Shown one piece after another: positions 1 through 64,000 of a DNA stretch of 64,000 bases. The notes beneath the pieces are model-generated. The model saw nothing but the letters and a program-made list of their open reading frames with translations. It made no database searches and was not told where the DNA came from. The number at the start of each line of letters is the position of its first letter. The first letter of the stretch is position 1. A program made the translations under genes and the position numbers. The DNA is from Arthrobacter sp. CJ23 (GTDB lineage: Bacteria > Actinomycetota > Actinomycetes > Actinomycetales > Micrococcaceae): NCBI RefSeq assembly GCF_024741795.1, contig NZ_CP102950.1, positions 3,658,001 through 3,722,000 on the forward strand. The letters run 5' to 3'.

Positions 1-850
1 GGTCCGAGGGAAGCAGCATGGCGAGGAGCATGACGGAACCGACGTAGAACACCACGATGCGGACCACGACGGCGCGGATCGCCTTGGGAACTTCGCGTTC
101 CGGGTTCTGCATCTCGCCGGCGGTGATGCCGACGAGTTCAATGGCGTTGTAGGCGAAGATCACGGCGTTGAGGACCAGGATCATCACCAGGCCGCCCTTG
201 GGGAACATGCCGCCGTCGCCGCTGAACAGGTTGTTCACGGAGGCGTGGCCTGCGCCCACCTGCGCGTTGGTGGCCACCATGAAGGTGCCCACGGCCAGGA
301 AGATCACAATCGCGGCGACCTTGAGGCAGGAGGCCCAGAATTCGAACTCGCCGAAGGCCTTGACGCTGAACAGGTTCACGGCCACCAGCAGCACCAGCGC
401 TGCGATGGCGGACAGTTCAACGGGGACGTTCGGGAAGAAGAACTGGAAGTACAGGCCGATCGCGATGAGTTCGGCAATGCCGGTCATGGCCCAGTTGATG
501 AAGTACATCCAGCCGGAGAGGAAGGCGCCCTTCTTGCCGAACATTTCGCCGGCGTAGCTGACGAAGGAGCCTGACGTCTGGCGGTACATGATGAGTTCGC
601 CGAGGGCCCGCATCAGCAGGTAGGCGATGACGCCGGCGATGGCGTAGGAGAAGATCAGGGCCGGGCCCGTGGAGGCGAGGCGGCCGCCCGCGCCCATGAA
701 CAGGCCGACGCCGATGGCGCCGCCCATGGCGATCATGGTGACGTGGCGGCGGCTGAGGGTCTTCTGGTAGCCCTCGGCGCTGAGGGTCGAGCCGACGGCG
801 TTGGATACTGCCGTGGGGCTCTGGAGTTCTGTGGGGGTACTTTGCGGCAC
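1..850 (-). CDS. Amino acid permease (APC superfamily), C-terminus outside window
   Basis: This is an integral membrane amino acid/proton symporter. The visible 283 residues begin with a soluble tail of about 35 residues. The APC-type first helix follows (IAMGGAIGVGLFMGAG), then several hydrophobic helices and the motif NAVIFAYNAIELVGITAGE near residue 240, typical of the AnsP/CycA/GabP branch. The start is a GTG at 850 preceded by AAGGAA at a normal distance. The gene runs off the left edge, so roughly the last 40% is missing. The substrate cannot be told from this part; family members carry D-Ala/Gly/D-Ser, Asn, Pro or GABA. Confidence 0.88.
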   Translation of the reverse strand, partial: MPQSTPTELQSPTAVSNAVGSTLSAEGYQKTLSRRHVTMIAMGGAIGVGLFMGAGGRLASTGPALIFSYAIAGVIAYLLMRALGELIMYRQTSGSFVSYAGEMFGKKGAFLSGWMYFINWAMTGIAELIAIGLYFQFFFPNVPVELSAIAALVLLVAVNLFSVKAFGEFEFWASCLKVAAIVIFLAVGTFMVATNAQVGAGHASVNNLFSGDGGMFPKGGLVMILVLNAVIFAYNAIELVGITAGEMQNPEREVPKAIRAVVVRIVVFYVGSVMLLAMLLPSD

Positions 851-1006
851 AGCTGTTCCTTGTGGGTCGGGGTCTTGCTGTAAGGGGGTCGCGCCAATGC
901 CGGAACACAGGCAGTTTTGCACACTTAATTCGAGGTTTTCCCGCTTGGGAGCCTGACTGTGAGCCAAAGACCGCGAAACGTCGAAGGTTCGCGCAACCCG
1001 TTTATC

Positions 1007-1933
1007 TTACTGGATCCGCGGGGCAACCCGTGACGCAGGCAACAAAGAACGCCCGGGACCGAGATAGGCCGAAGAACCATCCGCGCCCGTGACGTGGTCG
1101 GCCAGGACGGCGGCTTGCTCCCACAAGGGCGCCACCAGGCCGTAAGCCTCGCCCCGGTACTGCGCACAGTCGCCCACTGCATAGATGTCTTCTTCGTCCA
1201 TGACGCGCAGCTGATCGTCCACCACGATGGCCCGCTCCACCTCCAGCGCACTGACGACGGCGACATCGACGTTGGGCCTGACGCCCGCCGCCACTACCAC
1301 CATGTCGCAGTCGAGGGCGGCCTGGCTGCCCAGCCGGATGCCCGTGATCCGGTCCTTGCCCAGGATCGCGGCGGGACCCCCGCCGGAGCGCACCAGGGCC
1401 ACGTCCATTCCGCGGCTTCGCAGCCCCCGGGCCGCCTCCACGCCGGGCAATCCGCCGCCGATCACCACGGCCCGCCGGTGGTGCTCCTCCCGGGCGAACT
1501 GGACCATCCTTCGGGTATCGTCCATGGTCCGGAAGGTGAAGACGCCGTGCCGCAAGGATCCGCTGGGCGTGTGGATACCGTCCATGGGCGGCAGGTATGA
1601 ACGGCTTCCCGTCGCGATGATCAGGACGTCGTAGGGCACCACGCGGCCGTCACCAGTGAAGACGTGCTTGCTGTACTTGTCCACCCGGTCCACACGGACC
1701 CCGGCATGCAGGGTGATGTTGTTTTCCCAGTACCAGGGCAGGGCGTTGAGGACGATGTCCGCCTCGCTTTCCTTGCCGGAGAGCACGCGGCCGAGCAACG
1801 TCCGGTTGTAGTTCCCGTATGGCTCGTCACCGAACATGGTGATCTCAAACTGGGCGGCACCGCCACGGGCCAGGATGTCTTCCACAGTCCGTGCGCCGGC
1901 CATTCCGTTGCCGATCACCACCAGCCGCCGCAT
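1007..1933 (-). CDS. NAD(P)/FAD-dependent oxidoreductase, NirB-N-terminus-like, short
   Basis: A 308-residue pyridine nucleotide-disulfide oxidoreductase related to the FAD/NAD domain of nitrite reductase NirB and to rubredoxin reductases. An FAD dinucleotide motif lies at residues 5-13 (VVIGNGMAG), an NAD motif near 155 (AVVIGGGLPGVEAA) and the second FAD motif IYAVGDCAQ near 252. NirB-like proteins continue after the YGLVAPLWEQA segment into another domain, but here the reading frame stops about 35 residues later. No other frame restores a recognisable continuation, so it is either a natural short form or a truncation. Its ATG overlaps by one base the TGA of the small gene upstream (TGATG), so the two are translationally coupled. 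The electron acceptor is unknown. Confidence 0.75.
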   Translation of the reverse strand: MRRLVVIGNGMAGARTVEDILARGGAAQFEITMFGDEPYGNYNRTLLGRVLSGKESEADIVLNALPWYWENNITLHAGVRVDRVDKYSKHVFTGDGRVVPYDVLIIATGSRSYLPPMDGIHTPSGSLRHGVFTFRTMDDTRRMVQFAREEHHRRAVVIGGGLPGVEAARGLRSRGMDVALVRSGGGPAAILGKDRITGIRLGSQAALDCDMVVVAAGVRPNVDVAVVSALEVERAIVVDDQLRVMDEEDIYAVGDCAQYRGEAYGLVAPLWEQAAVLADHVTGADGSSAYLGPGRSLLPASRVAPRIQ

Positions 1934-2280
1934 CAGTGCTCCACCATGCCCAGATCCACCACCACGGCTCCCCGCACACCCGCGGCCGCGACCATGAACA
2001 GCTCGATCACCGAACCGCCGTCGGTGTCTTCCACCACGCGGAGCGGCACGTGCACATCGCCTTTGGCGCCGATCGGGAAGTACCGCATGGGGACGCCGTC
2101 ACGCATGAGGATCACTGTGATGAGCTCCGGGCTCGAATTGCCGCCACGGAAGTACAACGTCTGATTGATGACGCCGTCCGGGACGAAGTGGGAGAGCTCA
2201 GCGTGGATAGGAACCGGCTTGTCCAGCCCGGATCCCTCGAAAGGGTAGATGCCCTGCAGGAAGAGATTCTTGACGATCAC
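1933..2280 (-). CDS. Conserved small protein paired with the FAD oxidoreductase
   Basis: A 115-residue protein beginning at GTG 2280, preceded by AAAGGA. It has no signal peptide, membrane segment or cysteine cluster. The body is a run of short beta-like stretches (TLYFRGGNSS, ELITVILMRDGVPMRYFPIG, VHVPLRVVED, SVIELFMVAAAG), which suggests a small beta-sandwich or barrel. I do not recognise a named family. The one-base overlap with the oxidoreductase gene suggests the products work together, perhaps as an accessory or electron-transfer partner in nitrogen-oxide metabolism. That is inference from position only. Confidence 0.6.
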   Translation of the reverse strand: MIVKNLFLQGIYPFEGSGLDKPVPIHAELSHFVPDGVINQTLYFRGGNSSPELITVILMRDGVPMRYFPIGAKGDVHVPLRVVEDTDGGSVIELFMVAAAGVRGAVVVDLGMVEH

Positions 2281-2424
2281 GGGGCAAGTCCTTTCAGCCG
2301 GCTGACACCCTTCCATGGTGCTCCGCCGCTGTTTCAGAACACGCCGCCGTATGTTTCCGCGCGCAGGCCAGAAGGTAACCATCCGTTTGCGGCCTGCTCA
2401 CCGCCGCGTGAATCCCGTGCAGGG

Positions 2425-4116
2425 CTACAGCAGTTCGCCGTCCCGCATCCCGTAGCGGACCCAGCTCCCGGCCTTGGCCGAACGGGCACCCGCGCACCGG
2501 TCAAACCATTCCCCCAGCGCGCGGTCGTGGCTCACGATCACCAGGGTCCCGGCAAACTCCGCGAGCGCGGCCTCCAACTGCTCCACCAGGACGGGCGCCA
2601 GGTGGTTGGTGGGTTCGTCCACGATCATGGTCTCGAATCCACCAAGCAGCAGCCGGGCAAGGGCCAGGCGGCGTTGCTGTCCGGCGGACAAGCCGCCGAC
2701 GGGAACGTGGAATTCCGTGGTCCGGAACAGCCCGAGCCGGAGCAGCCCCTCGGCATGTTCGTCGATGTTCCCGCCAAGGCCGGCAGCGAACGCGGGGAGC
2801 AAGCGGAGCCCTGGACGGGCAGGCACGTCCAGTTCCTGCTGCAGGTAGCCCACCTTGCCGTGTATTTGGACTGTCCCGGCAACAGCTTCCAGGGTTCCTG
2901 CCAGGACCGAGAGCAGCGTGGACTTACCGGCGCCGTTGGGGCCGGTGATCAGGACCTTCTGGCCTGGTTCCACCCGCAGGTCCGTGGGATGCAGACGCCC
3001 GGGCACGGCCACGCCATGGACCTCAAGGGCTGCAGGGGACAAGTCCCCGCCAAGGCCCGTCCCGATCACCCCGGCCGGCGTCAGCGGCGCGGCCGGCGTC
3101 AGCGGCGCTGAAAGCCTCAGCGGCACGGGCGGCCGGTCCACCGGGTTCTCCTCAAGTCTGCGGAGCCGTTCCTGGGCGTTGCGCACCTTGCTGGTGGCCG
3201 CCCGTTGCCACGTTCCGGCCTTGAAACCGAACCCCATTTTGTCGTTGTCACGCTTCCGGCCGTAGCCCATGGAGTCCGAGACTGTAGCGGCCTGCAGCCG
3301 TTCCGCGGCCATGGAGTCGAGCCACTCTTCGTACTGCTGGACCCAGCGGGCCCGCTCGGCGGCTTTCTCGCGAAGATAACCGTCGTAGCCGTTGCCGTAG
3401 CGGTTCACGGCCCGGCGCTCGGCGTCCACTTCGATGACCGTGCTGGCCACCTTTCGCAGCAGGATGCGGTCGTGCGAGACCACCACTACGGTCCCGCGGT
3501 GTGCGGCCAGGCGCTGCTCCAGCCAGGCCGTGCCGCTGGCGTCCAGGTGGTTGGTGGGCTCATCCAGAAGCAAGGCGTCGGCAGGGTCCGCGAGCAGGCA
3601 GGCGAGCGCCACGCGCTCCTGCTCTCCGCCGGACAAGGATCCAAGCGTCCGACGCCGGTCCAGGCCTCCCAGCCCCAGCCGGTCCAGCGCCGCGTCCACC
3701 CTGGATTCGGCCGCGTAGCCTTCACGCAGTTGGTATTGGGTTTGCAGACTGCCATAGAGCTCGAGCGTCTCGCTGTCCGCGTCGGCCAGGTCCCGCTCCA
3801 GCTGAAGGATGCGCGCTTCAAGCTCGCGCAGGGTGCCCAGGGAGGAGTCGATGGCGTCTCCGACGGTCAGTGACTCCGGGAGCCCGTGCGTCTGGGCGAG
3901 GTAACCCACCCGGTAGGCGGCGTTCGCGGAACCTGCCGTGCCGTCGTCGGGCGTTTCGAGGCCTGCCAGCAGGCGCAGGAGGGTGGATTTCCCCGCCCCG
4001 TTTTCGCCGACGATGGCAACGTGCTCGCCGTGGTCTATGACGAGATCCACGCCATGGAAAAGTTCGCGGTCCCCGTAGCCGTGGGAAACGCCGGAAAGGT
4101 GAAGGTGGTCAGTCAA
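2425..4116 (-). CDS. ABC-F family ATP-binding protein (ribosome-associated type)
   Basis: A soluble protein of 563 residues with two ABC ATPase domains and no membrane segments, as in ABC-F translation factors and antibiotic-resistance (ribosomal protection) proteins. Domain 1 has Walker A GENGAGKST near residue 40, signature LSGGE and Walker B LLLDEPTNHLD. The interdomain linker is rich in charged residues (about residues 240-320). Domain 2 has GPNGAGKST, a variant signature LSAGQ and MIVDEPTNHLA. I chose TTG 4116 because GAGGA lies 6 nt before it. An in-frame GTG at 4149 is the alternative. The leader in front contains a promoter and a tiny ORF, as is common for drug-inducible ABC-F genes, but the drug class cannot be read from the sequence. 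Confidence 0.85.
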   Translation of the reverse strand: MTDHLHLSGVSHGYGDRELFHGVDLVIDHGEHVAIVGENGAGKSTLLRLLAGLETPDDGTAGSANAAYRVGYLAQTHGLPESLTVGDAIDSSLGTLRELEARILQLERDLADADSETLELYGSLQTQYQLREGYAAESRVDAALDRLGLGGLDRRRTLGSLSGGEQERVALACLLADPADALLLDEPTNHLDASGTAWLEQRLAAHRGTVVVVSHDRILLRKVASTVIEVDAERRAVNRYGNGYDGYLREKAAERARWVQQYEEWLDSMAAERLQAATVSDSMGYGRKRDNDKMGFGFKAGTWQRAATSKVRNAQERLRRLEENPVDRPPVPLRLSAPLTPAAPLTPAGVIGTGLGGDLSPAALEVHGVAVPGRLHPTDLRVEPGQKVLITGPNGAGKSTLLSVLAGTLEAVAGTVQIHGKVGYLQQELDVPARPGLRLLPAFAAGLGGNIDEHAEGLLRLGLFRTTEFHVPVGGLSAGQQRRLALARLLLGGFETMIVDEPTNHLAPVLVEQLEAALAEFAGTLVIVSHDRALGEWFDRCAGARSAKAGSWVRYGMRDGELL

Positions 4117-4171
4117 GAGGAGTCCTCGCAAGTCCGCAGTGGATGGCACATGGCCGTTTGGGTACTGGGAT

Positions 4172-4240
4172 GCAGCCGGAATGTGGGCTGCGCTTAGGAC
4201 TTCATCGACCCAGACTGCCCGGTGCTGGCCAACGCGTCAA
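4172..4240 (-). promoter_or_regulatory. Promoter and putative attenuator leader of the ABC-F gene
   Basis: On the minus strand TTGACG (4240-4235) and CAGTCT (4217-4212) are separated by exactly 17 nt. Six bases after the -10 comes ATG AAG TCC TAA (4205-4194), a three-codon ORF encoding Met-Lys-Ser that would be leaderless. A small hairpin with arms GCAGCC and GGCTGC (4191-4172) follows, then the ABC-F start. Ribosome stalling on a very short leader ORF is a known way to switch on ABC-F resistance genes. Whether it happens here is inference. Confidence 0.45.
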
Positions 4241-4256
4241 GCCGCGACACCGGCCA

Positions 4257-4325
4257 AAGCAACGCGGGGTCAGTTACGGCCCATGTTGGGCCTCCGGATG
4301 GGCGCTAAGTGACCCCGCGTTGCTT
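4257..4325. terminator. Long perfect hairpin behind the metal transporter operon
   Basis: Arms AAGCAACGCGGGGTCA (4257-4272) and TGACCCCGCGTTGCTT (4310-4325) are perfect complements over 16 bp, with a 37-nt loop. The hairpin starts one base past the stop codon of the permease gene. There is no T-run, so it may act as a transcript 3' end stabiliser or a terminator that does not need a U-tract. It resembles in design the hairpins at 9321-9364 and 30174-30235. Confidence 0.6.
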
Positions 4326-4326
4326 C

Positions 4327-5202
4327 CTAGGCCGCCAGGACCGCCGCACGCTTGCGGCGGGCCTTGGCGAGCCGGGTGCCGATCAGGCCCTGGCGGGGGC
4401 TGAAGAGGTACACGGCCGCGAAGACTGCACCTTGTGTCACCACCACCATGGCTCCCGATGCGGTGTCCAGGTAGTAGCTCAGGTAGATGCCCGACACCGA
4501 GCACACCACGGAGACGACCGGCGCGATGACCAGCATCCTGGAGAAACGGTCCGTGAGCAGGTAGGCCGTGGCGCCGGGGATGATCAGCATGGCCACCACC
4601 AAAACCACGCCCACGGTCTGCAGCGCCACCACGGACGTGAGGGCCAGCAGGCCCAGCAGCAGTGCGCCGAGACGCTTGGGCGAGAGCCCGATCGCGTGCG
4701 CGTGGGTGGGATCGAAGGCGTACAGCGTGAGGTCGCGGCGCTTGAAGATGAGGATGGCGAAGGCCACCACGCCCAGGACAACCACCTGGATGAGGTCCGG
4801 GATGCTCACTCCCAGCAGGTTGCCGAAGATGATGTGGTTCAGGTCGGTCTGGCTGGGCGTGACGGAGATCAGCACCAGGCCCAGGGCGAACAGCGAGGTG
4901 AAGACGATGCCGATCGCGGCGTCTTCCTTCACCCGGCTCGTGTTCCGCACCACGCCGATCAAGGTCACCGCGATCAGCGCGAACACCAGCGCACCGAGCG
5001 CGAACGGCGCCCCCACGATGTAGGCGAGCACGACGCCGGGCAGCACCGCGTGCGAGACGGCGTCGCCCATGAGGGACCAGCCGATCAGGACGAGCCAGCA
5101 GCTCAGCACGGCGCAGACCACGGCGGCGATGGCCGTCGTCGCGAGCGCCCGGACCATGAAGTCATAGCTGAGCGGTTCCAGCAGGAAATTGAGGATGTCC
5201 AT
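4327..5202 (-). CDS. Metal ABC transporter permease (ZnuB/MntB/SitC family)
   Basis: A 291-residue membrane permease of the ABC-3 family with about eight hydrophobic helices. The conserved segment WSLMGDAVSHAVLPGVVLAY near residue 50 is characteristic of the family. The C-terminus ends in a short basic tail (KARRKRAAVLAA). It is the last gene of a three-gene operon: binding protein, ATPase, permease. The gap to the ATPase gene is 5 nt. It forms the channel for Mn, Zn or Fe(II) imported across the membrane. Confidence 0.93.
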   Translation of the reverse strand: MDILNFLLEPLSYDFMVRALATTAIAAVVCAVLSCWLVLIGWSLMGDAVSHAVLPGVVLAYIVGAPFALGALVFALIAVTLIGVVRNTSRVKEDAAIGIVFTSLFALGLVLISVTPSQTDLNHIIFGNLLGVSIPDLIQVVVLGVVAFAILIFKRRDLTLYAFDPTHAHAIGLSPKRLGALLLGLLALTSVVALQTVGVVLVVAMLIIPGATAYLLTDRFSRMLVIAPVVSVVCSVSGIYLSYYLDTASGAMVVVTQGAVFAAVYLFSPRQGLIGTRLAKARRKRAAVLAA

Positions 5203-5207
5203 GGCGG

Positions 5208-5960
5208 CTAGCCCCTGCCTTCGGAAGAATCACGGTTCATGACGTCGAGGCCGAAGGCCATGGCAAGGTTTTCCGGCTGCAGCACCACGTCGGGGCTGCC
5301 GTGCATGAGGACCTTGCGCATCAGGAGCACGGCTTCGTCGCACAGCTGCGGCAGGGCATGGAGGTCATGGGTAGAGACCAGGATGGTGGCGCCGTCGGCG
5401 GCGAGTTCGCGCAGCAGCCGGGTGATGGTGGCTTCGGAGCGTTTGTCCACGCCGGCGAACGGTTCGTCCAGCAGCATCATGGTGGCGCCCTGCGCGATGC
5501 CGCGCGCCACGAAGGCGCGCTTCTTCTGCCCGCCGGACAGCTGGCCGATCTGCCGGTCGGCAAACTCGCTCAGCTCCACGCGTTCCAGTGCCTGCTCGAC
5601 GGCGTCGCGGTCCGCCTTGCGGGGGCGGCGGGTGAACCCGAGCTGCCCGTAGCGGCCCATCATCACCACATCGCGCACGGACAGCGGGAACGCCCAGTCC
5701 ACGTCCTCGCTCTGCGGCACGTAGCCGATCCCGGCTTCCTTGCGGGATTTCACTGGCGCGTGTCCGTTGATGAGGACGCGGCCGGAGTCCGGCTTGACCA
5801 TGCCCATGATGGTTTTGAACAGGGTGGACTTGCCGGAGCCGTTCATCCCCACCAGGCCGCAGATGCGCGAGTGGTCCAGGGACAGGGAAGCGCCGTCCAG
5901 CGCCAGGACCTCGCCGTAGTGGACGGTGACGTTGTCAACCACGATGGCGGGGTTGCTCAC
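5208..5960 (-). CDS. Metal ABC transporter ATP-binding protein
   Basis: A 250-residue ABC ATPase. Walker A GMNGSGKST lies near residue 38, the Q-loop in YVPQSEDVDW, signature LSGGQ near 143, Walker B MMLLDEPFAGVD and the H-loop VSTHD. The residues YVPQSEDVDWAFPLSV after the Q-loop are typical of Mn/Zn import ATPases. The start is GTG 5960, which overlaps the stop of the binding-protein gene by four bases (GTGA), so translation is coupled. It powers uptake with the adjacent permease. Confidence 0.93.
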   Translation of the reverse strand: MSNPAIVVDNVTVHYGEVLALDGASLSLDHSRICGLVGMNGSGKSTLFKTIMGMVKPDSGRVLINGHAPVKSRKEAGIGYVPQSEDVDWAFPLSVRDVVMMGRYGQLGFTRRPRKADRDAVEQALERVELSEFADRQIGQLSGGQKKRAFVARGIAQGATMMLLDEPFAGVDKRSEATITRLLRELAADGATILVSTHDLHALPQLCDEAVLLMRKVLMHGSPDVVLQPENLAMAFGLDVMNRDSSEGRG

Positions 5961-6901
5961 GGGGTGCCGCCCGTCAGGGCCGTGGTGATGGTCTTGGCGT
6001 CGTGCCGCATCAGGTCCAGGTATGTCGGCACGGGGCCGTCGGCCTCGGACAGGGAGTCAACATAGAGCACGCCGCCGAACTTTGCGTCCGTGGCGCCGAC
6101 CACCTGCTGCATGGGGGCGTCCGAGACCGTGGACTCGCAGAACACCGCGGGAACCTGATTGGCCTTGACGAACTCGATGGCGCGGGTGATCTGCTGGGGA
6201 GTGGCCTGCTGCTCAGCGTTGACGGCCCAGATGTAGACCTCCTTGAGCCCGGCATCGCGGGCCAGGTAGGAGAAGGCGCCTTCGCAGGTCACCAAGGCGC
6301 GGTGGTTCTCTGGCAGGACGGAGAGTTTGGCCACCATCTCGTCCTGGACGGACTGGAGCTGGGCGTTGTAGGCCTTGGCGTTGGCCTCGAACACGGCGGC
6401 GTTGGCGGGATCCAGTTTGGCGAAGGCCTTGGCCATGTTGTTGGCGTAGATCTGCACGTTGCTGGGCGACATCCAGGCGTGCGGGTTCGGCTTGCCCTGG
6501 TAGGAATCCTCGGCGATCGGCATGACCTTGACGCCGTCGCTGACCACGGCATGGGGCACGTCCAGGCCCTCCACGAACTGGGCGAACCAGGCTTCCAGGT
6601 TCAGGCCGTTGTCCAGGATGAGGTCCGCCTGCGCGGCTTTGCGGATGTCTCCGGGCGTGGGCTCATAGCCATGGATCTCGGCCCCGGCCTTGGTGATGGA
6701 TTCGACGCGGAGCTTGTCCCCCGCGACGTTCTTGGCGACGTCGGCGAGGACGGTGAAGGTGGTCAGGACAACGGGGCGCTCATCAGTGCTGGAGGCCGAG
6801 GTGCCGCCGCAGGCTGCGAGCCCCAGGGAGAGCCCCAGGACGGCAAGGACAGCGACGGATCGGCGGACTTCTTTGGCGCACCGAAACAATAAGTTAGGCA
6901 T
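5957..6901 (-). CDS. Metal ABC transporter substrate-binding lipoprotein (Mn/Fe-type)
   Basis: A 314-residue extracellular lipoprotein. The signal peptide ends in LGLAACGG, giving an acylated Cys near residue 31. Metal ligands expected for the TroA/PsaA family are visible: His in EIHGYEPTP, His in NPHAWMSP, Glu in TCEGAF and Asp in LYVDSLS. The Glu plus Asp pair and the absence of a His-rich loop favour Mn(II) or Fe(II) over Zn(II). I chose ATG 6901 because a -10 box TAAAAT (6914-6909) with a -35 TTGCGT 17 nt away would start a leaderless message there. An ATG at 6910 is the alternative. It is the first gene of the operon. Confidence 0.9.
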   Translation of the reverse strand: MPNLLFRCAKEVRRSVAVLAVLGLSLGLAACGGTSASSTDERPVVLTTFTVLADVAKNVAGDKLRVESITKAGAEIHGYEPTPGDIRKAAQADLILDNGLNLEAWFAQFVEGLDVPHAVVSDGVKVMPIAEDSYQGKPNPHAWMSPSNVQIYANNMAKAFAKLDPANAAVFEANAKAYNAQLQSVQDEMVAKLSVLPENHRALVTCEGAFSYLARDAGLKEVYIWAVNAEQQATPQQITRAIEFVKANQVPAVFCESTVSDAPMQQVVGATDAKFGGVLYVDSLSEADGPVPTYLDLMRHDAKTITTALTGGTP

Positions 6902-6946
6902 GCCGAACATTTTAGCCAGGCGGATGCCGCCACGCAAAGTTAGGCT
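6894..6946. promoter_or_regulatory. Divergent promoters with a DtxR/IdeR-like box over the start codon
   Basis: The minus-strand promoter of the binding-protein gene is TTGCGT (6937-6932), a 17-nt spacer, then TAAAAT (6914-6909). Directly downstream and covering the ATG is TTAGGCATGCCGAA (6894-6907), a near-palindrome close to the DtxR/IdeR/MntR-type core TTAGGnnnnCCTAA with one mismatch pair broken. The plus-strand gene uses TAGGCT (6941-6946) six bases before its ATG. A metalloregulator bound here would block the transporter promoter. The regulator itself is not in the window. Confidence 0.5.
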
Positions 6947-6952
6947 GGGCAC

Positions 6953-7699
6953 ATGGGCACCATTCAAGAGCCGGCCACGCTGTACCGCTTCAACGGCCTG
7001 GATGCCACCGCGGCCGCCGTGTACCTTGCATTCACGGCGTTTTTCACCCTGGCCAGCGATCTTCTGGAGCCCCTCCTGCGGCCCCTTTTCCCGGATACCG
7101 CCACCGAGTCATATGCGGTCAATCTCGTGTTCTACGCGTGCGTCGGTGTGTTCGCCGTGGCCTCGGCCCGGCACGTGGTGGTCCGCGACGTGCGCATCCT
7201 GGGCACGCGGCCATGGTTCACCGCCGCCATGGTGCCGGCGTCCCTGGTGGCCATGCTGGTGTTCACGGCCATCCTGGTGGCAGCCACGGGCAGCGTGCAG
7301 AGCTCGGAGAACCAGCTGGACATCCAGGGCCTCATGCTGCAGGTGCCCCCATGGCTGATGGTCCCGCTCCTGGTGGTCATCGGCCCGTTCGTGGAGGAGT
7401 ACCTCTTCCGGCACCTGCTGATCGGCAAGCTCTCCCGGCACATGAACATCTGGATCTGCTGCGCCCTCTCCGCGGTGGTCTTCGCGTCCATCCACGTGGT
7501 GGGCAGGGAAGGACTGGTGCTCTCCGCCGTGGCACCGTACCTGGGCATGGCCATCATCCTGGTGGCCGTGTACGTCTGGACGGGGAAGAACCTGATGTTC
7601 TCCTACCTCGTGCACGCCTCCAAGAATCTCCTGGCCGTGGTGCTCATCTACGCCTTGCCGCCGGAGTTCATAGACCAGCTGCAGCAGCTCCAGCCCTGA
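6953..7699 (+). CDS. CPBP family intramembrane metalloprotease
   Basis: A 248-residue membrane protein with about seven or eight hydrophobic segments. It carries the CPBP (Abi/Rce1-like) motifs: EEYLFRHLL near residue 143 (the EExxxR motif), FASIHVVG near 178 (metal-binding His), and HASKNLL near 222. Members are intramembrane proteases or CAAX-type processing enzymes, often tied to peptide or bacteriocin self-protection. No bacteriocin gene is visible nearby. Transcription appears leaderless. An IS110 element inserted 13 bp beyond its stop codon has split the hairpin that probably ended its transcript. Confidence 0.85.
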   Translation: MGTIQEPATLYRFNGLDATAAAVYLAFTAFFTLASDLLEPLLRPLFPDTATESYAVNLVFYACVGVFAVASARHVVVRDVRILGTRPWFTAAMVPASLVAMLVFTAILVAATGSVQSSENQLDIQGLMLQVPPWLMVPLLVVIGPFVEEYLFRHLLIGKLSRHMNIWICCALSAVVFASIHVVGREGLVLSAVAPYLGMAIILVAVYVWTGKNLMFSYLVHASKNLLAVVLIYALPPEFIDQLQQLQP

Positions 7700-7712
7700 G
7701 CCCCGCCCAACT

Positions 7713-7947
7713 AGTAGCCTTTGTGTCCCTTGCGGGGCGCCCGTTCCGGGCTGAAAATGTGCTTGTGGCCGCCTGCCAACGCCGTGCTTCTATGGTTCGT
7801 TGAGGCCGCTAAGTAGCCGGGCGTTGGGGGTCACGTTGTGGGCCCTTCATTGTTCCTTTCATCGAGAACGAGGACTAGATTCCCGTTGTCCCTGGTGATC
7901 CCCACGGGCGGCCACTTCGATATTCAGAAGGGCCGCGCCGTGAGGAG
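7713..7947 (+). ncRNA. Probable bridge RNA region in the IS110 left end
   Basis: IS110-group elements express a structured guide (bridge) RNA from the non-coding end upstream of the recombinase gene. This 235-nt stretch has the right position and length. It contains GGACTAG at 7872-7878, identical to the right element junction at 9316-9322; AGTAGCC at 7812-7818, identical to the first bases of the element at 7713; and GTTGGG at 7823-7828, complementary to the left flank CCCAAC. These short matches are candidate donor and target guides. No structure calculation was possible here. Confidence 0.5.
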
Positions 7948-9228
7948 ATGAGCAGGATCATGCTGGCTGAAACCCAGGATGAGGAACAGATCATTGCCAG
8001 GGTCGCCGGGATCGACATTGGCAAGGCCGAACTCGTGTGTTGCGTGCGGGTCCCCGCGGAGGGGAACCGAAAGAAACGGTTGCAGGAGGTGTCCACGAAT
8101 TCGACCATGACCCGTTCGTTGGCGGACCTGGCCAACCATCTCGTGGACCTGCGCATCGAGCGGGTGGTGATGGAGGCGACCAGCGACTACTGGAAGCCGG
8201 TGTTCTACCTCCTCGAGGCGCACGGGCTCGAACCGTGGCTGGTCAACGCCCGCGACGTGAAGCATCTGCCGGGACGTCCCAAAACCGATGTGCTGGATGC
8301 GGTGTGGCTGTGCAAGGTCGCCGAACGGCAGATGCTCCGGCCCAGCTTCGTCCCGCCCGCCCCGATCCGCAGGCTCCGGGACCTGACCCGGTACCGGATT
8401 GACCTGGTCGGGACCCGGACCGCGGAGAAGAACCGGGTCGAGAAACTCCTCGAGGACGCCTGCATCAAACTCTCCTCGGTGGCCTCGGACACCTTCGGGG
8501 TGTCCGGCCGGGAAATGATGGCAGCGCTCATCGCCGGAGAACGCAACCCGGGCGTGCTCGCGCAGCTGGCACGCTCCAGCATGCGCAGGAAGATCAGCGA
8601 ACTGGAGGAGGCGTTCACCGGCCGCTTCGATGACCACCACGGCTTCCTGCTCGCCCGGATGCTGGCAAGGATTGACGGCATCGACACCGATATCGCCGCG
8701 CTCGATGAACAGATCGAGGTCCAGCTGGCCCCTTTCGCCGCGGCGGCCAAACGCCTGGATGAGATCCCGGGCATCGGCCCCATCGCCGCCGCCGTAGTTC
8801 TGGCCGAAATCGGGGTCGACATGTCCCGGTTCCCGACCGCGGGGCACCTGTGTTCCTGGGCAAAGTTCTCCCCGGGCATCAACTCCTCCGCAGGCAAGAC
8901 CAAAGGAAACGGCTCGACCGGGCACGGCAACCGCTATCTCGCCCGGGCCCTTGGCGAGGCCGCCTTCGGAGCCGGCAAGACCAATACCTTCCTGGGCGAA
9001 CGCTACCGAAGGCTCGTCCGGCGGCGGGGCAAGAAACGCGCCATTGTCGCCATCGGACGTTCCATCCTCGTCATCGTCTGGCACCTCCTGCAGGGCCCGG
9101 ACACACGGTTCCAGGATCTCGGCGCCGACCACTTCACCCGCCACACCAACCCCGAAACCAGGAAGCACAGCCACATCCGGCAACTCGAGGCCCTCGGCTA
9201 CACCGTCACCCTGACCCCTGCCGCCTGA
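7948..9228 (+). CDS. IS110 family transposase (DEDD recombinase)
   Basis: A 426-residue recombinase. The N-terminal RuvC-like DEDD domain shows GIDIGKAE near residue 24, VVMEATSDYWKP near 72 and KTDVLDAVWL near 113. A coiled middle part follows (about 190-250). The C-terminal Transposase_20 domain has IPGIGPIAAAVVLAEIG near 275 and the serine-bearing stretch SSAGKTKGNGSTGHGN near 312. Length is usual for the family and no frameshift is seen. The start may be ATG 7948 or ATG 7960; AGGA precedes the latter. With the guide RNA it catalyses RNA-directed insertion and excision through a circular intermediate. Confidence 0.93.
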   Translation: MSRIMLAETQDEEQIIARVAGIDIGKAELVCCVRVPAEGNRKKRLQEVSTNSTMTRSLADLANHLVDLRIERVVMEATSDYWKPVFYLLEAHGLEPWLVNARDVKHLPGRPKTDVLDAVWLCKVAERQMLRPSFVPPAPIRRLRDLTRYRIDLVGTRTAEKNRVEKLLEDACIKLSSVASDTFGVSGREMMAALIAGERNPGVLAQLARSSMRRKISELEEAFTGRFDDHHGFLLARMLARIDGIDTDIAALDEQIEVQLAPFAAAAKRLDEIPGIGPIAAAVVLAEIGVDMSRFPTAGHLCSWAKFSPGINSSAGKTKGNGSTGHGNRYLARALGEAAFGAGKTNTFLGERYRRLVRRRGKKRAIVAIGRSILVIVWHLLQGPDTRFQDLGADHFTRHTNPETRKHSHIRQLEALGYTVTLTPAA

Positions 9229-9320
9229 CTCCAACATTCCCCGTCCACCGAGGGCTGCCTTTCGCCCCCGGATGCCCAAACACGCGCGCCAACGAACGCA
9301 CATCACCTCATTTTCGGACT

Positions 9321-9364
9321 AGCAGTAACTGTCGTTTTGGGGGGGCAAAACGACAGTTACTGCT
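9321..9364. repeat. 19-bp perfect hairpin with G6 loop, interrupted on its left by the IS
   Basis: Arms AGCAGTAACTGTCGTTTTG (9321-9339) and CAAAACGACAGTTACTGCT (9346-9364) pair perfectly around six G. Outside the right arm ACCC and then AGTTGGG follow. The CCCAACT that would pair with AGTTGGG lies before the IS at 7706-7712. The undisturbed structure was therefore a 26-bp hairpin with a 4-nt bulge, probably the terminator of the CPBP gene. Confidence 0.75.
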
Positions 9365-9440
9365 ACCCAGTTGGGAAACCCGGACGCAAACTGTCCGCGA
9401 TCCCCTACCGGGCCGCGCGCCGTCGTCGTAGTTTCGAGTC

Positions 9441-9881
9441 ATGGCACTCAGCATCCAGATCGTGGTCGACTGCAAGAACCCGCACCCGCTCGCCGATTGG
9501 TGGGCCGAGACGCTCGAGTGGACGGTGGAGCCGCAGGACGAGGCCTTCATCCGCTCCATGGTGGAGCAGGGGTTCGCCACCGACGACCAAACGCTCATCC
9601 ACAACGGCAAGCTCGTCTGGCGCGAAGGCTCGGCCATACGGCCGCAGGACGAATTGGACGCGGCACGGCCGGAACGGCGCATCCTCTTCCAGACCTCACC
9701 GGATGACAAGGCGGTCAAGAACCGGGTGCACTGGGACGTCCGCCTGGACGGCCGGGACAAGGATGGGGTCCGCGCGGCGTTGGAGGCGCGCGGTGCCACC
9801 TACCTCTGGACGGCCAGCCAGGGACCGCACGAATGGCACACCATGGCGGACCCCGAAGGAAACGAGTTCTGCATCAGCTGA
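9441..9881 (+). CDS. VOC (glyoxalase-like) family protein
   Basis: A 146-residue protein with two beta-alpha-beta-beta-beta halves: an N-terminal IQIVVDCKNPHPLADWWAE and a C-terminal NRVHWDVRLDG with EWHTMADPEGNEFCIS. This matches the glyoxalase-like VOC superfamily. The C-terminal DPEGNEFC signature is intact, whereas metal ligands are not clearly conserved, so the reaction is unknown. The -10 box TAGTTT (9429-9434) lies six bases before the ATG. It sits 21 bp before menB, but menB has its own -10 box, so common function is not implied. Confidence 0.8.
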   Translation: MALSIQIVVDCKNPHPLADWWAETLEWTVEPQDEAFIRSMVEQGFATDDQTLIHNGKLVWREGSAIRPQDELDAARPERRILFQTSPDDKAVKNRVHWDVRLDGRDKDGVRAALEARGATYLWTASQGPHEWHTMADPEGNEFCIS

Positions 9882-9902
9882 GGCGATTACTAGACTCGGA
9901 CT

Positions 9903-10856
9903 GTGAACAACCACCTTCCTGCCCAGGTATCCGACGTCTTTGACCCTTCGCGCTGGCGCACCGTCTCCGGCTTCGACGATTTCCAGGACATGACCTACCA
10001 CCGGCAGGTGGAACGCTCCGCTGACGGCTCCATCATCAAGGACCTCCCCACGGTCCGCATCGCCTTCAACCGCCCCGAGGTCCGCAACGCCTTCCGCCCC
10101 GGCACCGTGGACGAGCTCTACCGGGCCATGGACCACGCCCGGATGACCCCCGACGTAGCCACGGTCCTACTCACAGGCAACGGCCCCTCGGAGAAGGACG
10201 GCGGGCACTCGTTCTGCTCCGGCGGCGACCAGCGCATCCGCGGCCGCGACGGCTACCGCTACGCCGAAGGCGATACCCAGGAAACCATCGACCCCGCCCG
10301 CGCCGGCCGCCTCCACATCCTGGAAGTCCAGCGGCTCATGCGCACCATGCCCAAGGTGGTCATCGCCGTCGTCAACGGTTGGGCAGCCGGCGGCGGGCAC
10401 TCGCTGCACGTCGTCTCGGACCTGACCATCGCCTCGCGCGAGCACGGCAAGTTCAAGCAGACGGACGCCACGGTGGGCAGTTTCGACGCCGGCTACGGCT
10501 CCGCGCTGCTGGCCCGCCAGATCGGCCAGAAGGCCGCCCGGGAGATCTTCTTCCTGGCCCGCGAATACTCCGCCGAGGACATGGTCCGCATGGGCGCCGT
10601 GAACGAGGCCGTGGACCACGAGCGGCTGGAGGAAGTGGCCCTGGAATACGCCGCGGACATCGCTCGGCAGTCCCCGCAGGCCATCCGCATGCTCAAGTTC
10701 GCCTTCAACCTTGCCGACGACGGCCTGGCCGGGCAGCAGGTGTTCGCCGGCGAAGCCACGCGCCTGGCCTACATGACGGACGAGGCCGTGGAGGGCAAGG
10801 AAGCCTTCCTCGAAAAGCGCGATCCGGACTGGTCCAACTTCCCCTACTACTTCTAG
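9903..10856 (+). CDS. menB: 1,4-dihydroxy-2-naphthoyl-CoA synthase
   Basis: A 317-residue crotonase-fold enzyme of menaquinone synthesis that cyclises o-succinylbenzoyl-CoA. The MenB-type features are RIAFNRPEVRNAFRP (CoA pocket), SFCSGGDQRIRGRDGY near residue 102, GWAAGGGHSLHVV (oxyanion region) and the C-terminal KRDPDWSNFPYYF, which is diagnostic of MenB. The start is GTG 9903, with TAGACT (9891-9896) exactly six bases upstream, indicating a leaderless message. menE follows after 9 bp and menA further on, giving a menaquinone gene run. Confidence 0.95.
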   Translation: MNNHLPAQVSDVFDPSRWRTVSGFDDFQDMTYHRQVERSADGSIIKDLPTVRIAFNRPEVRNAFRPGTVDELYRAMDHARMTPDVATVLLTGNGPSEKDGGHSFCSGGDQRIRGRDGYRYAEGDTQETIDPARAGRLHILEVQRLMRTMPKVVIAVVNGWAAGGGHSLHVVSDLTIASREHGKFKQTDATVGSFDAGYGSALLARQIGQKAAREIFFLAREYSAEDMVRMGAVNEAVDHERLEEVALEYAADIARQSPQAIRMLKFAFNLADDGLAGQQVFAGEATRLAYMTDEAVEGKEAFLEKRDPDWSNFPYYF

Positions 10857-10865
10857 GACGCGCCC

Positions 10866-11996
10866 GTGGACATCGATCCCGTACTGAAGGCCCTCGCGGC
10901 CGCCCTCCACGGCGAGGGCCCCGCCGTCGAGATCCTGGTGGACGCCGACGGCGAGCCAACCGCCGTTCCGGTAGAGACCGGCATCGAGGAGGCCGCCGTG
11001 GTGGTCCGGACGTCCGGCTCCACCGGCGCCCCCAAGGCGACGATCCTCACCGTCGACGCCCTCGCGGCGTCCTCCGTGGCCACGGCCATGGCGCTGCGCG
11101 GCGAAGGCCAGTGGCTCCTGGCGCTCCCCCTGCAGTACGTGGCGGGTGTCCAGGTCCTGGTCCGCTCCCTCTTCGGCGGCACGCGCCCCTGGGCGATGGA
11201 CCTCAGCGGCGGTTTCACGCCGGAAGCCTTCACGGCTGCCGCCGAGGAACTCACGGACAAAATCCGCTTCACCTCCCTGGTGCCCACGCAGCTGCAGCGG
11301 CTGCTGGAATCGCCTTCGCCGGAGACGCTCGCTGCGCTGCGCCGCTTCAACGCGATCCTGCTGGGCGGTGCCCCCGCCTCATCTGAGCTGCTGGAGTCCG
11401 CGCGCGACGCCGGCCTGAAGGTGGTCACCACCTACGGCTCGGCCGAGACGTGCGGCGGGTGTGTGTACGACGGCCGGCCGCTGGACGGCGTCGAGGTCCG
11501 CCTCGGCGATGGCGGCAGGATCCTGCTGGGCGGCGACACGGTAGCGGCGGGCTACCTCGACGCCCCCAGGGCCACGGCCGGGGCCTTCTTCGAGGAGGAC
11601 GGCGTCCGCTGGTACCGCACCAACGATCTCGGCGAGCTCGCCGCCGACGGCACCCTCACCGTCCTGGGACGCGCCGACGACGTCATCATCACCGGCGGCG
11701 TCAAGGTCTCCGCCGCGTTCATCCAGGCCGAGCTGGAAAGGCTCGACGGCGTGAGCGCGGCTTTCGTGGCCGGCGTGCCGTCCCGCGAGTGGGGCCAGGC
11801 GGTGGCCGCCTATGTGGCCGTGGCCGAAGGCTCGGCGGAAGGCCGCGAGGACTTCGCCGCCCGCGGCCACGCGGCGCTGGGGGCCTTGGCGCCCAAAACC
11901 GTGCTCGCGGCGGACGGGCTCATCATGCTCCCCAACGGCAAACCGGACCGGCTGGCCATGATCGAGCAGCTCTCCAAGCTGCATCAGGGACAATAG
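10866..11996 (+). CDS. menE: o-Succinylbenzoate-CoA ligase
   Basis: A 376-residue adenylate-forming ligase that activates o-succinylbenzoate with CoA in menaquinone synthesis. The P-loop VVRTSGSTGAPKAT lies near residue 45, the A5-type motif TTYGSAETCGG near 188, YRTNDLGEL near 245 and the C-terminal hinge LGRADDVIITGGVKV near 265. It is shorter than E. coli MenE, as is usual in actinobacteria. The start GTG 10866 has AGGAC six bases upstream and lies 9 bp behind menB, so both are probably on one transcript. Confidence 0.93.
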   Translation: MDIDPVLKALAAALHGEGPAVEILVDADGEPTAVPVETGIEEAAVVVRTSGSTGAPKATILTVDALAASSVATAMALRGEGQWLLALPLQYVAGVQVLVRSLFGGTRPWAMDLSGGFTPEAFTAAAEELTDKIRFTSLVPTQLQRLLESPSPETLAALRRFNAILLGGAPASSELLESARDAGLKVVTTYGSAETCGGCVYDGRPLDGVEVRLGDGGRILLGGDTVAAGYLDAPRATAGAFFEEDGVRWYRTNDLGELAADGTLTVLGRADDVIITGGVKVSAAFIQAELERLDGVSAAFVAGVPSREWGQAVAAYVAVAEGSAEGREDFAARGHAALGALAPKTVLAADGLIMLPNGKPDRLAMIEQLSKLHQGQ

Positions 11997-12092
11997 ACAG
12001 GTCCGGTCCGGGCCTTCATGGCGGCGGCGGGACCCGCGACACCTGAACAACACTGCGAAACAATCACTGCGAAACTACGCGAGGTACTGAAC

Positions 12093-12974
12093 GTGGCGAC
12101 AGCTGCACAATGGATCCAAGGGGCCCGGCTCCGCACCCTGCCGGCGGCGATTGCGCCGGTGCTGATCGGTAGCGCCGCGGCCTACGAGCTGCAGGCGTTC
12201 CGGCTGCCGAACGCGATCCTGGCAGCGCTCGTGGCGCTCCTCCTGCAAATCGGCGTCAACTACGCCAACGACTACTCGGACGGCATCCGCGGCACGGACG
12301 AGGACCGGGTGGGTCCGTTGCGGCTGGTCGGCTCCGGCGCGGCCAAGCCGGAACAGGTGAAGTGGGCGGCGTTCGCGCTGTTCGGCGCGGCCATGGTGTG
12401 CGGCCTGATCCTGGTGATCATCACCCAGACCTGGTGGCTGATCCTGGTGGGCCTCGGCTGCGTCCTGGCGGCCTGGGGCTACACAGGGGGCAAGAACCCC
12501 TACGGCTACATGGGCCTGGGCGACGTGTTCGTCTTCGTCTTCTTCGGGCTGGTGGCCACGCTGGGCACCACCTACACGCAGGCGGGCCAGCTCAGCCTGG
12601 CCGCGGTGATCGGCGCGATCGGCACGGGACTCATTGCCTGCGCCCTGCTCATGGCCAACAATGTCCGCGACATCCCCACGGACATCGTGGCCGGGAAGAA
12701 GACCCTCGCAGTCCGCCTGGGCGACCGCCACGCCCGCGAAAGCTACGTGCTGATGCTCGCCGTGGCGATCCTGCTGGTGATCGTGCTGGCGCCCACCAAG
12801 CCGTGGATGCTGATCGTGCTGCTGCTGATCCCCGCCTGCCTCATGCCGGCCTGGCTCATGGTCAACGGCAAGAAGCGCAAGAGCCTGATCCCGGTGCTCA
12901 AGCAGACCGGTCTGATCAACCTCGGCTACAGCCTGCTGTTCTCACTCGGACTGGTGCTGAGCCACGGGTTCTAA
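12093..12974 (+). CDS. menA: 1,4-dihydroxy-2-naphthoate polyprenyltransferase
   Basis: A 293-residue UbiA-family membrane prenyltransferase that attaches the isoprenoid tail to DHNA, giving demethylmenaquinone. The first Asp-rich motif NYANDYSDGIRGTD lies near residue 58 and the second VRDIPTDIVAGKKT near 191. Eight or nine hydrophobic helices are visible. I chose GTG 12093 because GAGGT precedes it by 7 nt and the protein then begins with the usual WIQGARLRTLPAAIAPV. The upstream extension from an ATG at 12018 looks artificial. It follows menE by 96 bp. Confidence 0.93.
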   Translation: MATAAQWIQGARLRTLPAAIAPVLIGSAAAYELQAFRLPNAILAALVALLLQIGVNYANDYSDGIRGTDEDRVGPLRLVGSGAAKPEQVKWAAFALFGAAMVCGLILVIITQTWWLILVGLGCVLAAWGYTGGKNPYGYMGLGDVFVFVFFGLVATLGTTYTQAGQLSLAAVIGAIGTGLIACALLMANNVRDIPTDIVAGKKTLAVRLGDRHARESYVLMLAVAILLVIVLAPTKPWMLIVLLLIPACLMPAWLMVNGKKRKSLIPVLKQTGLINLGYSLLFSLGLVLSHGF

Positions 12975-12990
12975 CCCTCGCCCACATCAG

Positions 12991-13089
12991 GTGAACGAGC
13001 GTCCGCAGGAAACTCCCCAAAAGTGAGCGAGCGTCCATCCACCCCGACGCTCGCTCAGAAAATGGCCCGGTTTCCCCGACCCTCGCTCA
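12991..13089. repeat. Nested palindromic repeat between menA and the DUF4229 gene
   Basis: Four related 12-13 bp blocks occur in mirror order: GTGAACGAGCGTC (12991), GTGAGCGAGCGTC (13023), GACGCTCGCTCA (13046) and GACCCTCGCTCA (13078). The inner pair forms a perfect 12-bp stem with a 10-nt loop and the outer pair a second, imperfect stem. It lies between convergent genes, so a two-way terminator is plausible. The mirrored unit design also suggests a repeated intergenic element. Confidence 0.7.
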
Positions 13090-13131
13090 AATCTGAGACG
13101 GTTTTTCGCAACCCTCCTGCAGCATTGAGCC

Positions 13132-13440
13132 TTAGGCTTCCTTGGGGCGCTTGTCGTTATTGACCGCGATGTCCGGGTTTTCGTCCACCAGGCGGTCCTC
13201 GGCGGCGGCGTCCTCCACCTCACCGGCGGTGCGGATGGGCTTGGCGCGGCCGGAGAAGCGCTCGCGCATGGCCGCGGTGGCGGCGTCGCGCTGCTTCTGG
13301 AAGAACAGGTAGCTGATGGCGAACGCAATCAGCCCGGCAAAAATCACCGCCAGGATCCAGCCGACCTGCAAAAAGGCAAACAGCACGAACAACGGCACGA
13401 ACAGCGCCAGACGGATCAGGGAATACTTCAGGAAAGCCAC
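13132..13440 (-). CDS. DUF4229 family small membrane protein
   Basis: A 102-residue protein with two hydrophobic helices (LIRLALFVPLFVLFAFL and ILAVIFAGLIAFAISYLF) and a charged cytoplasmic tail rich in Asp, Glu, Arg and Lys, as in DUF4229. I chose GTG 13440 rather than the ATG three bases earlier. The -10 box TAAACT (13452-13447) then sits exactly six bases before the start, as in many other genes of this window. Function is unknown. It is convergent with menA. Confidence 0.8.
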   Translation of the reverse strand: MAFLKYSLIRLALFVPLFVLFAFLQVGWILAVIFAGLIAFAISYLFFQKQRDAATAAMRERFSGRAKPIRTAGEVEDAAAEDRLVDENPDIAVNNDKRPKEA

Positions 13441-13519
13441 CATCCAAGTTTAGCGGCCCGAATGGTTGCACTCTGATCACGGGCCAATGCAGGACCCCGG
13501 CGGCGACTAGACTTGGTTC

Positions 13520-13897
13520 ATGCTCCGGGTTGTTGGCGTCATCGTCGTTCTAGTCATTTACGTGTACGGACTCGTGGACGTGATCCGCACCGATGGCCGT
13601 TCAACGCGGGGACTCTCCAAGCCGGCCTGGCTTGTGGTCGTGGTGTTCCTCCCGGTCCTGGGAGCCATCCTGTGGTTCATCTTCGGCCGCCCCTACGCCG
13701 CGCGCAAGGCTCCGAAGACCCTCAGCCACCCCACGGCCCCCGACGACGATCCCGAGTTCCTGCGCAACCTCGAGGCGCGCCGCCGCAACAAGGCCGAGGC
13801 CGAGCGCCTGAAGAAGCTCAAGGACGAACTGGACGCCAAGGAGCGCAAGCTCAAGGGCGAAACCGGCGTCGAAGGCAGCGACGGCATCACCTCCTGA
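13520..13897 (+). CDS. PLDc_N domain small membrane protein
   Basis: A 125-residue protein with two N-terminal helices (VVGVIVVLVIYVYGLVDVI and PAWLVVVVFLPVLGAILWFIFG), matching the phospholipase D-nuclease N-terminal domain often found alone in actinobacteria. The rest is a charged, probably coiled region (residues 75-115, rich in Arg, Lys, Glu). TAGACT at 13508-13513 lies six bases before the ATG, so transcription is leaderless. No enzymatic domain is present and the role is unknown. Confidence 0.85.
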   Translation: MLRVVGVIVVLVIYVYGLVDVIRTDGRSTRGLSKPAWLVVVVFLPVLGAILWFIFGRPYAARKAPKTLSHPTAPDDDPEFLRNLEARRRNKAEAERLKKLKDELDAKERKLKGETGVEGSDGITS

Positions 13898-14113
13898 CCC
13901 ACCCGGGCCATCCGTCCTGGCCAGGCTGACGCCCCGTCCTGGCCTTCTCCGCTTAGCCAGCCCGGTTAGCCATTTCAGGCCGCTTTCGGACCTCCATTCC
14001 GGCCCGAAAGGGCTATTCGCCAGGGCACCCCTTGGCAGCCGACTCCCCCTCCACAGGCACGCAATTCTGTGGATAACGCTGGTAGGCGCCTTGCACGGCC
14101 CCAGAATCAATTC
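13898..14113. other. Intergenic DNA with a REP-like copy
   Basis: No gene seen. Around 13970-14028 the order GCCATTTCAGGCCGCTTTCGG ... CCGGCCCGAAAGGGCTATT is a diverged relative of the palindromic elements at 15066 and 15258. CTTTCGG and CCGAAAG form the best stem. The promoter CAGAAT (14102-14107) of the next gene lies at its end. Confidence 0.5.
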
Positions 14114-15043
14114 ATGCGACGCCCCGACCGCCTGCCGGCGGAATTCCTCGACGCCCCCTTCACCGTGGCCCAAGCCCTGGAAGCAGGCCTCACGCGACGT
14201 CGGACCAGGGCAACGGATCTAGTAACTCCGTGTCGCGGAGTCCGCATCCGGGCCGGCACCGAAGTCACGCTCTTGCAGCGGGTCCAGGCACTCACCGCAG
14301 CCACAGGCGCCGTAGCGTCCCACGTCACGGCGGCGGCATTGTGGGGTTTCCCTCTGCCTTTGACGCTGCAAGACCACGCCTTCATCCATCTGACGCAGCT
14401 GCCCGGCAAAAGGGCCGTGCGCCGCAAGGGAGTCAAAGGCCATCAGTTGCGGCTGCACCCTGACGAGATCACCCACGGGCGGATGGTCACCTGCACCTCG
14501 GCGCTGCGGACGTGGTTCGATTTGGCATCGGTCCTCGATGACGACGACCTGGTGATCGCCGGCGACCACCTTCTCCGGCGCCGCAATCCAGATGCCACGC
14601 CTGGGCAGTTGGACGCGTATCTCGAGTCGCGACGTGGTGCGGCCGGCCACCACAAGGCCAAAAACGCGAGGAAACGCATGCGCACAGGGACCGATTCGCC
14701 CAAGGAGACCGAGGTGCGGCTCCTCCTCGTGAAGCACGGGCTTCCCGAACCAGGAATCAATCTGCCCATCTTTGACGAGACCGGTGGCTGGATCCAGGAC
14801 CCGGACATGTCTTACGAGGAGCTGAAGATTGCCATTCAGTACGACGGCGGCCATCATGCAAGGCCAGCGCAGCGGCGCATGGACATCGCCCGTGACGAAA
14901 ATGCCCTGGAACTGGGTTGGCGGGTGGTCCGGCTGACACAGGCCGATCTGGACGTAGCCGTCCCTGGAGCCGAGCCAAGAGCCGTCACCAGGGTTCGGAC
15001 GGCGCTCAAAGAACGCGGCTGGACGGCCAACGGGAATTCCTAG
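14114..15043 (+). CDS. AbiEi-like N-terminal domain fused to DUF559-like nuclease fold
   Basis: A 309-residue protein. Residues about 15-50 (FTVAQALEAGLTRRRTRATDLV) resemble the winged-helix start of AbiEi-type antitoxin proteins. The last 110 residues resemble DUF559 (Vsr-like PD-(D/E)xK fold), with an N-terminal Glu (SPKETEVRLLL), a central DPDMSYEELKIAIQYDGGHH and a closing WRVVRLT. In most relatives the Glu before YDG is conserved, but here it is Gln, so nuclease activity is doubtful. I chose ATG 14114 because CAGAAT lies six bases upstream. Such proteins are common singletons in Arthrobacter. No AbiEii toxin is next to it. Confidence 0.6.
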   Translation: MRRPDRLPAEFLDAPFTVAQALEAGLTRRRTRATDLVTPCRGVRIRAGTEVTLLQRVQALTAATGAVASHVTAAALWGFPLPLTLQDHAFIHLTQLPGKRAVRRKGVKGHQLRLHPDEITHGRMVTCTSALRTWFDLASVLDDDDLVIAGDHLLRRRNPDATPGQLDAYLESRRGAAGHHKAKNARKRMRTGTDSPKETEVRLLLVKHGLPEPGINLPIFDETGGWIQDPDMSYEELKIAIQYDGGHHARPAQRRMDIARDENALELGWRVVRLTQADLDVAVPGAEPRAVTRVRTALKERGWTANGNS

Positions 15044-15065
15044 GCCCAGAAGTAGCCCCGATATC

Positions 15066-15159
15066 CAGAATCCGTTTGCCATTTGGGGCCGCATTCCAGC
15101 CCTCATACCGGCCCAAAATGGCAAAATACCGGCCCAAAATGGCAATCCGCAGCTGGAAG
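15066..15159. repeat. REP-like palindromic element, copy B
   Basis: It starts CAGAATCCGTTTGCCATTTG and ends ATGGCAATCCGCAGCTGGAA. TTTGCCATTT pairs with AAATGGCAAA in the right arm. The right-arm unit ATACCGGCCCAAAATGGCAA is present twice in tandem, so the hairpin can form in two registers. It shares both ends with copy C. Confidence 0.7.
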
Positions 15160-15165
15160 CGCCTC

Positions 15166-15203
15166 TTCTCGGCAGACCACCTGGTTCTCGGCAGACCACC
15201 TGG
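15166..15203. repeat. 19-bp perfect tandem duplication
   Basis: TTCTCGGCAGACCACCTGG is present twice with no spacer. It lies between REP-like copies B and C and looks like a recent local slippage event. Confidence 0.8.
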
Positions 15204-15257
15204 CCGACGCTGTTGGACGGCCAGTGGGGAACCCTAGGCCTAAAACCAACCCTCGAA

Positions 15258-15331
15258 TTCAGAACCCGTTTGCCACTTCAGGCCGCATTCCAGCTCCCAA
15301 AGCGGCCCAAAGTGGCAATCCGCAGCTGGAA
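15258..15331. repeat. REP-like palindromic element, copy C
   Basis: It begins TCAGAACCCGTTTGCCACTT and ends AGTGGCAATCCGCAGCTGGA. The left arm GCCACTT pairs with AAGTGGC. In copy B the same positions read GCCATTT and AAATGGC, a compensatory change that keeps the stem. Confidence 0.7.
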
Positions 15332-15426
15332 GGGCCGCGGCATGGAGTCCTGACCGTCCATCTGGACTAAGGCACCAGTAGGCGTCTGTGTCTTGCTAAG
15401 GAGCGCATCGCCGACCAGCCCGGCCC

Positions 15427-16482
15427 TTACAGCCCCGAGTACGAGTGCAGGCCGTTGAAGAACTGGTTCACGATGGTGAAGTTGAAGATCACGCACAGGT
15501 AGCCCACGATCGACAGCCAGGCTGCGCGCGTGCCGGTCCAGCCGCGGGTGGCGCGGGCGTGCAGATAGCCTGCGTAGACCACCCAGATCACGAAGGTCCA
15601 GACTTCCTTGGTGTCCCAGCCCCAGAAGCGGCCCCAGGCCTTTTCGGCCCAGATGGCGCCGAACATGAGGGTGAAGGTCCAGCCCACGAAGGCCACGGTG
15701 TTGATGCGGTAGGACAAGTTCTCCAGGCTCAGGGCGTTGGGGACCACGCGCATGAAGCCCAGCTTGTCGGCACCGCCGGCGGCCAGGGTCTTCTGCCGGT
15801 ACGACTGCACCAGCTGCAGCGCGGACATCGCAAACGTCAGCGTGAACAGCGCGGAGGACAGCACAGCGATGGAAACGTGGATGACCAGCCAGTAGCTCTG
15901 CAGCGCGGGAACAAGGTGGCCTACGGGGGTCCAGTAGGCCACGGATGCGGCCACGAGCATGATGACGGCCAGCCCCAGCACGAAGGTGCCCAGGAAGCGC
16001 AGGTCGCGGCGGATGAGGGCAAGGAGGAAGACGGCCACGGCCACGAACGCGCCGGTGGTGAGGAATTCGTACATGTTGCCCCACGGCACGCGGCCGGCGC
16101 CCAGTGCGCGGGTCAGCACACCGGCGCCGTGGATCGCGACACCCAGGACCGTCAGCGCGACCGCCACCCGGGCAGGGACGCGGCGTTCGGCGGCGTACTT
16201 CATGTCACCTGACGCGGTGCCTCCCTCAACGGTGAGTCCCGACGTCGGACGCTCGGCCCGGCCTGCCGGCCCGCCGGCGTCGGACCCGCCCAGACGGCCG
16301 GCCGCCACCGCAACCTTGGCGCCTGCCGCGGACGCGGCCGCCTTCAGGTCCACGGCCTGCAGGGTCTTGGAGCTCTTGGCGAGGTCCCAGGCGAACGCGA
16401 TGAACGCCACCGTGTACGTGGCCGCCGCCAGCAGCATGAACAGCTCGCTGTACTGGCCCAGGGTTTCGTTGATGACGGGCAT
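15427..16482 (-). CDS. ccsB: Cytochrome c biogenesis protein CcsB (CcsA/ResC type)
   Basis: A 351-residue polytopic protein of System II cytochrome c maturation that delivers haem to the outside with ResB. It has about eight hydrophobic helices. The haem-handling WWD segment WGRFWGWDTKEVWTF lies near residue 285, with flanking His residues (VIHVSIAV near 205). A low-complexity cytoplasmic loop separates the first two helices (about 50-105). The start ATG 16482 overlaps the resB stop by one base (TAATG), and AAGGAC lies upstream. Last gene of a five-gene operon. Confidence 0.93.
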   Translation of the reverse strand: MPVINETLGQYSELFMLLAAATYTVAFIAFAWDLAKSSKTLQAVDLKAAASAAGAKVAVAAGRLGGSDAGGPAGRAERPTSGLTVEGGTASGDMKYAAERRVPARVAVALTVLGVAIHGAGVLTRALGAGRVPWGNMYEFLTTGAFVAVAVFLLALIRRDLRFLGTFVLGLAVIMLVAASVAYWTPVGHLVPALQSYWLVIHVSIAVLSSALFTLTFAMSALQLVQSYRQKTLAAGGADKLGFMRVVPNALSLENLSYRINTVAFVGWTFTLMFGAIWAEKAWGRFWGWDTKEVWTFVIWVVYAGYLHARATRGWTGTRAAWLSIVGYLCVIFNFTIVNQFFNGLHSYSGL

Positions 16483-18170
16483 TAGTTGTCCTTCGAGGTT
16501 GAGGAAGAGACGGTGGGGGCGTCCGCCTGCTCGGCAAGCTGCCATTCCCGGCTAAAGAGTTCGCGGAGTGCTGCGGCTTCGCCGGCGAGCCGGTGGTCCT
16601 CGCCGCGGGCCAGGAGGCCGTATTCCACCATGGTGCGGCCGTCGTGGTGGGTGCCGGTGCGGACCCAGACGCGGCGGCGGTTCAGGTACAGGGAGAGGAC
16701 CAGGCCGGCCACGGCGAGAAGGCCGAAGACCAGCGCGTAAAGCTGGCCCGGGTTGTGGTGGATGTCCACGCCCACGTACTTCTTGACGCCGTCAAAGCTG
16801 ATGCTGCCCTTGCCGTCCGGCAGGGTGTACGTCATGCCCGGGGCGAGCGTGATGCCCTTGGTGGGAAGGTCGCGGCCGTTGAGCTGCTTGAGGCCCTTGA
16901 CGTCCAGTTCGAAGACGTTCTGCGGCACGCCCTTGTCCAGGCCGAGGTCGCCGTAGTACGAGTTGAGGCTCATCTGCGGGTTGATCAGCTCGGGGTCGCC
17001 GCTGAAGGAGATGCCGTCGTCCGTGACGAACGCGGTGGGCAGGAAGAAGCCGGCAAAGCCGAGCTGCTCCGGCTTGGCGTCGGGGACCTTGATGACCACG
17101 GAGGAGTAGTAGTTGTCGCCCTGCAGCTTCGCCACCACGGGCCCCTGCATGGCGATGTTGCCGGCGCCGTCGCGGACGGTGACCACCGGCGCGTAGCCGT
17201 TGCCGGTCAGGTAGATGCTGGTGTCGCCGAGGCTGACGGGATCGTTGACCTTGAGCACCTGCTTCTGGGCGGGCGCGTCCGGGTTGTCCTTGGTGGTGAC
17301 GTCGGCGGTGAAATCGATCGGCTGGCCGAACTTCTTGGGTGATTCGCGGTCGAACTTGACCTCGAACTTGTCCAGCTGGATGGAGTACGGCTGCAGCCAG
17401 CTGCTCTGGAAGTTGGTGCCCGGAGTGAACTGGTCATAGCCCACCAGGGTGTTCACGAAGGTGTCGCCCTCCACCAAGATGCGCTGGCCGCTGTAGCCGA
17501 ACAGGCCGCCGGCGGCCACGGACACCAGGACGCCGATCAGCGAGGTGTGGAAGACCAGGTTGCCGACTTCCTTGAGGAAGCCGCGCTCCGCACCGAGGTT
17601 CGGCATGGCGCCGTCGGCGTCCCGTACTTCCACGCGGTAGCCGCGCTTCCTGAGCAGCCCGGCGGCGTCCGTGATGGCGCGCGACGCCGGGATCCCGGCG
17701 TCGGCGGGCAGCACGAGTGTGCCGTACTCGGGGAGCCGGGAGAGCCTTTTGGGGGTGCGCGGCGGCTGGGAGCGCATGGCCTTGTAGTGCGCGATGGCGC
17801 GCGGGGTGACGCAGCCGATCAGCGAGACGAACAGCAGGATGTAGATGGCCGAGAACCAGGCCGAGGAGTAGACATCGTACAGCTGCAGTGCATCCAGGAT
17901 CTTGCCGTAGTCCGGGTGGTCCTTGATGTACTGGGTGACGATCGAGGGGTTGGCCGGGCGCTGCGGGAACAGGGAGCCGGGGACGGCCGCCACGGCCAGC
18001 AGGAGCAGCAGGAACAGTGCCGTGCGCATGCTGGTCAGCTGGGTCCAGGCCCAGCGCAGCATGCCCTTGACCCCCAGCATCGGCAGCGCGGCCTCGGCCT
18101 TGGCCTCGTCGAGTGCGGGAGCCGCGGACTTGGCGGCGGACTTCTTCTTGGCTTTCACGGGCTCGCTCAT
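16482..18170 (-). CDS. resB: Cytochrome c biogenesis protein ResB (Ccs1)
   Basis: A 562-residue membrane protein with three N-terminal helices, a large extracytoplasmic domain (about 230-450) and a final helix near 465 (QLYALVFGLLAVAGLVLSLYL). Conserved features include LFPQRPANPS near 60 and GNLVFHTSLIGVLVSVAAGG near 190 with its haem-liganding His. Together with CcsB it ligates haem to apocytochromes. ATG 18170 overlaps the ccdA stop by one base. The longer frame upstream lies inside ccdA and was not used. Confidence 0.93.
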   Translation of the reverse strand: MSEPVKAKKKSAAKSAAPALDEAKAEAALPMLGVKGMLRWAWTQLTSMRTALFLLLLLAVAAVPGSLFPQRPANPSIVTQYIKDHPDYGKILDALQLYDVYSSAWFSAIYILLFVSLIGCVTPRAIAHYKAMRSQPPRTPKRLSRLPEYGTLVLPADAGIPASRAITDAAGLLRKRGYRVEVRDADGAMPNLGAERGFLKEVGNLVFHTSLIGVLVSVAAGGLFGYSGQRILVEGDTFVNTLVGYDQFTPGTNFQSSWLQPYSIQLDKFEVKFDRESPKKFGQPIDFTADVTTKDNPDAPAQKQVLKVNDPVSLGDTSIYLTGNGYAPVVTVRDGAGNIAMQGPVVAKLQGDNYYSSVVIKVPDAKPEQLGFAGFFLPTAFVTDDGISFSGDPELINPQMSLNSYYGDLGLDKGVPQNVFELDVKGLKQLNGRDLPTKGITLAPGMTYTLPDGKGSISFDGVKKYVGVDIHHNPGQLYALVFGLLAVAGLVLSLYLNRRRVWVRTGTHHDGRTMVEYGLLARGEDHRLAGEAAALRELFSREWQLAEQADAPTVSSSTSKDN

Positions 18171-18925
18171 CAGATCGGCAACTTCACGTCGGTTTGGAAC
18201 CAGTACTGCAGCCCGGTCACCCAGGCGCCCCACACCCCGGTGGCCATGAGGATTCCGAGAAGGACCAGGATCCCTCCGCCGATCCGCTGGATGGCCAGGC
18301 GGTGGGTGCGGAAGAAGGCCATGACGCCGATTCCGCGCCGGACCGCCAAGGCGATCAGCAGGAACGGGATGCCAAGGCCAAGGCTATAGACAAAGGCCAG
18401 GAGTGCGCCCTTGGCCGCGGAGGACCCGCCGGACAGGCTCAGCAGCTGGACCGCGGAATAGGTGGGCCCGATGCACGGCGCCCAGCCGAGCCCGAAGGTG
18501 ATGCCCAGCAGCGGCGCGCCCCACAGGCCGGCCGGAGGCTTGGCGTGGATCTTGGCGTCGCGCTGCAGCCAGCCGAAGCCGCCCATGAACACCACGCCCA
18601 TGGCAATGACCAGGACACCCAGCAGCTGCGTGATCCAGGCGTTCTGCGGGCCGGTGATGAGCGTTCCGAGCTGCCCGAAGGCACCGCCCAGCAGCACGAA
18701 AATCACCGAAAAACCCAGCACGAACAGGCCGATACCGGCCAGCATGCGGCCGCGCTTCTGCTTCTGGAGGTCGACGCCGGTGAGTCCGGTGACGTAGCCC
18801 AGGTACCCCGGGACGAGGGGCAGCACGCACGGCGAGAGGAAGGAGACCAGGCCGGCCAGCAGCGCAACGGGCACGGCAAGGAGCAGCGATCCGTTCAGGA
18901 TGGTCTCGGCGAAAGGGCTGTTCAT
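18170..18925 (-). CDS. ccdA: Cytochrome c biogenesis protein CcdA (thiol-disulfide transporter)
   Basis: A 251-residue membrane protein with six helices. The two redox cysteines are in LSPCVLPLVPGYLGY (near residue 32) and GWAPCIGPT (near 151), the standard CcdA/DsbD arrangement. It moves reducing equivalents from cytoplasmic thioredoxin to the outer-face thioredoxin encoded just upstream, so that apocytochrome CXXCH thiols stay reduced. The gap to the tlpA-like gene is 11 bp. Confidence 0.94.
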   Translation of the reverse strand: MNSPFAETILNGSLLLAVPVALLAGLVSFLSPCVLPLVPGYLGYVTGLTGVDLQKQKRGRMLAGIGLFVLGFSVIFVLLGGAFGQLGTLITGPQNAWITQLLGVLVIAMGVVFMGGFGWLQRDAKIHAKPPAGLWGAPLLGITFGLGWAPCIGPTYSAVQLLSLSGGSSAAKGALLAFVYSLGLGIPFLLIALAVRRGIGVMAFFRTHRLAIQRIGGGILVLLGILMATGVWGAWVTGLQYWFQTDVKLPI

Positions 18926-18936
18926 GGGGCTGCGGC

Positions 18937-19551
18937 CTACTCGGCCACGGCAGAGGTGATGAGTGCCTTCAGGGTGCTCTTCTGGATCTCGCCGAGCACG
19001 CGGGAAGCCACCTTGCCATCCTTGTCCAGGACCAGCGTGGTGGGGACCGCGCCCGGCGGCACCATGCCGGCGACGGAGAGGAGCACGGCGCCGTTCTTGT
19101 CATCGAAGCTCTGGTACCCCACACCGAAGGACTTCTCGAAGGCCTCGGCCGTGGCCTTTTCGTCGCGGAGGTTGACGCCGAAGAACTGGACTCCCTGATC
19201 CTTGAACTCCTGGTGCAGCCCTTCGAGGACGGGCGCCTCCACGCGGCACGGTGCGCAGGCGGCAAACCAGAAGTTCAGCACGGTCACCTTGCCCAGCAGG
19301 TCCTTGGGTTCGATGGCGGTGCCGTCAAAGAGCGAACCCTTGATGGCGATGGCGGCGCTGCGGTCTGCCTTGGCGAACTCGGTCACGGAGCCGTCTCCGG
19401 CCACGTAGTTCTTGTTGTCGCCTGCCTTGGCCTGCTTGGCCAGGGCGTCCTCCTGCGCGCAGGCGGACAGGCCCATGGTCAGCCCGGCCAGCAGCACGCC
19501 GCCGGCGGCCAGGACGCCGCGGCGCGAGGCGAGGGGGGTCTTGCCGTCCAT
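18937..19551 (-). CDS. TlpA/ResA-like extracytoplasmic thioredoxin lipoprotein
   Basis: A 204-residue lipoprotein. An Arg-rich start (SRR) and hydrophobic stretch end in the lipobox LSAC, so it is anchored at the outer membrane face. The thioredoxin fold carries the active site CAPC in FAACAPCRVEAP near residue 107, followed by FFGVNLRDEKATAEAF and the cis-Pro region PPGAVPTTLVLDKDG. It is probably the CcdA partner that reduces apocytochrome c. The start is ATG 19551, 2 nt after the stop of the phosphatase gene. A longer frame overlaps that gene and was rejected. Confidence 0.92.
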   Translation of the reverse strand: MDGKTPLASRRGVLAAGGVLLAGLTMGLSACAQEDALAKQAKAGDNKNYVAGDGSVTEFAKADRSAAIAIKGSLFDGTAIEPKDLLGKVTVLNFWFAACAPCRVEAPVLEGLHQEFKDQGVQFFGVNLRDEKATAEAFEKSFGVGYQSFDDKNGAVLLSVAGMVPPGAVPTTLVLDKDGKVASRVLGEIQKSTLKALITSAVAE

Positions 19552-19553
19552 GC

Positions 19554-20219
19554 CTATGCCCCCGGGGTGGTGGCTGCGCCGGGCAGCAGCACCGCGGCCG
19601 GCTCGCTGTAGTCGACGCGCACGATCCTGCCGTCGTCGTCGAACACCAGGGAGGTCAGGGATGTGAGCGTGCATTCGCGCTTGCGCGGATCGTGCCACAG
19701 GCGGCGGCCTTCGGCGCTCAGCCGGGTGGCCCAGATGGGCAGCTGGTGGCTGACCAGGACGGCTTCCGCGCCGTCGCCGCCCAGGGCGATGGCGCGCAGC
19801 CGTGCGTCCTCGACGGCCGCCAGCATGCGGGCGGCCTGGTCCTTGTAGGCTTCGCCCCAGGACGGGCGCAGCGGGTTGCGCAGCTGGAACCAGTGCTTGG
19901 GCTTGATGAACTCGCCCATGGTGGCGTGGAGGCCCTGGAAGTGGTTCTCGGCCTCGATGATGCGCGGCTCGGTGTGGATCTCAAGGTTGAGTGCCTCGGC
20001 CGTGGGCTGCGCCGTCTCCTGGGCGCGCGTCAGCGGCGAAGCGACCAGGTGCACGATCTTGGCGCCGGCCTGGACGCGGGCGGCAAAGTGGTCGGCAAGC
20101 ATCTGCGCCATGTCCCGTCCGCGTTCGGACAGGTGGAATTCGGGCAGCCTGCCATAGAGGACGCCATCGGGATTGTGGACCTCGCCATGGCGAAGCAGAT
20201 GGACAGTTGCTTGGGGCAT
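19554..20219 (-). CDS. Histidine phosphatase family protein
   Basis: A 221-residue phosphoglycerate-mutase-fold protein. The catalytic RHG motif VHLLRHGEVHN is near residue 7, Arg in SPLTRAQETAQP near 58, a Glu region (PRIIEAENHFQG) and the second His in VLVSHQLPIW near 155. The substrate is unknown. It is the first gene of the ccs operon, an arrangement also seen in mycobacteria (Rv0525 before Rv0526-0529, from memory). The start is ATG 20219. The 49-residue upstream extension has no family similarity and overlaps the promoter region. Confidence 0.9.
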   Translation of the reverse strand: MPQATVHLLRHGEVHNPDGVLYGRLPEFHLSERGRDMAQMLADHFAARVQAGAKIVHLVASPLTRAQETAQPTAEALNLEIHTEPRIIEAENHFQGLHATMGEFIKPKHWFQLRNPLRPSWGEAYKDQAARMLAAVEDARLRAIALGGDGAEAVLVSHQLPIWATRLSAEGRRLWHDPRKRECTLTSLTSLVFDDDGRIVRVDYSEPAAVLLPGAATTPGA

Positions 20220-20258
20220 GTTTACCAGTTTCTCAAAGATGTCGGGTGATCTGAAATC

Positions 20259-20275
20259 TTCTACAGATTGTAGAA
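20259..20275. promoter_or_regulatory. 17-bp palindrome upstream of the phosphatase-ccs operon
   Basis: TTCTACAGATTGTAGAA is a perfect 7-bp inverted repeat around GAT. It lies 40-56 bp upstream of the ATG at 20219 and within the divergent region shared with yceI. It looks like a dimeric repressor site, but the binding protein is unknown. Confidence 0.45.
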
Positions 20276-20338
20276 CTCGAGATTGTTGCGAAATGTTCCC
20301 GCCGCACTGGAATAAAAGATGCATATGCATGTTTATAC

Positions 20339-20373
20339 TTGACACAAGGGTCGGTTGATAGTTCAACTAACAA
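20339..20373 (+). promoter_or_regulatory. yceI promoter region with MarR-type inverted repeat
   Basis: TTGACA (20339-20344) is a good -35. Downstream lies TTGATAGTTCAACTAACAA (20355-20373), an inverted repeat (TTGATAGTT / AACTAACAA, 8 of 9 matched) typical of MarR-family operators. No clear -10 can be fixed within it, but the operator would cover the -10 zone. No MarR gene is nearby in the window. Confidence 0.5.
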
Positions 20374-20425
20374 TCAGCAGGCCAGGCAAACGGACCACCT
20401 TCCACACGAACCAAGGAGCACCACC

Positions 20426-20974
20426 ATGACTCTCCCCGCCAACGTCACCACCGGCATCTGGACCCTCGACAACTCCCACAGCGAAATCGGGTTCACCGTC
20501 CGGCACGCAGGCATCAGCAAGGTCCGTGGCCAGTTCACGCAGGCCGAGGCCACCCTGGAACTGGGCGAATCCCTCGCAGCGTCCAAGGTCAACGCCAGCA
20601 TCCAGACCGCCAGCTTCGACTCCGGCGACGCCAACCGCGACGGCCACGTCAAGGGCGAAGACTTCTTCGACGTCGAGAAGTTCCCGGAAATCACCTTCGT
20701 CTCCCGCCACGTCAAGGCCAACGGCGACAGCTTCGACCTGGTGGGCGATCTCACCATCAAGGGCGTCACCAAGGAGGTCGCCATTGAGACCGAATTCAAC
20801 GGCGTGGCAGTTGACCCCTTCGGCAACACCCGCGCCGGCGTTTCGGGCGAAACCACCATCAGCCGCAAGGACTTCGGCCTGACCTGGAACGCCGTGCTTG
20901 AGGCCGGCGGCGTCCTGGTCAGCGACAAGGTTGTCATCAGCCTCGAGCTCGCGTTCATCGCGCCTGCCGCATAA
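20426..20974 (+). CDS. YceI family protein (lipocalin-like isoprenoid binder)
   Basis: A 182-residue beta-barrel protein of the YceI family. Typical stretches are WTLDNSHSEIGFTVRHAGISKV at the start, DFFDVEKFPEITFVSRHV mid-protein, GDLTIKGVTKEV and the final DKVVISLELAFI. No signal peptide is visible, so this is a cytoplasmic form. Family members bind polyprenyl lipids such as octaprenyl-type quinone precursors. I chose ATG 20426, preceded by AAGGAG. A strong intrinsic terminator follows. Confidence 0.92.
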   Translation: MTLPANVTTGIWTLDNSHSEIGFTVRHAGISKVRGQFTQAEATLELGESLAASKVNASIQTASFDSGDANRDGHVKGEDFFDVEKFPEITFVSRHVKANGDSFDLVGDLTIKGVTKEVAIETEFNGVAVDPFGNTRAGVSGETTISRKDFGLTWNAVLEAGGVLVSDKVVISLELAFIAPAA

Positions 20975-21019
20975 CTCCGCACAGTCCTGGCGCCGGCAGA
21001 ATACCCGGACCGGCGCCCG

Positions 21020-21064
21020 CGGCGCCCTTGGACCGTGCATTGCACGGTCCAAGGGCGCCGTTTT
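21020..21064 (+). terminator. Intrinsic terminator of yceI
   Basis: Two 20-nt arms (21020-21039 and 21041-21060) are perfect complements around a single T. GGCGCCCTTGGACCGTGCA opens the left arm, and TTTT follows at 21061. It is a textbook Rho-independent terminator. Confidence 0.92.
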
Positions 21065-21171
21065 GCTGTCCCGGACAATCCGGCAATTCTTTGGACAAAC
21101 CCCCGCCGGTGGCATCAAATTGGCTGAAAATTTCCTAGGCATCCTTCAACCCCGGGTCTAAAGTGAGTGCC

Positions 21172-21810
21172 ATGAGTAGCCCAAACGAAGTTCCTCAGCC
21201 TCAGCAGCCAGGCGCACAGCCACCACAGCCCGGCAATGTCCCTCCTGCGGGTTACCAGCCTCCGCAGGGTTATCAGCCGCCTCAGGGGTACCAGCCTCCT
21301 GCTCAGCCGGGCCAGCCCATGCCGGGCTACGGAGTCCCTGCGGGCCCCAACAATGCACCGCCGGCAGGCCTAGGCTATGCCGCCCCGGCCCGCAACGCCT
21401 TTGGACTGGATTTCAACAACATCGCCCAGCGGCTCAGGGACACCACCGGTGTGCCGCAGCAGCTGACCATTTCCTACTGGCTGTGGGTCGCAGCTGCGGC
21501 CCTTGGAGTCATTGCAAGCATCATCAACATCTTCACTATCCGGAGCATGTTCGGCGAACTGCTGATCGGAGCCGGCATAGCGGGCCTTGTGTTCAGCCTG
21601 GTCTTCGCGGCGTTCTATGTATTCATTGCGATCCGGCTGAAGGAAGGCGCCCGCTGGGCTCGCCTGGTGCTGTCGATCCTGGGCGGACTGGCGGCCATTT
21701 CGCTGCTGTTCCAGCTCATCACCCTCAACATCAACTTCATCGGATCGGCCGCAGCAGTCGCAGCAGCCGTCCTGATGTGGCTCCCGGAATCGCAGAAGCA
21801 CTTCGTGTAG
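21172..21810 (+). CDS. Pro/Gln/Tyr-rich N-terminus membrane protein, paralogue 1
   Basis: A 212-residue protein. Residues 1-75 are low complexity with repeats of GYQPPQ (three in a row) and many Pro, Gln and Gly. About four hydrophobic helices follow (YWLWVAAAALGVIASIINIF, LLIGAGIAGLVFSLVFAAFYVFIA, WARLVLSILGGLAAISLLFQL, NFIGSAAAVAAAVLMWL). The motif RLKEGARWARLVLSILGGL is shared with the gene at 22023. ATG 21172 has TAAAGT 7 bases upstream, suggesting leaderless transcription; GTG 21163 is the alternative. Function unknown; such proteins are often membrane-surface scaffolds. Confidence 0.75.
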   Translation: MSSPNEVPQPQQPGAQPPQPGNVPPAGYQPPQGYQPPQGYQPPAQPGQPMPGYGVPAGPNNAPPAGLGYAAPARNAFGLDFNNIAQRLRDTTGVPQQLTISYWLWVAAAALGVIASIINIFTIRSMFGELLIGAGIAGLVFSLVFAAFYVFIAIRLKEGARWARLVLSILGGLAAISLLFQLITLNINFIGSAAAVAAAVLMWLPESQKHFV

Positions 21811-21833
21811 TCCCGTCCCACCGCTCTCACCTC

Positions 21834-21864
21834 TGAAGGCCACGGCAAGCTGCCGTGGCCTTCA
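21834..21864 (+). terminator. 14-bp perfect hairpin after paralogue 1
   Basis: TGAAGGCCACGGCA and TGCCGTGGCCTTCA pair fully around AGC. There is no T-run, so it may be a weak terminator or RNA 3' end protector. Confidence 0.6.
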
Positions 21865-22022
21865 GTGCCAATGTCGCCAGGCTCCCTGCCACCACATTTC
21901 CTGCGTGTGATCCTCCCTGGCGCCTTGCTGCAGGGGTACGGTGGAATTAAGCCAGGCTGGGGGCAGGGTCGTTTTGCTGCACCCGGCAGCCGCTATCGCA
22001 GTCGACCAAGCAAAGGAACGCC

Positions 22023-22784
22023 ATGAGCAACCCTCCTTATCCGCCGTCCAACCCGGGTAACGGAACCAGCCCCGGTAACGGAACCCCCGAAGAGCCGCAG
22101 TATGGCGAGCGCGCGCCGCAGTTCGGCCAGCCCGCGCCCCAGTACGGGCAGAACGCCCCGCAGCCGGGCCAGCCCGCCGCACCGCAGTACGGCCAGCAGG
22201 CTCCCCAATACGGACAGCAGCCGTCCCCGTACGGGCAGCAGCCTTCGCCCTACGGCCAGCAGCCCTCCCCTTACGCGCAGCAAAACGTGTGGCCGAGCCA
22301 GCAGCCGGCGCCCGCCGGAGTGCCGCAGCTGGTCAACATCTCCTTCTGGCTGATCCTTGCTGCCGGGCTGCTGACCTTGGTCGGTATCCCCTTCGCGTCC
22401 GCCACCCTGAATTCACCGGAGGGCAGGAGCATGATCGACGAGGCGCTGGCCGCCCAGGGCAGCAATGCCTCCGGCCTGGACGCTGACAGCCTCATCAGCA
22501 TCGCGGTCACCGTCTTCATTGTCTTCTCGGTGATCTTTGCCGGGCTCTACGCCCTGGTTGCCTTCGGTGTCCGCAAGGGCAAGAACTGGGCACGCATCCT
22601 CGGCACGGTCTTCGCCGCAATTTCGCTGCTGGGGCTGAGCCAGCCCGGCGTGGGCACCATCAGCATCCTGCTGGGCATCGCTGCGATCGTGCTGCTGTAC
22701 TTGCCGGCTTCGGCACCGTACTTCCGCAAGGCCCAGCCCTTCGCGAACCCCTACAACCAGCCGGGGAACCCGTACGGCCGCTAG
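22023..22784 (+). CDS. Pro/Gln/Tyr-rich N-terminus membrane protein, paralogue 2
   Basis: A 253-residue protein with the same layout as the gene at 21172. An N-terminal disordered part (1-95) has repeats of PQYGQ and PSPYGQQ. Four hydrophobic helices follow, with KGKNWARILGTVFAAISLLGL matching the other copy's GARWARLVLSILGGLAAISLL. The helix 1-2 loop contains an extra Ser-rich segment (EGRSMIDEALAAQGSNASG). ATG 22023 is preceded by AAAGGAACGCC. The two are probably a diverged tandem duplication. Function is unknown. Confidence 0.78.
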   Translation: MSNPPYPPSNPGNGTSPGNGTPEEPQYGERAPQFGQPAPQYGQNAPQPGQPAAPQYGQQAPQYGQQPSPYGQQPSPYGQQPSPYAQQNVWPSQQPAPAGVPQLVNISFWLILAAGLLTLVGIPFASATLNSPEGRSMIDEALAAQGSNASGLDADSLISIAVTVFIVFSVIFAGLYALVAFGVRKGKNWARILGTVFAAISLLGLSQPGVGTISILLGIAAIVLLYLPASAPYFRKAQPFANPYNQPGNPYGR

Positions 22785-22825
22785 GCCAGGGACCAGCAAG
22801 CGAACGGGCGCGGACCCGGCCGGGG

Positions 22826-23521
22826 CTAGACTGCCCGGCCCGGTGTCTGCGCCCGTTGTGCGTGGTAGGCGAGGATCTGCAGTTCGGTGGCCATGTCCAC
22901 CTTGCGCAGGTTGACGTGCGGGGGCACCTGCAGCAGGACCGGGGCGAAGCTGAGGATGCTGCGGATGCCCGCCGCAATTACGCGGTCGCAGACGTCCTGC
23001 GCCACAGTGGCCGGCAGGGCCAGCACCACCATATTGGCGCCTGTCCGCTCCAGCACGCGTTCAAGTTCAGCGCTGTCGCTGACGCGCAGCCAGCCGACCT
23101 CGTTGCCGATCACCATGGGATCCGCGTCGAAGATCGCCACGACGTCGAAGCCGCGGGATTCGAAACCGCCGTACCGGGCGAGGGCCTTGCCGAGGTTGCC
23201 GGCACCGACAATCGCGACCTTCCAGTCGTGTGTCAGGCCGAGGGCCGCGGCGATGTGGCGGCTCAGGTTCTGGACCTCGTAGCCCACCCCGCGCGTGCCG
23301 TAGGAGCCCACGTACGAGAGATCCTTGCGGAGCGTGGAGGAACTGACACCGGAGGCCTCGGCCAGAGCCTCTGACGACACCCGTTCCACGCCTTCGGCCA
23401 GCAGGGAGTTCAACGCGCGCAGGTAGAGCGTCATCCGGGCCACGGCCGCGGGCGGAATCTGCTTGGCGGCAGATTCTTGATCCCCTGTTGTCGCCTTGGG
23501 CGACGGTTCCAGCGCAGTCAC
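22826..23521 (-). CDS. rex: Redox-sensing transcriptional repressor Rex
   Basis: A 231-residue NADH/NAD+ sensor. A winged-helix DNA-binding domain (about 28-90) contains SSEALAEASGVSSSTLRKDLSY and the Rex signature GSYGTRGVGY. A Rossmann domain carries VAIVGAGNLGKALARYGGF near 105. When NADH is low, Rex represses respiratory and fermentative genes. Here it sits within a few kb of cytochrome c maturation and menaquinone genes. The start is GTG 23521 behind GGAGA. The C-terminal swapped helix is present. Confidence 0.95.
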   Translation of the reverse strand: MTALEPSPKATTGDQESAAKQIPPAAVARMTLYLRALNSLLAEGVERVSSEALAEASGVSSSTLRKDLSYVGSYGTRGVGYEVQNLSRHIAAALGLTHDWKVAIVGAGNLGKALARYGGFESRGFDVVAIFDADPMVIGNEVGWLRVSDSAELERVLERTGANMVVLALPATVAQDVCDRVIAAGIRSILSFAPVLLQVPPHVNLRKVDMATELQILAYHAQRAQTPGRAV

Positions 23522-23606
23522 GGTCTCTCCATTGCGTCTCTTGGTTGTTCCACTCTATGACTCCGTTGCCGGACGCAACAAAGCGATGACAGAACGTGCA
23601 GCCGGC

Positions 23607-23861
23607 TCAGCCGGCCAGCGCCTTCTGCAGGACCCGCGCCAGCCGGGCCTCGTCGATCTTCCAGAAGTCCCGCTGGACCCCGTCCACCAGCACCACGGGG
23701 ACTTCTTCCGCGTAGCGCTCCTGCAGGGCGGGGTCGGCGTCGATGGACTGCTCGGTCCAGCCCAGCCCCAGCCCTGAGGTCACGCGTTCGACGGCGTCGC
23801 GCGCCGCGGCGCACAGGTGGCAGTCAGATTTGGTAAGAAGTACGACGTCGGGATTCGGCAT
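23607..23861 (-). CDS. Glutaredoxin family protein
   Basis: An 84-residue thioredoxin-fold protein with the active site CHLC in KSDCHLCAAARDAVERV near residue 14 and the cis-Pro segment EEVPVVLVDG near 53. It is of the short DUF836-like glutaredoxin type. TACCGT (23873-23868) six bases before the ATG indicates a leaderless promoter. It neighbours rex and the divergent HAD-IB gene, an order that recalls Rv0505c-Rv0508 of M. tuberculosis (from memory). Confidence 0.88.
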   Translation of the reverse strand: MPNPDVVLLTKSDCHLCAAARDAVERVTSGLGLGWTEQSIDADPALQERYAEEVPVVLVDGVQRDFWKIDEARLARVLQKALAG

Positions 23862-23957
23862 GCCTCAACGGTAGCGGGAGGCGGGGCGCGCCGTCGACGC
23901 GGGGTGGCGGGGCCCGGCCAGCACCGCAAGGCTCCGGCGATTGATTAGACTCAAGGC

Positions 23958-24776
23958 ATGCCCGACGAGAAGAACGCCGCTGCGGCCAAGGCGCCCAACG
24001 CACCGCAGCACTACGGCGAAGCCGCATTCTTCGACGTCGACAACACCTTGATGAAGGGCGCCAGCCTCTTCCACGTGGCGCGCAAGATGTACGAACGCAA
24101 GGCGTTCACGTTGTCGCAGGCCGCCGGATTCGCGTGGAAGCAGTTCAAGTTCGTGCTGCGCGGCGAGAACATGGACGATGTGCACTCGGTGCGGGATTCC
24201 GCCCTGACGCTCGCGGCCGGCATCTCCGTGGCCGATGTCAAGGAACTCGGCGAAGAGGTCTACGACGAAATGATCGAGTCGCGGATCTGGCCGGGCACCA
24301 AGGCCCTGGCCGAACAGCACCTGCGGGTCGGCAGGAGGGTGTGGCTGGTGACGGCGACGCCCATTGAAGTGGCCAGCGTCATCGCCACCCGGCTCGGCCT
24401 GACGGGCGCGCTCGGCACGGTCGGCGAAATCCACGACGGCAAGTACACCGGCCAACTGGTGGGCGATATCCTCCACGGCCCCGCCAAGGCCGTGGCGGTC
24501 AAGCGCGTAGCCGAGGAAGAGGGCCTGGACCTTGACCGCTGCTGGGCGTACAGCGACTCGCACAACGACATCCCGCTGCTGACCCTGGTGGGCCACCCGG
24601 TGGTCATCAACCCGGACGCGTCCCTGCGCCGCCATGCCCGGGAGAACAACTGGCCCGTGTACGACTTCCGCTCCGGCCGCCGTGCCGCCACCCTCGGGCT
24701 GAAGGCCGCGACCGTTGGCGGTGCCGTGTACGGCCTGTGGCGGGGCTTCTCCAAGTTCCGCGGGCCGCGCGTCTAA
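23958..24776 (+). CDS. HAD-IB family hydrolase (SerB1-like phosphatase)
   Basis: A 272-residue HAD hydrolase. Motif I FFDVDNTLMKG near residue 23 (nucleophile Asp), motif II VWLVTATPIEV near 131 and motif III-IV AYSDSHNDIPLL near 193 are complete. The cap is the helical IB type. The C-terminus has a possible single helix (GLKAATVGGAVYGLWRGF), seen in actinobacterial homologues called SerB1 or CicA-like. The physiological substrate is not settled; phosphoserine is possible. TAGACT at 23946-23951 lies six bases before the ATG. Confidence 0.9.
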   Translation: MPDEKNAAAAKAPNAPQHYGEAAFFDVDNTLMKGASLFHVARKMYERKAFTLSQAAGFAWKQFKFVLRGENMDDVHSVRDSALTLAAGISVADVKELGEEVYDEMIESRIWPGTKALAEQHLRVGRRVWLVTATPIEVASVIATRLGLTGALGTVGEIHDGKYTGQLVGDILHGPAKAVAVKRVAEEEGLDLDRCWAYSDSHNDIPLLTLVGHPVVINPDASLRRHARENNWPVYDFRSGRRAATLGLKAATVGGAVYGLWRGFSKFRGPRV

Positions 24777-24843
24777 ATCCACACCCGGCGTCGCGGCTGA
24801 CTGCCCGACGGCGAAACGCCGCCGTCGGCCCCACCCAGGACGC

Positions 24844-24878
24844 AAAAATGCCCGCCACCTCGGAAGGTGACGGGCATT
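24844..24878 (-). terminator. Intrinsic terminator of the bS22 gene
   Basis: On the minus strand AATGCCCGTCACCT and AGGTGGCGGGCATT form a 14-bp stem with one G-U pair and a TCCG loop, followed by TTTTT. It stands about 20 bp after the bS22 stop and may also stop the convergent HAD gene. Confidence 0.85.
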
Positions 24879-24897
24879 CACGCTTTGTGAAGTATCT

Positions 24898-24996
24898 CTA
24901 CTTCTTATTGCGGCGCTGGTGACGGGTCTTGCGAAGCAGCTTGCGGTGCTTCTTCTTGGCCATACGCTTGCGGCGCTTCTTAATAACTGAACCCAC
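24898..24996 (-). CDS. Small ribosomal protein bS22 (AURKAIP1/COX24 domain)
   Basis: A 32-residue, extremely basic peptide beginning GSVIKKRRKRMAKKKHRK and ending QRRNKK. It matches the actinobacterial 30S protein bS22, relative of mitochondrial mS38, seen in mycobacterial ribosome structures. The start is GTG 24996 with AAGGAA five bases upstream. It is usually missed by gene callers because of length. It lies beside a HTH gene, the same pair as Rv0500A/Rv0500B in M. tuberculosis (from memory). Confidence 0.92.
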   Translation of the reverse strand: MGSVIKKRRKRMAKKKHRKLLRKTRHQRRNKK

Positions 24997-25169
24997 GAAA
25001 GTTCCTTACCAAACTAGATGAAGATCCTGTCCGCTGGGTGAGGCCTTGAGCTGAGCAACAGACTCGTCAACTGACAGATTCTTACAATGACGTAAAACGT
25101 TCCTTAACAGGGTACCGCCTATCCGGGGCACCCAATGACCGCCGTCCGCTCAACGGACCACAGCAGGCC

Positions 25170-25382
25170 TCAGGCCGACTCGGATTGTCCGTCCACGATG
25201 GCACTCTTGAGATACTGCGCCACAGCTTCTTCGGGAACGCGGAAGGACCGGCCAAACCTGACGGCAGGCATTTCCCCGGAATGGACCAAGCGGTACACGG
25301 TCATTTTGGAAACACGCAGGACCTCGGCTACTTCTGCCACGGTCATGAAGCGTGCGTTCGAGAAGTTAGCCCCTGAAGACAT
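25170..25382 (-). CDS. Helix-turn-helix (excisionase/MerR-like) DNA-binding protein
   Basis: A 70-residue protein that is nearly all one winged HTH: FMTVAEVAEVLRVSKMTVYR then LVHSGEMPAVRFGRSFRVPE. It is the excisionase-family domain found alone in a conserved actinobacterial gene linked to bS22. ATG 25382 is preceded by AAAGGA. A longer frame from 25424 lacks support. Unlike phage excisionases it is in a housekeeping setting, so a regulator or nucleoid role is more likely. Confidence 0.88.
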   Translation of the reverse strand: MSSGANFSNARFMTVAEVAEVLRVSKMTVYRLVHSGEMPAVRFGRSFRVPEEAVAQYLKSAIVDGQSESA

Positions 25383-25541
25383 TTCTCTTATTCCTTTGCT
25401 CTCAGCTCGCGACAGTGACGCCACGAAATTGCCTGGGTCCGTCGATGCTGAGCCATCAATCTAACCATCTGCTAGATACTCTAGGTGCTGATGGTGCCGC
25501 TGTGAAAGTGTCTGGGCCAAATCCGCGTTCCCGGGAGGGGC

Positions 25542-26690
25542 CTAGGCGGCCGTAGCCAGCCGGCGCTTCCGGGCAGAGGCGGCGAGCTGGTCCAGCACGG
25601 ACACCGTGACGTCCCATTCCATGCAGGCATCGGTGACGCTCTGGCCGTAGACGAGCTCGGCGGAACCGGAGAGCTGTTCCGAGACGTCCAAGTTCTGGGC
25701 GCCGCCCACGAGGAAGCTTTCGAGCATGACGCCTGCGATCGGGGAGGACTCCCCGGCCTCAAGCTGCGCACCGATTTCGAGGGCCACCTCGGCCTGTCGG
25801 TGGTGGCTCTTGCCGCTGTTGGCATGGCTGGCGTCCACGATCAGGCGCGGGTTCAGGCCCTTGGCCGAGAGGCGCCCGGAGGCCGCTGCGACGTCGTCGG
25901 CAGAGTAGTTGGGTCCCTTGCGTCCGCCGCGCAGGATGACGTGGGTGTCCGGGTTTCCGGCGGTGGCCACCAGGGCCGCACGGCCATCGCCGTCGATCCC
26001 GAGGAAGGCCTGCTGCGCTGCAGCGGCACCGCAGGCGTCGATCGCGACCTGTAGGTCGCCGTCGGTCCCGTTCTTGAAGCCGATCGGCATGGACAGCCCG
26101 GACGCGAGCTGGCGATGGATCTGGCTTTCGGTGGTGCGGGCACCGATGGCGCCCCAGGAGACGAGGTCGGCCATGTACTGGGGGCTGATCGGCTCGAGGA
26201 ATTCGGTGGCGGTGGGCAGGCCCAGGGCAGTCACCTGGTGCAGGAAGCCGCGGGCGGCGCGCAGGCCGGCGGCGATGTCGTGGCTGCCGTCCAGGTGGGG
26301 ATCGTTGATGAGGCCCTTCCAGCCGACGGTGGTGCGCGGTTTTTCGAAGTACGCCCGCATGACCACCAGCAGGTCTTCCTTGTGCTTTTCGGCCTGGCTG
26401 ACCAGGCGGCGGGCGTATTCGAGCCCCGCCTTGGGATCGTGGATGGAGCACGGTCCCACGATCACCAGGAGGCGGTCATCCACGCCGTCCATGATGGCGC
26501 GGACTTCGTCGCGGCCACGTTCGACGACGGCTGCGGTCTTCTCGTTCAGCGGCAGCTCGGCGATCACTTCCTGCGGGGCGGGAAGGGGCTCGAAGCGGCC
26601 GACGCGCAGGTTCGACGTCGACGGCTGGCTGGCGCCGCCGCTCAGGGCGCTGCCTTCGGTTTCGGTGGTTTCTGCGGCGATGCTGGTCAT
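25542..26690 (-). CDS. 3-deoxy-7-phosphoheptulonate synthase (class I DAHP synthase)
   Basis: A 382-residue enzyme for the first step of aromatic amino acid synthesis: PEP plus erythrose 4-phosphate to DAHP. Class I features are GPCSIHDPKAGLEYARRL near residue 78, KPRTTVGWKGLINDPHLDGS near 113, GARTTESQIHR near 180 and DASHANSGKSHHRQ near 305, with metal-binding residues in place. It is similar to E. coli AroF/G/H. The leader in front encodes an aromatic-rich peptide and stem-loops, so expression is probably controlled by attenuation in addition to feedback inhibition. Confidence 0.95.
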   Translation of the reverse strand: MTSIAAETTETEGSALSGGASQPSTSNLRVGRFEPLPAPQEVIAELPLNEKTAAVVERGRDEVRAIMDGVDDRLLVIVGPCSIHDPKAGLEYARRLVSQAEKHKEDLLVVMRAYFEKPRTTVGWKGLINDPHLDGSHDIAAGLRAARGFLHQVTALGLPTATEFLEPISPQYMADLVSWGAIGARTTESQIHRQLASGLSMPIGFKNGTDGDLQVAIDACGAAAAQQAFLGIDGDGRAALVATAGNPDTHVILRGGRKGPNYSADDVAAASGRLSAKGLNPRLIVDASHANSGKSHHRQAEVALEIGAQLEAGESSPIAGVMLESFLVGGAQNLDVSEQLSGSAELVYGQSVTDACMEWDVTVSVLDQLAASARKRRLATAA

Positions 26691-26731
26691 GATGGGTCCT
26701 GTTCCGGATGTGGAGCGGGTCCCAGTTCAGA

Positions 26732-26833
26732 ACCCGCCGGATATGGCGAAGGGCAGAGAATGATCTCTGCCCTGTTGGCTCTGAAGGTGTGTTGGATGCG
26801 TGTCAGTGCGACGCGGGCCCCTCCAGAGCCAAC
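26732..26833 (-). promoter_or_regulatory. Transcription attenuator of the DAHP synthase gene
   Basis: Minus-strand segment 1 (26833-26820, GTTGGCTCTGGAGG), inside the leader ORF just after the aromatic codons, is complementary to segment 2 (26787-26774, CCTTCAGAGCCAAC) over 14 positions with one G-U pair. Directly after comes a 10-bp hairpin AGGGCAGAGA/TCTCTGCCCT (26773-26750). A ribosome stalled at Trp/Tyr/Phe codons would cover segment 1 and change the fold. No U-tract follows the second hairpin, so the exact termination step is uncertain. Confidence 0.6.
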
Positions 26834-26862
26834 GAAAAATACGCATACCAACGGTTAGTCAT
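26803..26862 (-). CDS. Aromatic leader peptide (attenuation) before DAHP synthase
   Basis: A 19-residue ORF, MTNRWYAYFSLALEGPASH, with Trp-Tyr-Ala-Tyr-Phe in a row: four aromatic codons in five. Its ATG lies exactly six bases after a -10 box TATGGT (26874-26869), so the message starts at the AUG. It ends 112 bp before the synthase gene. A ribosome-mediated attenuator upstream of aroF (aroR) is described in Corynebacterium glutamicum (from memory). This looks like its functional counterpart, with mixed aromatic codons so that several amino acids could be sensed. Confidence 0.78.
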   Translation of the reverse strand: MTNRWYAYFSLALEGPASH

Positions 26863-27076
26863 GGACACACCATAGCCCGGGCGTCCCGGGCCGGCCAAAT
26901 TCCGTCCACGATGTGGCGCCCTGGCGTTTCTGGGGCACCCGCCCCGGCTCCAGGAGCAACGGCCCGCGCGCCAAACCGCCGTCATGCACGCCGGCCCCCG
27001 AGTCATGATGAGAAAACGCTTCCCCGTACCCGCTAGGCTTTCTGTGGCAGCAAGTGTTTGGCAGAGGAAGGACTCC

Positions 27077-28090
27077 ATGGCGGGCAGACGCGAAACCCGG
27101 CGCATCGGCATCGCCGACGTCGCCCTCAAGGCCGGAGTTTCCCATGCCACGGTGTCGCGGGTCATGAACGGGAACACCACCGTTGATCCCGTCATCGCGG
27201 CCCGGGTGCGGGCCGCCGCCACCGAGCTGAAATACAAGCCGAACCCCATGGGCCGCAGCCTGGCGCTGGGAAAATCGGACACGATCGGCATCGTGGTCCC
27301 GGATCTCTCCAACCCCACCTTCCAGGCCATCCTCCGCGGCCTCAGTGTCGCGGCCGCACGGGACGGCTACCGCGTGCTGATCGCCGATTCCTCCGAGGTC
27401 TCCAGCGAGGAAGCCATCCTGGCCGGTGAGGCCAGGCGCCGCTGCGACGGCGTGGTGCTCTGCGCCCCGCGCATGAGCGACGCAGAGCTGGAGGAGCTGG
27501 CCCCGTCCCTGTATCCGCTGGTCCTCATCAACCGCACCACCACCTCGGTTCCCACCCCCAGCCTGGTGGTGGACTACGGCCAGGGCATCCAGGAACTCGG
27601 CGCCCATCTGGTGGGCCTCGGCCACCGCCGGCTGCTCTACCTGACCGGCCCCAAGGCCAGTGCCTCGAATGTGCAGCGGCTCGCGGGCCTGAGGCAGTTC
27701 ACTGCCGACTTCCCCGAGGTGGAACTGCAGATCCTGCCTGGCGGGAACACCTTCGACGCCGGCTTTGAGGCAACGGACGCCGTGCAGGCCAGCGGCGCCA
27801 CGGGCATCCTGGTCTTCAACGACCTCGCCGCCATGGGGCTCCTCAACGGGCTCAGTGCGCGCGGCGTGCGCGTCCCCGAGGACATGTCCCTCACCGGCTT
27901 CGATGACATGCCGTTCGCGCGGTACACCATGCCTCCCCTCACCACGGCGGCGGTCCCTATTGCCAGCCTGGGCGACCTCGCCTGGCGGCGCATGCGGGAC
28001 CAGATCATGAACAACGACGCCGAGTCCCCCACCGACTACTTCGCGCCGCAGATGGAAATCCGGGGCAGCACAGGACCGGTCAGGGCGTAG
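27077..28090 (+). CDS. LacI family transcriptional regulator
   Basis: A 337-residue regulator. The N-terminal HTH (residues 8-30: [20 protein letters not shown]) is followed by the hinge [15 protein letters not shown] and [16 protein letters not shown]. The periplasmic-binding-like effector domain fills 60-337, with [13 protein letters not shown] and [20 protein letters not shown] near the end. I chose ATG 27077, preceded by GAGGAAGGA. An upstream ATG at 26984 adds 31 unsupported residues. No sugar gene is next to it, so the effector is unknown. Its last 11 bases overlap the end of the convergent FadR-type gene. Confidence 0.9.
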
Positions 28091-28781
28091 CCTTGGCGGC
28101 CTGCCCCATCCCCGCTTCGCGGTAGAAGCCGTGGATGTGCGCGGCCACCAGCCCGGCCGCGCGTGCGCCGTCGCCGTCGTTCACGGCCTGCAGGATGGCG
28201 CGGTGCTCGGACCGCAGGCGCGCGGCGGTGGCATCCCAGTCGGGCAGATTGGCCGTGAGCGCAGCGGCGTAGCCTTCAATCGCTTCCCGGAGCGAGCCCA
28301 TCATGGTGCTCACCACGGCATTTCCGGCCGCCTCCGCCAGCGCCAGGTGGAAGCGGACGTCCAGTCCGAGGAAGTCCTCGACGGCGGAGTGCGCGTCCAT
28401 CTCGTCCAGCAGCCTGGCGGCCTCCGCCAGGGCGGGGGCGTCCGCGGTGGCACGCGCCACCGCCCACGATTCCAGCAGGGCCCGCGTCTCCACGATGTCG
28501 GCGACGGGCAGGTGCTGGGTGGCGACATGGAGACGGAGCGCCGAGCCGAGTGCCGAGGCGGGCTCCGCGATGACCACGGTCCCCGCGTCCTTGCCCGAGC
28601 CGACTCCTGCGCGGACCACTCCCATGGCCTCGAGGATCCGGATGGCCTCCCGGACCGAGGTGCGGGACACCTGCAGCTGCTCGGCCAGGGCCCGCTCGGC
28701 CGGGAGCCGGCCGCCGAGAAGCAGCTGGCCATCGGAGAGTTGCTTCTCGATCCAGTGCAGGACGAGTTCGTGGGTACGCAT
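28080..28781 (-). CDS. FadR/GntR-family regulator, probable lactate repressor
   Basis: A 233-residue GntR regulator with an N-terminal winged helix ([26 protein letters not shown], residues about 23-48) and the all-helical FCD domain (about 85-225). His residues expected for metal or ligand binding lie in [14 protein letters not shown] and [12 protein letters not shown]. It is divergent from lldD, and the space between holds two mirrored TGGTnnGACCA-type operators, so it likely represses lldD and itself until L-lactate is present. TAAACT (28793-28788) six bases before the ATG indicates leaderless expression. Confidence 0.88.
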
Positions 28782-28794
28782 AATCGAAGTTTAC

Positions 28795-28838
28795 TTGATG
28801 TGGTTGGACCACATGATCTAGAGTGTGGTCCAACCACA
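28795..28838 (+). promoter_or_regulatory. lldD promoter flanked by two mirrored GntR operators
   Basis: TTGATG (28795-28800) and TAGAGT (28819-28824) are 18 bp apart. Operator 1, TGTGGTTGGACCACA (28799-28813), lies between them. Operator 2, TGTGGTCCAACCACA (28824-28838), starts at the last base of the -10 and is the exact reverse complement of operator 1. Centres are 25 bp apart. This fits tight repression by a dimeric FadR-type protein of both divergent genes. Confidence 0.8.
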
Positions 28839-28859
28839 CAATCGAGTCCGGAGACAGCA

Positions 28860-30164
28860 ATGACGCAGACCATCCAGCCCACCACTCCGCTGAACGGCGC
28901 CAGCGGTGACGCCTCCGCACGCGGCGGCACCGCCGTCGGGCGCCCGCCGGCCCTCAAGCGGCGCGTGCCGAAGATCGCCGACCTGGCTCCGTTGATGCAG
29001 TTCAAGAAGCCGGACTTCAGCCAGGCCGCCCGCCTGCGCCGCGCCAGCACCATCTGGGAGCTGCGGGACATCGCCAAGCGCCGTACCCCGCAGGCCCCCT
29101 TCGACTACACCGACGGCGCCGCGGAAGCGGAGATCACCCTGCGCCGGGCCCGCGAGGCCTTCCAGGACATCGAGTTCCGGCCGGGCATCCTGCGCGACGT
29201 GTCCAGCATCGACCTCCGCACGGACATCCTGGGCAAGGAATCCCGGCTGCCCTTCGGCATCGCACCCACGGGCTTCACCCGCATGATGCAGTCCGAGGGC
29301 GAATACGCCGGCTCGCAGGCCGCGGAGGCCGCCGGCATTCCCTACACCCTGTCCACCATGGGCACCGCCTCCATCGAGGACGTGGCCGCCGCCGCCCCGA
29401 ACGGGCGCAACTGGTTCCAGCTATACCTGTGGACGGACCGCGAACGTTCGCTGGAACTCATCGAACGGGCCGCCGCGGCCGGGAACGATACCCTCATGGT
29501 CACGGTGGACACCGCCGTCGCCGGGGCCCGCCTGCGCGATGTCCGCAACGGCATGACCATTCCCCCGGCGCTGACCATCAAGACGGTCCTGGACGCCTCG
29601 TACCGCCCGGCCTGGTGGTTCAACTTCCTCACCCACGAGCCGCTGACGTTCGCCTCGCTCTCTCGCTACACCGGCACGGTGGCCGACCTCATCAATTCCA
29701 TGTTCGACCCCACCCTGACGTTCGATGACCTCGACTGGCTGCGCGAAACGTGGAAGGGCAAGCTGGTGGTCAAGGGCATCCAGACCGTGGACGACGCCCG
29801 CAAGGTGGTGGACCACGGCGCGGACGGCATCGTCCTCTCCAACCACGGCGGCCGCCAGCTGGACCGCGCACCGATCCCGTTCCACCTGCTGCCGGAGGTC
29901 TCCGCCGCGCTCAAGGGCAAGGCGGACATCATCCTGGACACCGGCATCATGAGCGGCGCCGACATCGTGGCCGCGCTGGCCCTGGGCGCGGACTTCACGC
30001 TGATCGGCCGCGCCTACCTCTACGGGCTCATGGCCGGCGGCCGGGCGGGCGTGGACCGGACCATCCAGATCCTGGAGAAGGACATGGCCCGCACCATGGC
30101 GCTCCTCGGCGTCAGCAAGGTCGCGGAACTCACCCCGGAGCACGTCCGGCTGCTGCAGAAGTAG
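28860..30164 (+). CDS. lldD: L-lactate dehydrogenase / alpha-hydroxy acid oxidase (FMN)
   Basis: A 434-residue FMN enzyme that oxidises L-lactate to pyruvate and passes electrons to the quinone pool. The TIM-barrel signatures are [20 protein letters not shown] near residue 80, [13 protein letters not shown] near 130, [11 protein letters not shown] near 183, [15 protein letters not shown] near 303 and the active-site [12 protein letters not shown] near 328, with catalytic His and Arg. A 35-residue N-terminal tail is extra. ATG 28860 with GGAG upstream is the start. The much longer open frame before it is only a GC artefact. The menaquinone genes in the window supply its probable acceptor. Confidence 0.93.
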
Positions 30165-30173
30165 CACCAAACA

Positions 30174-30235
30174 CAACTGACTCGCATTAGTGGTTGCTAT
30201 GAGGACTCAAAACAACCACTAATGCGAGTCAGTTG
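30174..30235. terminator. 23-bp perfect hairpin between convergent lldD and gdhA
   Basis: CAACTGACTCGCATTAGTGG begins the left arm (30174-30196). The right arm 30213-30235 is its exact reverse complement, with a 16-nt loop. Placed between convergent genes it can serve both strands. There is no T-run. The same design (long perfect stem, no T-tract) is seen at 4257 and 9321. Confidence 0.75.
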
Positions 30236-30248
30236 GGGTGGGAAAGGA

Positions 30249-31839
<1,591 letters not shown>

Positions 31840-32394
31840 TTACTTCTTCCGGCCGAACTTCGGCAGGTTGGGCAGGCTCGGCAGGTTCGCCAGAAGGTCG
31901 GCGGCCTTGGTTGCGGCGCGTCCCACCGTGCGTCCGATCTGCTGCGGAACAGTATCGTCCGCTCCGGGCTCGGCGGCCGTTTCGGGGAGCGCCGGGACCT
32001 GGGGCTCGACGGCGGTGACGGCCGTGGTGACGGCAGCGGCCGGCTTTTCCTTCGCTGCCTCGCCGGCGGGGCGGCCGTGCGTGGTTCCGGTGACGGGAAC
32101 GACGGCGGAGGGAACGACGGCGGTGGGGGCAGCGCCGACGTCGAACGTCTCCAGCCAGCTGGCGATGCCCGCCAAGGGCTTGGGGTTCAGCGCGTAGTAG
32201 CGCTTCTGGCCCTGGGCACGCATGCTGACGAGATCTGCCTCCCGCAGAACCTTCAAATGCTTCGAAATGGTGGGCTGGCTCGCAGCGAGCTCCTCCACCA
32301 GTTCACCTACAGCCTTGTCCCCAGAGCGGAGGGAAACCAGGATGTCGCGCCTGGTTGCCTCAGCAATGACGGCAAATACGTCGTCAGTCACCAT
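31840..32394 (-). CDS. ArsR-type HTH regulator with long Ala/Pro/Lys-rich tail
   Basis: A 184-residue protein. Residues 1-85 are a winged HTH of ArsR/SmtB type (ATRRDILVSLRSGDKAVGEL, ASQPTISKHLKVLREADLV, GQKRYYALNPKPL). No metal-binding cysteines are seen. Residues 90-184 are disordered, Ala/Val/Pro-rich, and end in a short amphipathic stretch LANLPSLPNLPKFGRKK. That tail is unusual for ArsR and may anchor or recruit a partner. ATG 32394 follows GGGAGA and has TAGGGT 7 bases upstream. Target genes are unknown. Confidence 0.8.
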   Translation of the reverse strand: MVTDDVFAVIAEATRRDILVSLRSGDKAVGELVEELAASQPTISKHLKVLREADLVSMRAQGQKRYYALNPKPLAGIASWLETFDVGAAPTAVVPSAVVPVTGTTHGRPAGEAAKEKPAAAVTTAVTAVEPQVPALPETAAEPGADDTVPQQIGRTVGRAATKAADLLANLPSLPNLPKFGRKK

Positions 32395-32585
32395 GTCTCC
32401 CACCCTAGCGACATATACGCCGATTGGCATCACTATTTCGCCGGGGTGAGGTTGGGGTGAGGACCGGAGTGCGCCGGGTTGCGGGCGGCGGATCGTTGAC
32501 CGGGCCGGGGGCCGGTGCTACAACGGAGTCACGGTCCGTCCGGCCTGCCAGGCCCCGGCCGCTGAGCAGCTTGGGGTGCGAGGCC

Positions 32586-33062
32586 ATGACTGACTATTTC
32601 CGCAGGCAGATGTTCAACATCATCGCTGGTGTGTTCCTGGCATTGTTCGTGCTCGTGTGGGCCACGGTCCTGCTGCGCGTCGGCACCTGGATCCCCACGG
32701 GCATCACAGCTGCCCCGGAGCTGAACGGGGCCCTGGTCACGGCTGCGGGCGTCCTGTCCACCTCGCTGAGTTCCCTGACGGCCTCCGCGCTGGGTTTCAC
32801 CATCGCCGAAGTGAAGCGGGACCATGCCGACGGCGGCGGCGCCGTTCCCGGCGTGAATCCGGTGGAGGTGGCGGAGCGGCTGTCCGGCCGGGTCATCTGC
32901 GCCATCATGGTCTACATGACCGTAGGCATGCTGGTCCTGGTCTTGTGGCTGTTCAAGGGACCCGCATCCACGGACCTGCTCGGAGCGTTCGCCCTGTCCC
33001 TGCTGGGCTGGCTCGTGGGGGCGGCCGGCGTGGTGTTCCAGACGGAGAAGACCGGGCGCTGA
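32586..33062 (+). CDS. Small hypothetical membrane protein
   Basis: A 158-residue protein with four hydrophobic segments: FNIIAGVFLALFVLVWATVLL (about 9-30), ALVTAAGVLSTSLSSLTASALGF (48-70), VICAIMVYMTVGMLVLVLWLF (100-122) and LGAFALSLLGWLVGAAGVVFQ (128-150). A charged loop (EVKRDHADGGG) sits between helices 2 and 3. I do not recognise a family. The start ATG 32586 gives a clean helix-first protein; the longer frame upstream is low complexity. Confidence 0.65.
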   Translation: MTDYFRRQMFNIIAGVFLALFVLVWATVLLRVGTWIPTGITAAPELNGALVTAAGVLSTSLSSLTASALGFTIAEVKRDHADGGGAVPGVNPVEVAERLSGRVICAIMVYMTVGMLVLVLWLFKGPASTDLLGAFALSLLGWLVGAAGVVFQTEKTGR

Positions 33063-33126
33063 CGGCTGCCCGCCAGCTTGACGGCTGCCCGCCCGCTGGA
33101 CGCAGGCGGCCTGCCGAAGCAAGCCT

Positions 33127-34338
33127 TCAGTCGAACCAGGGATCCAGGCCGTGCAGCGGGAACACTTCCTTGCGCGTGGCCATGATGCTGCGGTCCACGG
33201 CGTCGTTGGGGTCGTAGCCGACCTCCCAAGACCGCCACCAGGTGTCCACGCCGTCGCCCATGAGTTCCGGTGCCGTGACACCGTAGTGCTCCCGGACGTA
33301 GCTGCGCCAGGCCTCGGGAACCGGTGTGGAGACCGGCACGGGGCGCTGCGCCACCATGCCGATCAGGTGGCTCCAGGCACGCGGGACCACGCCCGTGACC
33401 TCGTAGCCTCCCCCGCCGGTGGCGATCCAGCGGTTCCCGCAGTACCGGGACGCCAGGCCGGCGACGGCGGCGGCCGCCTCGCGCTGTCCGTCCACGCTGA
33501 GGTTCAGGTGAGTCAGGGGGTCGAGGCGGTGTGAGTCGCAGCCGTGCTGGCTGACGATCACTTCCGGCTGGAACGCCCCCACGAGTTGCGGCACCACCGC
33601 ATGGAAGGCGCGCAGCCAGGCGGCGTCCTCGGTCCAGGCCGGCAGGGCCACATTGACGGCCGTGCCCTGCGCGTCCGGGCCGCCGATCTCGTTGGCGAAG
33701 CCCGTGCCGGGGAACAGCGAGAGCCCGGATTCATGCAGGGAGATGGTCAGGACGCGGGGATCGTTCCAGAAGATGTTCTGCGTGCCGTCGCCGTGATGGG
33801 CGTCCACATCGATGTACGCAACCCGGCCCACACCGCCGTCGAGCAGTCGCTGTACGGCAAGGGCCGCATCGTTGTAGATGCAGAATCCGCTGGCCCGGTC
33901 ACGGGCCGCGTGGTGCATGCCGCCGCTGAAGTTCACGGCGCGGAGGGCGCTGCCGGACAGCACGGCGTGGGCGGCGAGCAGCGAACCGCCCGCCAGGCGC
34001 GCACTGGCCTCGTGCATGCCGGCGAAGGCGGGATCGTCTTCGGTGCCCAGGCCGCGGGACTCGTCCGGCGTCGTCGGGTCTTCACTGACGCGGCGGACCG
34101 CCGCGACGTAGTCCTCGCTGTGCACGGCGTGGAGTTCGGCGTCGGTGGCAGGCTCCGGCGCTTCGACCGTCACGTGCTCCTGCTCGAACAATCCAAGCGC
34201 CGCGGCGAGCCTCGCGGTGAGCTCCAGCCGTTCCGGCGCCATGGGGTGGCCGGGCCCGAAATTGTAGGCGGCCATGGCGGGATCCCACACCACCGTCGTT
34301 GGCAGTGCGGACTGGCGGATGTTGGACCGGAAAGTCAT
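33127..34338 (-). CDS. acuC: Acetoin utilization protein AcuC (class I/II deacetylase fold)
   Basis: A 403-residue zinc deacetylase of the histone deacetylase superfamily. Motifs are FSGGMHHAARDRASGFCIYND near residue 138, YIDVDAHHGDGTQN near 175 (catalytic His pair and zinc Asp/His), VSQHGCDSHRLDPLTHLNL near 265 (second zinc Asp) and the TGGGGYE loop with catalytic Tyr near 306. In bacilli AcuC deacetylates acetyl-CoA synthetase, and a similar role is likely. TAGCCT lies 7 bases before the ATG. Confidence 0.92.
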   Translation of the reverse strand: MTFRSNIRQSALPTTVVWDPAMAAYNFGPGHPMAPERLELTARLAAALGLFEQEHVTVEAPEPATDAELHAVHSEDYVAAVRRVSEDPTTPDESRGLGTEDDPAFAGMHEASARLAGGSLLAAHAVLSGSALRAVNFSGGMHHAARDRASGFCIYNDAALAVQRLLDGGVGRVAYIDVDAHHGDGTQNIFWNDPRVLTISLHESGLSLFPGTGFANEIGGPDAQGTAVNVALPAWTEDAAWLRAFHAVVPQLVGAFQPEVIVSQHGCDSHRLDPLTHLNLSVDGQREAAAAVAGLASRYCGNRWIATGGGGYEVTGVVPRAWSHLIGMVAQRPVPVSTPVPEAWRSYVREHYGVTAPELMGDGVDTWWRSWEVGYDPNDAVDRSIMATRKEVFPLHGLDPWFD

Positions 34339-34438
34339 CCAGATCAGGCTACCTGAGCCCGTCGTGCCCGGCCGCCCGGTTACGAAGGACGATTAGTGGT
34401 TTACTACTCAGGAAAGCATGTTCGATCGAGGAAGCACC

Positions 34439-35872
34439 ATGACTCAGAGCCAGTCGAGGTCCAAGAGCCCTGCCAACTGGCAACCCGTCCAGTCCGAGCG
34501 GGAAGGCCTGTGGATCTTCACAGGCGTGCGCGACTTCATCGACAACATCGCCAACACGTCCCCGGCGCGCCTGGCGCTGACTGTCTTCGGCGTGGTGATC
34601 CTGTTGTTCACCGGCTTGCTGTCCCTGCCCGCCGCCTCGGCCTCCGGCGTGGCCACGCCGCTGCACCAGGCCATGTTCACGGCCGTCTCCAGCGTCTGCG
34701 TCACCGGGCTCACCGTGGTCTCGACTGCCACGCACTGGACCTTCTTCGGCCAGCTGGTCATCCTGGTGGGCATCTTCGTGGGCGGCTTGGGCACTTTGAC
34801 CCTCGCCTCGCTGCTGGCCCTCATGGTCAGCAAACGCCTGGGAGTGCGTGGCAAGCTCATCGCACAGGAGGCCATGAACAACGCAGGCAGGCTGGGCGAG
34901 GTAGGCACCCTGCTGCGGATCGTCATTGTCACGTCCGTGGTGATCGAGGCGGCCTTGGCCCTGGCCTTGGTCCCCCGGTTCATGACGCTCGGCGAAGACT
35001 TCTGGCAGTCCGTGTGGCATGGCGTCTTCTACTCGATTTCCGCGTTCAACAACGCCGGCTTCACCCCCCATTCGGACGGCATCGTGCCCTACGAAACCGA
35101 TCTCTGGATCCTCATCCCGCTCATGCTGGGCGTCTTCCTGGGCAGCCTGGGCTTCCCTGTGGTGATGGTTCTGCAGCAAAACGGGCTCAACTGGAAAAAG
35201 TGGAACCTGCACACCAAGCTCACCATCCAGGTGTCCTTCATCCTGCTGGCCGCAGGCACGGTCCTGTGGGGCCTCATGGAGTGGGACAACGTGCGGACCA
35301 TCGGCCACATGGACCTGGGCGACAAGATCACCCACTCCCTCTTCGCCTCCGTCATGACCCGCTCGGGCGGCTTCAACCTGGTGGACCAGAACCACATGGA
35401 ATCCACCACCATGCTGCTCACCGATGCGCTCATGTTCGCCGGCGGCGGTTCGGCGTCGACGGCGGGCGGCATCAAGGTGACCACCATCGCCGTCATGTTC
35501 CTCGCCATTGTGGCCGAGGCCCGCGGCGACGCCGATGTGAAGGTCTACGGCCGCACCATCCCCCAGGGCACCATGCGCGTGGCCATCTCGGTGATCGTCG
35601 CGGGCGCCACGCTCGTCTCGGTCTCGGCGTTCCTGCTGCTGCAGATCAGCGGGGCCACGCTGGACCGCGTGCTCTTCGAGACCATTTCCGCCTTCGCCAC
35701 CGTGGGCCTCAGCACGAACCTCAGTGCCGAGCTGCCACCGTCGGGCGTCTACGTCCTCACGGCCCTCATGTTCGCCGGCCGCGTCGGCACCGTCACCCTG
35801 GCCGCCGCCCTGGCCCTGCGCCAACGCAGCCAGCTGTACCACTACCCGGAAGAGAGGCCAATCATTGGCTAG
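34439..35872 (+). CDS. TrkH/KtrB family potassium transporter subunit
   Basis: A 477-residue K+ channel-like subunit with four pore repeats. The first filter-like loop is FTAVSSVCVTGLTVVSTATHW near residue 85, followed by SISAFNNAGFTPHSDG near 200, a third near 315 (SVMTRSGGFNLVD) and a fourth near 425 (TISAFATVGLSTNLSAELP). Each has the key Gly. It is closer to KtrB than TrkH by length. ATG 34439 with GAGGAAG upstream was chosen over ATG 34418. The regulatory gene trkA overlaps its end by 8 bp. Confidence 0.92.
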   Translation: MTQSQSRSKSPANWQPVQSEREGLWIFTGVRDFIDNIANTSPARLALTVFGVVILLFTGLLSLPAASASGVATPLHQAMFTAVSSVCVTGLTVVSTATHWTFFGQLVILVGIFVGGLGTLTLASLLALMVSKRLGVRGKLIAQEAMNNAGRLGEVGTLLRIVIVTSVVIEAALALALVPRFMTLGEDFWQSVWHGVFYSISAFNNAGFTPHSDGIVPYETDLWILIPLMLGVFLGSLGFPVVMVLQQNGLNWKKWNLHTKLTIQVSFILLAAGTVLWGLMEWDNVRTIGHMDLGDKITHSLFASVMTRSGGFNLVDQNHMESTTMLLTDALMFAGGGSASTAGGIKVTTIAVMFLAIVAEARGDADVKVYGRTIPQGTMRVAISVIVAGATLVSVSAFLLLQISGATLDRVLFETISAFATVGLSTNLSAELPPSGVYVLTALMFAGRVGTVTLAAALALRQRSQLYHYPEERPIIG

Positions 35873-36551
35873 TTCCTCAGGAGCGCCCAACCGCCCCGCC
35901 CACAACGCGCCCGTGCTGGTGATCGGCCTGGGCCGCTTCGGCTCCGCCACGGCCGAGCAGCTCGTCAAGCAAGGCCGGGAAGTACTGGCCATCGAGCGCG
36001 ACACCGCCCTGGTGCAGAAATGGGCGCCCGTCCTGACGCACGTGGTGGAGGCGGACGCCACCAACATCGATGCCCTCCGCCAGCTCGGCGCCCAGGAATT
36101 CAGCTCGGCCGTGGTGGGCGTGGGCACGTCCATCGAGTCGTCCGTGCTGATCACGGTGAACCTCGTGGACCTGGGGATCCAGCACCTCTGGGTCAAGGCC
36201 ATCACGCCCTCGCACGGCAAGATCCTCACCCGGATCGGCGCCAACCACGTGATCTACCCCGAGGCAGACGCCGGCGTCCGCGCCGCGCACCTGGTCTCCG
36301 GGCGCATGCTGGACTTCATCGAGTTCGACGACGACTATGCGATCGTGAAGATGTACCCGCCCAAGGAGACCGTGGGGTTCACCCTGGAGGAATCCAAGGT
36401 CCGCTCCAAGTACGGCGTGACCATTGTGGGCGTGAAGACCCCGGGCGAGGACTTCACGTACGCCCGCCCGGAGACCAAGGTCTCCGGGCACGACATGCTG
36501 ATCGTCTCCGGCCACGTGGACCTGCTGGAACGCTTCGCGGCGCGGCCGTAA
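35865..36551 (+). CDS. TrkA/KtrA family potassium uptake regulatory protein
   Basis: A 228-residue cytosolic RCK protein that gates the adjacent K+ channel. The RCK_N Rossmann domain begins VLVIGLGRFGSATAEQLVKQG near residue 18, with acidic EADATNIDALRQLG near 60. An RCK_C domain fills about 145-228 (YAIVKMYPPKETVGFTLEESKV). The start is a TTG at 35865 inside the end of trkH, with AGAGAGG upstream, so translation is coupled. The longer frame beginning 35724 lies in the wrong frame of trkH. Confidence 0.9.
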   Translation: MASSSGAPNRPAHNAPVLVIGLGRFGSATAEQLVKQGREVLAIERDTALVQKWAPVLTHVVEADATNIDALRQLGAQEFSSAVVGVGTSIESSVLITVNLVDLGIQHLWVKAITPSHGKILTRIGANHVIYPEADAGVRAAHLVSGRMLDFIEFDDDYAIVKMYPPKETVGFTLEESKVRSKYGVTIVGVKTPGEDFTYARPETKVSGHDMLIVSGHVDLLERFAARP

Positions 36552-36572
36552 CGTCCCCACTCACCCGCCCGG

Positions 36573-36608
36573 GGGTCAGCCGAGCCGCTTGGGTCAGCCG
36601 AGCTGCTT
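36573..36608. repeat. 18-bp tandem duplication at the proC stop codon
   Basis: GGGTCAGCCGAGCCGCTT (36573-36590) and GGGTCAGCCGAGCTGCTT (36591-36608) differ at one base. The second unit holds the last codons and stop of proC. The first is a duplicate beyond the stop, so the protein is not changed. Confidence 0.7.
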
Positions 36609-37424
36609 GGTGATTTCGGCTGCGCGGGCGGCCGCCGCGCGGGCACCGTCGGCGATGATCGCCGGGATCCCGCCGTCGTTGAAGGCCGCGATGGCCCGCT
36701 CGGTGGTGCCGTTGGGGCTGGTGACGGCGATGCGCAGCGCTGTGGGGTCGGCGCCCGGTTCGGCCAGCATGAAGCCTGCACCGGCGACGGTTTCGCGGGC
36801 CAGCAGCAGTGACAGATCGGCATCCAGACCGAGTTCGACGCCCGCTGCGGCCATGGCCTCCGCCAGGTAGAACGCGTAGGCAGGCCCGGAGCCGCTGATC
36901 GCAGACAGGGCATCCACCTGCTCCTCGGGAATCTCCACCACTGTGCCCACGGCACCCAGCAGGTCCTTGGCCTTCTGCAGCTGTTCCGGGGAGCAGTGCG
37001 TGCCCGCGGAGACGGAGACGACGCCGCGGCCCAGCTTGGCGGGCGTGTTGGGCATGGTCCGGATGACGGGCTGGCCGGCGGGCAGCAACGCCTCAATCTG
37101 CGCGATGGAGACGGCGGCTGCGACGCTGAGGACGATCGTGTCCGGCGCCAGCGAGGTGCTGATGTCGCGGAGGAGATCGGCGACGCCGACGGGCTTGACG
37201 CCCACGATCACCAGGCCTGAGCCCTTGGCCGCAAGCTTGTTGTTGTCCGGTTCTTCCTCGCCGGCGATGGCCATGACGCCGTGGCGCTGCGCAAGTTCCG
37301 CGGCGCGCTCGGCACGGCGGACTGTGGCGACGATATCTGCAGGGTCAGTCCCCGCGGCCAGCATTCCGGCCAGGATGGCCTCGTTCATGGATCCACAGCC
37401 AAGGAAAGCGATTCGGTTGCTCAT
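36594..37424 (-). CDS. proC: Pyrroline-5-carboxylate reductase
   Basis: A 276-residue NADPH enzyme for the last step of proline synthesis. A Rossmann motif IAFLGCGSMNEAIL is near residue 5, VIRTMPNTPAKLGRGV near 120 and the C-terminal dimer domain has DALSAISGSGPAYAFYLAEA near 165. Length is standard. CATCAT stands six bases before ATG 37424, so transcription may be leaderless. The neighbours (sugar isomerase, Ppx/GppA) match the M. tuberculosis order Rv0496-Rv0498-proC (from memory). Confidence 0.95.
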   Translation of the reverse strand: MSNRIAFLGCGSMNEAILAGMLAAGTDPADIVATVRRAERAAELAQRHGVMAIAGEEEPDNNKLAAKGSGLVIVGVKPVGVADLLRDISTSLAPDTIVLSVAAAVSIAQIEALLPAGQPVIRTMPNTPAKLGRGVVSVSAGTHCSPEQLQKAKDLLGAVGTVVEIPEEQVDALSAISGSGPAYAFYLAEAMAAAGVELGLDADLSLLLARETVAGAGFMLAEPGADPTALRIAVTSPNGTTERAIAAFNDGGIPAIIADGARAAAARAAEITKQLG

Positions 37425-37717
37425 TGCTCCATGATGCCAGTTCGCCGGGGCCGGTGCAGGTGCCGCCTGGATTCACAGCAAGTTCCCAAGAAGATTGCAG
37501 GCTGTGCCCAAGATTGCTGCGTAGCTTAGTAGTTACCTCATAGAGGGTGCGAGTGATGAGGCGGGCATGGGGATGTCCGCCAACAGCACCGGTGGTCCGG
37601 ACGGTTTCCCCCATTTTTCCGTCCAGGCCGCCGGTGCTTTCGCGTTTAACGCGCCTTTAGCTCGCCGCACGCCCCGGGCAGGCGCCGGTCGCACGGCCTG
37701 CCCGCCGCCGTCGGGGG
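37425..37717. other. Intergenic region between proC and the isomerase gene
   Basis: 293 bp. A GGGCAGGC/GCCTGCCC hairpin (37677-37704) lies behind the isomerase gene and may end its transcript. A plus-strand open frame from 37567 overlaps the isomerase by 137 bp and has no family or composition support. The proC promoter is at the left end. Confidence 0.45.
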
Positions 37718-38554
37718 CTAGCGTTCGAAATTCCGCACGAGCGGTGCCCCCAGGTGCTGGCGGGCGAAACGGAGCGTCTCGGCGAGCATCTGTTCCCGCT
37801 CCCCCGCGATCTTCGCCTTGCGGGTGGAGATCTCGGCCACCACCACGCCGTTGAAGCCGTTGGATGCCAGGTGCTGCAGGACATCGGCGCATTGCTGAGT
37901 GCCCGTGCCGGGGACCAGGTGCTCGTCCTTGCCCGAGCCGGAGCCGTCCGTGAGGTGGACGTGGCGGAGCTTGCCGCCCAGCGCCCGCACCGCCTCAAGA
38001 CTGTTGGCGCCCGCCGTGGCGGCATGCGAGAAGTCCCAGGTGACGTCGTCGTAGTCCTGCCCGATGGGGTCCCAGTGCGGCAGGTACGCCACCGCCTCCC
38101 GGCCGCGCACGCGCCACGGGTACATGTTCTCCACCGCGATGTGCACCTGGTACATGGCGGCGATCTCGCGGACGCCCTCGGCGAAATTCTCCGCGTAGTT
38201 GGACTGCCAGCGGAACGGCGGGTGGACCACCACGGTGTCGCAGCCGACCTCGCGGGCCATCTGGCAGGACTTCTCGATCTTGTTCCAGGCCGCACCCCAC
38301 ACCTGCTGGGTGAGCAACAGCGTGGGCGCGTGGATGGAGACGATCTGCTGCCGGTAGCGGTGGCTGAGCTGGATCAGGGCGTCCGGGTTCTGACTCGTGG
38401 CGTTGTTGGTGACCATGACCTCCACGCCGTCGTAACCGAGATCCTGAGCCACGGCGAAGGCGTCGTAGACGCTCAGCGGGTAGACGGACGCGCTGGAGAG
38501 CGCCACCGGGATGCGGCGGCCGTTTTCTTCGGAGTGCTCGACGTCGGTGCTCAT
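37718..38554 (-). CDS. Sugar phosphate isomerase/epimerase (AP-endonuclease 2 TIM barrel)
   Basis: A 278-residue TIM-barrel protein. Signature pieces are LSSASVYPLSVYDAFAVAQDLGYDG at the start, TVVVHPPFRWQSNYAENF near 110, VHIAVENMYPWRVRG near 135, DVTWDFSHAATAG near 175 and LRHVHLTDGSGSGKDEHL near 198, which provide the Glu/His/Asp metal ligands. It is a homologue of Rv0498 (from memory). The substrate is unknown. It follows ppx by one base and is probably co-transcribed. Confidence 0.85.
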   Translation of the reverse strand: MSTDVEHSEENGRRIPVALSSASVYPLSVYDAFAVAQDLGYDGVEVMVTNNATSQNPDALIQLSHRYRQQIVSIHAPTLLLTQQVWGAAWNKIEKSCQMAREVGCDTVVVHPPFRWQSNYAENFAEGVREIAAMYQVHIAVENMYPWRVRGREAVAYLPHWDPIGQDYDDVTWDFSHAATAGANSLEAVRALGGKLRHVHLTDGSGSGKDEHLVPGTGTQQCADVLQHLASNGFNGVVVAEISTRKAKIAGEREQMLAETLRFARQHLGAPLVRNFER

Positions 38555-38555
38555 C

Positions 38556-39686
38556 TCAGACCGTCAGCCCGCCTGCCGCCGGGGCCGGTTCTGTTGCGGC
38601 CGGCTCTGTTGCTGCCGCGGTGGCGGCGGGAGCCGGCTCTGCGGCGGGGTCGCGGAGGGCCTCGTCCATGCTCTCCTGCAGCTTGGCGGCCTTCCTGGCG
38701 GCCTTTTCCTTTGCCTTGGCGCCCTTGCCAACGTGCGGCGCGGGGTCCAGCGCATCGTCGAAGACCAGCTGGTCGAGGCGGCGCAGGATCAGGCCCTCGC
38801 GCAGAGCCCAGGGGCAGATCTCCATCGTGGGGAACTCGAACATTTCCAGCGCCGCCTCGGCCACGAGCGCGCCGGCCAGCAACTGCCGGGCCCGGGCGTC
38901 CGAAACGCCGGGCAGGTACAGCCGGTCCGCCACGGTCATCGCGGAGATGCGCTGGGACCACAGGCCGAGGTCCGTGGCGTGGAGCTCGCGCTTGACGTAG
39001 GGGCCGGCACCGCTGGGGGCAGCCCCGGCGATGCGCGCCAGCGAACGGAAGGTCTTGGAGGTCCCCGCAACGAGGTTCGCCCGGCCGAGCGAGGCAAAGC
39101 CGGGAACCACCGGTTTGAGGGTGTCGCGGATGTAGCGGCGCAGTTCCTTGACGCTCTTGGCCGTGGGCGGATCGTCATGGAGCCAGTCGCGCGTCAACCG
39201 GCTGGCTCCCAGCGGGACCGAGGTGGCCAGTTCGGGAAGCTCGTCCGTGCCGTAGGCCATTTCGAAGGAGCCGCCGCCGATGTCCAGGTCCAGGATGGGC
39301 CCGGCCCCCCAGCCGTACCAACGCCGCACGGCGAAGAACGTCATGGAGGCTTCCTCGCTGCCGGTCAGTTCCTGCAGCGTCACCGTGGTTTCGTGCTTGA
39401 CCCTGGCCAGCACTTCGGGGCCATTGCTGGCTTCGCGGATGGCCGAGGTACAGAACGCCAGGAGGTCCTTGGCCTTGTGGCGGGCCGCGAACTCCCAGGC
39501 TTCGAAGATGAACTCGATGAGTTCATGCTGGCCTGCTTCGGTGATGTTGCCGTCGCCGTCCTGGTACTGCACCAGTGACAACGGCCGCTTGTGCGAGGCG
39601 AAGGCTATGGGGCGTGCGCCCGGGTGCGCGTCCACCAGTAGAAGATGGACGGTGTTGGACCCGATGTCGAGAACGCCAAGACGCAT
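38556..39686 (-). CDS. Ppx/GppA family exopolyphosphatase
   Basis: A 376-residue member of the actin-like ASKHA fold. Phosphate motifs are GVLDIGSNTVHLLLVD near residue 4, LDLDIGGGSFEMAYG near 132 and VAGTSKTFRSLARI near 205, and the catalytic Glu is in CTSAIREASNG near 82. It hydrolyses polyphosphate or (p)ppGpp-type substrates. The C-terminal 60 residues are Lys- then Ala/Glu/Pro-rich and disordered. AATAAT lies six bases before the ATG, suggesting leaderless transcription. The actinobacterial homologue is Rv0496. Confidence 0.9.
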   Translation of the reverse strand: MRLGVLDIGSNTVHLLLVDAHPGARPIAFASHKRPLSLVQYQDGDGNITEAGQHELIEFIFEAWEFAARHKAKDLLAFCTSAIREASNGPEVLARVKHETTVTLQELTGSEEASMTFFAVRRWYGWGAGPILDLDIGGGSFEMAYGTDELPELATSVPLGASRLTRDWLHDDPPTAKSVKELRRYIRDTLKPVVPGFASLGRANLVAGTSKTFRSLARIAGAAPSGAGPYVKRELHATDLGLWSQRISAMTVADRLYLPGVSDARARQLLAGALVAEAALEMFEFPTMEICPWALREGLILRRLDQLVFDDALDPAPHVGKGAKAKEKAARKAAKLQESMDEALRDPAAEPAPAATAAATEPAATEPAPAAGGLTV

Positions 39687-39795
39687 TCTGCCATTATTCC
39701 CCGATTCGAAGCCCGCGGAGCAAATTGGCAGGGCGTTTTCGCATCATGGCGGCCCCGTGTTACCTGGCCGGCTGGTGCTGCCTGGCCGGTGGCCG

Positions 39796-40230
39796 CTATT
39801 CTGCGGGCTGCCCGGCTTCGTCGGCGCGCTTGAAGTCGCGGCGGATGTTGGCGATGCCTTCCGGATCGATTTCGAAGCCGTAGGCGCTGCCGGGGTTGAT
39901 GACCATGCCGAGTTCGTCGCCGATGTTGCCCAGCACGGCCGAGCCCATGGTGCCCAGGACGTACGGGGCGGCTTCGAGGAAGCGGGTGTCCACGCGGCTG
40001 GGGTGGCTGAACACGGCAAGGACGGGCTGGCCCTCGGCGTTGGAGAGCACCAGCGGCTCCACCGACGATTCCGGGCCTTCCACGGCCTCCGCGCTGATGA
40101 GGAACACCTCGTTGTTGAGGAAGGCCAGGATGACGTCCACGGGGTTGGCATCCGGCTGTTCGGCCAAGGCAAGCTGGGTTTCGAGGTCGTTCAGGGGCGC
40201 GTCGTCCGGGGAAACCGTCTGTTCAGTCAT
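39796..40230 (-). CDS. SseB-like protein
   Basis: A 144-residue acidic soluble protein. LETQLALAEQPDANPVDVILAFLNNEVFLIS at the start and VLAVFSHPSRVDTRFLEAAPYVLGTMG in the middle resemble the SseB N-terminal domain. LGMVINPGSAYGFEIDPEGIANIRRDF closes it, also typical. Function is unknown in actinobacteria. ATG 40230 was chosen; the frame beyond it runs into the repeat region and is artefactual. Confidence 0.78.
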   Translation of the reverse strand: MTEQTVSPDDAPLNDLETQLALAEQPDANPVDVILAFLNNEVFLISAEAVEGPESSVEPLVLSNAEGQPVLAVFSHPSRVDTRFLEAAPYVLGTMGSAVLGNIGDELGMVINPGSAYGFEIDPEGIANIRRDFKRADEAGQPAE

Positions 40231-40324
40231 GCTTCTACTCGACCACGTTTGAGCCCGGCACCGCAATTCCGAGGATGACACACGGACCGGGATGGGAGGA
40301 ATCCGGCAGCGTGCGTCTAAGTTG

Positions 40325-40463
40325 GGCCCACGGCGACAGGGTTCCCTAGCCGAGCATGCGAGGTTAGGGAGTCGCCGGGGAGGAACGAGCGAGCACGCCT
40401 GGGCCCACACCGTCCGGGGTTCCCTGACCGAGCCTGCGAGGTTAGGGAGACGGTGGGGAGGAT
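40325..40463. repeat. Pair of covarying hairpin elements
   Basis: Copy 1 (40325-40386) and copy 2 (40401-40463) both begin GGGCCCAC and end GGGGAGGA. Each has an outer 7-bp stem: CGGCGAC/GTCGCCG in copy 1 and CACCGTC/GACGGTG in copy 2, so the arms changed together. Each has an inner 9-bp stem TCCCTAGCC or TCCCTGACC with GGTTAGGGA, and a loop GAGCnTGCGA that hardly varies. This looks like a repeated intergenic element selected for structure. Confidence 0.78.
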
Positions 40464-40484
40464 TTCTGCCATCCCGGTCCGGGG

Positions 40485-43211
40485 TTACTTCTTGGCTGCG
40501 ACCTTCTTCGCCGGTGCCTTGCGGGCCGTGGTGGTCCGCTTGACCGGGCCCTTGGCGCGCTTTTCGGCGAGAAGCTCGATGGCCTGTTCCCGGGTCAGCT
40601 CCTCCAGGGAGGTGGCCCGCGGGACCGTGATGTTGGTGACGCCGTCGGTGATGTACGGGCCGAATCGGCCTTCCTTCACCACGATGTTCTTCTCCGAGAC
40701 CGGGTCCGGGCCGAACTCGGCCAGCGGCGGCACCGCGGAACGTGCGCCACGCTGCTTGGGCTGCGAGTAGATCTCCAGCGCCTGTTCCAGCGTGATCGTG
40801 AAGATTTCCTCTTCCGTGCCGATCGAACGGGAGTCGGTGCCCTTCTTCAGGTACGGGCCGAAGCGGCCGTTCTGCACCGTGATCGGGGTGCCTTCCGCGT
40901 CGGCGCCCAGCACCCGGGGCAGGCTCATGAGCTGCATCGCCTCGTCAAGGGTGATGGAATCAACCGTCATGGACTTGAAGAGCGAACCCGTGCGCGGCTT
41001 GGCCTTGACGGGCTTCTTCGGCGGCTTGGGCTTGCCGTTCTTGTAGTACTCCACCGGCTGGTTGGCCAGCTGTTCCTCGGTCATCTCCGGGATGACCTCG
41101 GTGACGTAGGCGCCGTAGCGGCCGTTTTTGGCCACCACCGTGTGGCCGGTGTGGGGATCGTGGCCCAGGACGCGTTCCTCCGGGGCCGCCGTCTCCATGA
41201 GCTCGATGGCCTTGGCGGGCGTGAGCTCGTCCGGAGCCAGGTCCTCGGGCACATTGGCGCGCGCCGACTCCACCACTTCACCGGTCTTGGCGTCGATGGT
41301 GGGGATGGAGCTTTCCAGGTACGGGCCAAACTTGCCCACGCGCAGGGTGATGCCTTCGGCGATCGGCACGGAGTTGATCTCGCGGGCATCGATTTCACCG
41401 AGGTTGTTCACGATACTGAGCAGGCCGGGATCGGAGTCTTCACCGTAGTAGAAGTGCTTGAGCCAAGCCGCGCCCACGGCCTGGCCGTTGGCGATCTTGT
41501 CCAGATCGCCTTCCATGTCAGCCGTGAACTCGTAGTCCACATAGTCCGTGAAGTGCTGCTCAAGCAGCCGGATCACCGAGAACGCGATCCAGCTCGGCAC
41601 CAGGGCCGAACCCTGCTTCCGGACGTAGCCGCGGTCCTGGATGGTGGAGATGGTGGAGGCATAGGTGGACGGGCGTCCGATGCCCTTCTTTTCGAGCTCC
41701 GCCGTGAGGGAGGCTTCCGTGTAGCGCGGCGGCGGCGAGGTGTCGTGGCCGATCGCGACGATTTCGGAGGCGCTCAGCGCGTCGTCCTTGGCCACGTTGG
41801 GCAGGCGGCGGGCTTCCTCGGAGTCGTCGTCTCCGCGGCTCTCGTCCTTGCCTTCTTCATAGGCGGCCAGGAAGCCGGGGAAGGTGATGACGGTACCGGA
41901 AGCCGAGAATTCGGCGTCGCGGCCGTCGCTCGCCACGGCACCCAGGCGGATGGTGGCGGTGGATCCCTTGGCATCGCCCATCTGGGAGGCAACGGTGCGC
42001 TTCCAGATCAGCTCGTAGAGGCGGAATTCATCGCCGCTGAGCTGGCTGGCCACCTGGGCCGGCGTGCGGAACGAGTCACCGGCGGGACGGATGGCCTCGT
42101 GGGCTTCCTGCGCGTTCGCTGCCTTGCCGGTGTATACGCGGGGCGACGCCGGGATGTACTCGGGGCCGTAGAGCTCAGAGGCTTGGCGGCGGGCGGCCGT
42201 GACGGCTTCGTCGCTCAGCGCGGAGGAGTCCGTACGCATATAGGTGATGTAGCCGTTTTCGTACAGGCGCTGGGCGACCTGCATGGTGCTCTTGGAGGAG
42301 AAGCGCAGCTTGCGGCCGGCTTCCTGCTGCAAGGTGGAGGTGGTGAACGGGGCTGCGGGCCGGCGCGTGTACGGCTTGGTGTCGACGGAGCGGACGCGGA
42401 AGTCCGCGGTCTCCAGCGCAGCCGCCAACGAGGTGGCCAGCTCCTCGTTGAGGTGCACGGCGTTGGAGGAGGTGAGCACGCCGTCGTCGTTGAAGTCGCG
42501 GCCGCTGGCAACCTTCGCGCCGTCCACGGCAGCAAGCTTGGCCTTGAAGGACGCCGAACCCGTGCCGAACTGGCCGGTCAGGTCCCAGTAGGACGCGGAC
42601 TTGAAGGCCATGCGTTCGCGTTCGCGGTCCACCACCATGCGGGTGACCACAGACTGCACGCGGCCGGCGGACAGGCCCCGCGCCACCTTGCGCCACAGCA
42701 CCGGGGAGATCTCGTAGCCGTAGAGGCGGTCCAGGATGCGCCGGGTTTCCTGGGCGTCCACCAGTGCGGTGTCGACGTCGCGCAGGTTGTCCATGGCACG
42801 GTGGATGGCTTCTTTGGTGATTTCACCGAAGGTCATGCGGTAGACGGGAACCTTGGGCTTCAGGACCTCCAGGAGGTGCCACGCGATGGCTTCGCCTTCG
42901 CGGTCCCCATCGGTTGCGAGGTAGAGCGCGTCGGCGTCTTTCAGCTGGGCCTTGAGCTCGGCAACCTTTTTCTTCTTGTCCGGGGACACCACGTAGTACG
43001 GCTTGAAGTCGTTTTCGATGTCGACGGCGAACTTGCCAACCGAGGTCTTCTTCAGTTCTGCAGGGAGGTCCGAGGGCTGCGGGAGGTCACGGATGTGGCC
43101 GATGGAGGCCTCGACAATGAAGCCTTCGCCCAGGTACTTGGCGATGGTCTTGCTCTTGGCAGGAGACTCCACGATCACGAGTTTCTTACCGGTTTTGGCC
43201 TTGCTTGGCAC
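40485..43211 (-). CDS. topA: DNA topoisomerase I
   Basis: A 908-residue type IA topoisomerase. The Toprim domain starts KLVIVESPAKSKTIAKYLG near residue 9, with acidic LYLATDGDREGEAIAW near 98. The active-site Tyr is in NGYITYMRTDSSAL near 312. Four C-terminal repeats carry a GRFGPY-like motif (KFGPYLESS, RYGAYVTEV, RFGPYLKKG, RFGPYITDG). The protein ends in a Lys/Ala tail (RKAPAKKVAAKK), as is usual in actinobacteria, which lack the zinc fingers of E. coli TopA. The start is GTG 43211 with AGGAG upstream. Confidence 0.96.
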   Translation of the reverse strand: MPSKAKTGKKLVIVESPAKSKTIAKYLGEGFIVEASIGHIRDLPQPSDLPAELKKTSVGKFAVDIENDFKPYYVVSPDKKKKVAELKAQLKDADALYLATDGDREGEAIAWHLLEVLKPKVPVYRMTFGEITKEAIHRAMDNLRDVDTALVDAQETRRILDRLYGYEISPVLWRKVARGLSAGRVQSVVTRMVVDRERERMAFKSASYWDLTGQFGTGSASFKAKLAAVDGAKVASGRDFNDDGVLTSSNAVHLNEELATSLAAALETADFRVRSVDTKPYTRRPAAPFTTSTLQQEAGRKLRFSSKSTMQVAQRLYENGYITYMRTDSSALSDEAVTAARRQASELYGPEYIPASPRVYTGKAANAQEAHEAIRPAGDSFRTPAQVASQLSGDEFRLYELIWKRTVASQMGDAKGSTATIRLGAVASDGRDAEFSASGTVITFPGFLAAYEEGKDESRGDDDSEEARRLPNVAKDDALSASEIVAIGHDTSPPPRYTEASLTAELEKKGIGRPSTYASTISTIQDRGYVRKQGSALVPSWIAFSVIRLLEQHFTDYVDYEFTADMEGDLDKIANGQAVGAAWLKHFYYGEDSDPGLLSIVNNLGEIDAREINSVPIAEGITLRVGKFGPYLESSIPTIDAKTGEVVESARANVPEDLAPDELTPAKAIELMETAAPEERVLGHDPHTGHTVVAKNGRYGAYVTEVIPEMTEEQLANQPVEYYKNGKPKPPKKPVKAKPRTGSLFKSMTVDSITLDEAMQLMSLPRVLGADAEGTPITVQNGRFGPYLKKGTDSRSIGTEEEIFTITLEQALEIYSQPKQRGARSAVPPLAEFGPDPVSEKNIVVKEGRFGPYITDGVTNITVPRATSLEELTREQAIELLAEKRAKGPVKRTTTARKAPAKKVAAKK

Positions 43212-43324
43212 GGTGCTCCTACAGAAAAAGATTTGCTCGGGCGATGTGCCCATATTGGCCTAGTTCACCATATTTTGCAGAATCCTGCGCATCCATGTGG
43301 AAAACCCGGGGCCCTGGCCGCCTG

Positions 43325-43966
43325 CTAGTTTCCGGGCGCCACCCGGTCATCCGGGATCATGGACCACAAGGTGGCGACCCTCTGCGCGCCGGCGGGAATC
43401 CGTGCCGGGTCCTCGAGTTCGTAGCTTCGCAGGAGCTCGAGAAGCTTCTCGGAAAGCTCGGCCCGCTGCTGGTCAGTCAGGTACAGCAGATTGCTGGACA
43501 ACAACATCGAGGCGGGCTCCGCAGCGGCGTTGCCCTGCTGCCGCCGTTCCGCCCGGGCCCGGGCAAATGCCGTTGCGCGGCGCCGGAAAGCATCCAGTTC
43601 AAGATCGACGACGGCGATCTCCGGGTTCGCTGCGCTGCCGCCGGATTTGATGGTGAAGTCCGTTCCGGCCGCCTTCCAGCGCCGCTCCCGGGCGTCGCCG
43701 GACGTTTCCGCCGGAGCGACGATCCCCCATTTCCGCAGTGCCCGCAGGTGGTAGCTCATGGCACTGGGGGTCAGCCCGGTGCGGGCGGCGAGTTCCGTGG
43801 CGGTGTGGCTTGCCTGCGTGGAGTAGAGCTCCGAAATGACCTCCAGGCGGGCGGCGTGGGCGAGGGCTCGGATGGCTTTGGGATCGCTGATCTCGACCGT
43901 TTTCTCAGGCCGTTTCCGGCGGGCGGACGTTGCCGCGGTTTCCCCTTGCTGGCTGTCTGGAATCAC
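43325..43966 (-). CDS. ArsR-like HTH regulator (YjjK-type, large)
   Basis: A 213-residue DNA-binding protein. The winged HTH lies at about 27-90 (DPKAIRALAHAARLEVISELYS, LAARTGLTPSAMSYHLRALRKWGI). A long C-terminal helical part (150-205) is rich in Arg/Glu/Leu (SEKLLELLRSYELED) and may form a dimerising coil. No metal cysteines. I chose GTG 43966 because TACACT (43978-43973) lies exactly six bases upstream; TTG 43999 is the alternative. Targets are unknown. Confidence 0.82.
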   Translation of the reverse strand: MIPDSQQGETAATSARRKRPEKTVEISDPKAIRALAHAARLEVISELYSTQASHTATELAARTGLTPSAMSYHLRALRKWGIVAPAETSGDARERRWKAAGTDFTIKSGGSAANPEIAVVDLELDAFRRRATAFARARAERRQQGNAAAEPASMLLSSNLLYLTDQQRAELSEKLLELLRSYELEDPARIPAGAQRVATLWSMIPDDRVAPGN

Positions 43967-44002
43967 CTGATCAGTGTAGCCAGCGCCCTGGCTGCCCAAG
44001 GT

Positions 44003-45658
44003 CTACTGCCCGTCCGGGAGCAGGAAACCGTCGCGCACCAGATTGGCGACATCGCCCAGCAGGCCTGCGCGGAAGGCCTGCGGATCGAAATCCTCGCCGC
44101 CGCCCAGCAGCGCAACAAGGGCTCCGATGATCTGGCTGACGGAGAGCTCGCCGTCGCACGCAGAGACGAAGCCAGCGAGCTCCGTGCTCAGCAGGTTGGT
44201 ACGGCGCAGGCCGGCTCCCTGGCGCAGGAGGATGACGCCCGGGTGTTCCGCGCCGGGGCGCTGGTGGCGTTCCTCCGTGACGTCCTCGGCGACCACCAAG
44301 TGGGCCTCCGCGAGGTGGTGGGCGGCCAGCCAGTCGGCGCGCTCCACGGAGGCGCCAAGGTGCGGTCCCACGGGCTGCTCAATGGGGTAGGTGATTTCCT
44401 CGAAGCGGCTGATGGCGGCGTTCCCGGCATCTACGGGGTTCCCGGCATCTGCGGGGCGGCGGAGCCAGATCATGCCGAAGCCGATGCCCTCCACCTCGCG
44501 CGAGGCGAAGTCCGCCAGGTAGGCGGCGTACGACTCCTGGTAGTGGCTGCGGTCCCGGGATTCCGAGGCGTCCTGTAGCCAGGTTTCCGCGTACAGCTCA
44601 GGGCCCACCTGCTCGCGCTGGATGAACCAGGCATCGGTGCCGGAACCATCCAGCCAGGACTTGGGCCGCTCGCTCCACTGCGTGCCTGCCGTGATTTCCC
44701 AGTTGCCGAGCATCTGGGCCGTGCCGCCGGGAGCCAGGACGCCGGACAAGCTCCGGACCAGGCTGGCCACGATCTCATCGCCCGGCAGTCCGCCGTCGCG
44801 GTAGGTGAACTGCTCCGACGCGGACTCGCCGGTGCTGCGCGGGGTGATCACGAAAGGCGGGTTGGAGACCACCAGCCCGAAGCGCTCCCCCTCCACAGGT
44901 TCCAGCAGCGATCCCAGGCGCAGGCTGACACGGGCGTCCAGGTTTCCGGGGTCCAGGTGCAGCGCCTCCGCGTTGAGCAGGAGGTTAAAGCGGGTGAAGG
45001 CGAGCGCCCGCTCGGAAATGTCCGTGGCGGTGACGTGCTCGCAGTGGTGCAGCAGGTGGAAGGTCTGGATGCCGCAGCCGGTGCCCAGGTCCAGGGCGCG
45101 TTCGGTGTGGCGCCGGATGGTGGTCTGCACCAGTGTGGTGGAGGCCTGCCCGATTCCCAGCACATGGTCATGGCGCAGCACACCGGCCCGCTGGTGGGCC
45201 GCCAGGTCGCTGGAGACCCACAGCTCCGCGCCTCCGCTGCCGTCTTCATTGGCATCCCAGCCGTAGGGGCGCAGATCCGCCTTGGCGGCGACAGCGCCGT
45301 CGTCGTCCAGCTGGGCCAAGCCCAGCTCCAGCAAACCCGCGGTGCGGATCCCAGGGAGGGCGGCGTCGATCTCTTCCGGAGGCTGCGGGACGGCGAGGAG
45401 CCACAGGCTGACGACGGCCGCGAGCGCACGGGCGGCCGGATCGGCCGTGACGGCTTGCCGGGCGGCGATGAGTGCGGGGATCAGCTGGTCCCGGTTGAGC
45501 GCCGAGGACGCGGCGGCGCCCAGGAAATCGGCGACGCCGTCCACCGTGTAGCCCACGGCACGGAGGTCCGCGGCGAGCCCCGCGAGCAGCCCCGGGAGGT
45601 CGCTGCGCGGGGCGTCGGGGATGTTGCCGGTGGCGAAAAGGCTTGCAGAATCAGTCAC
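44003..45658 (-). CDS. Class I SAM-dependent methyltransferase, two-domain (HemK-like NPPF)
   Basis: A 551-residue protein. The N-terminal ~150 residues are an all-helical domain of unknown function. The methyltransferase core has ALDLGTGCGIQTFHLLHHCE near residue 195 (SAM site), VTATDISERALAFTRFN near 215 and VVSNPPFVITPRSTGES near 270. NPPF is typical of N6-adenine or N5-glutamine methylation. A C-terminal wing (about 400-551) is again helical. GTG 45658 has TAGACT (45670-45665) six bases upstream. The likely substrate is RNA or protein; it cannot be decided from the sequence. Confidence 0.85.
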   Translation of the reverse strand: MTDSASLFATGNIPDAPRSDLPGLLAGLAADLRAVGYTVDGVADFLGAAASSALNRDQLIPALIAARQAVTADPAARALAAVVSLWLLAVPQPPEEIDAALPGIRTAGLLELGLAQLDDDGAVAAKADLRPYGWDANEDGSGGAELWVSSDLAAHQRAGVLRHDHVLGIGQASTTLVQTTIRRHTERALDLGTGCGIQTFHLLHHCEHVTATDISERALAFTRFNLLLNAEALHLDPGNLDARVSLRLGSLLEPVEGERFGLVVSNPPFVITPRSTGESASEQFTYRDGGLPGDEIVASLVRSLSGVLAPGGTAQMLGNWEITAGTQWSERPKSWLDGSGTDAWFIQREQVGPELYAETWLQDASESRDRSHYQESYAAYLADFASREVEGIGFGMIWLRRPADAGNPVDAGNAAISRFEEITYPIEQPVGPHLGASVERADWLAAHHLAEAHLVVAEDVTEERHQRPGAEHPGVILLRQGAGLRRTNLLSTELAGFVSACDGELSVSQIIGALVALLGGGEDFDPQAFRAGLLGDVANLVRDGFLLPDGQ

Positions 45659-45752
45659 CCTGCCAGTCTATTGCCGGGGATCGCGGCCCCGGACCGGGCA
45701 ATGCCCCTATGTGGATAAGGGCCCGGCGGGCCGGAGCAGGTAGCGTTGAAGC

Positions 45753-46193
45753 ATGGCTTTCCTCCCCTCCACATGGCGCCGCGCCGCCCTGCTCGCCGTC
45801 GCGGCCGGCACGCTCGCGGCAGCAACCGGCTGCCAGGCGCCCGGCAGCATCACCGATGCCGATGTCCCCGCATGGAAGGCCAAGACCCTGCCGGCCGCCA
45901 GCGGCATCGTGCTGGAGGATGCCGGGAAGATCCTCAACCGGGACCCCCTCGTCAAGGACGCGGCCAGGGTCAGCGCCGGGAACTACACCCTCACCATGGC
46001 CTGCGACGGCGGCGGGAAGGTCTTCTTCGCCGTGTCCTCCGCGGGCAGCCAGATCGCCGATGCCGGGGCGGCCTGCAACGGCAGCCTCGAAACGGTCAAG
46101 ATCAAGGTGGCCACGAGCGGGCCACTGAGCATCAGCACCTCAAGCGTGGACGCACCCCTGATCTTCGCCTACCAGCTGGTTCCCGCCGCCTGA
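45753..46193 (+). CDS. Lipoprotein, first of three tandem paralogues
   Basis: A 146-residue lipoprotein. The signal peptide RRAALLAVAAGTLAAATGC ends at a Cys near residue 27. The mature domain has the shared pattern Gly-x-Tyr/Phe-x-Leu/Val ... Ala-Cys-x-Gly (GNYTLTMACDGGG), a second Cys about 30 residues later (AACNG) and an end FAYQLVPAA. The two cysteines probably form a disulfide in a small beta-sandwich. TAGCGT lies six bases before the ATG. I know no named family. Confidence 0.75.
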   Translation: MAFLPSTWRRAALLAVAAGTLAAATGCQAPGSITDADVPAWKAKTLPAASGIVLEDAGKILNRDPLVKDAARVSAGNYTLTMACDGGGKVFFAVSSAGSQIADAGAACNGSLETVKIKVATSGPLSISTSSVDAPLIFAYQLVPAA

Positions 46194-46262
46194 CGGCCTT
46201 TCCGCGCAGGTGCCCTTCCCTGCGGCCTTCTGCGGCGAGCCTTCCGGGCGTAGTCTCAAGCC

Positions 46263-47168
46263 ATGTCCGCCATCGGGGGACGGTTGGTGCACCATGCCCT
46301 GCTTCCCATGCTTGCGCTGCTGCTGATCATGGCTGCCCCGGGCTGTGAATACTCCACCGAATACGACGAGCCGCGTCAGTCTGCCAGCGGGCCGGCGGAG
46401 GCACCGCTCCCTGTCCTGCGGGAGCAGAACAGGCAGCAGGTGCTGGCACAGCTCAGTCCCGGACCGGACATCGGCCGCCTCGTGGGCGGCGTCTTCGGGC
46501 GCCTGGACGGCGCCTCGAACGACGTAACCGCAGTTCCAGTGGAGGCAGGCAGTTTCGTTCTGACAGGAGCATGCAGCGGAGCGGCGACGGCACGGTTCCT
46601 GCTCAGCCAGGAGCTGGGAATCGTTGCCGGGCTTCCCGTGCAGTGTGGCGCGCCTCTGAGCATCATGCTCGACCTTGTGGCGGGGAGTGCGGCCATCTCC
46701 ATGGAGTCAACGGATGCGCACCTGGCCGCGATGGGCGGAGCATGGCTGGTACGGGCCCCGGCAGGAGCCCCGGCACCGTTCCCCCTGCCGAGGGATGCTG
46801 CCGTTCGGCGGTGGGCCGCGGGCATCCTCGGCGAGCCCGGCCCCTACCAGCGCCTCGTCGTCGGGGATCTCAACGGCCCCACGGTGGTCCCCGACGGCGC
46901 GGCGGACGCAACGTTCGACGTAATCCTGGCCTGCCAGGGCCACCGCAAGGTCAAGCTCACCTTCACCAACCAGGTGTCCGGGGCCGTCATCGCCACGGAC
47001 ACCATGGGCTGCACGGGCGTCCGGACGATCCGCGCGGCGGTGGACAGCGGCGGCTTCTTCCTGCGTCTCGAGCCGGAGGACGGCGGGCCCGGGGACGGGT
47101 CGGGAGCAGCCAGCACCGGTTCAGGGATGTTCGGATACCGGATCGTTCCCGTGACGCCCCGCCCCTGA
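46263..47168 (+). CDS. Lipoprotein with two copies of the same domain, second paralogue
   Basis: A 301-residue lipoprotein whose lipobox is MAAPGC near residue 28. Domain 1 (about 75-165) carries GSFVLTGACSGAATARFLL with a later Cys in PVQCGAP. Domain 2 (about 200-300) carries ATFDVILACQGHRKVKLTF with a Cys in TMGCTG and ends GMFGYRIVPVTPRP. The two domains match the single domain of the flanking genes, so this gene arose by internal duplication or fusion. TAGTCT (46251-46256) lies six bases before ATG. Confidence 0.72.
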   Translation: MSAIGGRLVHHALLPMLALLLIMAAPGCEYSTEYDEPRQSASGPAEAPLPVLREQNRQQVLAQLSPGPDIGRLVGGVFGRLDGASNDVTAVPVEAGSFVLTGACSGAATARFLLSQELGIVAGLPVQCGAPLSIMLDLVAGSAAISMESTDAHLAAMGGAWLVRAPAGAPAPFPLPRDAAVRRWAAGILGEPGPYQRLVVGDLNGPTVVPDGAADATFDVILACQGHRKVKLTFTNQVSGAVIATDTMGCTGVRTIRAAVDSGGFFLRLEPEDGGPGDGSGAASTGSGMFGYRIVPVTPRP

Positions 47169-47244
47169 TGGGCCGGAATTCATGTCCGGACAAGGCGCCG
47201 CTGACGGGCTTTTGGCCGCCGAAGGCCAGGCGTAGAGTCATCAC

Positions 47245-47775
47245 ATGGGCAGCCCGGGCGCCCGGAAGGTGCGGTCTGGACGGCTGGCGAGCGCCGCCGT
47301 CGTGATTCTGCTTGGGCTCTGCGCCCCGCTGGCCGCGTGCGAATACATCGACGACGGCGGGAGGCTGACTCCCAGCCCTGCCGCACGGTCGTTCACGGAT
47401 GCGGTGCTGCCGCGCGACCCGGAGCTGGGGCGGACGGTCACGGGGGACAAACTGGACGCCTGGGCACGGGCGGTGGTGCCGGATGCCCAGGGGCAGTCGT
47501 TCTATGACAGCCGCGGGCTCGTGAACGCCGGGGAGTCGCGCACCGAACAAACCGTACAGCTTCCCGGCGGCACCTACGCCGTGTCCCTGGCCTGCCGGGG
47601 GACGCGGCGGGCATCGTTCGTGGTGAAGAACGGCGACGCGGCACTGGTGGAGCTGACGCTGGACTGCGCCAACACTCGCGTGAACGTGCTGCAACTGGCC
47701 AGGGATGCCGTGCTGGCCATCACGGTGTCGGCGAACAGCGACGCGAACTTCGCCTACCGCGTCAGCCGGCTCTAG
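47245..47775 (+). CDS. Lipoprotein, third tandem paralogue
   Basis: A 176-residue lipoprotein with lipobox LAAC near residue 32 and an N-terminal linker longer than in the first copy. The domain has GGTYAVSLACRGTRRASFVV, a second Cys in TLDCANTR and ends NFAYRVSRL, matching FAYQLVPAA and FGYRIVPV of the others. TAGAGT (47233-47238) lies six bases before the ATG, so each of the three genes has its own leaderless promoter. Confidence 0.73.
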   Translation: MGSPGARKVRSGRLASAAVVILLGLCAPLAACEYIDDGGRLTPSPAARSFTDAVLPRDPELGRTVTGDKLDAWARAVVPDAQGQSFYDSRGLVNAGESRTEQTVQLPGGTYAVSLACRGTRRASFVVKNGDAALVELTLDCANTRVNVLQLARDAVLAITVSANSDANFAYRVSRL

Positions 47776-47780
47776 CCTGC

Positions 47781-48677
47781 TCAGGCGGCGGCGCAGCCTC
47801 CGGGGCAGCGCAGGGTCTCCGGGCTGGAGGCGCATTCGGCGCAGTACAGGGTCAGGGTCCGGCAGCTGAGGTTGGAACAGTTCTCGAACTTGTTGGTGGG
47901 CGCGGCGCAGCGCACGCATTCGCCGATGGTCTTGGCGTCCTCGCTGAATTCGACGTGCATGCGCTTGTCGAACACGTACAGCGAGCCCTCCCAGAGTCCC
48001 TGGTCCTTGAACGTCTCGCCGTAGCGGACGATGCCGCCGTCGAGCTGGTAGACCTCCTTGAAGCCGCGGTTTACCATCAGGCTGGAGAGGACTTCGCAGC
48101 GGATGCCGCCGGTGCAGTACGTGACCACCGGCTGGTCCTTGAGGTCGTCGTACTTGCCGGAATCGAGTTCCTTGATGAAGTCGTGCGTGGTGGCGACGTC
48201 CGGAACGATCGCGTCCTTGAACTTGCCGATCTGCGCTTCAAAGGCATTGCGGCCGTCGAAGAACTTCACTTCCTGTCCGGCCGCCTTCTTCGCTTCCAGC
48301 ATGGCGTGCAGTTCCTCCGGCTGGAGATGCGTGCCGCCGCCGACAACGCCGTTCCCATCCACCTTCAGCTCGCCCGGGGCGCCGAAGGACACGATCTCGT
48401 CGCGCACCTTGACGCTCAGGCGCGGGAAATCGGCGGCGCCGCCCTCGGACCACTTGAAGTCAATGCCGTGGAAACCCTTGTATTCGCGGGTGGTCTTGAC
48501 GTACTGCTTCATGTTGTTCAGCTCGCCCCCCACAGTGGCGTTGATGCCGTCCGGGGAGATCAGGATGCGCCCGGTGAGGCCGAGCTTCTCGCACAGGGCA
48601 CGCTGCCAGAGCCGCACCGCATCAGGGTCGGCGATCGGGGTAAAGCCATAGAAGAGCACAATTCGGTTCAAAGCCAC
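47781..48677 (-). CDS. trhO: tRNA uridine(34) hydroxylase, rhodanese-type
   Basis: A 298-residue protein of the UPF0176/TrhO family that makes 5-hydroxyuridine at tRNA position 34. The N-terminal half has [14 protein letters not shown] and [22 protein letters not shown]. The rhodanese domain holds the catalytic Cys in YCTGGIRCE near residue 188. The C-terminus adds a cysteine-rich section ([21 protein letters not shown], then [18 protein letters not shown]), possibly metal binding. It starts at GTG 48677, with TACCCT 7 bases upstream. Confidence 0.92.
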
Positions 48678-48816
48678 GTATTTAAGGGTACTGGGTGGGG
48701 GAAAATCCGTGTGTCGGAGCCCCTGCCGGGCGCCCGAAGCTGGTGCCCGAAGTGTTAACGCAGCCGTTACTGGCGGCCCTCTGTTGCGAAGTGCGGCGCT
48801 GGCATAGTCTCTCTAC

Positions 48817-49512
48817 ATGAGTCCAGACGCCTTGGTTGAAGACATCGCGCACCTCCTGGAGGTCTGGGTGGCCGGCTGGTCCGGTTGCCGGGGCTACGAG
48901 ACGCGCAAAGAGGGACGTTTCGAGGCAGCACTGCGCGCAGACAAGACCGGCGATTGGGAGTACTTCGCGCATGATCCTTCGGACAGCGAATTCGCCGAAC
49001 TGGCTGCCAGGACATCGGAAGCCCCTACGCGCATCCTCACCATCCTGACCAACGACGTCGCCCGCTACAGCTACCTGGCCGGGCAGCATGGGCTGAACGT
49101 CACCTCGGCCTCCCAGACCATGATGATCGTGGACATGGAAACACAGGATGCCGAGGACCCATGGCTGCCTGACGATGACCTGGAACTGGCCACCTCCGAG
49201 GCCAACGGCGTGCACCATGCCGTGGTCCACTCCGGCGAACAGGTGGCCGCGAGCGGCCGGGTCTATGTGGTCAACGGGACCGCGGTGTTCGACAAGATTG
49301 TCACGGAGCCCGCCTTCCAGCGCCGCGGGCTGGGAAGTTTCATCATGAAGGCGCTCGCAGCGCAGGCCTTCGAGCACGATGTCCAGAACGGCCTCCTGCT
49401 GGCATCCCTGGACGGGCAGAAGCTCTATTCGCACCTCGGCTGGAAGAACGTCTGCCATGTGCTGATGATTTCAACCACCGGGGGCGAGGGAGCCGACCTG
49501 TCCGTGGCGTAG
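48817..49512 (+). CDS. GNAT family N-acetyltransferase
   Basis: A 231-residue protein whose C-terminal half is a GNAT fold. The acetyl-CoA pyrophosphate loop is in FQRRGLGSFIMKALAAQAF near residue 170, followed by GLLLASLDGQKLYSHLGWKNV. The N-terminal 100 residues (LLEVWVAGWSGCRGYETRKEGR) are an extra domain seen in actinobacterial homologues. The substrate is unknown. TAGTCT (48805-48810) lies six bases before the ATG. Confidence 0.85.
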   Translation: MSPDALVEDIAHLLEVWVAGWSGCRGYETRKEGRFEAALRADKTGDWEYFAHDPSDSEFAELAARTSEAPTRILTILTNDVARYSYLAGQHGLNVTSASQTMMIVDMETQDAEDPWLPDDDLELATSEANGVHHAVVHSGEQVAASGRVYVVNGTAVFDKIVTEPAFQRRGLGSFIMKALAAQAFEHDVQNGLLLASLDGQKLYSHLGWKNVCHVLMISTTGGEGADLSVA

Positions 49513-49606
49513 CTGTAGCGATGGGGTGATCGTCCAGCGCGGCGGTGGCTCCCGTGCGGTGACTCCTGCGGCGCTGGCGGCTCCGGCGCGGTGACAGAAT
49601 GAACAG

Positions 49607-51949
49607 GTGGCCGCACGCGACTCGCTGATCTCCCTCCTGGGCCGTACCCCGGACCCTGAGCAGCTCCGTCATGTCCGCACCATCCCCGCCCGGGAGGCCG
49701 TCCACGAGCCATGGCCGGCCTGGGCCCACCCGGACGTCATCGCCGCCTACGGCACCCTCGGAATCCACGAACCGTACCGGCACCAGACCGAGGCCGCGGA
49801 ACTGGCCCACTCCGGACAGCACGTGGTGATCGCCACCGGGACAGCGTCCGGCAAGTCCCTCGCCTACCAGCTCCCGGCCTTGGATGCGATCCACCGTTCC
49901 GAACTGCGCGTGCTGTCCGAGCCTGGAAAGTTCCACGACGACGGCGCCGTAACCCTGTACCTGTCCCCCACCAAGGCCTTGGCCGCCGACCAGCTGGCCG
50001 CCATCCGCGCCCTGAAGCTGCCCACGGTCCGTGCCGAAACCTACGACGGGGACACCGACCCTTCGTCCCGGCGCTGGATCAGGGACCACGCCAACTTCAT
50101 CCTGGCCAACCCCGACATGCTGCACTTCGGGATCCTGCCCAACCACACCTGGTGGGCGCGGTTCTTCCGACGCCTGCGCTATGTGGTCGTGGACGAAGCA
50201 CACAGCTACCGGGGCGTGTTCGGTTCACATGTGGCCAATCTGATGCGCCGGCTCCGGCGGATCTGCGCCTACTACGGGGCGGGGACCTCCTTCCCGGAAC
50301 CGGTGTTCATCGCTGCGTCGGCAACAGCATCCGACCCCGCCACGTCCTTCGGCCGGCTCATCGGCGCCCCGGTCAGGGAAGTCTCGGAGGACTGCTCGCC
50401 GCATGGTTCCACCACGGTGGCGTTCTGGGAACCGGCCTTGACCGAGCTCAAGGGCGAAAACGGTGCCAAGAACCGCCGGACGGCCGTTGCCGAAACCGCG
50501 GACATCCTGGCCAATCTTGTCTCCTCGCGGGTCCGCACCATCGCCTTCATCAAGTCGCGGCGCGGTGCCGAGACCATTTCGTCCATCGCCAAGAGACTGC
50601 TGGACGAGGTCGACCCGAGCCTGCCCGGGCGGGTGGCGGCCTACCGCTCCGGTTACCTGCCCGAGGAGCGCCGCGCCCTGGAGCGGGCCCTGCGGTCCGG
50701 TGAGCTGCTGGGCGTTTCCAGCACCTCGGCGTTGGAACTGGGCATCGACATCTCCGGCCTCGACGCCGTGCTCGTGGCCGGATGGCCGGGAACCCGGGCG
50801 TCCCTCTTCCAGCAGATCGGCCGGGCCGGCCGGGCCGGGCAGGATGCCATCGCGGCCTTCGTGGCCAGCGACGACCCCCTGGACACGTACCTGGTGAACC
50901 ATCCGGAAGCGATCTTCGATGTCTCCGTGGAAGCGACCGTGTTCGATCCCGGCAACCCGTATGTGCTGGGACCCCACCTGTGCGCGGCGGCGGCCGAAGT
51001 GCCGATCGGGCCGGCCGAACTGGAGCTGTTCGGTCCCTCCGCCGAGGGCCTGCTGGGGCAGCTCGTGACCCAGGGGTACCTGCGGAAGAGGCCCGCAGGC
51101 TGGTTCTGGACGCATCCGGAAAGCGCCGCGGCCATGGTGAACCTGCGGGCCGACGGCGGCGGTCCGGTGAGCATCGTGGACTCCGAAACCGGGTCCCTGC
51201 TGGGGACCATGGATTCGCCCCAGACCCACTACCAGGCGCACACCGGGGCCGTGTACGTACACCAGGGCGAGAGCTACATCGTGGAGGACCTGAATGAAGG
51301 CGACCACTGCGTGATGGTCCGCCGGGCCAATCCCGATTTCTACACGACGGCCCGGGACGTAACCCAGATCGAGGTGCTGAAAACTCTCCGGACGGTGGAA
51401 TGGGGGGACGTCGCGGTTCACTTCGGTGAGGTGAAAGTGACAACACAGGTGGTTTCCTTCCAGCGCAAGGCCTTGGTATCGAACGAGATCTTGGGCGAGG
51501 AGCCCCTGGAGCTCGGGGCCCGGGACCTCTTCACCAAGGCAGTTTGGTTCGTGGTGCACAACCGCTCCCTGACGGGGGCTGGACTGGTCGAGGCACAGTT
51601 CCCCGGCGCCCTGCATGCCGCGGAACACGCCGCAATCGGGCTGCTCCCCCTGGTCGCCTCGAGCGACCGCTGGGACATCGGCGGGGTCTCCACGGCCATC
51701 CACGCCGACACCGGGGTACCGACGATCTTCGTGTACGACGGCCACCCGGGCGGCGCCGGCTTCGCCGAACGGGGCTTCGAGAAGGCCAAGGTGTGGCTCA
51801 CGGCCACCCGCGACGCCATCCGCTCCTGCGAGTGCGACAACGGCTGCCCCTCCTGCGTGCAGTCACCCAAGTGCGGAAACAAGAACAACCCACTGGACAA
51901 GGCAGCCGCCATCACGCTGATCGACGTTTTCCTCAAGGACGCCGTGTAA
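49607..51949 (+). CDS. DEAD/DEAH-box helicase with DUF1998 (MrfA-like)
   Basis: A 780-residue superfamily 2 DNA helicase. Walker A is GTASGKS near residue 83, the DEAH box VVDEAHSYRGVF near 195, and motif VI QQIGRAGRAGQDA near 403. The C-terminal DUF1998 region has the four-cysteine zinc cluster CECDNGCPSCVQSPKCG near 755. It matches MrfA of Bacillus subtilis, which repairs mitomycin C lesions, and the actinobacterial form next to topA and the Tad locus (Rv3649, from memory). GTG 49607 has CAGAAT six bases upstream. Confidence 0.9.
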   Translation: MAARDSLISLLGRTPDPEQLRHVRTIPAREAVHEPWPAWAHPDVIAAYGTLGIHEPYRHQTEAAELAHSGQHVVIATGTASGKSLAYQLPALDAIHRSELRVLSEPGKFHDDGAVTLYLSPTKALAADQLAAIRALKLPTVRAETYDGDTDPSSRRWIRDHANFILANPDMLHFGILPNHTWWARFFRRLRYVVVDEAHSYRGVFGSHVANLMRRLRRICAYYGAGTSFPEPVFIAASATASDPATSFGRLIGAPVREVSEDCSPHGSTTVAFWEPALTELKGENGAKNRRTAVAETADILANLVSSRVRTIAFIKSRRGAETISSIAKRLLDEVDPSLPGRVAAYRSGYLPEERRALERALRSGELLGVSSTSALELGIDISGLDAVLVAGWPGTRASLFQQIGRAGRAGQDAIAAFVASDDPLDTYLVNHPEAIFDVSVEATVFDPGNPYVLGPHLCAAAAEVPIGPAELELFGPSAEGLLGQLVTQGYLRKRPAGWFWTHPESAAAMVNLRADGGGPVSIVDSETGSLLGTMDSPQTHYQAHTGAVYVHQGESYIVEDLNEGDHCVMVRRANPDFYTTARDVTQIEVLKTLRTVEWGDVAVHFGEVKVTTQVVSFQRKALVSNEILGEEPLELGARDLFTKAVWFVVHNRSLTGAGLVEAQFPGALHAAEHAAIGLLPLVASSDRWDIGGVSTAIHADTGVPTIFVYDGHPGGAGFAERGFEKAKVWLTATRDAIRSCECDNGCPSCVQSPKCGNKNNPLDKAAAITLIDVFLKDAV

Positions 51950-51990
51950 GCAACACAGTAGGCTCGCGCGCCGGGCGGCAGTGGTGTTTG

Positions 51991-52407
51991 TTAGGGCGGC
52001 GGTCCCGCCCTGGCCCGGCCCGTGGCCACCCCGAAGGGTGAATGCTGCGCCATCTGCGTCCGGACTTCGACGATCTCGCCGCCGACCACGGTGCAGGAGA
52101 GCAACGCGGCACTGTGGCGGTTGGCCACAGTGGCCGCGATGGAGCAGGGATCGCCCCGAGTGATCCCCCGCGCGGCATCAGCCCCAGCCAGGGCAGCCAG
52201 ATCCGCCGCCGAGGCCGCCCTTGAAGCCATCACCCCGGCTTGGGCAAGCAGCAGCACACCGGCCGTCATAAGCATGACCACAATTCCCAGAGCGGCGGCC
52301 AGGATGGTTCCCGAACCGCGTTCCGCCTGGCCGGCATCCAGGCGCCCGGGACAGGGGCCGGAGTCCTGGTCCGGGCCCGGGCTCTGGCCACGCGCGCCGC
52401 GATTCAT
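51991..52407 (-). CDS. Tad locus pseudopilin/TadG-like helicase-linked secreted protein
   Basis: A 138-residue protein. A short charged N-terminus is followed by one hydrophobic helix (GSGTILAAALGIVVMLMTAGVLLLAQAGV, about 31-58) and SRAASAADLAALAGADAARG, the signature of Rv3654c-type and TadE/G-like Flp proteins. The remaining segment is extracytoplasmic with two cysteines. It is the last gene of the Tad operon. ATG 52407 overlaps the preceding stop by four bases. Confidence 0.85.
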   Translation of the reverse strand: MNRGARGQSPGPDQDSGPCPGRLDAGQAERGSGTILAAALGIVVMLMTAGVLLLAQAGVMASRAASAADLAALAGADAARGITRGDPCSIAATVANRHSAALLSCTVVGGEIVEVRTQMAQHSPFGVATGRARAGPPP

Positions 52408-52934
52408 GCGGCCACTCCTTGCCAGCCCCAGGTCCGGTCCAGTGCCTTGAGTTCATCGGCACCGGCCTCCCTCAGGACCGGAAACGGAACGCTCCGACCC
52501 AGGGGATACACCTGCGCGGCCGAGGCTTCCGGGGTCTCCCCGCGGGCCGATGCGGACGCCGAGAGCGTCCACGGGATGACGGAGCCGAGGGGCCCGGGAA
52601 CCCTCGCCGACGCGGTGACGGTCACCCACTCGCCGTCGGCCGCAACCACCGCCGTGGCGCCCTGTCCGGCAAGGCGCCGGACGACGTCGTCGATGATTCC
52701 GGTGCTCTCGCCGCGCGCCAGGGCGCGCGCGCCCGCCCGCGCAGCTTCTTCCAAACGGAACTGCATGACGCCTGCTGCGGAACCGGCCAGGAGGAAGGCG
52801 AGCAGAAGCAGGACCGCGGGCAGGGCCACGGCGAACTCGGCGGTGACGGCGCCCCGGTCCTTCCCCGGACCAGGGTGCCTGGCCGCGGCGGCGGGCCTGG
52901 GCCGGGCCGCACGCCTGCCGTTCGGCGCGGTCAT
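52404..52934 (-). CDS. TadE-family pseudopilin
   Basis: A 176-residue protein with a basic N-terminus and a pilin-like hydrophobic helix GAVTAEFAVALPAVLLLLAFLLAGSAAG near residue 28, containing the conserved Glu five residues into the mature part. QFRLEEAARAGARALARGE follows, as in TadE pseudopilins. The rest is a beta-rich extracytoplasmic domain. It overlaps its neighbours by four bases at both ends (ATGA), so translation is coupled. Confidence 0.85.
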   Translation of the reverse strand: MTAPNGRRAARPRPAAAARHPGPGKDRGAVTAEFAVALPAVLLLLAFLLAGSAAGVMQFRLEEAARAGARALARGESTGIIDDVVRRLAGQGATAVVAADGEWVTVTASARVPGPLGSVIPWTLSASASARGETPEASAAQVYPLGRSVPFPVLREAGADELKALDRTWGWQGVAA

Positions 52935-53326
52935 GGCAACGAGAGGGCCGTGCGGATAAGGTTCAGCAGGAATCCGCGGACTTCGTCGCTGCGCAGAATG
53001 ACCACCAGCAGGCCGGCAAAACCGACGGCTGCCAGCGTGGCAATTGCATATTCGGCCGTGGCCATTCCCAGCTCGGATCCGGTGAGCCGTGCGCGGCTGC
53101 GGACAGTGCGGCCTGCGCCCTGTCCGCCAGGCTGCTCGACTGCCTGGGCCGGGGATGAGCCGGGTCGGAGTTCAAGGATCGCGGCCAGCCCCGGCGAGGA
53201 GGCCGTCCTTGGTGCGATGGCGGACCTCGCCGGAATTCCGAGTCCGGACGGCGCCGTGTGCTGCCTTTCGCCCTGGGCAGGCAGCGTGGCTGAAGGGACG
53301 GACAGGGCCTTGGCTGTGGATTGCAT
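52931..53326 (-). CDS. Flp pilin-like protein, DUF4244
   Basis: A 131-residue protein. A long, poorly ordered N-terminal leader (about 85 residues) precedes ELGMATAEYAIATLAAVGFAGLLVVIL near residue 91, the Flp/DUF4244 pilin hydrophobic core with the conserved Glu-Tyr. The final stretch is VRGFLLNLIRTALSLP. It is the probable major pilin subunit of the Tad system. ATG 53326 with AAAGGA upstream is used. The frame from 53494 covers a promoter zone and was discarded. Confidence 0.87.
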   Translation of the reverse strand: MQSTAKALSVPSATLPAQGERQHTAPSGLGIPARSAIAPRTASSPGLAAILELRPGSSPAQAVEQPGGQGAGRTVRSRARLTGSELGMATAEYAIATLAAVGFAGLLVVILRSDEVRGFLLNLIRTALSLP

Positions 53327-53471
53327 GATGTTCCTTTCGTTGGGTGCCGGCGCTACTGCCGGTACTTCTTTGACTCTTCCTCGGCGAAGCCGTGCAGCTG
53401 AAGCCACGGATTCGCCTAAGTGGAAAACTGACAGGGCCGGAGCATGTGGAGGGGAACTCGCCGCGGCCGGC

Positions 53472-54092
53472 TCAGCCGCCCGGCAGCATGGCAATGAGGA
53501 CCGGAACCACGCCGAGGCACAGGAAGGCCGGGAGGGAGCACAGGCCTAGGGGGATGACGAGCTTCACGCCCAGGGCAGCTGCCCGCTTCTCCGCGGACCT
53601 GAACTGTTCCCGCCGGTCCCGGGCTGCCTGCGCGTAGAGGATGGCCGCCGAAGGGGCACCGGTGAGGGCCGCGAAAGCGAGGGCGTCCTTCAGGCGCAGG
53701 ACCTCGGCGGTCTGCGCGGCGGAGCTGCGCCACGCCGTTTCCCAGTCGGCGCCGATGGCCAGGGCGCCAACGACCGGGTGAAGGGACCGGCCGAGTGGCG
53801 GCGCAGCACACGCCGCGATCAACTCCAGGGCCCTCCCGATCCCCGCCCCGGCGTCGAGCATCGCCGCGATGAGTTCAAGCATCATCGCGGTGTCGCGCAG
53901 GCCGTCCCGATGGCCTCCGCGCGCGCCCTGGGATCCGGCAGATTCCGTGCCGCCGGCCGGGGGCGCAGCGGCCGGCCGGCCCATTGATTCCATGACCAGG
54001 CGGCCACGGCTCCCGCCCGGGCCGGTGAGGGCCAGCACGGCTGCAACAGCCAGCAGGAGGGCCACGGCAAGCGCGGGAGCGGCTCCGGTCAT
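53472..54092 (-). CDS. Type II secretion F-family protein (TadC-like)
   Basis: A 206-residue inner-membrane protein with a GspF-type domain (about 65-170: LELIAAMLDAGAGIGRALELIAAC and WRSSAAQTAEVLRLKDALAFAALTG). Hydrophobic helices lie at the start and end (LVIPLGLCSLPAFLCLGVVPVLIAML). It forms the pilus platform with the next protein upstream. ATG 54092 shares one base with the preceding stop (TGATG). Confidence 0.87.
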   Translation of the reverse strand: MTGAAPALAVALLLAVAAVLALTGPGGSRGRLVMESMGRPAAAPPAGGTESAGSQGARGGHRDGLRDTAMMLELIAAMLDAGAGIGRALELIAACAAPPLGRSLHPVVGALAIGADWETAWRSSAAQTAEVLRLKDALAFAALTGAPSAAILYAQAARDRREQFRSAEKRAAALGVKLVIPLGLCSLPAFLCLGVVPVLIAMLPGG

Positions 54093-54925
54093 CACGGTCC
54101 GCCCGCCGCGGAGCTGACCAGCCGCGTGGACCATACCCTTCCGGCCACGGTAAGGACCACGCCCGCCACGAGTGCGGCGACGCCCACGGCGTTGCCGAGC
54201 AGGATACCCAGCGGATCCACTCCGAGGACCATGCCCAGTCCAAGGCCCAGGACAGGCAGCCAGCTCAGCAGCCGCACGGTGGCTTTGGGTCCGGCGAGCG
54301 CTGTTTGCCGGGCAGCATCGGCGTCGTCCTCGGCTTCAAGTTGTGCGCAGAACCGCGTGAGGATGTCCGCCAGCGGGCAGCCGCTGGTTTCGGCAACATC
54401 GAGGCAGGCCGCGAGCTCGCCCCAGATCCGCCGCTCGGCCCTGCTTTGCTGTGCCGTGGAGCCGCCGCGCTGCGCGAAGGCAGGATCCAATGACCCCCGG
54501 ATGGCGTCCGCTGTTGAGGCTCCGAGGGCCGAGGCCGCTCTCGCTGCGGCGAGGACGTCCAAGGATGCCTGCGACAGGCGGGCGGATGCGGCCGTCACCG
54601 AGGGCCGGCCGCGGGTCCCGCCCGCTGGCACTCCAAGGGAACCATCACCGCTGGCCGTACGCTCCTCTCCTGCGTGGACGATCCATAGTTCCGCCCACAG
54701 CTTTGACGGCGACCGTCCGCCACGCAGAAGGGCAGCGAGCTGCTGGACGAGGACCATCAGGGGCAGCGTCTCCTGCCGTCCCCGTGTCCCTCGCGCCCAC
54801 GGTGTCCTGCCACCGTGGGCGGCAACACCACGGAGGGCACGCCGCACCCGCAGGGCCCGGCCACGGCGATGGCCCACAACAAGCCAGGCTGTGGCCGCCA
54901 GCACCAAGACCAGAAGGACCGTCAT
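54092..54925 (-). CDS. Type II secretion F-family protein (TadB-like)
   Basis: A 277-residue protein with an N-terminal membrane helix, a GspF domain (about 105-215: LDVLAAARAASALGASTADAI, LAACLDVAETSGCPLADILTRF) and two closing helices (LLSWLPVLGLGLGMVLGV, AVGVAALVAGVVLTVAG). It is the second platform subunit of the Tad machine. Its start overlaps the end of the ATPase gene by four bases. Confidence 0.88.
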   Translation of the reverse strand: MTVLLVLVLAATAWLVVGHRRGRALRVRRALRGVAAHGGRTPWARGTRGRQETLPLMVLVQQLAALLRGGRSPSKLWAELWIVHAGEERTASGDGSLGVPAGGTRGRPSVTAASARLSQASLDVLAAARAASALGASTADAIRGSLDPAFAQRGGSTAQQSRAERRIWGELAACLDVAETSGCPLADILTRFCAQLEAEDDADAARQTALAGPKATVRLLSWLPVLGLGLGMVLGVDPLGILLGNAVGVAALVAGVVLTVAGRVWSTRLVSSAAGGP

Positions 54926-56247
54926 GCGGTCTCACCGGCCCCGGCCTTGGCCCCCGGGGCAGCCGGAGCAAACCCGCCGGCAGGTTCCGGCCCTTCCAGC
55001 CCTGGCATCCCGGCCAGCCCCTCCGGCTGTTCCAACCCCTCCGGATCCAGCTCCAGCTTTGCTGCGAGCCTCCCCCACGCAGGGCCTGCCTGCACCCGGC
55101 CCCCGCGCAGTTCCAGGGCCGGAACCACGGCCTGGCCCGCGGCATCGTCGGTCAGGAGTCCGATGGAGGCCACGGCACGGCCGCGGGCCGTCCGTTCCAC
55201 GTGGATCACGGCGTCGAGGGCACTGGAGACCTGCAGCCGCACGGCGTCCTGGCTCAGACCGGCGAGGGCACCGAGTGCCACGAGGCGGGCCGGCACGGCC
55301 TCGGCCGTGTTGGCATGGATCGTCCCGCCTCCGCCGGTGTGGCCGGTGTTGAGGGCCGTCAGCAGCTCGCGGACTTCCGCGCCCCGGCATTCGCCCACGA
55401 TCAAACGGTCCGGGCGCATCCTCAAGGCCTGCCGGACCAGCTCGCCAAGATCCAGCGCACCGCCGCCTTCGAGGTTCCCGTGCCGTGATTCCAGGGACAC
55501 CACATGGGGGTGGACGGGGTTCAGCTCCGCGGCGTCCTCGATCAGGACCAGCCGTTCCTCCGGCCTGCTCAGGCCAAGCATGGTGGACAGCAGGGTGGTC
55601 TTTCCTGATCCTGTGGCACCGCTGATCAGGAAGCTCAGCCTTCGCTGCATGACCGCACGCAGGACTCGCTCCACGAGCGGACCGAACATGCCGCCGGCCC
55701 GCAGCTCCGCCAGGGTGAACACCTCTTCGCGGCGAATGCGGATGGACAGCAGGGTGCCGGCGGTGGAGATCGGCGGCAGCACGGCATGGACCCGGTAGCC
55801 GCCGTCGAGCCTGACATCCACGCAGGGCGAGCCGTCGTCCAGGCGGCGGCCACCGGCCGCAACCAGCCGCGCTGCCAAGGCCCTGATCTGGGCCTCGCTC
55901 TCAAAGTGGACCGCGGACTGCTCCAGTCCGTGCCCCCGGTCCAGCCACACGGACTGCGTTCCGTTGACGAAGATGTCCGTCACTGCCGGATCCCGTGCCA
56001 GTTGCTGCAAGGGCCCGAGCCCGTTGAGTTCGGCGCTGATGGACTCGACGGCGGCGAGCGCCCCCGCGGTGCCGAGCAGGCGGCCGCTGGCATGGACGGC
56101 CGCGGCCACCCGGGTGGGAGTGACGGGCCCTGTTCCTGCCATGACGGATTCGCGGACAGTTTCCAGCAGGACCGAGTCCAGGCGCTGGCCCTGGCGGCGC
56201 CGTGGCCCGGAACCGGGCAGGCCCGCGCCCACCCCCAGCCCGTTCAT
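54922..56247 (-). CDS. TadA-family secretion ATPase
   Basis: A 441-residue type II/IV secretion ATPase. An N-terminal domain (VTDIFVNGTQSVWLDRGHGLEQ near residue 87) precedes Walker A ISGATGSGKTTLLSTML near 211, the Asp box LIEDAAELNP near 240, and the His box GTIHANTAEAVPARL near 303. It powers assembly of the Flp pilus. It overlaps both neighbours, confirming one operon. The start is ATG 56247. Confidence 0.92.
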   Translation of the reverse strand: MNGLGVGAGLPGSGPRRRQGQRLDSVLLETVRESVMAGTGPVTPTRVAAAVHASGRLLGTAGALAAVESISAELNGLGPLQQLARDPAVTDIFVNGTQSVWLDRGHGLEQSAVHFESEAQIRALAARLVAAGGRRLDDGSPCVDVRLDGGYRVHAVLPPISTAGTLLSIRIRREEVFTLAELRAGGMFGPLVERVLRAVMQRRLSFLISGATGSGKTTLLSTMLGLSRPEERLVLIEDAAELNPVHPHVVSLESRHGNLEGGGALDLGELVRQALRMRPDRLIVGECRGAEVRELLTALNTGHTGGGGTIHANTAEAVPARLVALGALAGLSQDAVRLQVSSALDAVIHVERTARGRAVASIGLLTDDAAGQAVVPALELRGGRVQAGPAWGRLAAKLELDPEGLEQPEGLAGMPGLEGPEPAGGFAPAAPGAKAGAGETA

Positions 56248-57407
56248 GGCGCGTCCCCGTCGAGCAGTTCGAGGACACCGGCGGCGAAGCGCCGGACCGG
56301 CTTGCGGCGGCCCAGCTCCAGCAGGCGGCCCAGCTCGGCGGCGGTGCCCGTGCCCCGGATGTCGGGAAGGACGCCGTGCAGCGGCATCCCCAGGGATTCG
56401 GCGATGAGCGCTGCGTCCATTCCGGCGCCGGTGTTGCCCCGGATGACGAGCCCGGTGTCCACGGGAGGCAGCTCATTCAGCAGCCGTGCGGCGGCCACGG
56501 CCGACTTCAGCTGGGCCGTGGCCAGCAGCAGGATCCTGTCGCAGTCCCAGGCGAACGTCCGCAGCGAGTCGGTGCCTCGGCCGATGTCGACGATGACCAC
56601 TTCAAAGCCGCGGCGGGCGGCGTCCATGACCGCAGCCACGGACGCGGAGTCCACGGCGGGTGGCCGTTCCCTGGTTCCGGGCCAGGAGAGGAAGGAGAAG
56701 CCGCCGGCAACGGGTAGGGAGTCGGACAGCTGGACGGCGTCGATGCTGCCCCGGGCTTCGGCGAGGTCGGGCCAGCGCAGCCCGGGGGTGTCCTCCGCGG
56801 CGAGGGTGAGCTCAAGGCCGCCACCCCAGGGATCGCCGTCGATGAGCAGGGTCCGGGCGCCATGTCCGGCCGCTGCCTGGGCCAGCCAGGCTGCCGCTGT
56901 GCTTGCCCCGGCACCGCCGCTGCCGCCGGTCAGCCCGAGCACATGCCCTCCCGCTTCCGGGGACCGGGCGGCGCTGAGATGCTCCGCTAGCCATGCCGCG
57001 GCGTCCGGCAGAAGCGCCACACGCTCGGCACCCAGCACGGCCGCGAGCTGCCAGATGTTTGCGTCATCGCCGCTCACGCCGAGCAGGACGGCAGGGGCAC
57101 GCCGGCGCGGAGGGAGTTCGCGGACATCGCTGCCGATCAGCACGACGGCAGCGCTGTCCCAGCCTGCGGCGGCCTGGGCGGCGTCCGCAGCGGTCCGCAG
57201 GCTCCCTCCGGCCGCGGCCACGATGCGTTCCATTTCATCGCGGAGGTAGCTGTTGCCCGTGACCAGAAGAATCTCGCCCGACGCCGGAGGCAGCCACGCG
57301 CCCGGGCCGTCCCGGCCGCCGTCGCTGCTTCCACGGATGCCGTCATGGGTGGTGCCGCCGCCCATGGCGCCGCCGGGTTCCCGCTGCTGGAGGTGTCGCC
57401 TTCTCAT
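56244..57407 (-). CDS. Septum-site-determining/TadZ-like protein (Ssd)
   Basis: A 387-residue ParA/MinD-type ATPase. The N-terminal receiver-like domain (EILLVTGNSYLRDEMERIVAAAGG near residue 45) is followed by a Walker A variant GLTGGSGGAGASTAAAWLAQ near 182, LLIDGDPWGGGLEL and VVIVDIGRG. It is the Tad locus anchor or localisation protein, homologous to Rv3660c (Ssd). I chose ATG 57407 because GACATT lies six bases upstream. It is the first gene of the operon. Confidence 0.88.
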   Translation of the reverse strand: MRRRHLQQREPGGAMGGGTTHDGIRGSSDGGRDGPGAWLPPASGEILLVTGNSYLRDEMERIVAAAGGSLRTAADAAQAAAGWDSAAVVLIGSDVRELPPRRRAPAVLLGVSGDDANIWQLAAVLGAERVALLPDAAAWLAEHLSAARSPEAGGHVLGLTGGSGGAGASTAAAWLAQAAAGHGARTLLIDGDPWGGGLELTLAAEDTPGLRWPDLAEARGSIDAVQLSDSLPVAGGFSFLSWPGTRERPPAVDSASVAAVMDAARRGFEVVIVDIGRGTDSLRTFAWDCDRILLLATAQLKSAVAAARLLNELPPVDTGLVIRGNTGAGMDAALIAESLGMPLHGVLPDIRGTGTAAELGRLLELGRRKPVRRFAAGVLELLDGDAP

Positions 57408-57625
57408 GCAGCCAATGTCGCCGACGGCGGCATGCCGGGAACAGCCGGAAACCCGCCTATGTGGACAACACGCCGCGAACCCGGCTGTGGAGGACGTGTC
57501 CGCCCCCGGCCAAGCACCAGCACAAGCACCAGCGCCCGCCCGGCCCAACCCAACAGAACAGAACAGGACAGCAGCTGTCCGCAATGCGCGCGCCGGCCGA
57601 GAGAGAGGCAAGGCATGATTGAGGC

Positions 57626-59311
57626 ATGTACCTGCTGCTCGCCGCCCATGCCGACGGCGCAGCCATCCAGCGGGTCTCCCCTGCTGGCAAGGCCACAGCG
57701 GACGCGCGCCTGGTCAGCGAAGGCGATCTGCCCGCCGTCGTGCGTGAACTGGAAGCCCAGCGCCCGCGCTGGGTGTGGCATCGGACCCAGGACTGGTACC
57801 CGGCGCTCCTGGCGGCCGGCATCGAGCTGGAGCGCTGCCACGACCTCACCCTGTGCGGCGCCATCCTGGCCCATTCCGAATTCACCGCCCACACCGCCTA
57901 CGCCCTGAACGCCGAGAAGCTCACGCAGGACGACGACTCCCAACCGCCGCGGGCCCTGCAGCCGCCCGCCGCGCCCGCCGAGCAGGGCGCCCTCTTCGAG
58001 GATCCCGGTCCGCGCCAGGCGCAGGCCGGCCTCGAGGAGCTCCGCACCGAATTCGCCGCCCATCAGCACGCCCTCGTCCAGGCACCCGCGGACAAGCAGA
58101 AAAGGCTCCAGCTGCTGCTGGCCGCCGAATCGGCGGCGGCGATGATCGCCGCGGAGATGCAGCATGCCGGCGTGCCGTGGCGGGAGCAGCTGCACGAGGA
58201 AATCCTGGCCGGCCATCTGGGCCCGCGCCCGCCGGCAGGCCACCGTCCGGCCAAGCTGGAGGCCCTCTGCGCCGAGCTGCGGAGCATCCTCAAGTCGCCC
58301 AATCTGAACCCGGACTCCCCGCAGGACCTCATGCGTGCCCTGCACCGGAACGGCATCGAGGTCAAGAGCACGCGGCAGTGGGAACTGCAGGAATCCAGCC
58401 ACCCGGCCATCCAGCCACTCCTGGCCTACAAGAAGCTCTCGCGCCTGCACACCGCCAACGGTTGGACGTGGCTGGACGCCTGGGTGCGCGACGGGCGTTT
58501 CCGGCCCGAATACGTGGTGGGCGGCGTGGTGTCCGGGCGCTGGGCTTCGCGCGGCGGCGGGGCGCTGCAGATCCCGCGCAACATCCGTGGCGCCGTCCAC
58601 GCCGATCCCGGCCATAAACTGATCGTCGCCGATGCCTCCCAGCTCGAGCCGCGTGTTCTCGTGGCACTCGCGCAGGACACCAAGATGGCCGAGGCCGCCC
58701 GCGACAAAGACCTCTACGCCGGCATCGCGGCCCAGGGCTTCGGCGGCGACCGGGCCAAGGCCAAGATCGCCCTCCTTGGCGCCATCTACGGCGCCACCAC
58801 CGGCGAGTCGGGACGCCTCATGCCCCAGCTCGCCCGGACCTACCCGCGGGCGGTCGGCTTCGTGGAACAGGCGGCGCGCGACGGCGAGGCAGGCCGCACC
58901 GTCACCTCGCGGCTTGGCCGCAGCAGCCCGCCGCCATCGCAGGGATGGCTCCGCAGCCAGCGGTCCACGACGGCGGAGGAGCAGCGCCGCGCGGACAGCC
59001 TGGCCCGCACCCGCGGCCGCTTCACCCGCAACTTCGTGGTGCAGGGTTCCGCCGCGGACTGGGCCTCGTGCTGGCTGGCTGAATTACGACGGCGGCTGCG
59101 CGCGCTGCGTGCCGGGGGCTCGCCGACCGGGGAACTGGTGTTTTTCCTCCACGACGAAGTCATGGTCCATGCCCCGGACGATGCCGTGGAAGCATGCATC
59201 CGGGCCATCGAGGAATCCGCCAATGCCGCCAAGGAACTCCTCTTCGGCGCCATCCCGGTCGAGTTCCCGGTGAGCATCGCCGTCGTCGACTCCTACGACA
59301 AGGCGAAATAG
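57626..59311 (+). CDS. Bifunctional 3'-5' exonuclease/DNA polymerase, family A-like
   Basis: A 561-residue PolA relative without the 5' nuclease domain. The N-terminal exonuclease-like region (about 1-130) is divergent. The polymerase has motif A VADASQLEPRV near residue 336, motif B RAKAKIALLGAIYGATTG near 374 and motif C FLHDEVMVHAP near 512. Compared with DNA polymerase I, motif A is DASQLEP instead of DYSQIELR, and Phe of the O-helix is Leu, so nucleotide selection may differ. CATGAT stands six bases before ATG 57626. It may be a repair enzyme found in actinobacteria. Confidence 0.87.
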   Translation: MYLLLAAHADGAAIQRVSPAGKATADARLVSEGDLPAVVRELEAQRPRWVWHRTQDWYPALLAAGIELERCHDLTLCGAILAHSEFTAHTAYALNAEKLTQDDDSQPPRALQPPAAPAEQGALFEDPGPRQAQAGLEELRTEFAAHQHALVQAPADKQKRLQLLLAAESAAAMIAAEMQHAGVPWREQLHEEILAGHLGPRPPAGHRPAKLEALCAELRSILKSPNLNPDSPQDLMRALHRNGIEVKSTRQWELQESSHPAIQPLLAYKKLSRLHTANGWTWLDAWVRDGRFRPEYVVGGVVSGRWASRGGGALQIPRNIRGAVHADPGHKLIVADASQLEPRVLVALAQDTKMAEAARDKDLYAGIAAQGFGGDRAKAKIALLGAIYGATTGESGRLMPQLARTYPRAVGFVEQAARDGEAGRTVTSRLGRSSPPPSQGWLRSQRSTTAEEQRRADSLARTRGRFTRNFVVQGSAADWASCWLAELRRRLRALRAGGSPTGELVFFLHDEVMVHAPDDAVEACIRAIEESANAAKELLFGAIPVEFPVSIAVVDSYDKAK

Positions 59312-59378
59312 CAGCCGCCGGACCGGCAGCCGAAGCCCGCCCCTTGCCCGCACCCCCGCGCCGTAGGACACTGGCCCC

Positions 59379-60275
59379 GTGGGATCCGACAGCCGCGACG
59401 CGCTGGGAACATACCTTGCTTTCCAGTTGACCGAACTGGAGGGCTACCTCCCCCTGATCGCGGCGGCCGACCAGGAAGCCATCCACGGCGCACGGCTTGC
59501 CCTGCGCCGCCTGAGGTCGGTCCTGAGCTGCTACAAGGAGATCCTCCCCAAGGTGCCCGGCCCCGTCCGCGAGGAGGTCAGATGGCTGGCGCGGTCCCTG
59601 GGTGAGGCCAGGGACGCATACGTGCTGGGCAAACGGATCGCCCTCTCCCTTGACGCGAATGGCTCATGGCGTGCGCCCGGCCCCCTGCACGCCTCGGTGG
59701 ACGCCCTGATGGCCGCCAGCGGGCGCTCCGCGGCTGCCCTGGGCGCAGGAAAGCGCAGCCGCCGGGCGGTCCAGGCGGCCCGGGAGGCCCTGCTCGCCGG
59801 AAAGCGCAAGGGAAAGGGCAAGGCCTCCCACCGGTTGCGCCAGGACGGACGGAACCACACCCTGGATGAGCTGGCGCAGCGGCTGCAGACCCAGTGGGAA
59901 ACGCTGCAGCTCAGCCTGGCCGCAGAGGCAACAGCCACCGACGAGGCGGAACGGAACACGCTGCTGCACCAGGCACGCAAGGACATCAAGTGCCTCAGGT
60001 ATGCGGTGGAGGCCGCGGCCGAGGCCTTTGGTCCCACAGCGGCGGGGATCATCCAGCCGGCCATCGCCATGCAGCGGATCCTCGGCGAGCAGCACGACAG
60101 CGTGGTGGCCGGAGCATGGCTCGAGGCGCTTGCGGCCAGCCCGGGCGTGGACAGCTCGGACGCCGCGGAACTCCGGGCCATGGAGGCCCGCCGGCTGGCC
60201 GGCGCCGAGGCACAGTTCCGGGCCGCCGCCGTCGAATTTCCGGTTCCCGCGCCGCGCCGCGTCCTGCTGTTCTGA
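59379..60275 (+). CDS. CHAD domain protein
   Basis: A 298-residue all-helical CHAD domain protein that binds polyphosphate through basic residues. Conserved pieces are EAIHGARLALRRLRSVLSCY near residue 35, HQARKDIKCLRYAVEAAAEAF near 195 and LGEQHDSVVAGAWLEAL near 230. A strongly basic insert KRKGKGKASHRLR lies near 145. It may tether to polyphosphate granules. The start is GTG 59379, with GACACT six bases upstream. Confidence 0.87.
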   Translation: MGSDSRDALGTYLAFQLTELEGYLPLIAAADQEAIHGARLALRRLRSVLSCYKEILPKVPGPVREEVRWLARSLGEARDAYVLGKRIALSLDANGSWRAPGPLHASVDALMAASGRSAAALGAGKRSRRAVQAAREALLAGKRKGKGKASHRLRQDGRNHTLDELAQRLQTQWETLQLSLAAEATATDEAERNTLLHQARKDIKCLRYAVEAAAEAFGPTAAGIIQPAIAMQRILGEQHDSVVAGAWLEALAASPGVDSSDAAELRAMEARRLAGAEAQFRAAAVEFPVPAPRRVLLF

Positions 60276-60514
60276 ACACCCGCCTGCGCGCCCCGGGGGC
60301 ACCGCGCAGGCGTGCCAGGCGCGCACCGCACCATAGCCCCGGAGAGCCTTCAAGGCCAGTCATATTCACCCGGATGAGCCGGTATGACCCCGGGGAGGTC
60401 ATGTACCGTGCGGTAACTTCGTTTGCCCTGCGGCTTCCGCCTACTATCGCACTGTGGCGTCCGACACACGCGGATGCCGTTATGCAAGGAAGCATTAAGG
60501 GGGAGACTGCAGCT

Positions 60515-60715
60515 ATGGCTGGCAAGTTCGAAATTCTCAAGGACAGCGACACCTCGTACCGGTTCCGGCTCACGGCCGCGGACGGAACAGTTGTGGCGGT
60601 GTCGCCGACGTTCAAGCACCTTCAGGGCGTGGTTGACGGCATCAACGCGGTCCGCGAAAACGCCGCCACGGGTCTCATCGTGGACCGCTCCGGCACGGAG
60701 CGCATGGCGGCCTAG
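60515..60715 (+). CDS. DUF1508 (YegP-like) small protein
   Basis: A 66-residue single-repeat DUF1508 protein: GKFEILKDSDTSYRFRLTAADG, then a conserved hydrophobic-turn VVAVSPTFKHLQGVVDGINAVREN. E. coli YegP has two such units. Function is unknown. ATG 60515 has GGGGGAGA upstream. The much longer frame through the CHAD gene is a GC artefact. Confidence 0.85.
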   Translation: MAGKFEILKDSDTSYRFRLTAADGTVVAVSPTFKHLQGVVDGINAVRENAATGLIVDRSGTERMAA

Positions 60716-60850
60716 CAGCATGAGCCGCACCGGCGCCCACAGCGGGCGCCGTGCGGCCCCAACGCCGGGCATCCGCGCTGTGCCGCCCCAACGCCGGCAT
60801 CCGCGCCGTGCGGCCCCCGCACCAGCGCCCCGCGCCAGCCGGCCCCGCCG

Positions 60851-61528
60851 CTAGATATCGATCTCGAACAGCCGCTCTTCATCCCACGGAACCGTCCAGC
60901 CGAGCTCATCGAAGAGCCCGCTGAGGACCATCCCCGTGAAGCCCCACACCACAACGCCGTTGACGATGAAGCCCGGGCTCGTGAACGTCCGCCCGAAGCG
61001 GCTGATGGTCGCCGTGACGCGGTTGTCCGGATCCAGCAGATCCCGCACCGGCACCCGGAAGACCTGCGCCGATTCCCCGTAGTCCACTACGCGGACCGGC
61101 GACGGCGACGCCCACCACGCCAGCACCGGCGTCACCCTGAACTTGCTGCGGGCCAGCCCCAGTTCCGGGATGACGCCCAGAACCTGGACACCGCCGGCGT
61201 CGAGCCCTGTTTCCTCCACGGCCTCCCGCAGGGCAGCCGCCACCACCGAGTCGTCCCCGGGATCGACGCTGCCGCCAGGGAACGCCACCTGGCCGGGGTG
61301 GTCATCCAGGGTGTGTGCGCGTTCCAGCAGCAGGACGTCCAGGTCCGCGGGCGCGATGGGCCGCCCGGACTCGGCGGGGATGTCATCGAGCACGCCGAAC
61401 AGCATCAGGACGGCCGCGGGCCTGTTCGTCTCCTCGCCCACTGCCAGCTGCGCCCAATGCTCTGAACGATGTTCCGCGCCCGCATCAAAGCGCGTAATCA
61501 GGCCTGCCAGGTCCTCGAGCGCCGTCAC
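60851..61528 (-). CDS. NUDIX hydrolase, CoA pyrophosphatase-like
   Basis: A 225-residue NUDIX protein. The Nudix box is [26 protein letters not shown] near residue 90, close to the GX5EX7REUXEEXGU pattern with Asp instead of the first Glu. It is preceded by [21 protein letters not shown], typical of CoA/ADP-ribose pyrophosphatases such as NudL. It is the homologue of Rv3672c beside nth. GTG 61528 overlaps the nth stop by four bases (GTGA), so the two are coupled. Confidence 0.88.
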
Positions 61529-62319
61529 GAAGGCCTCCTCTGCGATTCCATCCGGATCTCCGCCGCGCGGTGCGTCTCGGCCAGCAGCTGCGCCAGAAGC
61601 GCCTCGTTGCCCGGGGCGAGCTCGTACTTGAGCAGCTTGGCAGCCTTGGCGGGGTCGGTCTCGCCGTCCCCGTAGCTGGGGCACAGCGTGGCGACGGGGC
61701 AGGCGCCGCAGGCGGGCCGGCGCGCATGGCAGACCCGGCGGCCGTGGAAGACCACCCGGTGGGAGAGCATGGTCCAGTCCTTGGGTTCGAACAGCTCCGC
61801 GACGTCGAATTCAATCTTCACGGGGTCCTCGGAGGCGGTCCAGCCGAAGCGGCGGGCGAGCCTGCCGAAGTGCGTGTCCACGGTGATCCCGGGGACCCCG
61901 AAGGCATTGCCCAGCACCACGTTCGCGGTTTTCCGCCCGACGCCGGGAAGCGTCACCAGGTCTTCGAGCCGGCCGGGCACCTCGCCGTCGTACTCGTCCA
62001 CCAGGCGGGTGCTGAGCGCCAAGACGTTTTTCGCCTTGGCCCGGAAGAAGCCGGTGGGCTGCAGGATGGCTTCCAGCTCGGCGGGCTCGGCCTCGGACAT
62101 GGCGCGGGCGTCCGGGTAGCGGGCGAACAGGATCTTGGTGACCTGGTTGACCAGCACATCGGTGGTCTGGGCGGACAGCACCGTGGCCACGACGAGTTCG
62201 AAAGGATTCCGGAAGTCCAGCTCGGCGTGCGCGTACGGGTACATCACGGCGAGGGCCTTGTTGATCCGGCGCGCCCGGCGCTTGAGGGCGAGCGGCGTTT
62301 CGGCTCCGTCGGCGGCCAC
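61525..62319 (-). CDS. nth: Endonuclease III (DNA glycosylase/AP lyase)
   Basis: A 264-residue base-excision repair enzyme. The HhH motif is [17 protein letters not shown] near residue 122, with catalytic Lys, and the catalytic Asp is in [13 protein letters not shown] near 146. A C-terminal [4Fe-4S] cluster is formed by C-x6-C-x2-C-x5-C ([17 protein letters not shown]) near 200. It removes oxidised pyrimidines. The 45-residue C-terminal extension past the cluster is larger than in E. coli. Confidence 0.95.
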
Positions 62320-62330
62320 GGGCGGGCTGC

Positions 62331-63587
62331 CTAGCCGCGTTCGATGTGGCTGAGGTCGCGCAGGACGCCCACCTTGCCGTCGGTGTCCTGGACGAGGAAC
62401 TCGTGGCCGCGGTCTTCCAGGGCGAGCACCCAGCCGCCGGGTTCGATCGTGAAGACGGGCTCCCCGGTCTGCTCACTGACGGCCGGGCGGGGCTGTGCGA
62501 CGGCGAACCAGAAGGCCTCGTAGGCAGGGGCGTGCCCGGATTCCTCGGGGCGGCTGGCGGGGTCCACGGTGGCGCCGATGGATTCGCTGACGGCCCGGGT
62601 GTCCGCGGAGACCACTGGCGTTGCCATGGTGGCCGCCAGCGGCTGGGGTGCGGCGGCTTCCGGTGCCGCCTCGGCAGGCTGGGCTGCTGCGGGATGGTCG
62701 ACGACGGGCTCCGGGGTGACCGTTTGCGGGGCCGCGGACAGCGGGGCCGGGTGAACGGCCGCGGGCTGCGCCCCAGCCGGAGCAGGTGCTGCGGGAGGCA
62801 CGACGGCGGCGGCCTGGGTGGCGGGGGCCGTGGGAGCGGCCGGGGCTGTGGAAGAAACCGGTGCGGCCTGGGTGGCCGGTGCGGTGCCGCCCGGCATTAC
62901 CGGGCTCCAGGCTGCGGGCTTGCTTTCCTTGGGTGCCTTGGGGGCCTTGGGCGCCTTGGGGGCTGCCGGCTTGCGGCTGGGCACGGCGGCGTCGCGGGCC
63001 ACCACATGGGCCGGGGTTTCGGCGCGGCCCTTGAAGTCGTCGCAGAGCCACGGCAGGCGCGTCGCGAAGACGGTGGCGAGCAGGAGTCCCAGTGAACCGA
63101 CCAGTCCCAGGAGGGCGCTGCCGGTGAAGAACGAGGCCGTGGCGAGGAAGAACAGGGCCACGGCAAAGGAGGCGGTGACGGACGCGAACTGGTCCACTGA
63201 CAGGGAACCGATGCGCACCACGGCGTCCGGCTGCAGGCGGCGGGCCACGAACAGGGCGGCCACGATCAGGGGCAGGATGATGCCGATGCCCAGGAAGAAG
63301 AGGTTGTTGACGTTCCACAGGTTGTAGCGCCCGCCGAGCATGGGCAGCAGGGAGGCGACAAAAAGGATCGCCGTGGACCCAAAGACGGTGAGGTCACGGA
63401 TGGTGAAGGGGCCCAACACGGCATCGTACTTTGCAGGCGTAGTGGCACCTCCGGCTACTGGAGCGGTCCCAGCGGCACTTCCGGCTGCGGGAGGGGCTTC
63501 AGCGGCCAGTCCGCTTCCAGCTCCTGCTTCGGGGGCCGTTCCGTGCGGATCCGCACCTTTGTTCGGGCCTAGGCTGAGCTGGTTCAT
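62331..63587 (-). CDS. Hypothetical membrane protein with Ala/Pro-rich cytoplasmic domain
   Basis: A 418-residue protein. Residues 1-45 are Ala/Gly-rich. Helices lie at about 58-75, 85-105 and 125-165. A long, disordered Ala/Pro/Val-rich region (190-350) with a short Lys run ([18 protein letters not shown]) follows. The final part is a compact domain ([63 protein letters not shown]) that looks SH3-like. ATG 63587 follows AAGGAGATACACA, an ideal RBS. It sits next to nth, as does membrane gene Rv3675 in M. tuberculosis (from memory). Confidence 0.78.
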
Positions 63588-64000
63588 TGTGTATCTCCTT
63601 CGTGCGGCGGCGCCTTGCACGGGCTGGTCCGGCGGCTGCCACGGGCTGTTTCCCGCGGCGGGCCGGTGCCCGGTCGGTGCGTCTCAAGACTTCTTCAGCC
63701 TATGCCACGCCCCTGACAGTGTTCCAGCGGATGGACCCCTGATCCTCCAGGGGCGAAACCGGCGGCCCCGAATCTCCGAGCGCGCGGCCGCGGACGTCAT
63801 GAAACGCATAATTCAGCGCCACAGCGCCATTCGGCGCTAAAAATCGACCGTTCACTGGCGGCTTTGTGACAAGGCACACGTAGGACCTCCCGAAGCGCTA
63901 GTGTTTATGGCGGACAGCACTCTGCGGAACTTCCGCGGGACCGCACGACGCCGTGACCCCGGCGGCGGTCCGGCCGGCGGCCTCCGCGCAGCAAAAGATC
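63588..64000. other. Right-edge intergenic region with a CRP/GlxR-like site
   Basis: 413 bp with no convincing gene. TGTGACAAGGCACACG (63865-63880) matches 8 of 10 defined positions of the CRP/GlxR consensus TGTGA-N6-TCACA. Downstream a -10-like TAGTGT is at 63899-63904. An ATG at 63908 stays open to the edge but gives an unrecognised, Arg/Gly-rich sequence. By synteny the next gene may be crp, but it is not in this window. Confidence 0.4.

Follow-up and report, generated by a model that had tools for sequence, protein, structure and literature searches.

A conserved aromatic leader ORF with alternative downstream RNA pairings as a candidate attenuator of DAHP synthase in Arthrobacter and other actinobacteria

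The synthesis of tryptophan, tyrosine and phenylalanine begins with DAHP synthase. In a 64,000-nt stretch of the Arthrobacter sp. CJ23 genome (the window, the whole DNA analysed here), the gene for this enzyme is preceded on the minus strand by a 19-codon ORF, MTNRWYAYFSLALEGPASH followed by TGA (26862-26803). From the stop codon of this leader ORF to the start of the synthase gene (26690) there are 112 nt. NCBIfam and Pfam both assign the downstream product to type I DAHP synthases, as had been proposed from the sequence. The earlier note had also described the Trp-Tyr-Ala-Tyr-Phe run ahead of this gene and a TATGGT box exactly six bases before the ATG, in a leaderless layout; both lie where it placed them and both are conserved. 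The genes and expression signals are as follows.

25542..26690, minus strand: type I DAHP synthase (aroFGH type), 382 residues, the putatively regulated gene (NCBIfam, Pfam)
26694..26701, minus strand: CAGGACCC, which holds the Shine-Dalgarno AGGA of the DAHP synthase gene (sequence; cross-locus duplex tests with S')
26803..26862, minus strand: putative leaderless leader ORF MTNRWYAYFSLALEGPASH, ATG at 26862-26860 and TGA at 26805-26803 (sequence, conservation, short-ORF count)
26869..26874, minus strand: -10 element TATGGT, six bases 5' of the leader ATG (sequence; conserved TANNNT spacing)
26894..26899, minus strand: possible -35 element TTTGGC, 19 nt 5' of the -10 element (weak)

About 120-215 bases separate the leader promoter from the start of a divergent gene further upstream (26984-28090, plus strand), whose product looks by eye like a LacI-type regulator. 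The host genome has a single copy of the leader motif and one type I DAHP synthase gene of the window's type; it also has one type II DAHP synthase elsewhere (L228), and no aromatic short ORF was found in the upstream stretch searched at that locus.

An E. coli-type promoter scan of 26600-27000 found no promoter, and the promoter assignment is based on the actinobacterial TANNNT spacing and its conservation. In 171 of 185 leaders the last base of a TANNNT box lies 6 or 7 nt 5' of the start codon, and AGGAG, GGAGG or GAGGA occurs within 16 nt upstream of the leader start in 2 of the 185; start codons were picked by rule, in the newer loci partly by aromatic content, and several of the 14 leaders lacking the spacing are mis-picks. 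By eye, TTTGC or TTTGG stands at the matching distance from the -10 element in many Arthrobacter-type loci. Short ORFs are common in the window (859 with ATG or GTG starts and 10-35 codons), 3 of which have TANNNT 6-7 nt upstream; the leader ORF is the only one that combines this spacing with at least four aromatic residues in five codons. We infer from the spacing that the 5' end of the transcript probably coincides with the leader AUG to within a base, and with such a start the leader would be translated as a leaderless mRNA.

A scan of contigs for DAHP synthase loci gave at least 80, mostly from Arthrobacter, Paenarthrobacter, Pseudarthrobacter and Microbacterium. Among the matches listed, the leader was found by motif in 79 of 80 loci, and the remaining one, from Brachybacterium, has a leader detected by covariance model. 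The N-terminal part of the peptide varies in these 80 listed loci (MTNRW, MTRW, MITRW, MTNW), as do codons 10-11 (SL, ES, AL, GP, AV, PL), and W-Y-x-Y-F is kept, except that one leader has N at the second Tyr position and one has F at the first. Leader and pairing, for which alignment across Arthrobacter had been suggested beforehand as a check, are conserved in these relatives, with covarying helices (see below). In two loci (L032, L099) one inserted base shifts the frame after RWYAYF, and a different tail ends at approximately the same place. The locus L057, from a record titled Sporosarcina beigongshangi, is a typical Arthrobacter-like locus (79% protein identity); that assembly is probably mislabelled or mixed.

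Covariance models extended the search. Model R1, built from 57 sequences, matches 65 of 396 genomes of the order (E<=0.1), with DAHP synthase downstream in 31 of the 34 loci examined, and model R2, built from 53, matches 82 of 394 genomes of the class (E<=0.05). The weak matches L143, L144 and L151 were dropped as having no DAHP synthase downstream, and L150 and L152 as partial matches. Of the 66 loci L162-L227, 54 have both leader and structure and were retained; a DAHP synthase relative lies downstream in 40 of these. The other 12 (L213, L216, L218-L227) were weak matches without DAHP synthase or leader. Class-wide, the leaders read RWYWRF, RWYWF, RWFTY, RRWRYF, RRYPYF, GYWRFIE and others. 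All three of W, Y and F occur together in 153 of 185 leaders. The mixed codon make-up proposed earlier is real and conserved; Trp is not universal, being absent from 16 of 172 DAHP-type leaders. The same arrangement of leader and predicted folding RNA recurs in many actinobacteria, across families and orders.

The leaders differ sharply from the genes in codon choice. In 79 leaders, Tyr is encoded by UAU 156 times and by UAC 0 times, and Phe by UUU 75 times and UUC 6 times; the corresponding counts in 77 downstream genes are 1 UAU to 340 UAC and 12 UUU to 526 UUC. A second set of 50 loci behaves in the same way (leaders 67 UAU to 1 UAC and 39 UUU to 10 UUC; genes 1 UAU to 170 UAC and 0 UUU to 177 UUC). 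Helix 1:1', described next, accounts for just the first dozen bases of this choice. In our reading, UAU and UUU codons that are slowly decoded or unstructured may sharpen the sensor.

The leader and the RNA behind it contain the following segments and hairpins.

26841..26852, minus strand: segment 1, codons Arg-Trp-Tyr-Ala, partner of 1' (cross-locus duplex tests)
26820..26833, minus strand: segment 2, partner of 2' over 14 bp (covariation and cross-locus duplex tests)
26791..26801, minus strand: segment 1', directly after the leader stop codon (cross-locus duplex tests, both sets)
26774..26787, minus strand: segment 2', alternative partner of 2 and S (covariation and cross-locus tests)
26750..26773, minus strand: hairpin P3 (AGGGCAGAG/CUCUGCCCU), which abuts 2' and has no U-run (both sides change in 5 of 9 pairs)
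26735..26748, minus strand: P4, CGCC/GGCG, which cannot coexist with the base of P5 (sequence; by eye, compensatory changes at some loci, for example L078)
26727..26738, minus strand: segment S (GGCGGGUUCUGA), partner of 2' and S' and in the window also of CAGGACCC at the Shine-Dalgarno (SD) stretch (cross-locus duplex tests of 2':S)
26715..26723, minus strand: segment S' (GGGACCCGC), 3' arm of hairpin P5 (cross-locus duplex tests of S:S')

The 14-bp complement between 26833-26820 and 26787-26774 noticed in the first reading is there in full, with one G-U pair, and is conserved. The 10-bp hairpin of that reading is present at 26773-26750 (P3), but it is neither a canonical terminator, having no U-run, nor a competitor of the 14-bp pairing, since it folds at any ribosome position. 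The conserved competitor of 2:2' is S, further downstream than P3. Helix 1:1', S as a second partner of 2', the S:S' hairpin and the complementarity of the S/S' region to the SD stretch go beyond the earlier note. RNAalifold offers a possible further 4-bp pairing, of the leader UGGU with GCCR after P3. One locus has an insertion between P3 and S (L073:1297-1456), consisting of an additional hairpin whose flank is partly repeated. We judged a full H-type pseudoknot of 1:1' with 2:2' improbable, since hardly any sequence separates 1' from 2'.

Covariation was measured in alignment A2, from which 13 of 70 distinct elements were omitted as redundant (L073 for its insertion; L032 is noted for its shifted frame). 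Helices P2 (2:2'), P3 and P5 (S:S') have 99.1% of cells paired in A2, compared with 97.0% in shuffled and 36-65% in slid versions, and 8 pairs change on both sides versus 3.3 in shuffles. For helices that share strands we used an alignment-free duplex test, which sets the energy of a locus's own two segments against the energies obtained when segments are exchanged among loci; the procedure corrects for relatedness only in part. Set 1 had 76 elements thinned to 40, four of its loci having no usable S', and set 2 had 54 thinned to 40, mostly from other families or orders; the two sets share three genomic places, with L162, L173 and L183 of set 2 identical to L087, L128 and L138 of set 1. Gene starts were assigned by us, in the S':SD and S:S' test of set 2 partly by SD-likeness (52 of 54 loci).

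In set 1 the z values were -4.8 for 1:1', -9.4 for 2:2', -5.0 for 2':S and -7.9 for S:S' (37 loci), and in set 2 they were -6.0, -9.1, -3.6 and -6.8, respectively. S':SD gave -3.2 in set 1 (29 loci; 8 of 5000 permutations as good) and -3.6 in set 2 (33 loci; 1 of 5000). Under the strictest thinning S':SD fades to -0.3 (6 loci) and, in another run, -1.8 (9 loci), as does 2':S in set 1 (-0.6, 11 loci). Most control pairs were near or above zero, the exceptions being 1:S (-2.5) in set 1 and 2:SD (-2.1) and 2':S' (-2.4) in set 2; at 70% thinning of set 2 the control 2:SD (-2.8) beats S':SD (-2.3). S:SD, which appears in the window's own fold, has a cross-locus z of about 0, and a local hairpin inside segment 2 (P2L) was discarded as an element at -0.15. 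Individual loci illustrate the S':SD complementarity: it extends over about 10 bp in L137, and L135 and L136 have GGCUCC/GGAGCC in place of GGGUCC/GGACCC. Helices 1:1', 2:2' and S:S' are well supported, 2':S is supported, and the S':SD pairing is suggestive.

As in known attenuators, a short ORF with clustered codons for the products of the pathway stands ahead of the gene, and in silico the position of the ribosome chooses between mutually exclusive structures. We moved a 28-nt ribosome along the leader of 39 loci and refolded the RNA at equilibrium, counting the position of the leading edge in nt past the first base of the Arg codon. With the edge at 13-19 (ribosome at Trp5 or Tyr6), 2:2' outweighed 2':S in all 39 loci; this number was 38 at edge 22, 23 at 25, 9 at 28, 5 at 31 and 0 at 34-46. 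When the transcripts were truncated after P5, S:S' dropped with the flip from about 8.1-8.2 to 0.8-2.8 expected pairs. These counts put the flip at the end of the aromatic run; at the Phe9 stall position the switch has largely flipped already, so a stall there would signal more weakly. The folds also favour 2:2' when the ribosome is absent (29 of 39 full transcripts, the window's included), and 2:2' is ahead again in 37 of 39 loci at edge 58. An untranslated leader would therefore be ON unless folding order matters, and the repressed state would need a ribosome over segment 2 or a role for folding order. The predicted paired fraction of the SD stretch was 0.59-0.63 at every ribosome position in the 39 loci.

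The probable function of this region, in our view, is ribosome-mediated attenuation in response to how much charged tRNA is available for Trp, Tyr and Phe (probability about 0.7). Transcription would begin on the leader AUG or no more than one base from it. A ribosome waiting on Trp-Tyr-x-Tyr(-Phe) would cover segment 1, and the free segment 2 would pair with 2'; S would then be left to S' in hairpin P5, and the DAHP synthase message would be expressed. A ribosome beyond the aromatic codons would cover segment 2, and 2' would pair with S around P3 and P4, which would free S' to pair with the SD stretch and lower translation. In the window sequence S itself is also complementary to the SD stretch. 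The response would be one to starvation. Computation supports the leader, its start, the codon choice, helices 1:1', 2:2', 2':S and S:S' and their competition; the site of transcription initiation and the starvation response are predictions. Output through the SD site, the weakest step of the scheme, is suggested solely by the complementarity of S' to the SD stretch.

The nearest known system is the leaderless AroR of C. glutamicum. Neshat et al. (2014) reportedly described an AroR leader/attenuator upstream of aroF (cg1129) in this species, and its attenuators are said to be leaderless. AroR and the window are alike in having a leader upstream of a type I DAHP synthase, aromatic codons and a leaderless start (in the window suggested by the TANNNT spacing), whereas AroR has Phe-Tyr-Phe and the window Trp-Tyr-Ala-Tyr-Phe. 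A DAHP synthase of this type is present in 9 of 41 genomes of a genus that we take, from its RFYF leaders, to be Corynebacterium, and 7 of the 9 have an RFYF leader. In these seven loci helices 1:1' (z -3.4) and 2:2' (z -3.0) are at the same places as in the window, with 2:2' abutting a hairpin in both. The AroR-type hairpin carries a U-run and stands after 2' in the place of P3, which in the window has none, and no S/S' chain like that of the window was seen in AroR-type loci. Model R2 does not pick up AroR-type leaders, so the kinship rests on architecture and not on a model score. AroR is a closer relation than the earlier note supposed. A Corynebacterium aroF leader peptide is mentioned in an excerpt of PMC4046766, and an excerpt of PMC11802643 states that AroR expression is enhanced under Phe limitation, with Tyr having no effect.

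This kinship bears on a second reading, namely termination of transcription, intrinsic or with Rho, at P3 or at the 2':S structure with P3 and P4 whenever 2:2' fails to form; we regard it as a credible though rather doubtful alternative. The U-run hairpin stands in P3's place in 7 of 7 AroR-type loci, 4-8 T (mean 7.1) fall in the 10 nt after P3 in the 13 loci of the f24 family, and the regulation of AroR is transcriptional according to the same excerpt (PMC11802643). Against this, the number of T in these 10 nt averages 3.8 for the window and its kin (76 loci, range 0-6), P3 and 2:2' have no bases in common, and the AroR-type stem forms at every ribosome position. The T count is 3.4 in family f27 (19 loci) and 4.6 in f11 (14 loci). 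A terminator scan of 26600-27000 found none, and with no U-run we rejected P3 as a canonical terminator in the window. In the seven RFYF loci (L153-L159) the U-run hairpin abuts 2:2' without overlap; that hairpin folds wherever the ribosome stands, so textbook arm capture does not account for how 2:2' would prevent termination there.

The tRNA-reading attenuator fits better than three further explanations. The nascent peptide RWYAYF..ALEGP might stall the ribosome and sense a free amino acid or metabolite, and in Arthrobacter-type loci the peptide is indeed conserved beyond the aromatic run. We ascribe this conserved tail to RNA pairing, since codons 10-11 change while 2' covaries and the pairing is retained; with peptides diverging widely in other clades, arrest was rejected as very improbable. 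A metabolite riboswitch or protein-binding RNA with an incidental ORF would account for the very high nucleotide conservation, wobble positions included, and is equally hard to credit: insertions and deletions ahead of the Arg codon come in threes and so keep the frame (MTNRW, MTRW, MITRW), W/Y/F are kept as their neighbours change, the codons run opposite to gene usage, and the TANNNT spacing is kept. Rfam 15 (T-boxes, riboswitches, leaders) gave no match in 26000-27500 of the window (E<=5) or in 10 relatives at gathering score. A functionless chance ORF, for which the abundance of short ORFs might speak, is contradicted by conservation and covariation across families and orders and may be taken as refuted.

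Other leaders of actinobacteria share parts of the proposed design. The LEU element upstream of leuA in Actinobacteria has Leu codons, and its codon run pairs with the SD box (excerpt of PMC1262725); like the window it combines a leader peptide with pseudoknot-capable alternative pairings that extend to the SD site, in the window by prediction, and its proposed output is at the level of translation. According to the same excerpt, phenylalanine and tyrosine operons had no conserved RNA structures ahead of them in the genomes of 2005. In contrast to the LEU element, pairing of the codons with the SD stretch has no cross-locus signal in the window's family (1:SD z -1.2), and we rejected it. The poly-cysteine leaderless short ORFs of mycobacteria, reportedly attenuators (Canestrari et al., 2020), resemble the window's leader as leaderless regulatory short ORFs in actinobacteria and differ in their codons. 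An excerpt of PMC13236596 describes them as acting by translation attenuation. Streptomyces lividans has leaderless leader peptides before amino acid genes (trpL1, trpL2, leuL, ilvL and others), some without a typical terminator, in these respects like the window; they concern other amino acids, and no DAHP synthase leader is among the eight listed in the excerpt (PMC8079986). NCBIfam has no model for the leader. A literature search found no description of it and no occurrence of WYAYF; most subscription papers lay outside this search, and absence from print is unproven.

The element is also found before other genes. In 14 of the 54 class loci the downstream gene is not a type I DAHP synthase of the window's kind. 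The next ORF was inspected in 11 of these, and a family search on 5 gave three that resemble a degenerate DAHP-synthase/chorismate mutase fusion and two that resemble chorismate mutase. At L184, L186, L188, L190, L193, L197, L207, L209, L210, L214 and L217 the element, with a Phe/Tyr leader, stands before a putative chorismate mutase or degenerate fusion gene. The non-DAHP leaders are of the Phe/Tyr type: of the 13 peptides picked, 12 have no Trp and the remaining one was picked with an upstream start.

A wider reading, which we offer tentatively, is that one ancient actinobacterial RNA family controls entry into aromatic synthesis: a leaderless Trp/Tyr/Phe sensor in which five alternating helices pass the ribosome's position on the leader codons on to the SD site of DAHP synthase or, in one family, a Phe/Tyr leader before a chorismate mutase gene; in the clades with a U-run, 2:2' might act on a terminator that it merely abuts. 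If true, this last arrangement would be a mode of antitermination other than arm capture. It raises the question of how one leader design came to lead to a terminator in some clades and apparently to Shine-Dalgarno sequestration in others. The finding would add an RNA family absent from Rfam 15 and may offer a handle for aromatic amino acid production strains. A pooled three-amino-acid sensor with slow-looking Tyr and Phe codons, common to distant actinobacteria, would explain how the joint step of the three pathways is tuned.
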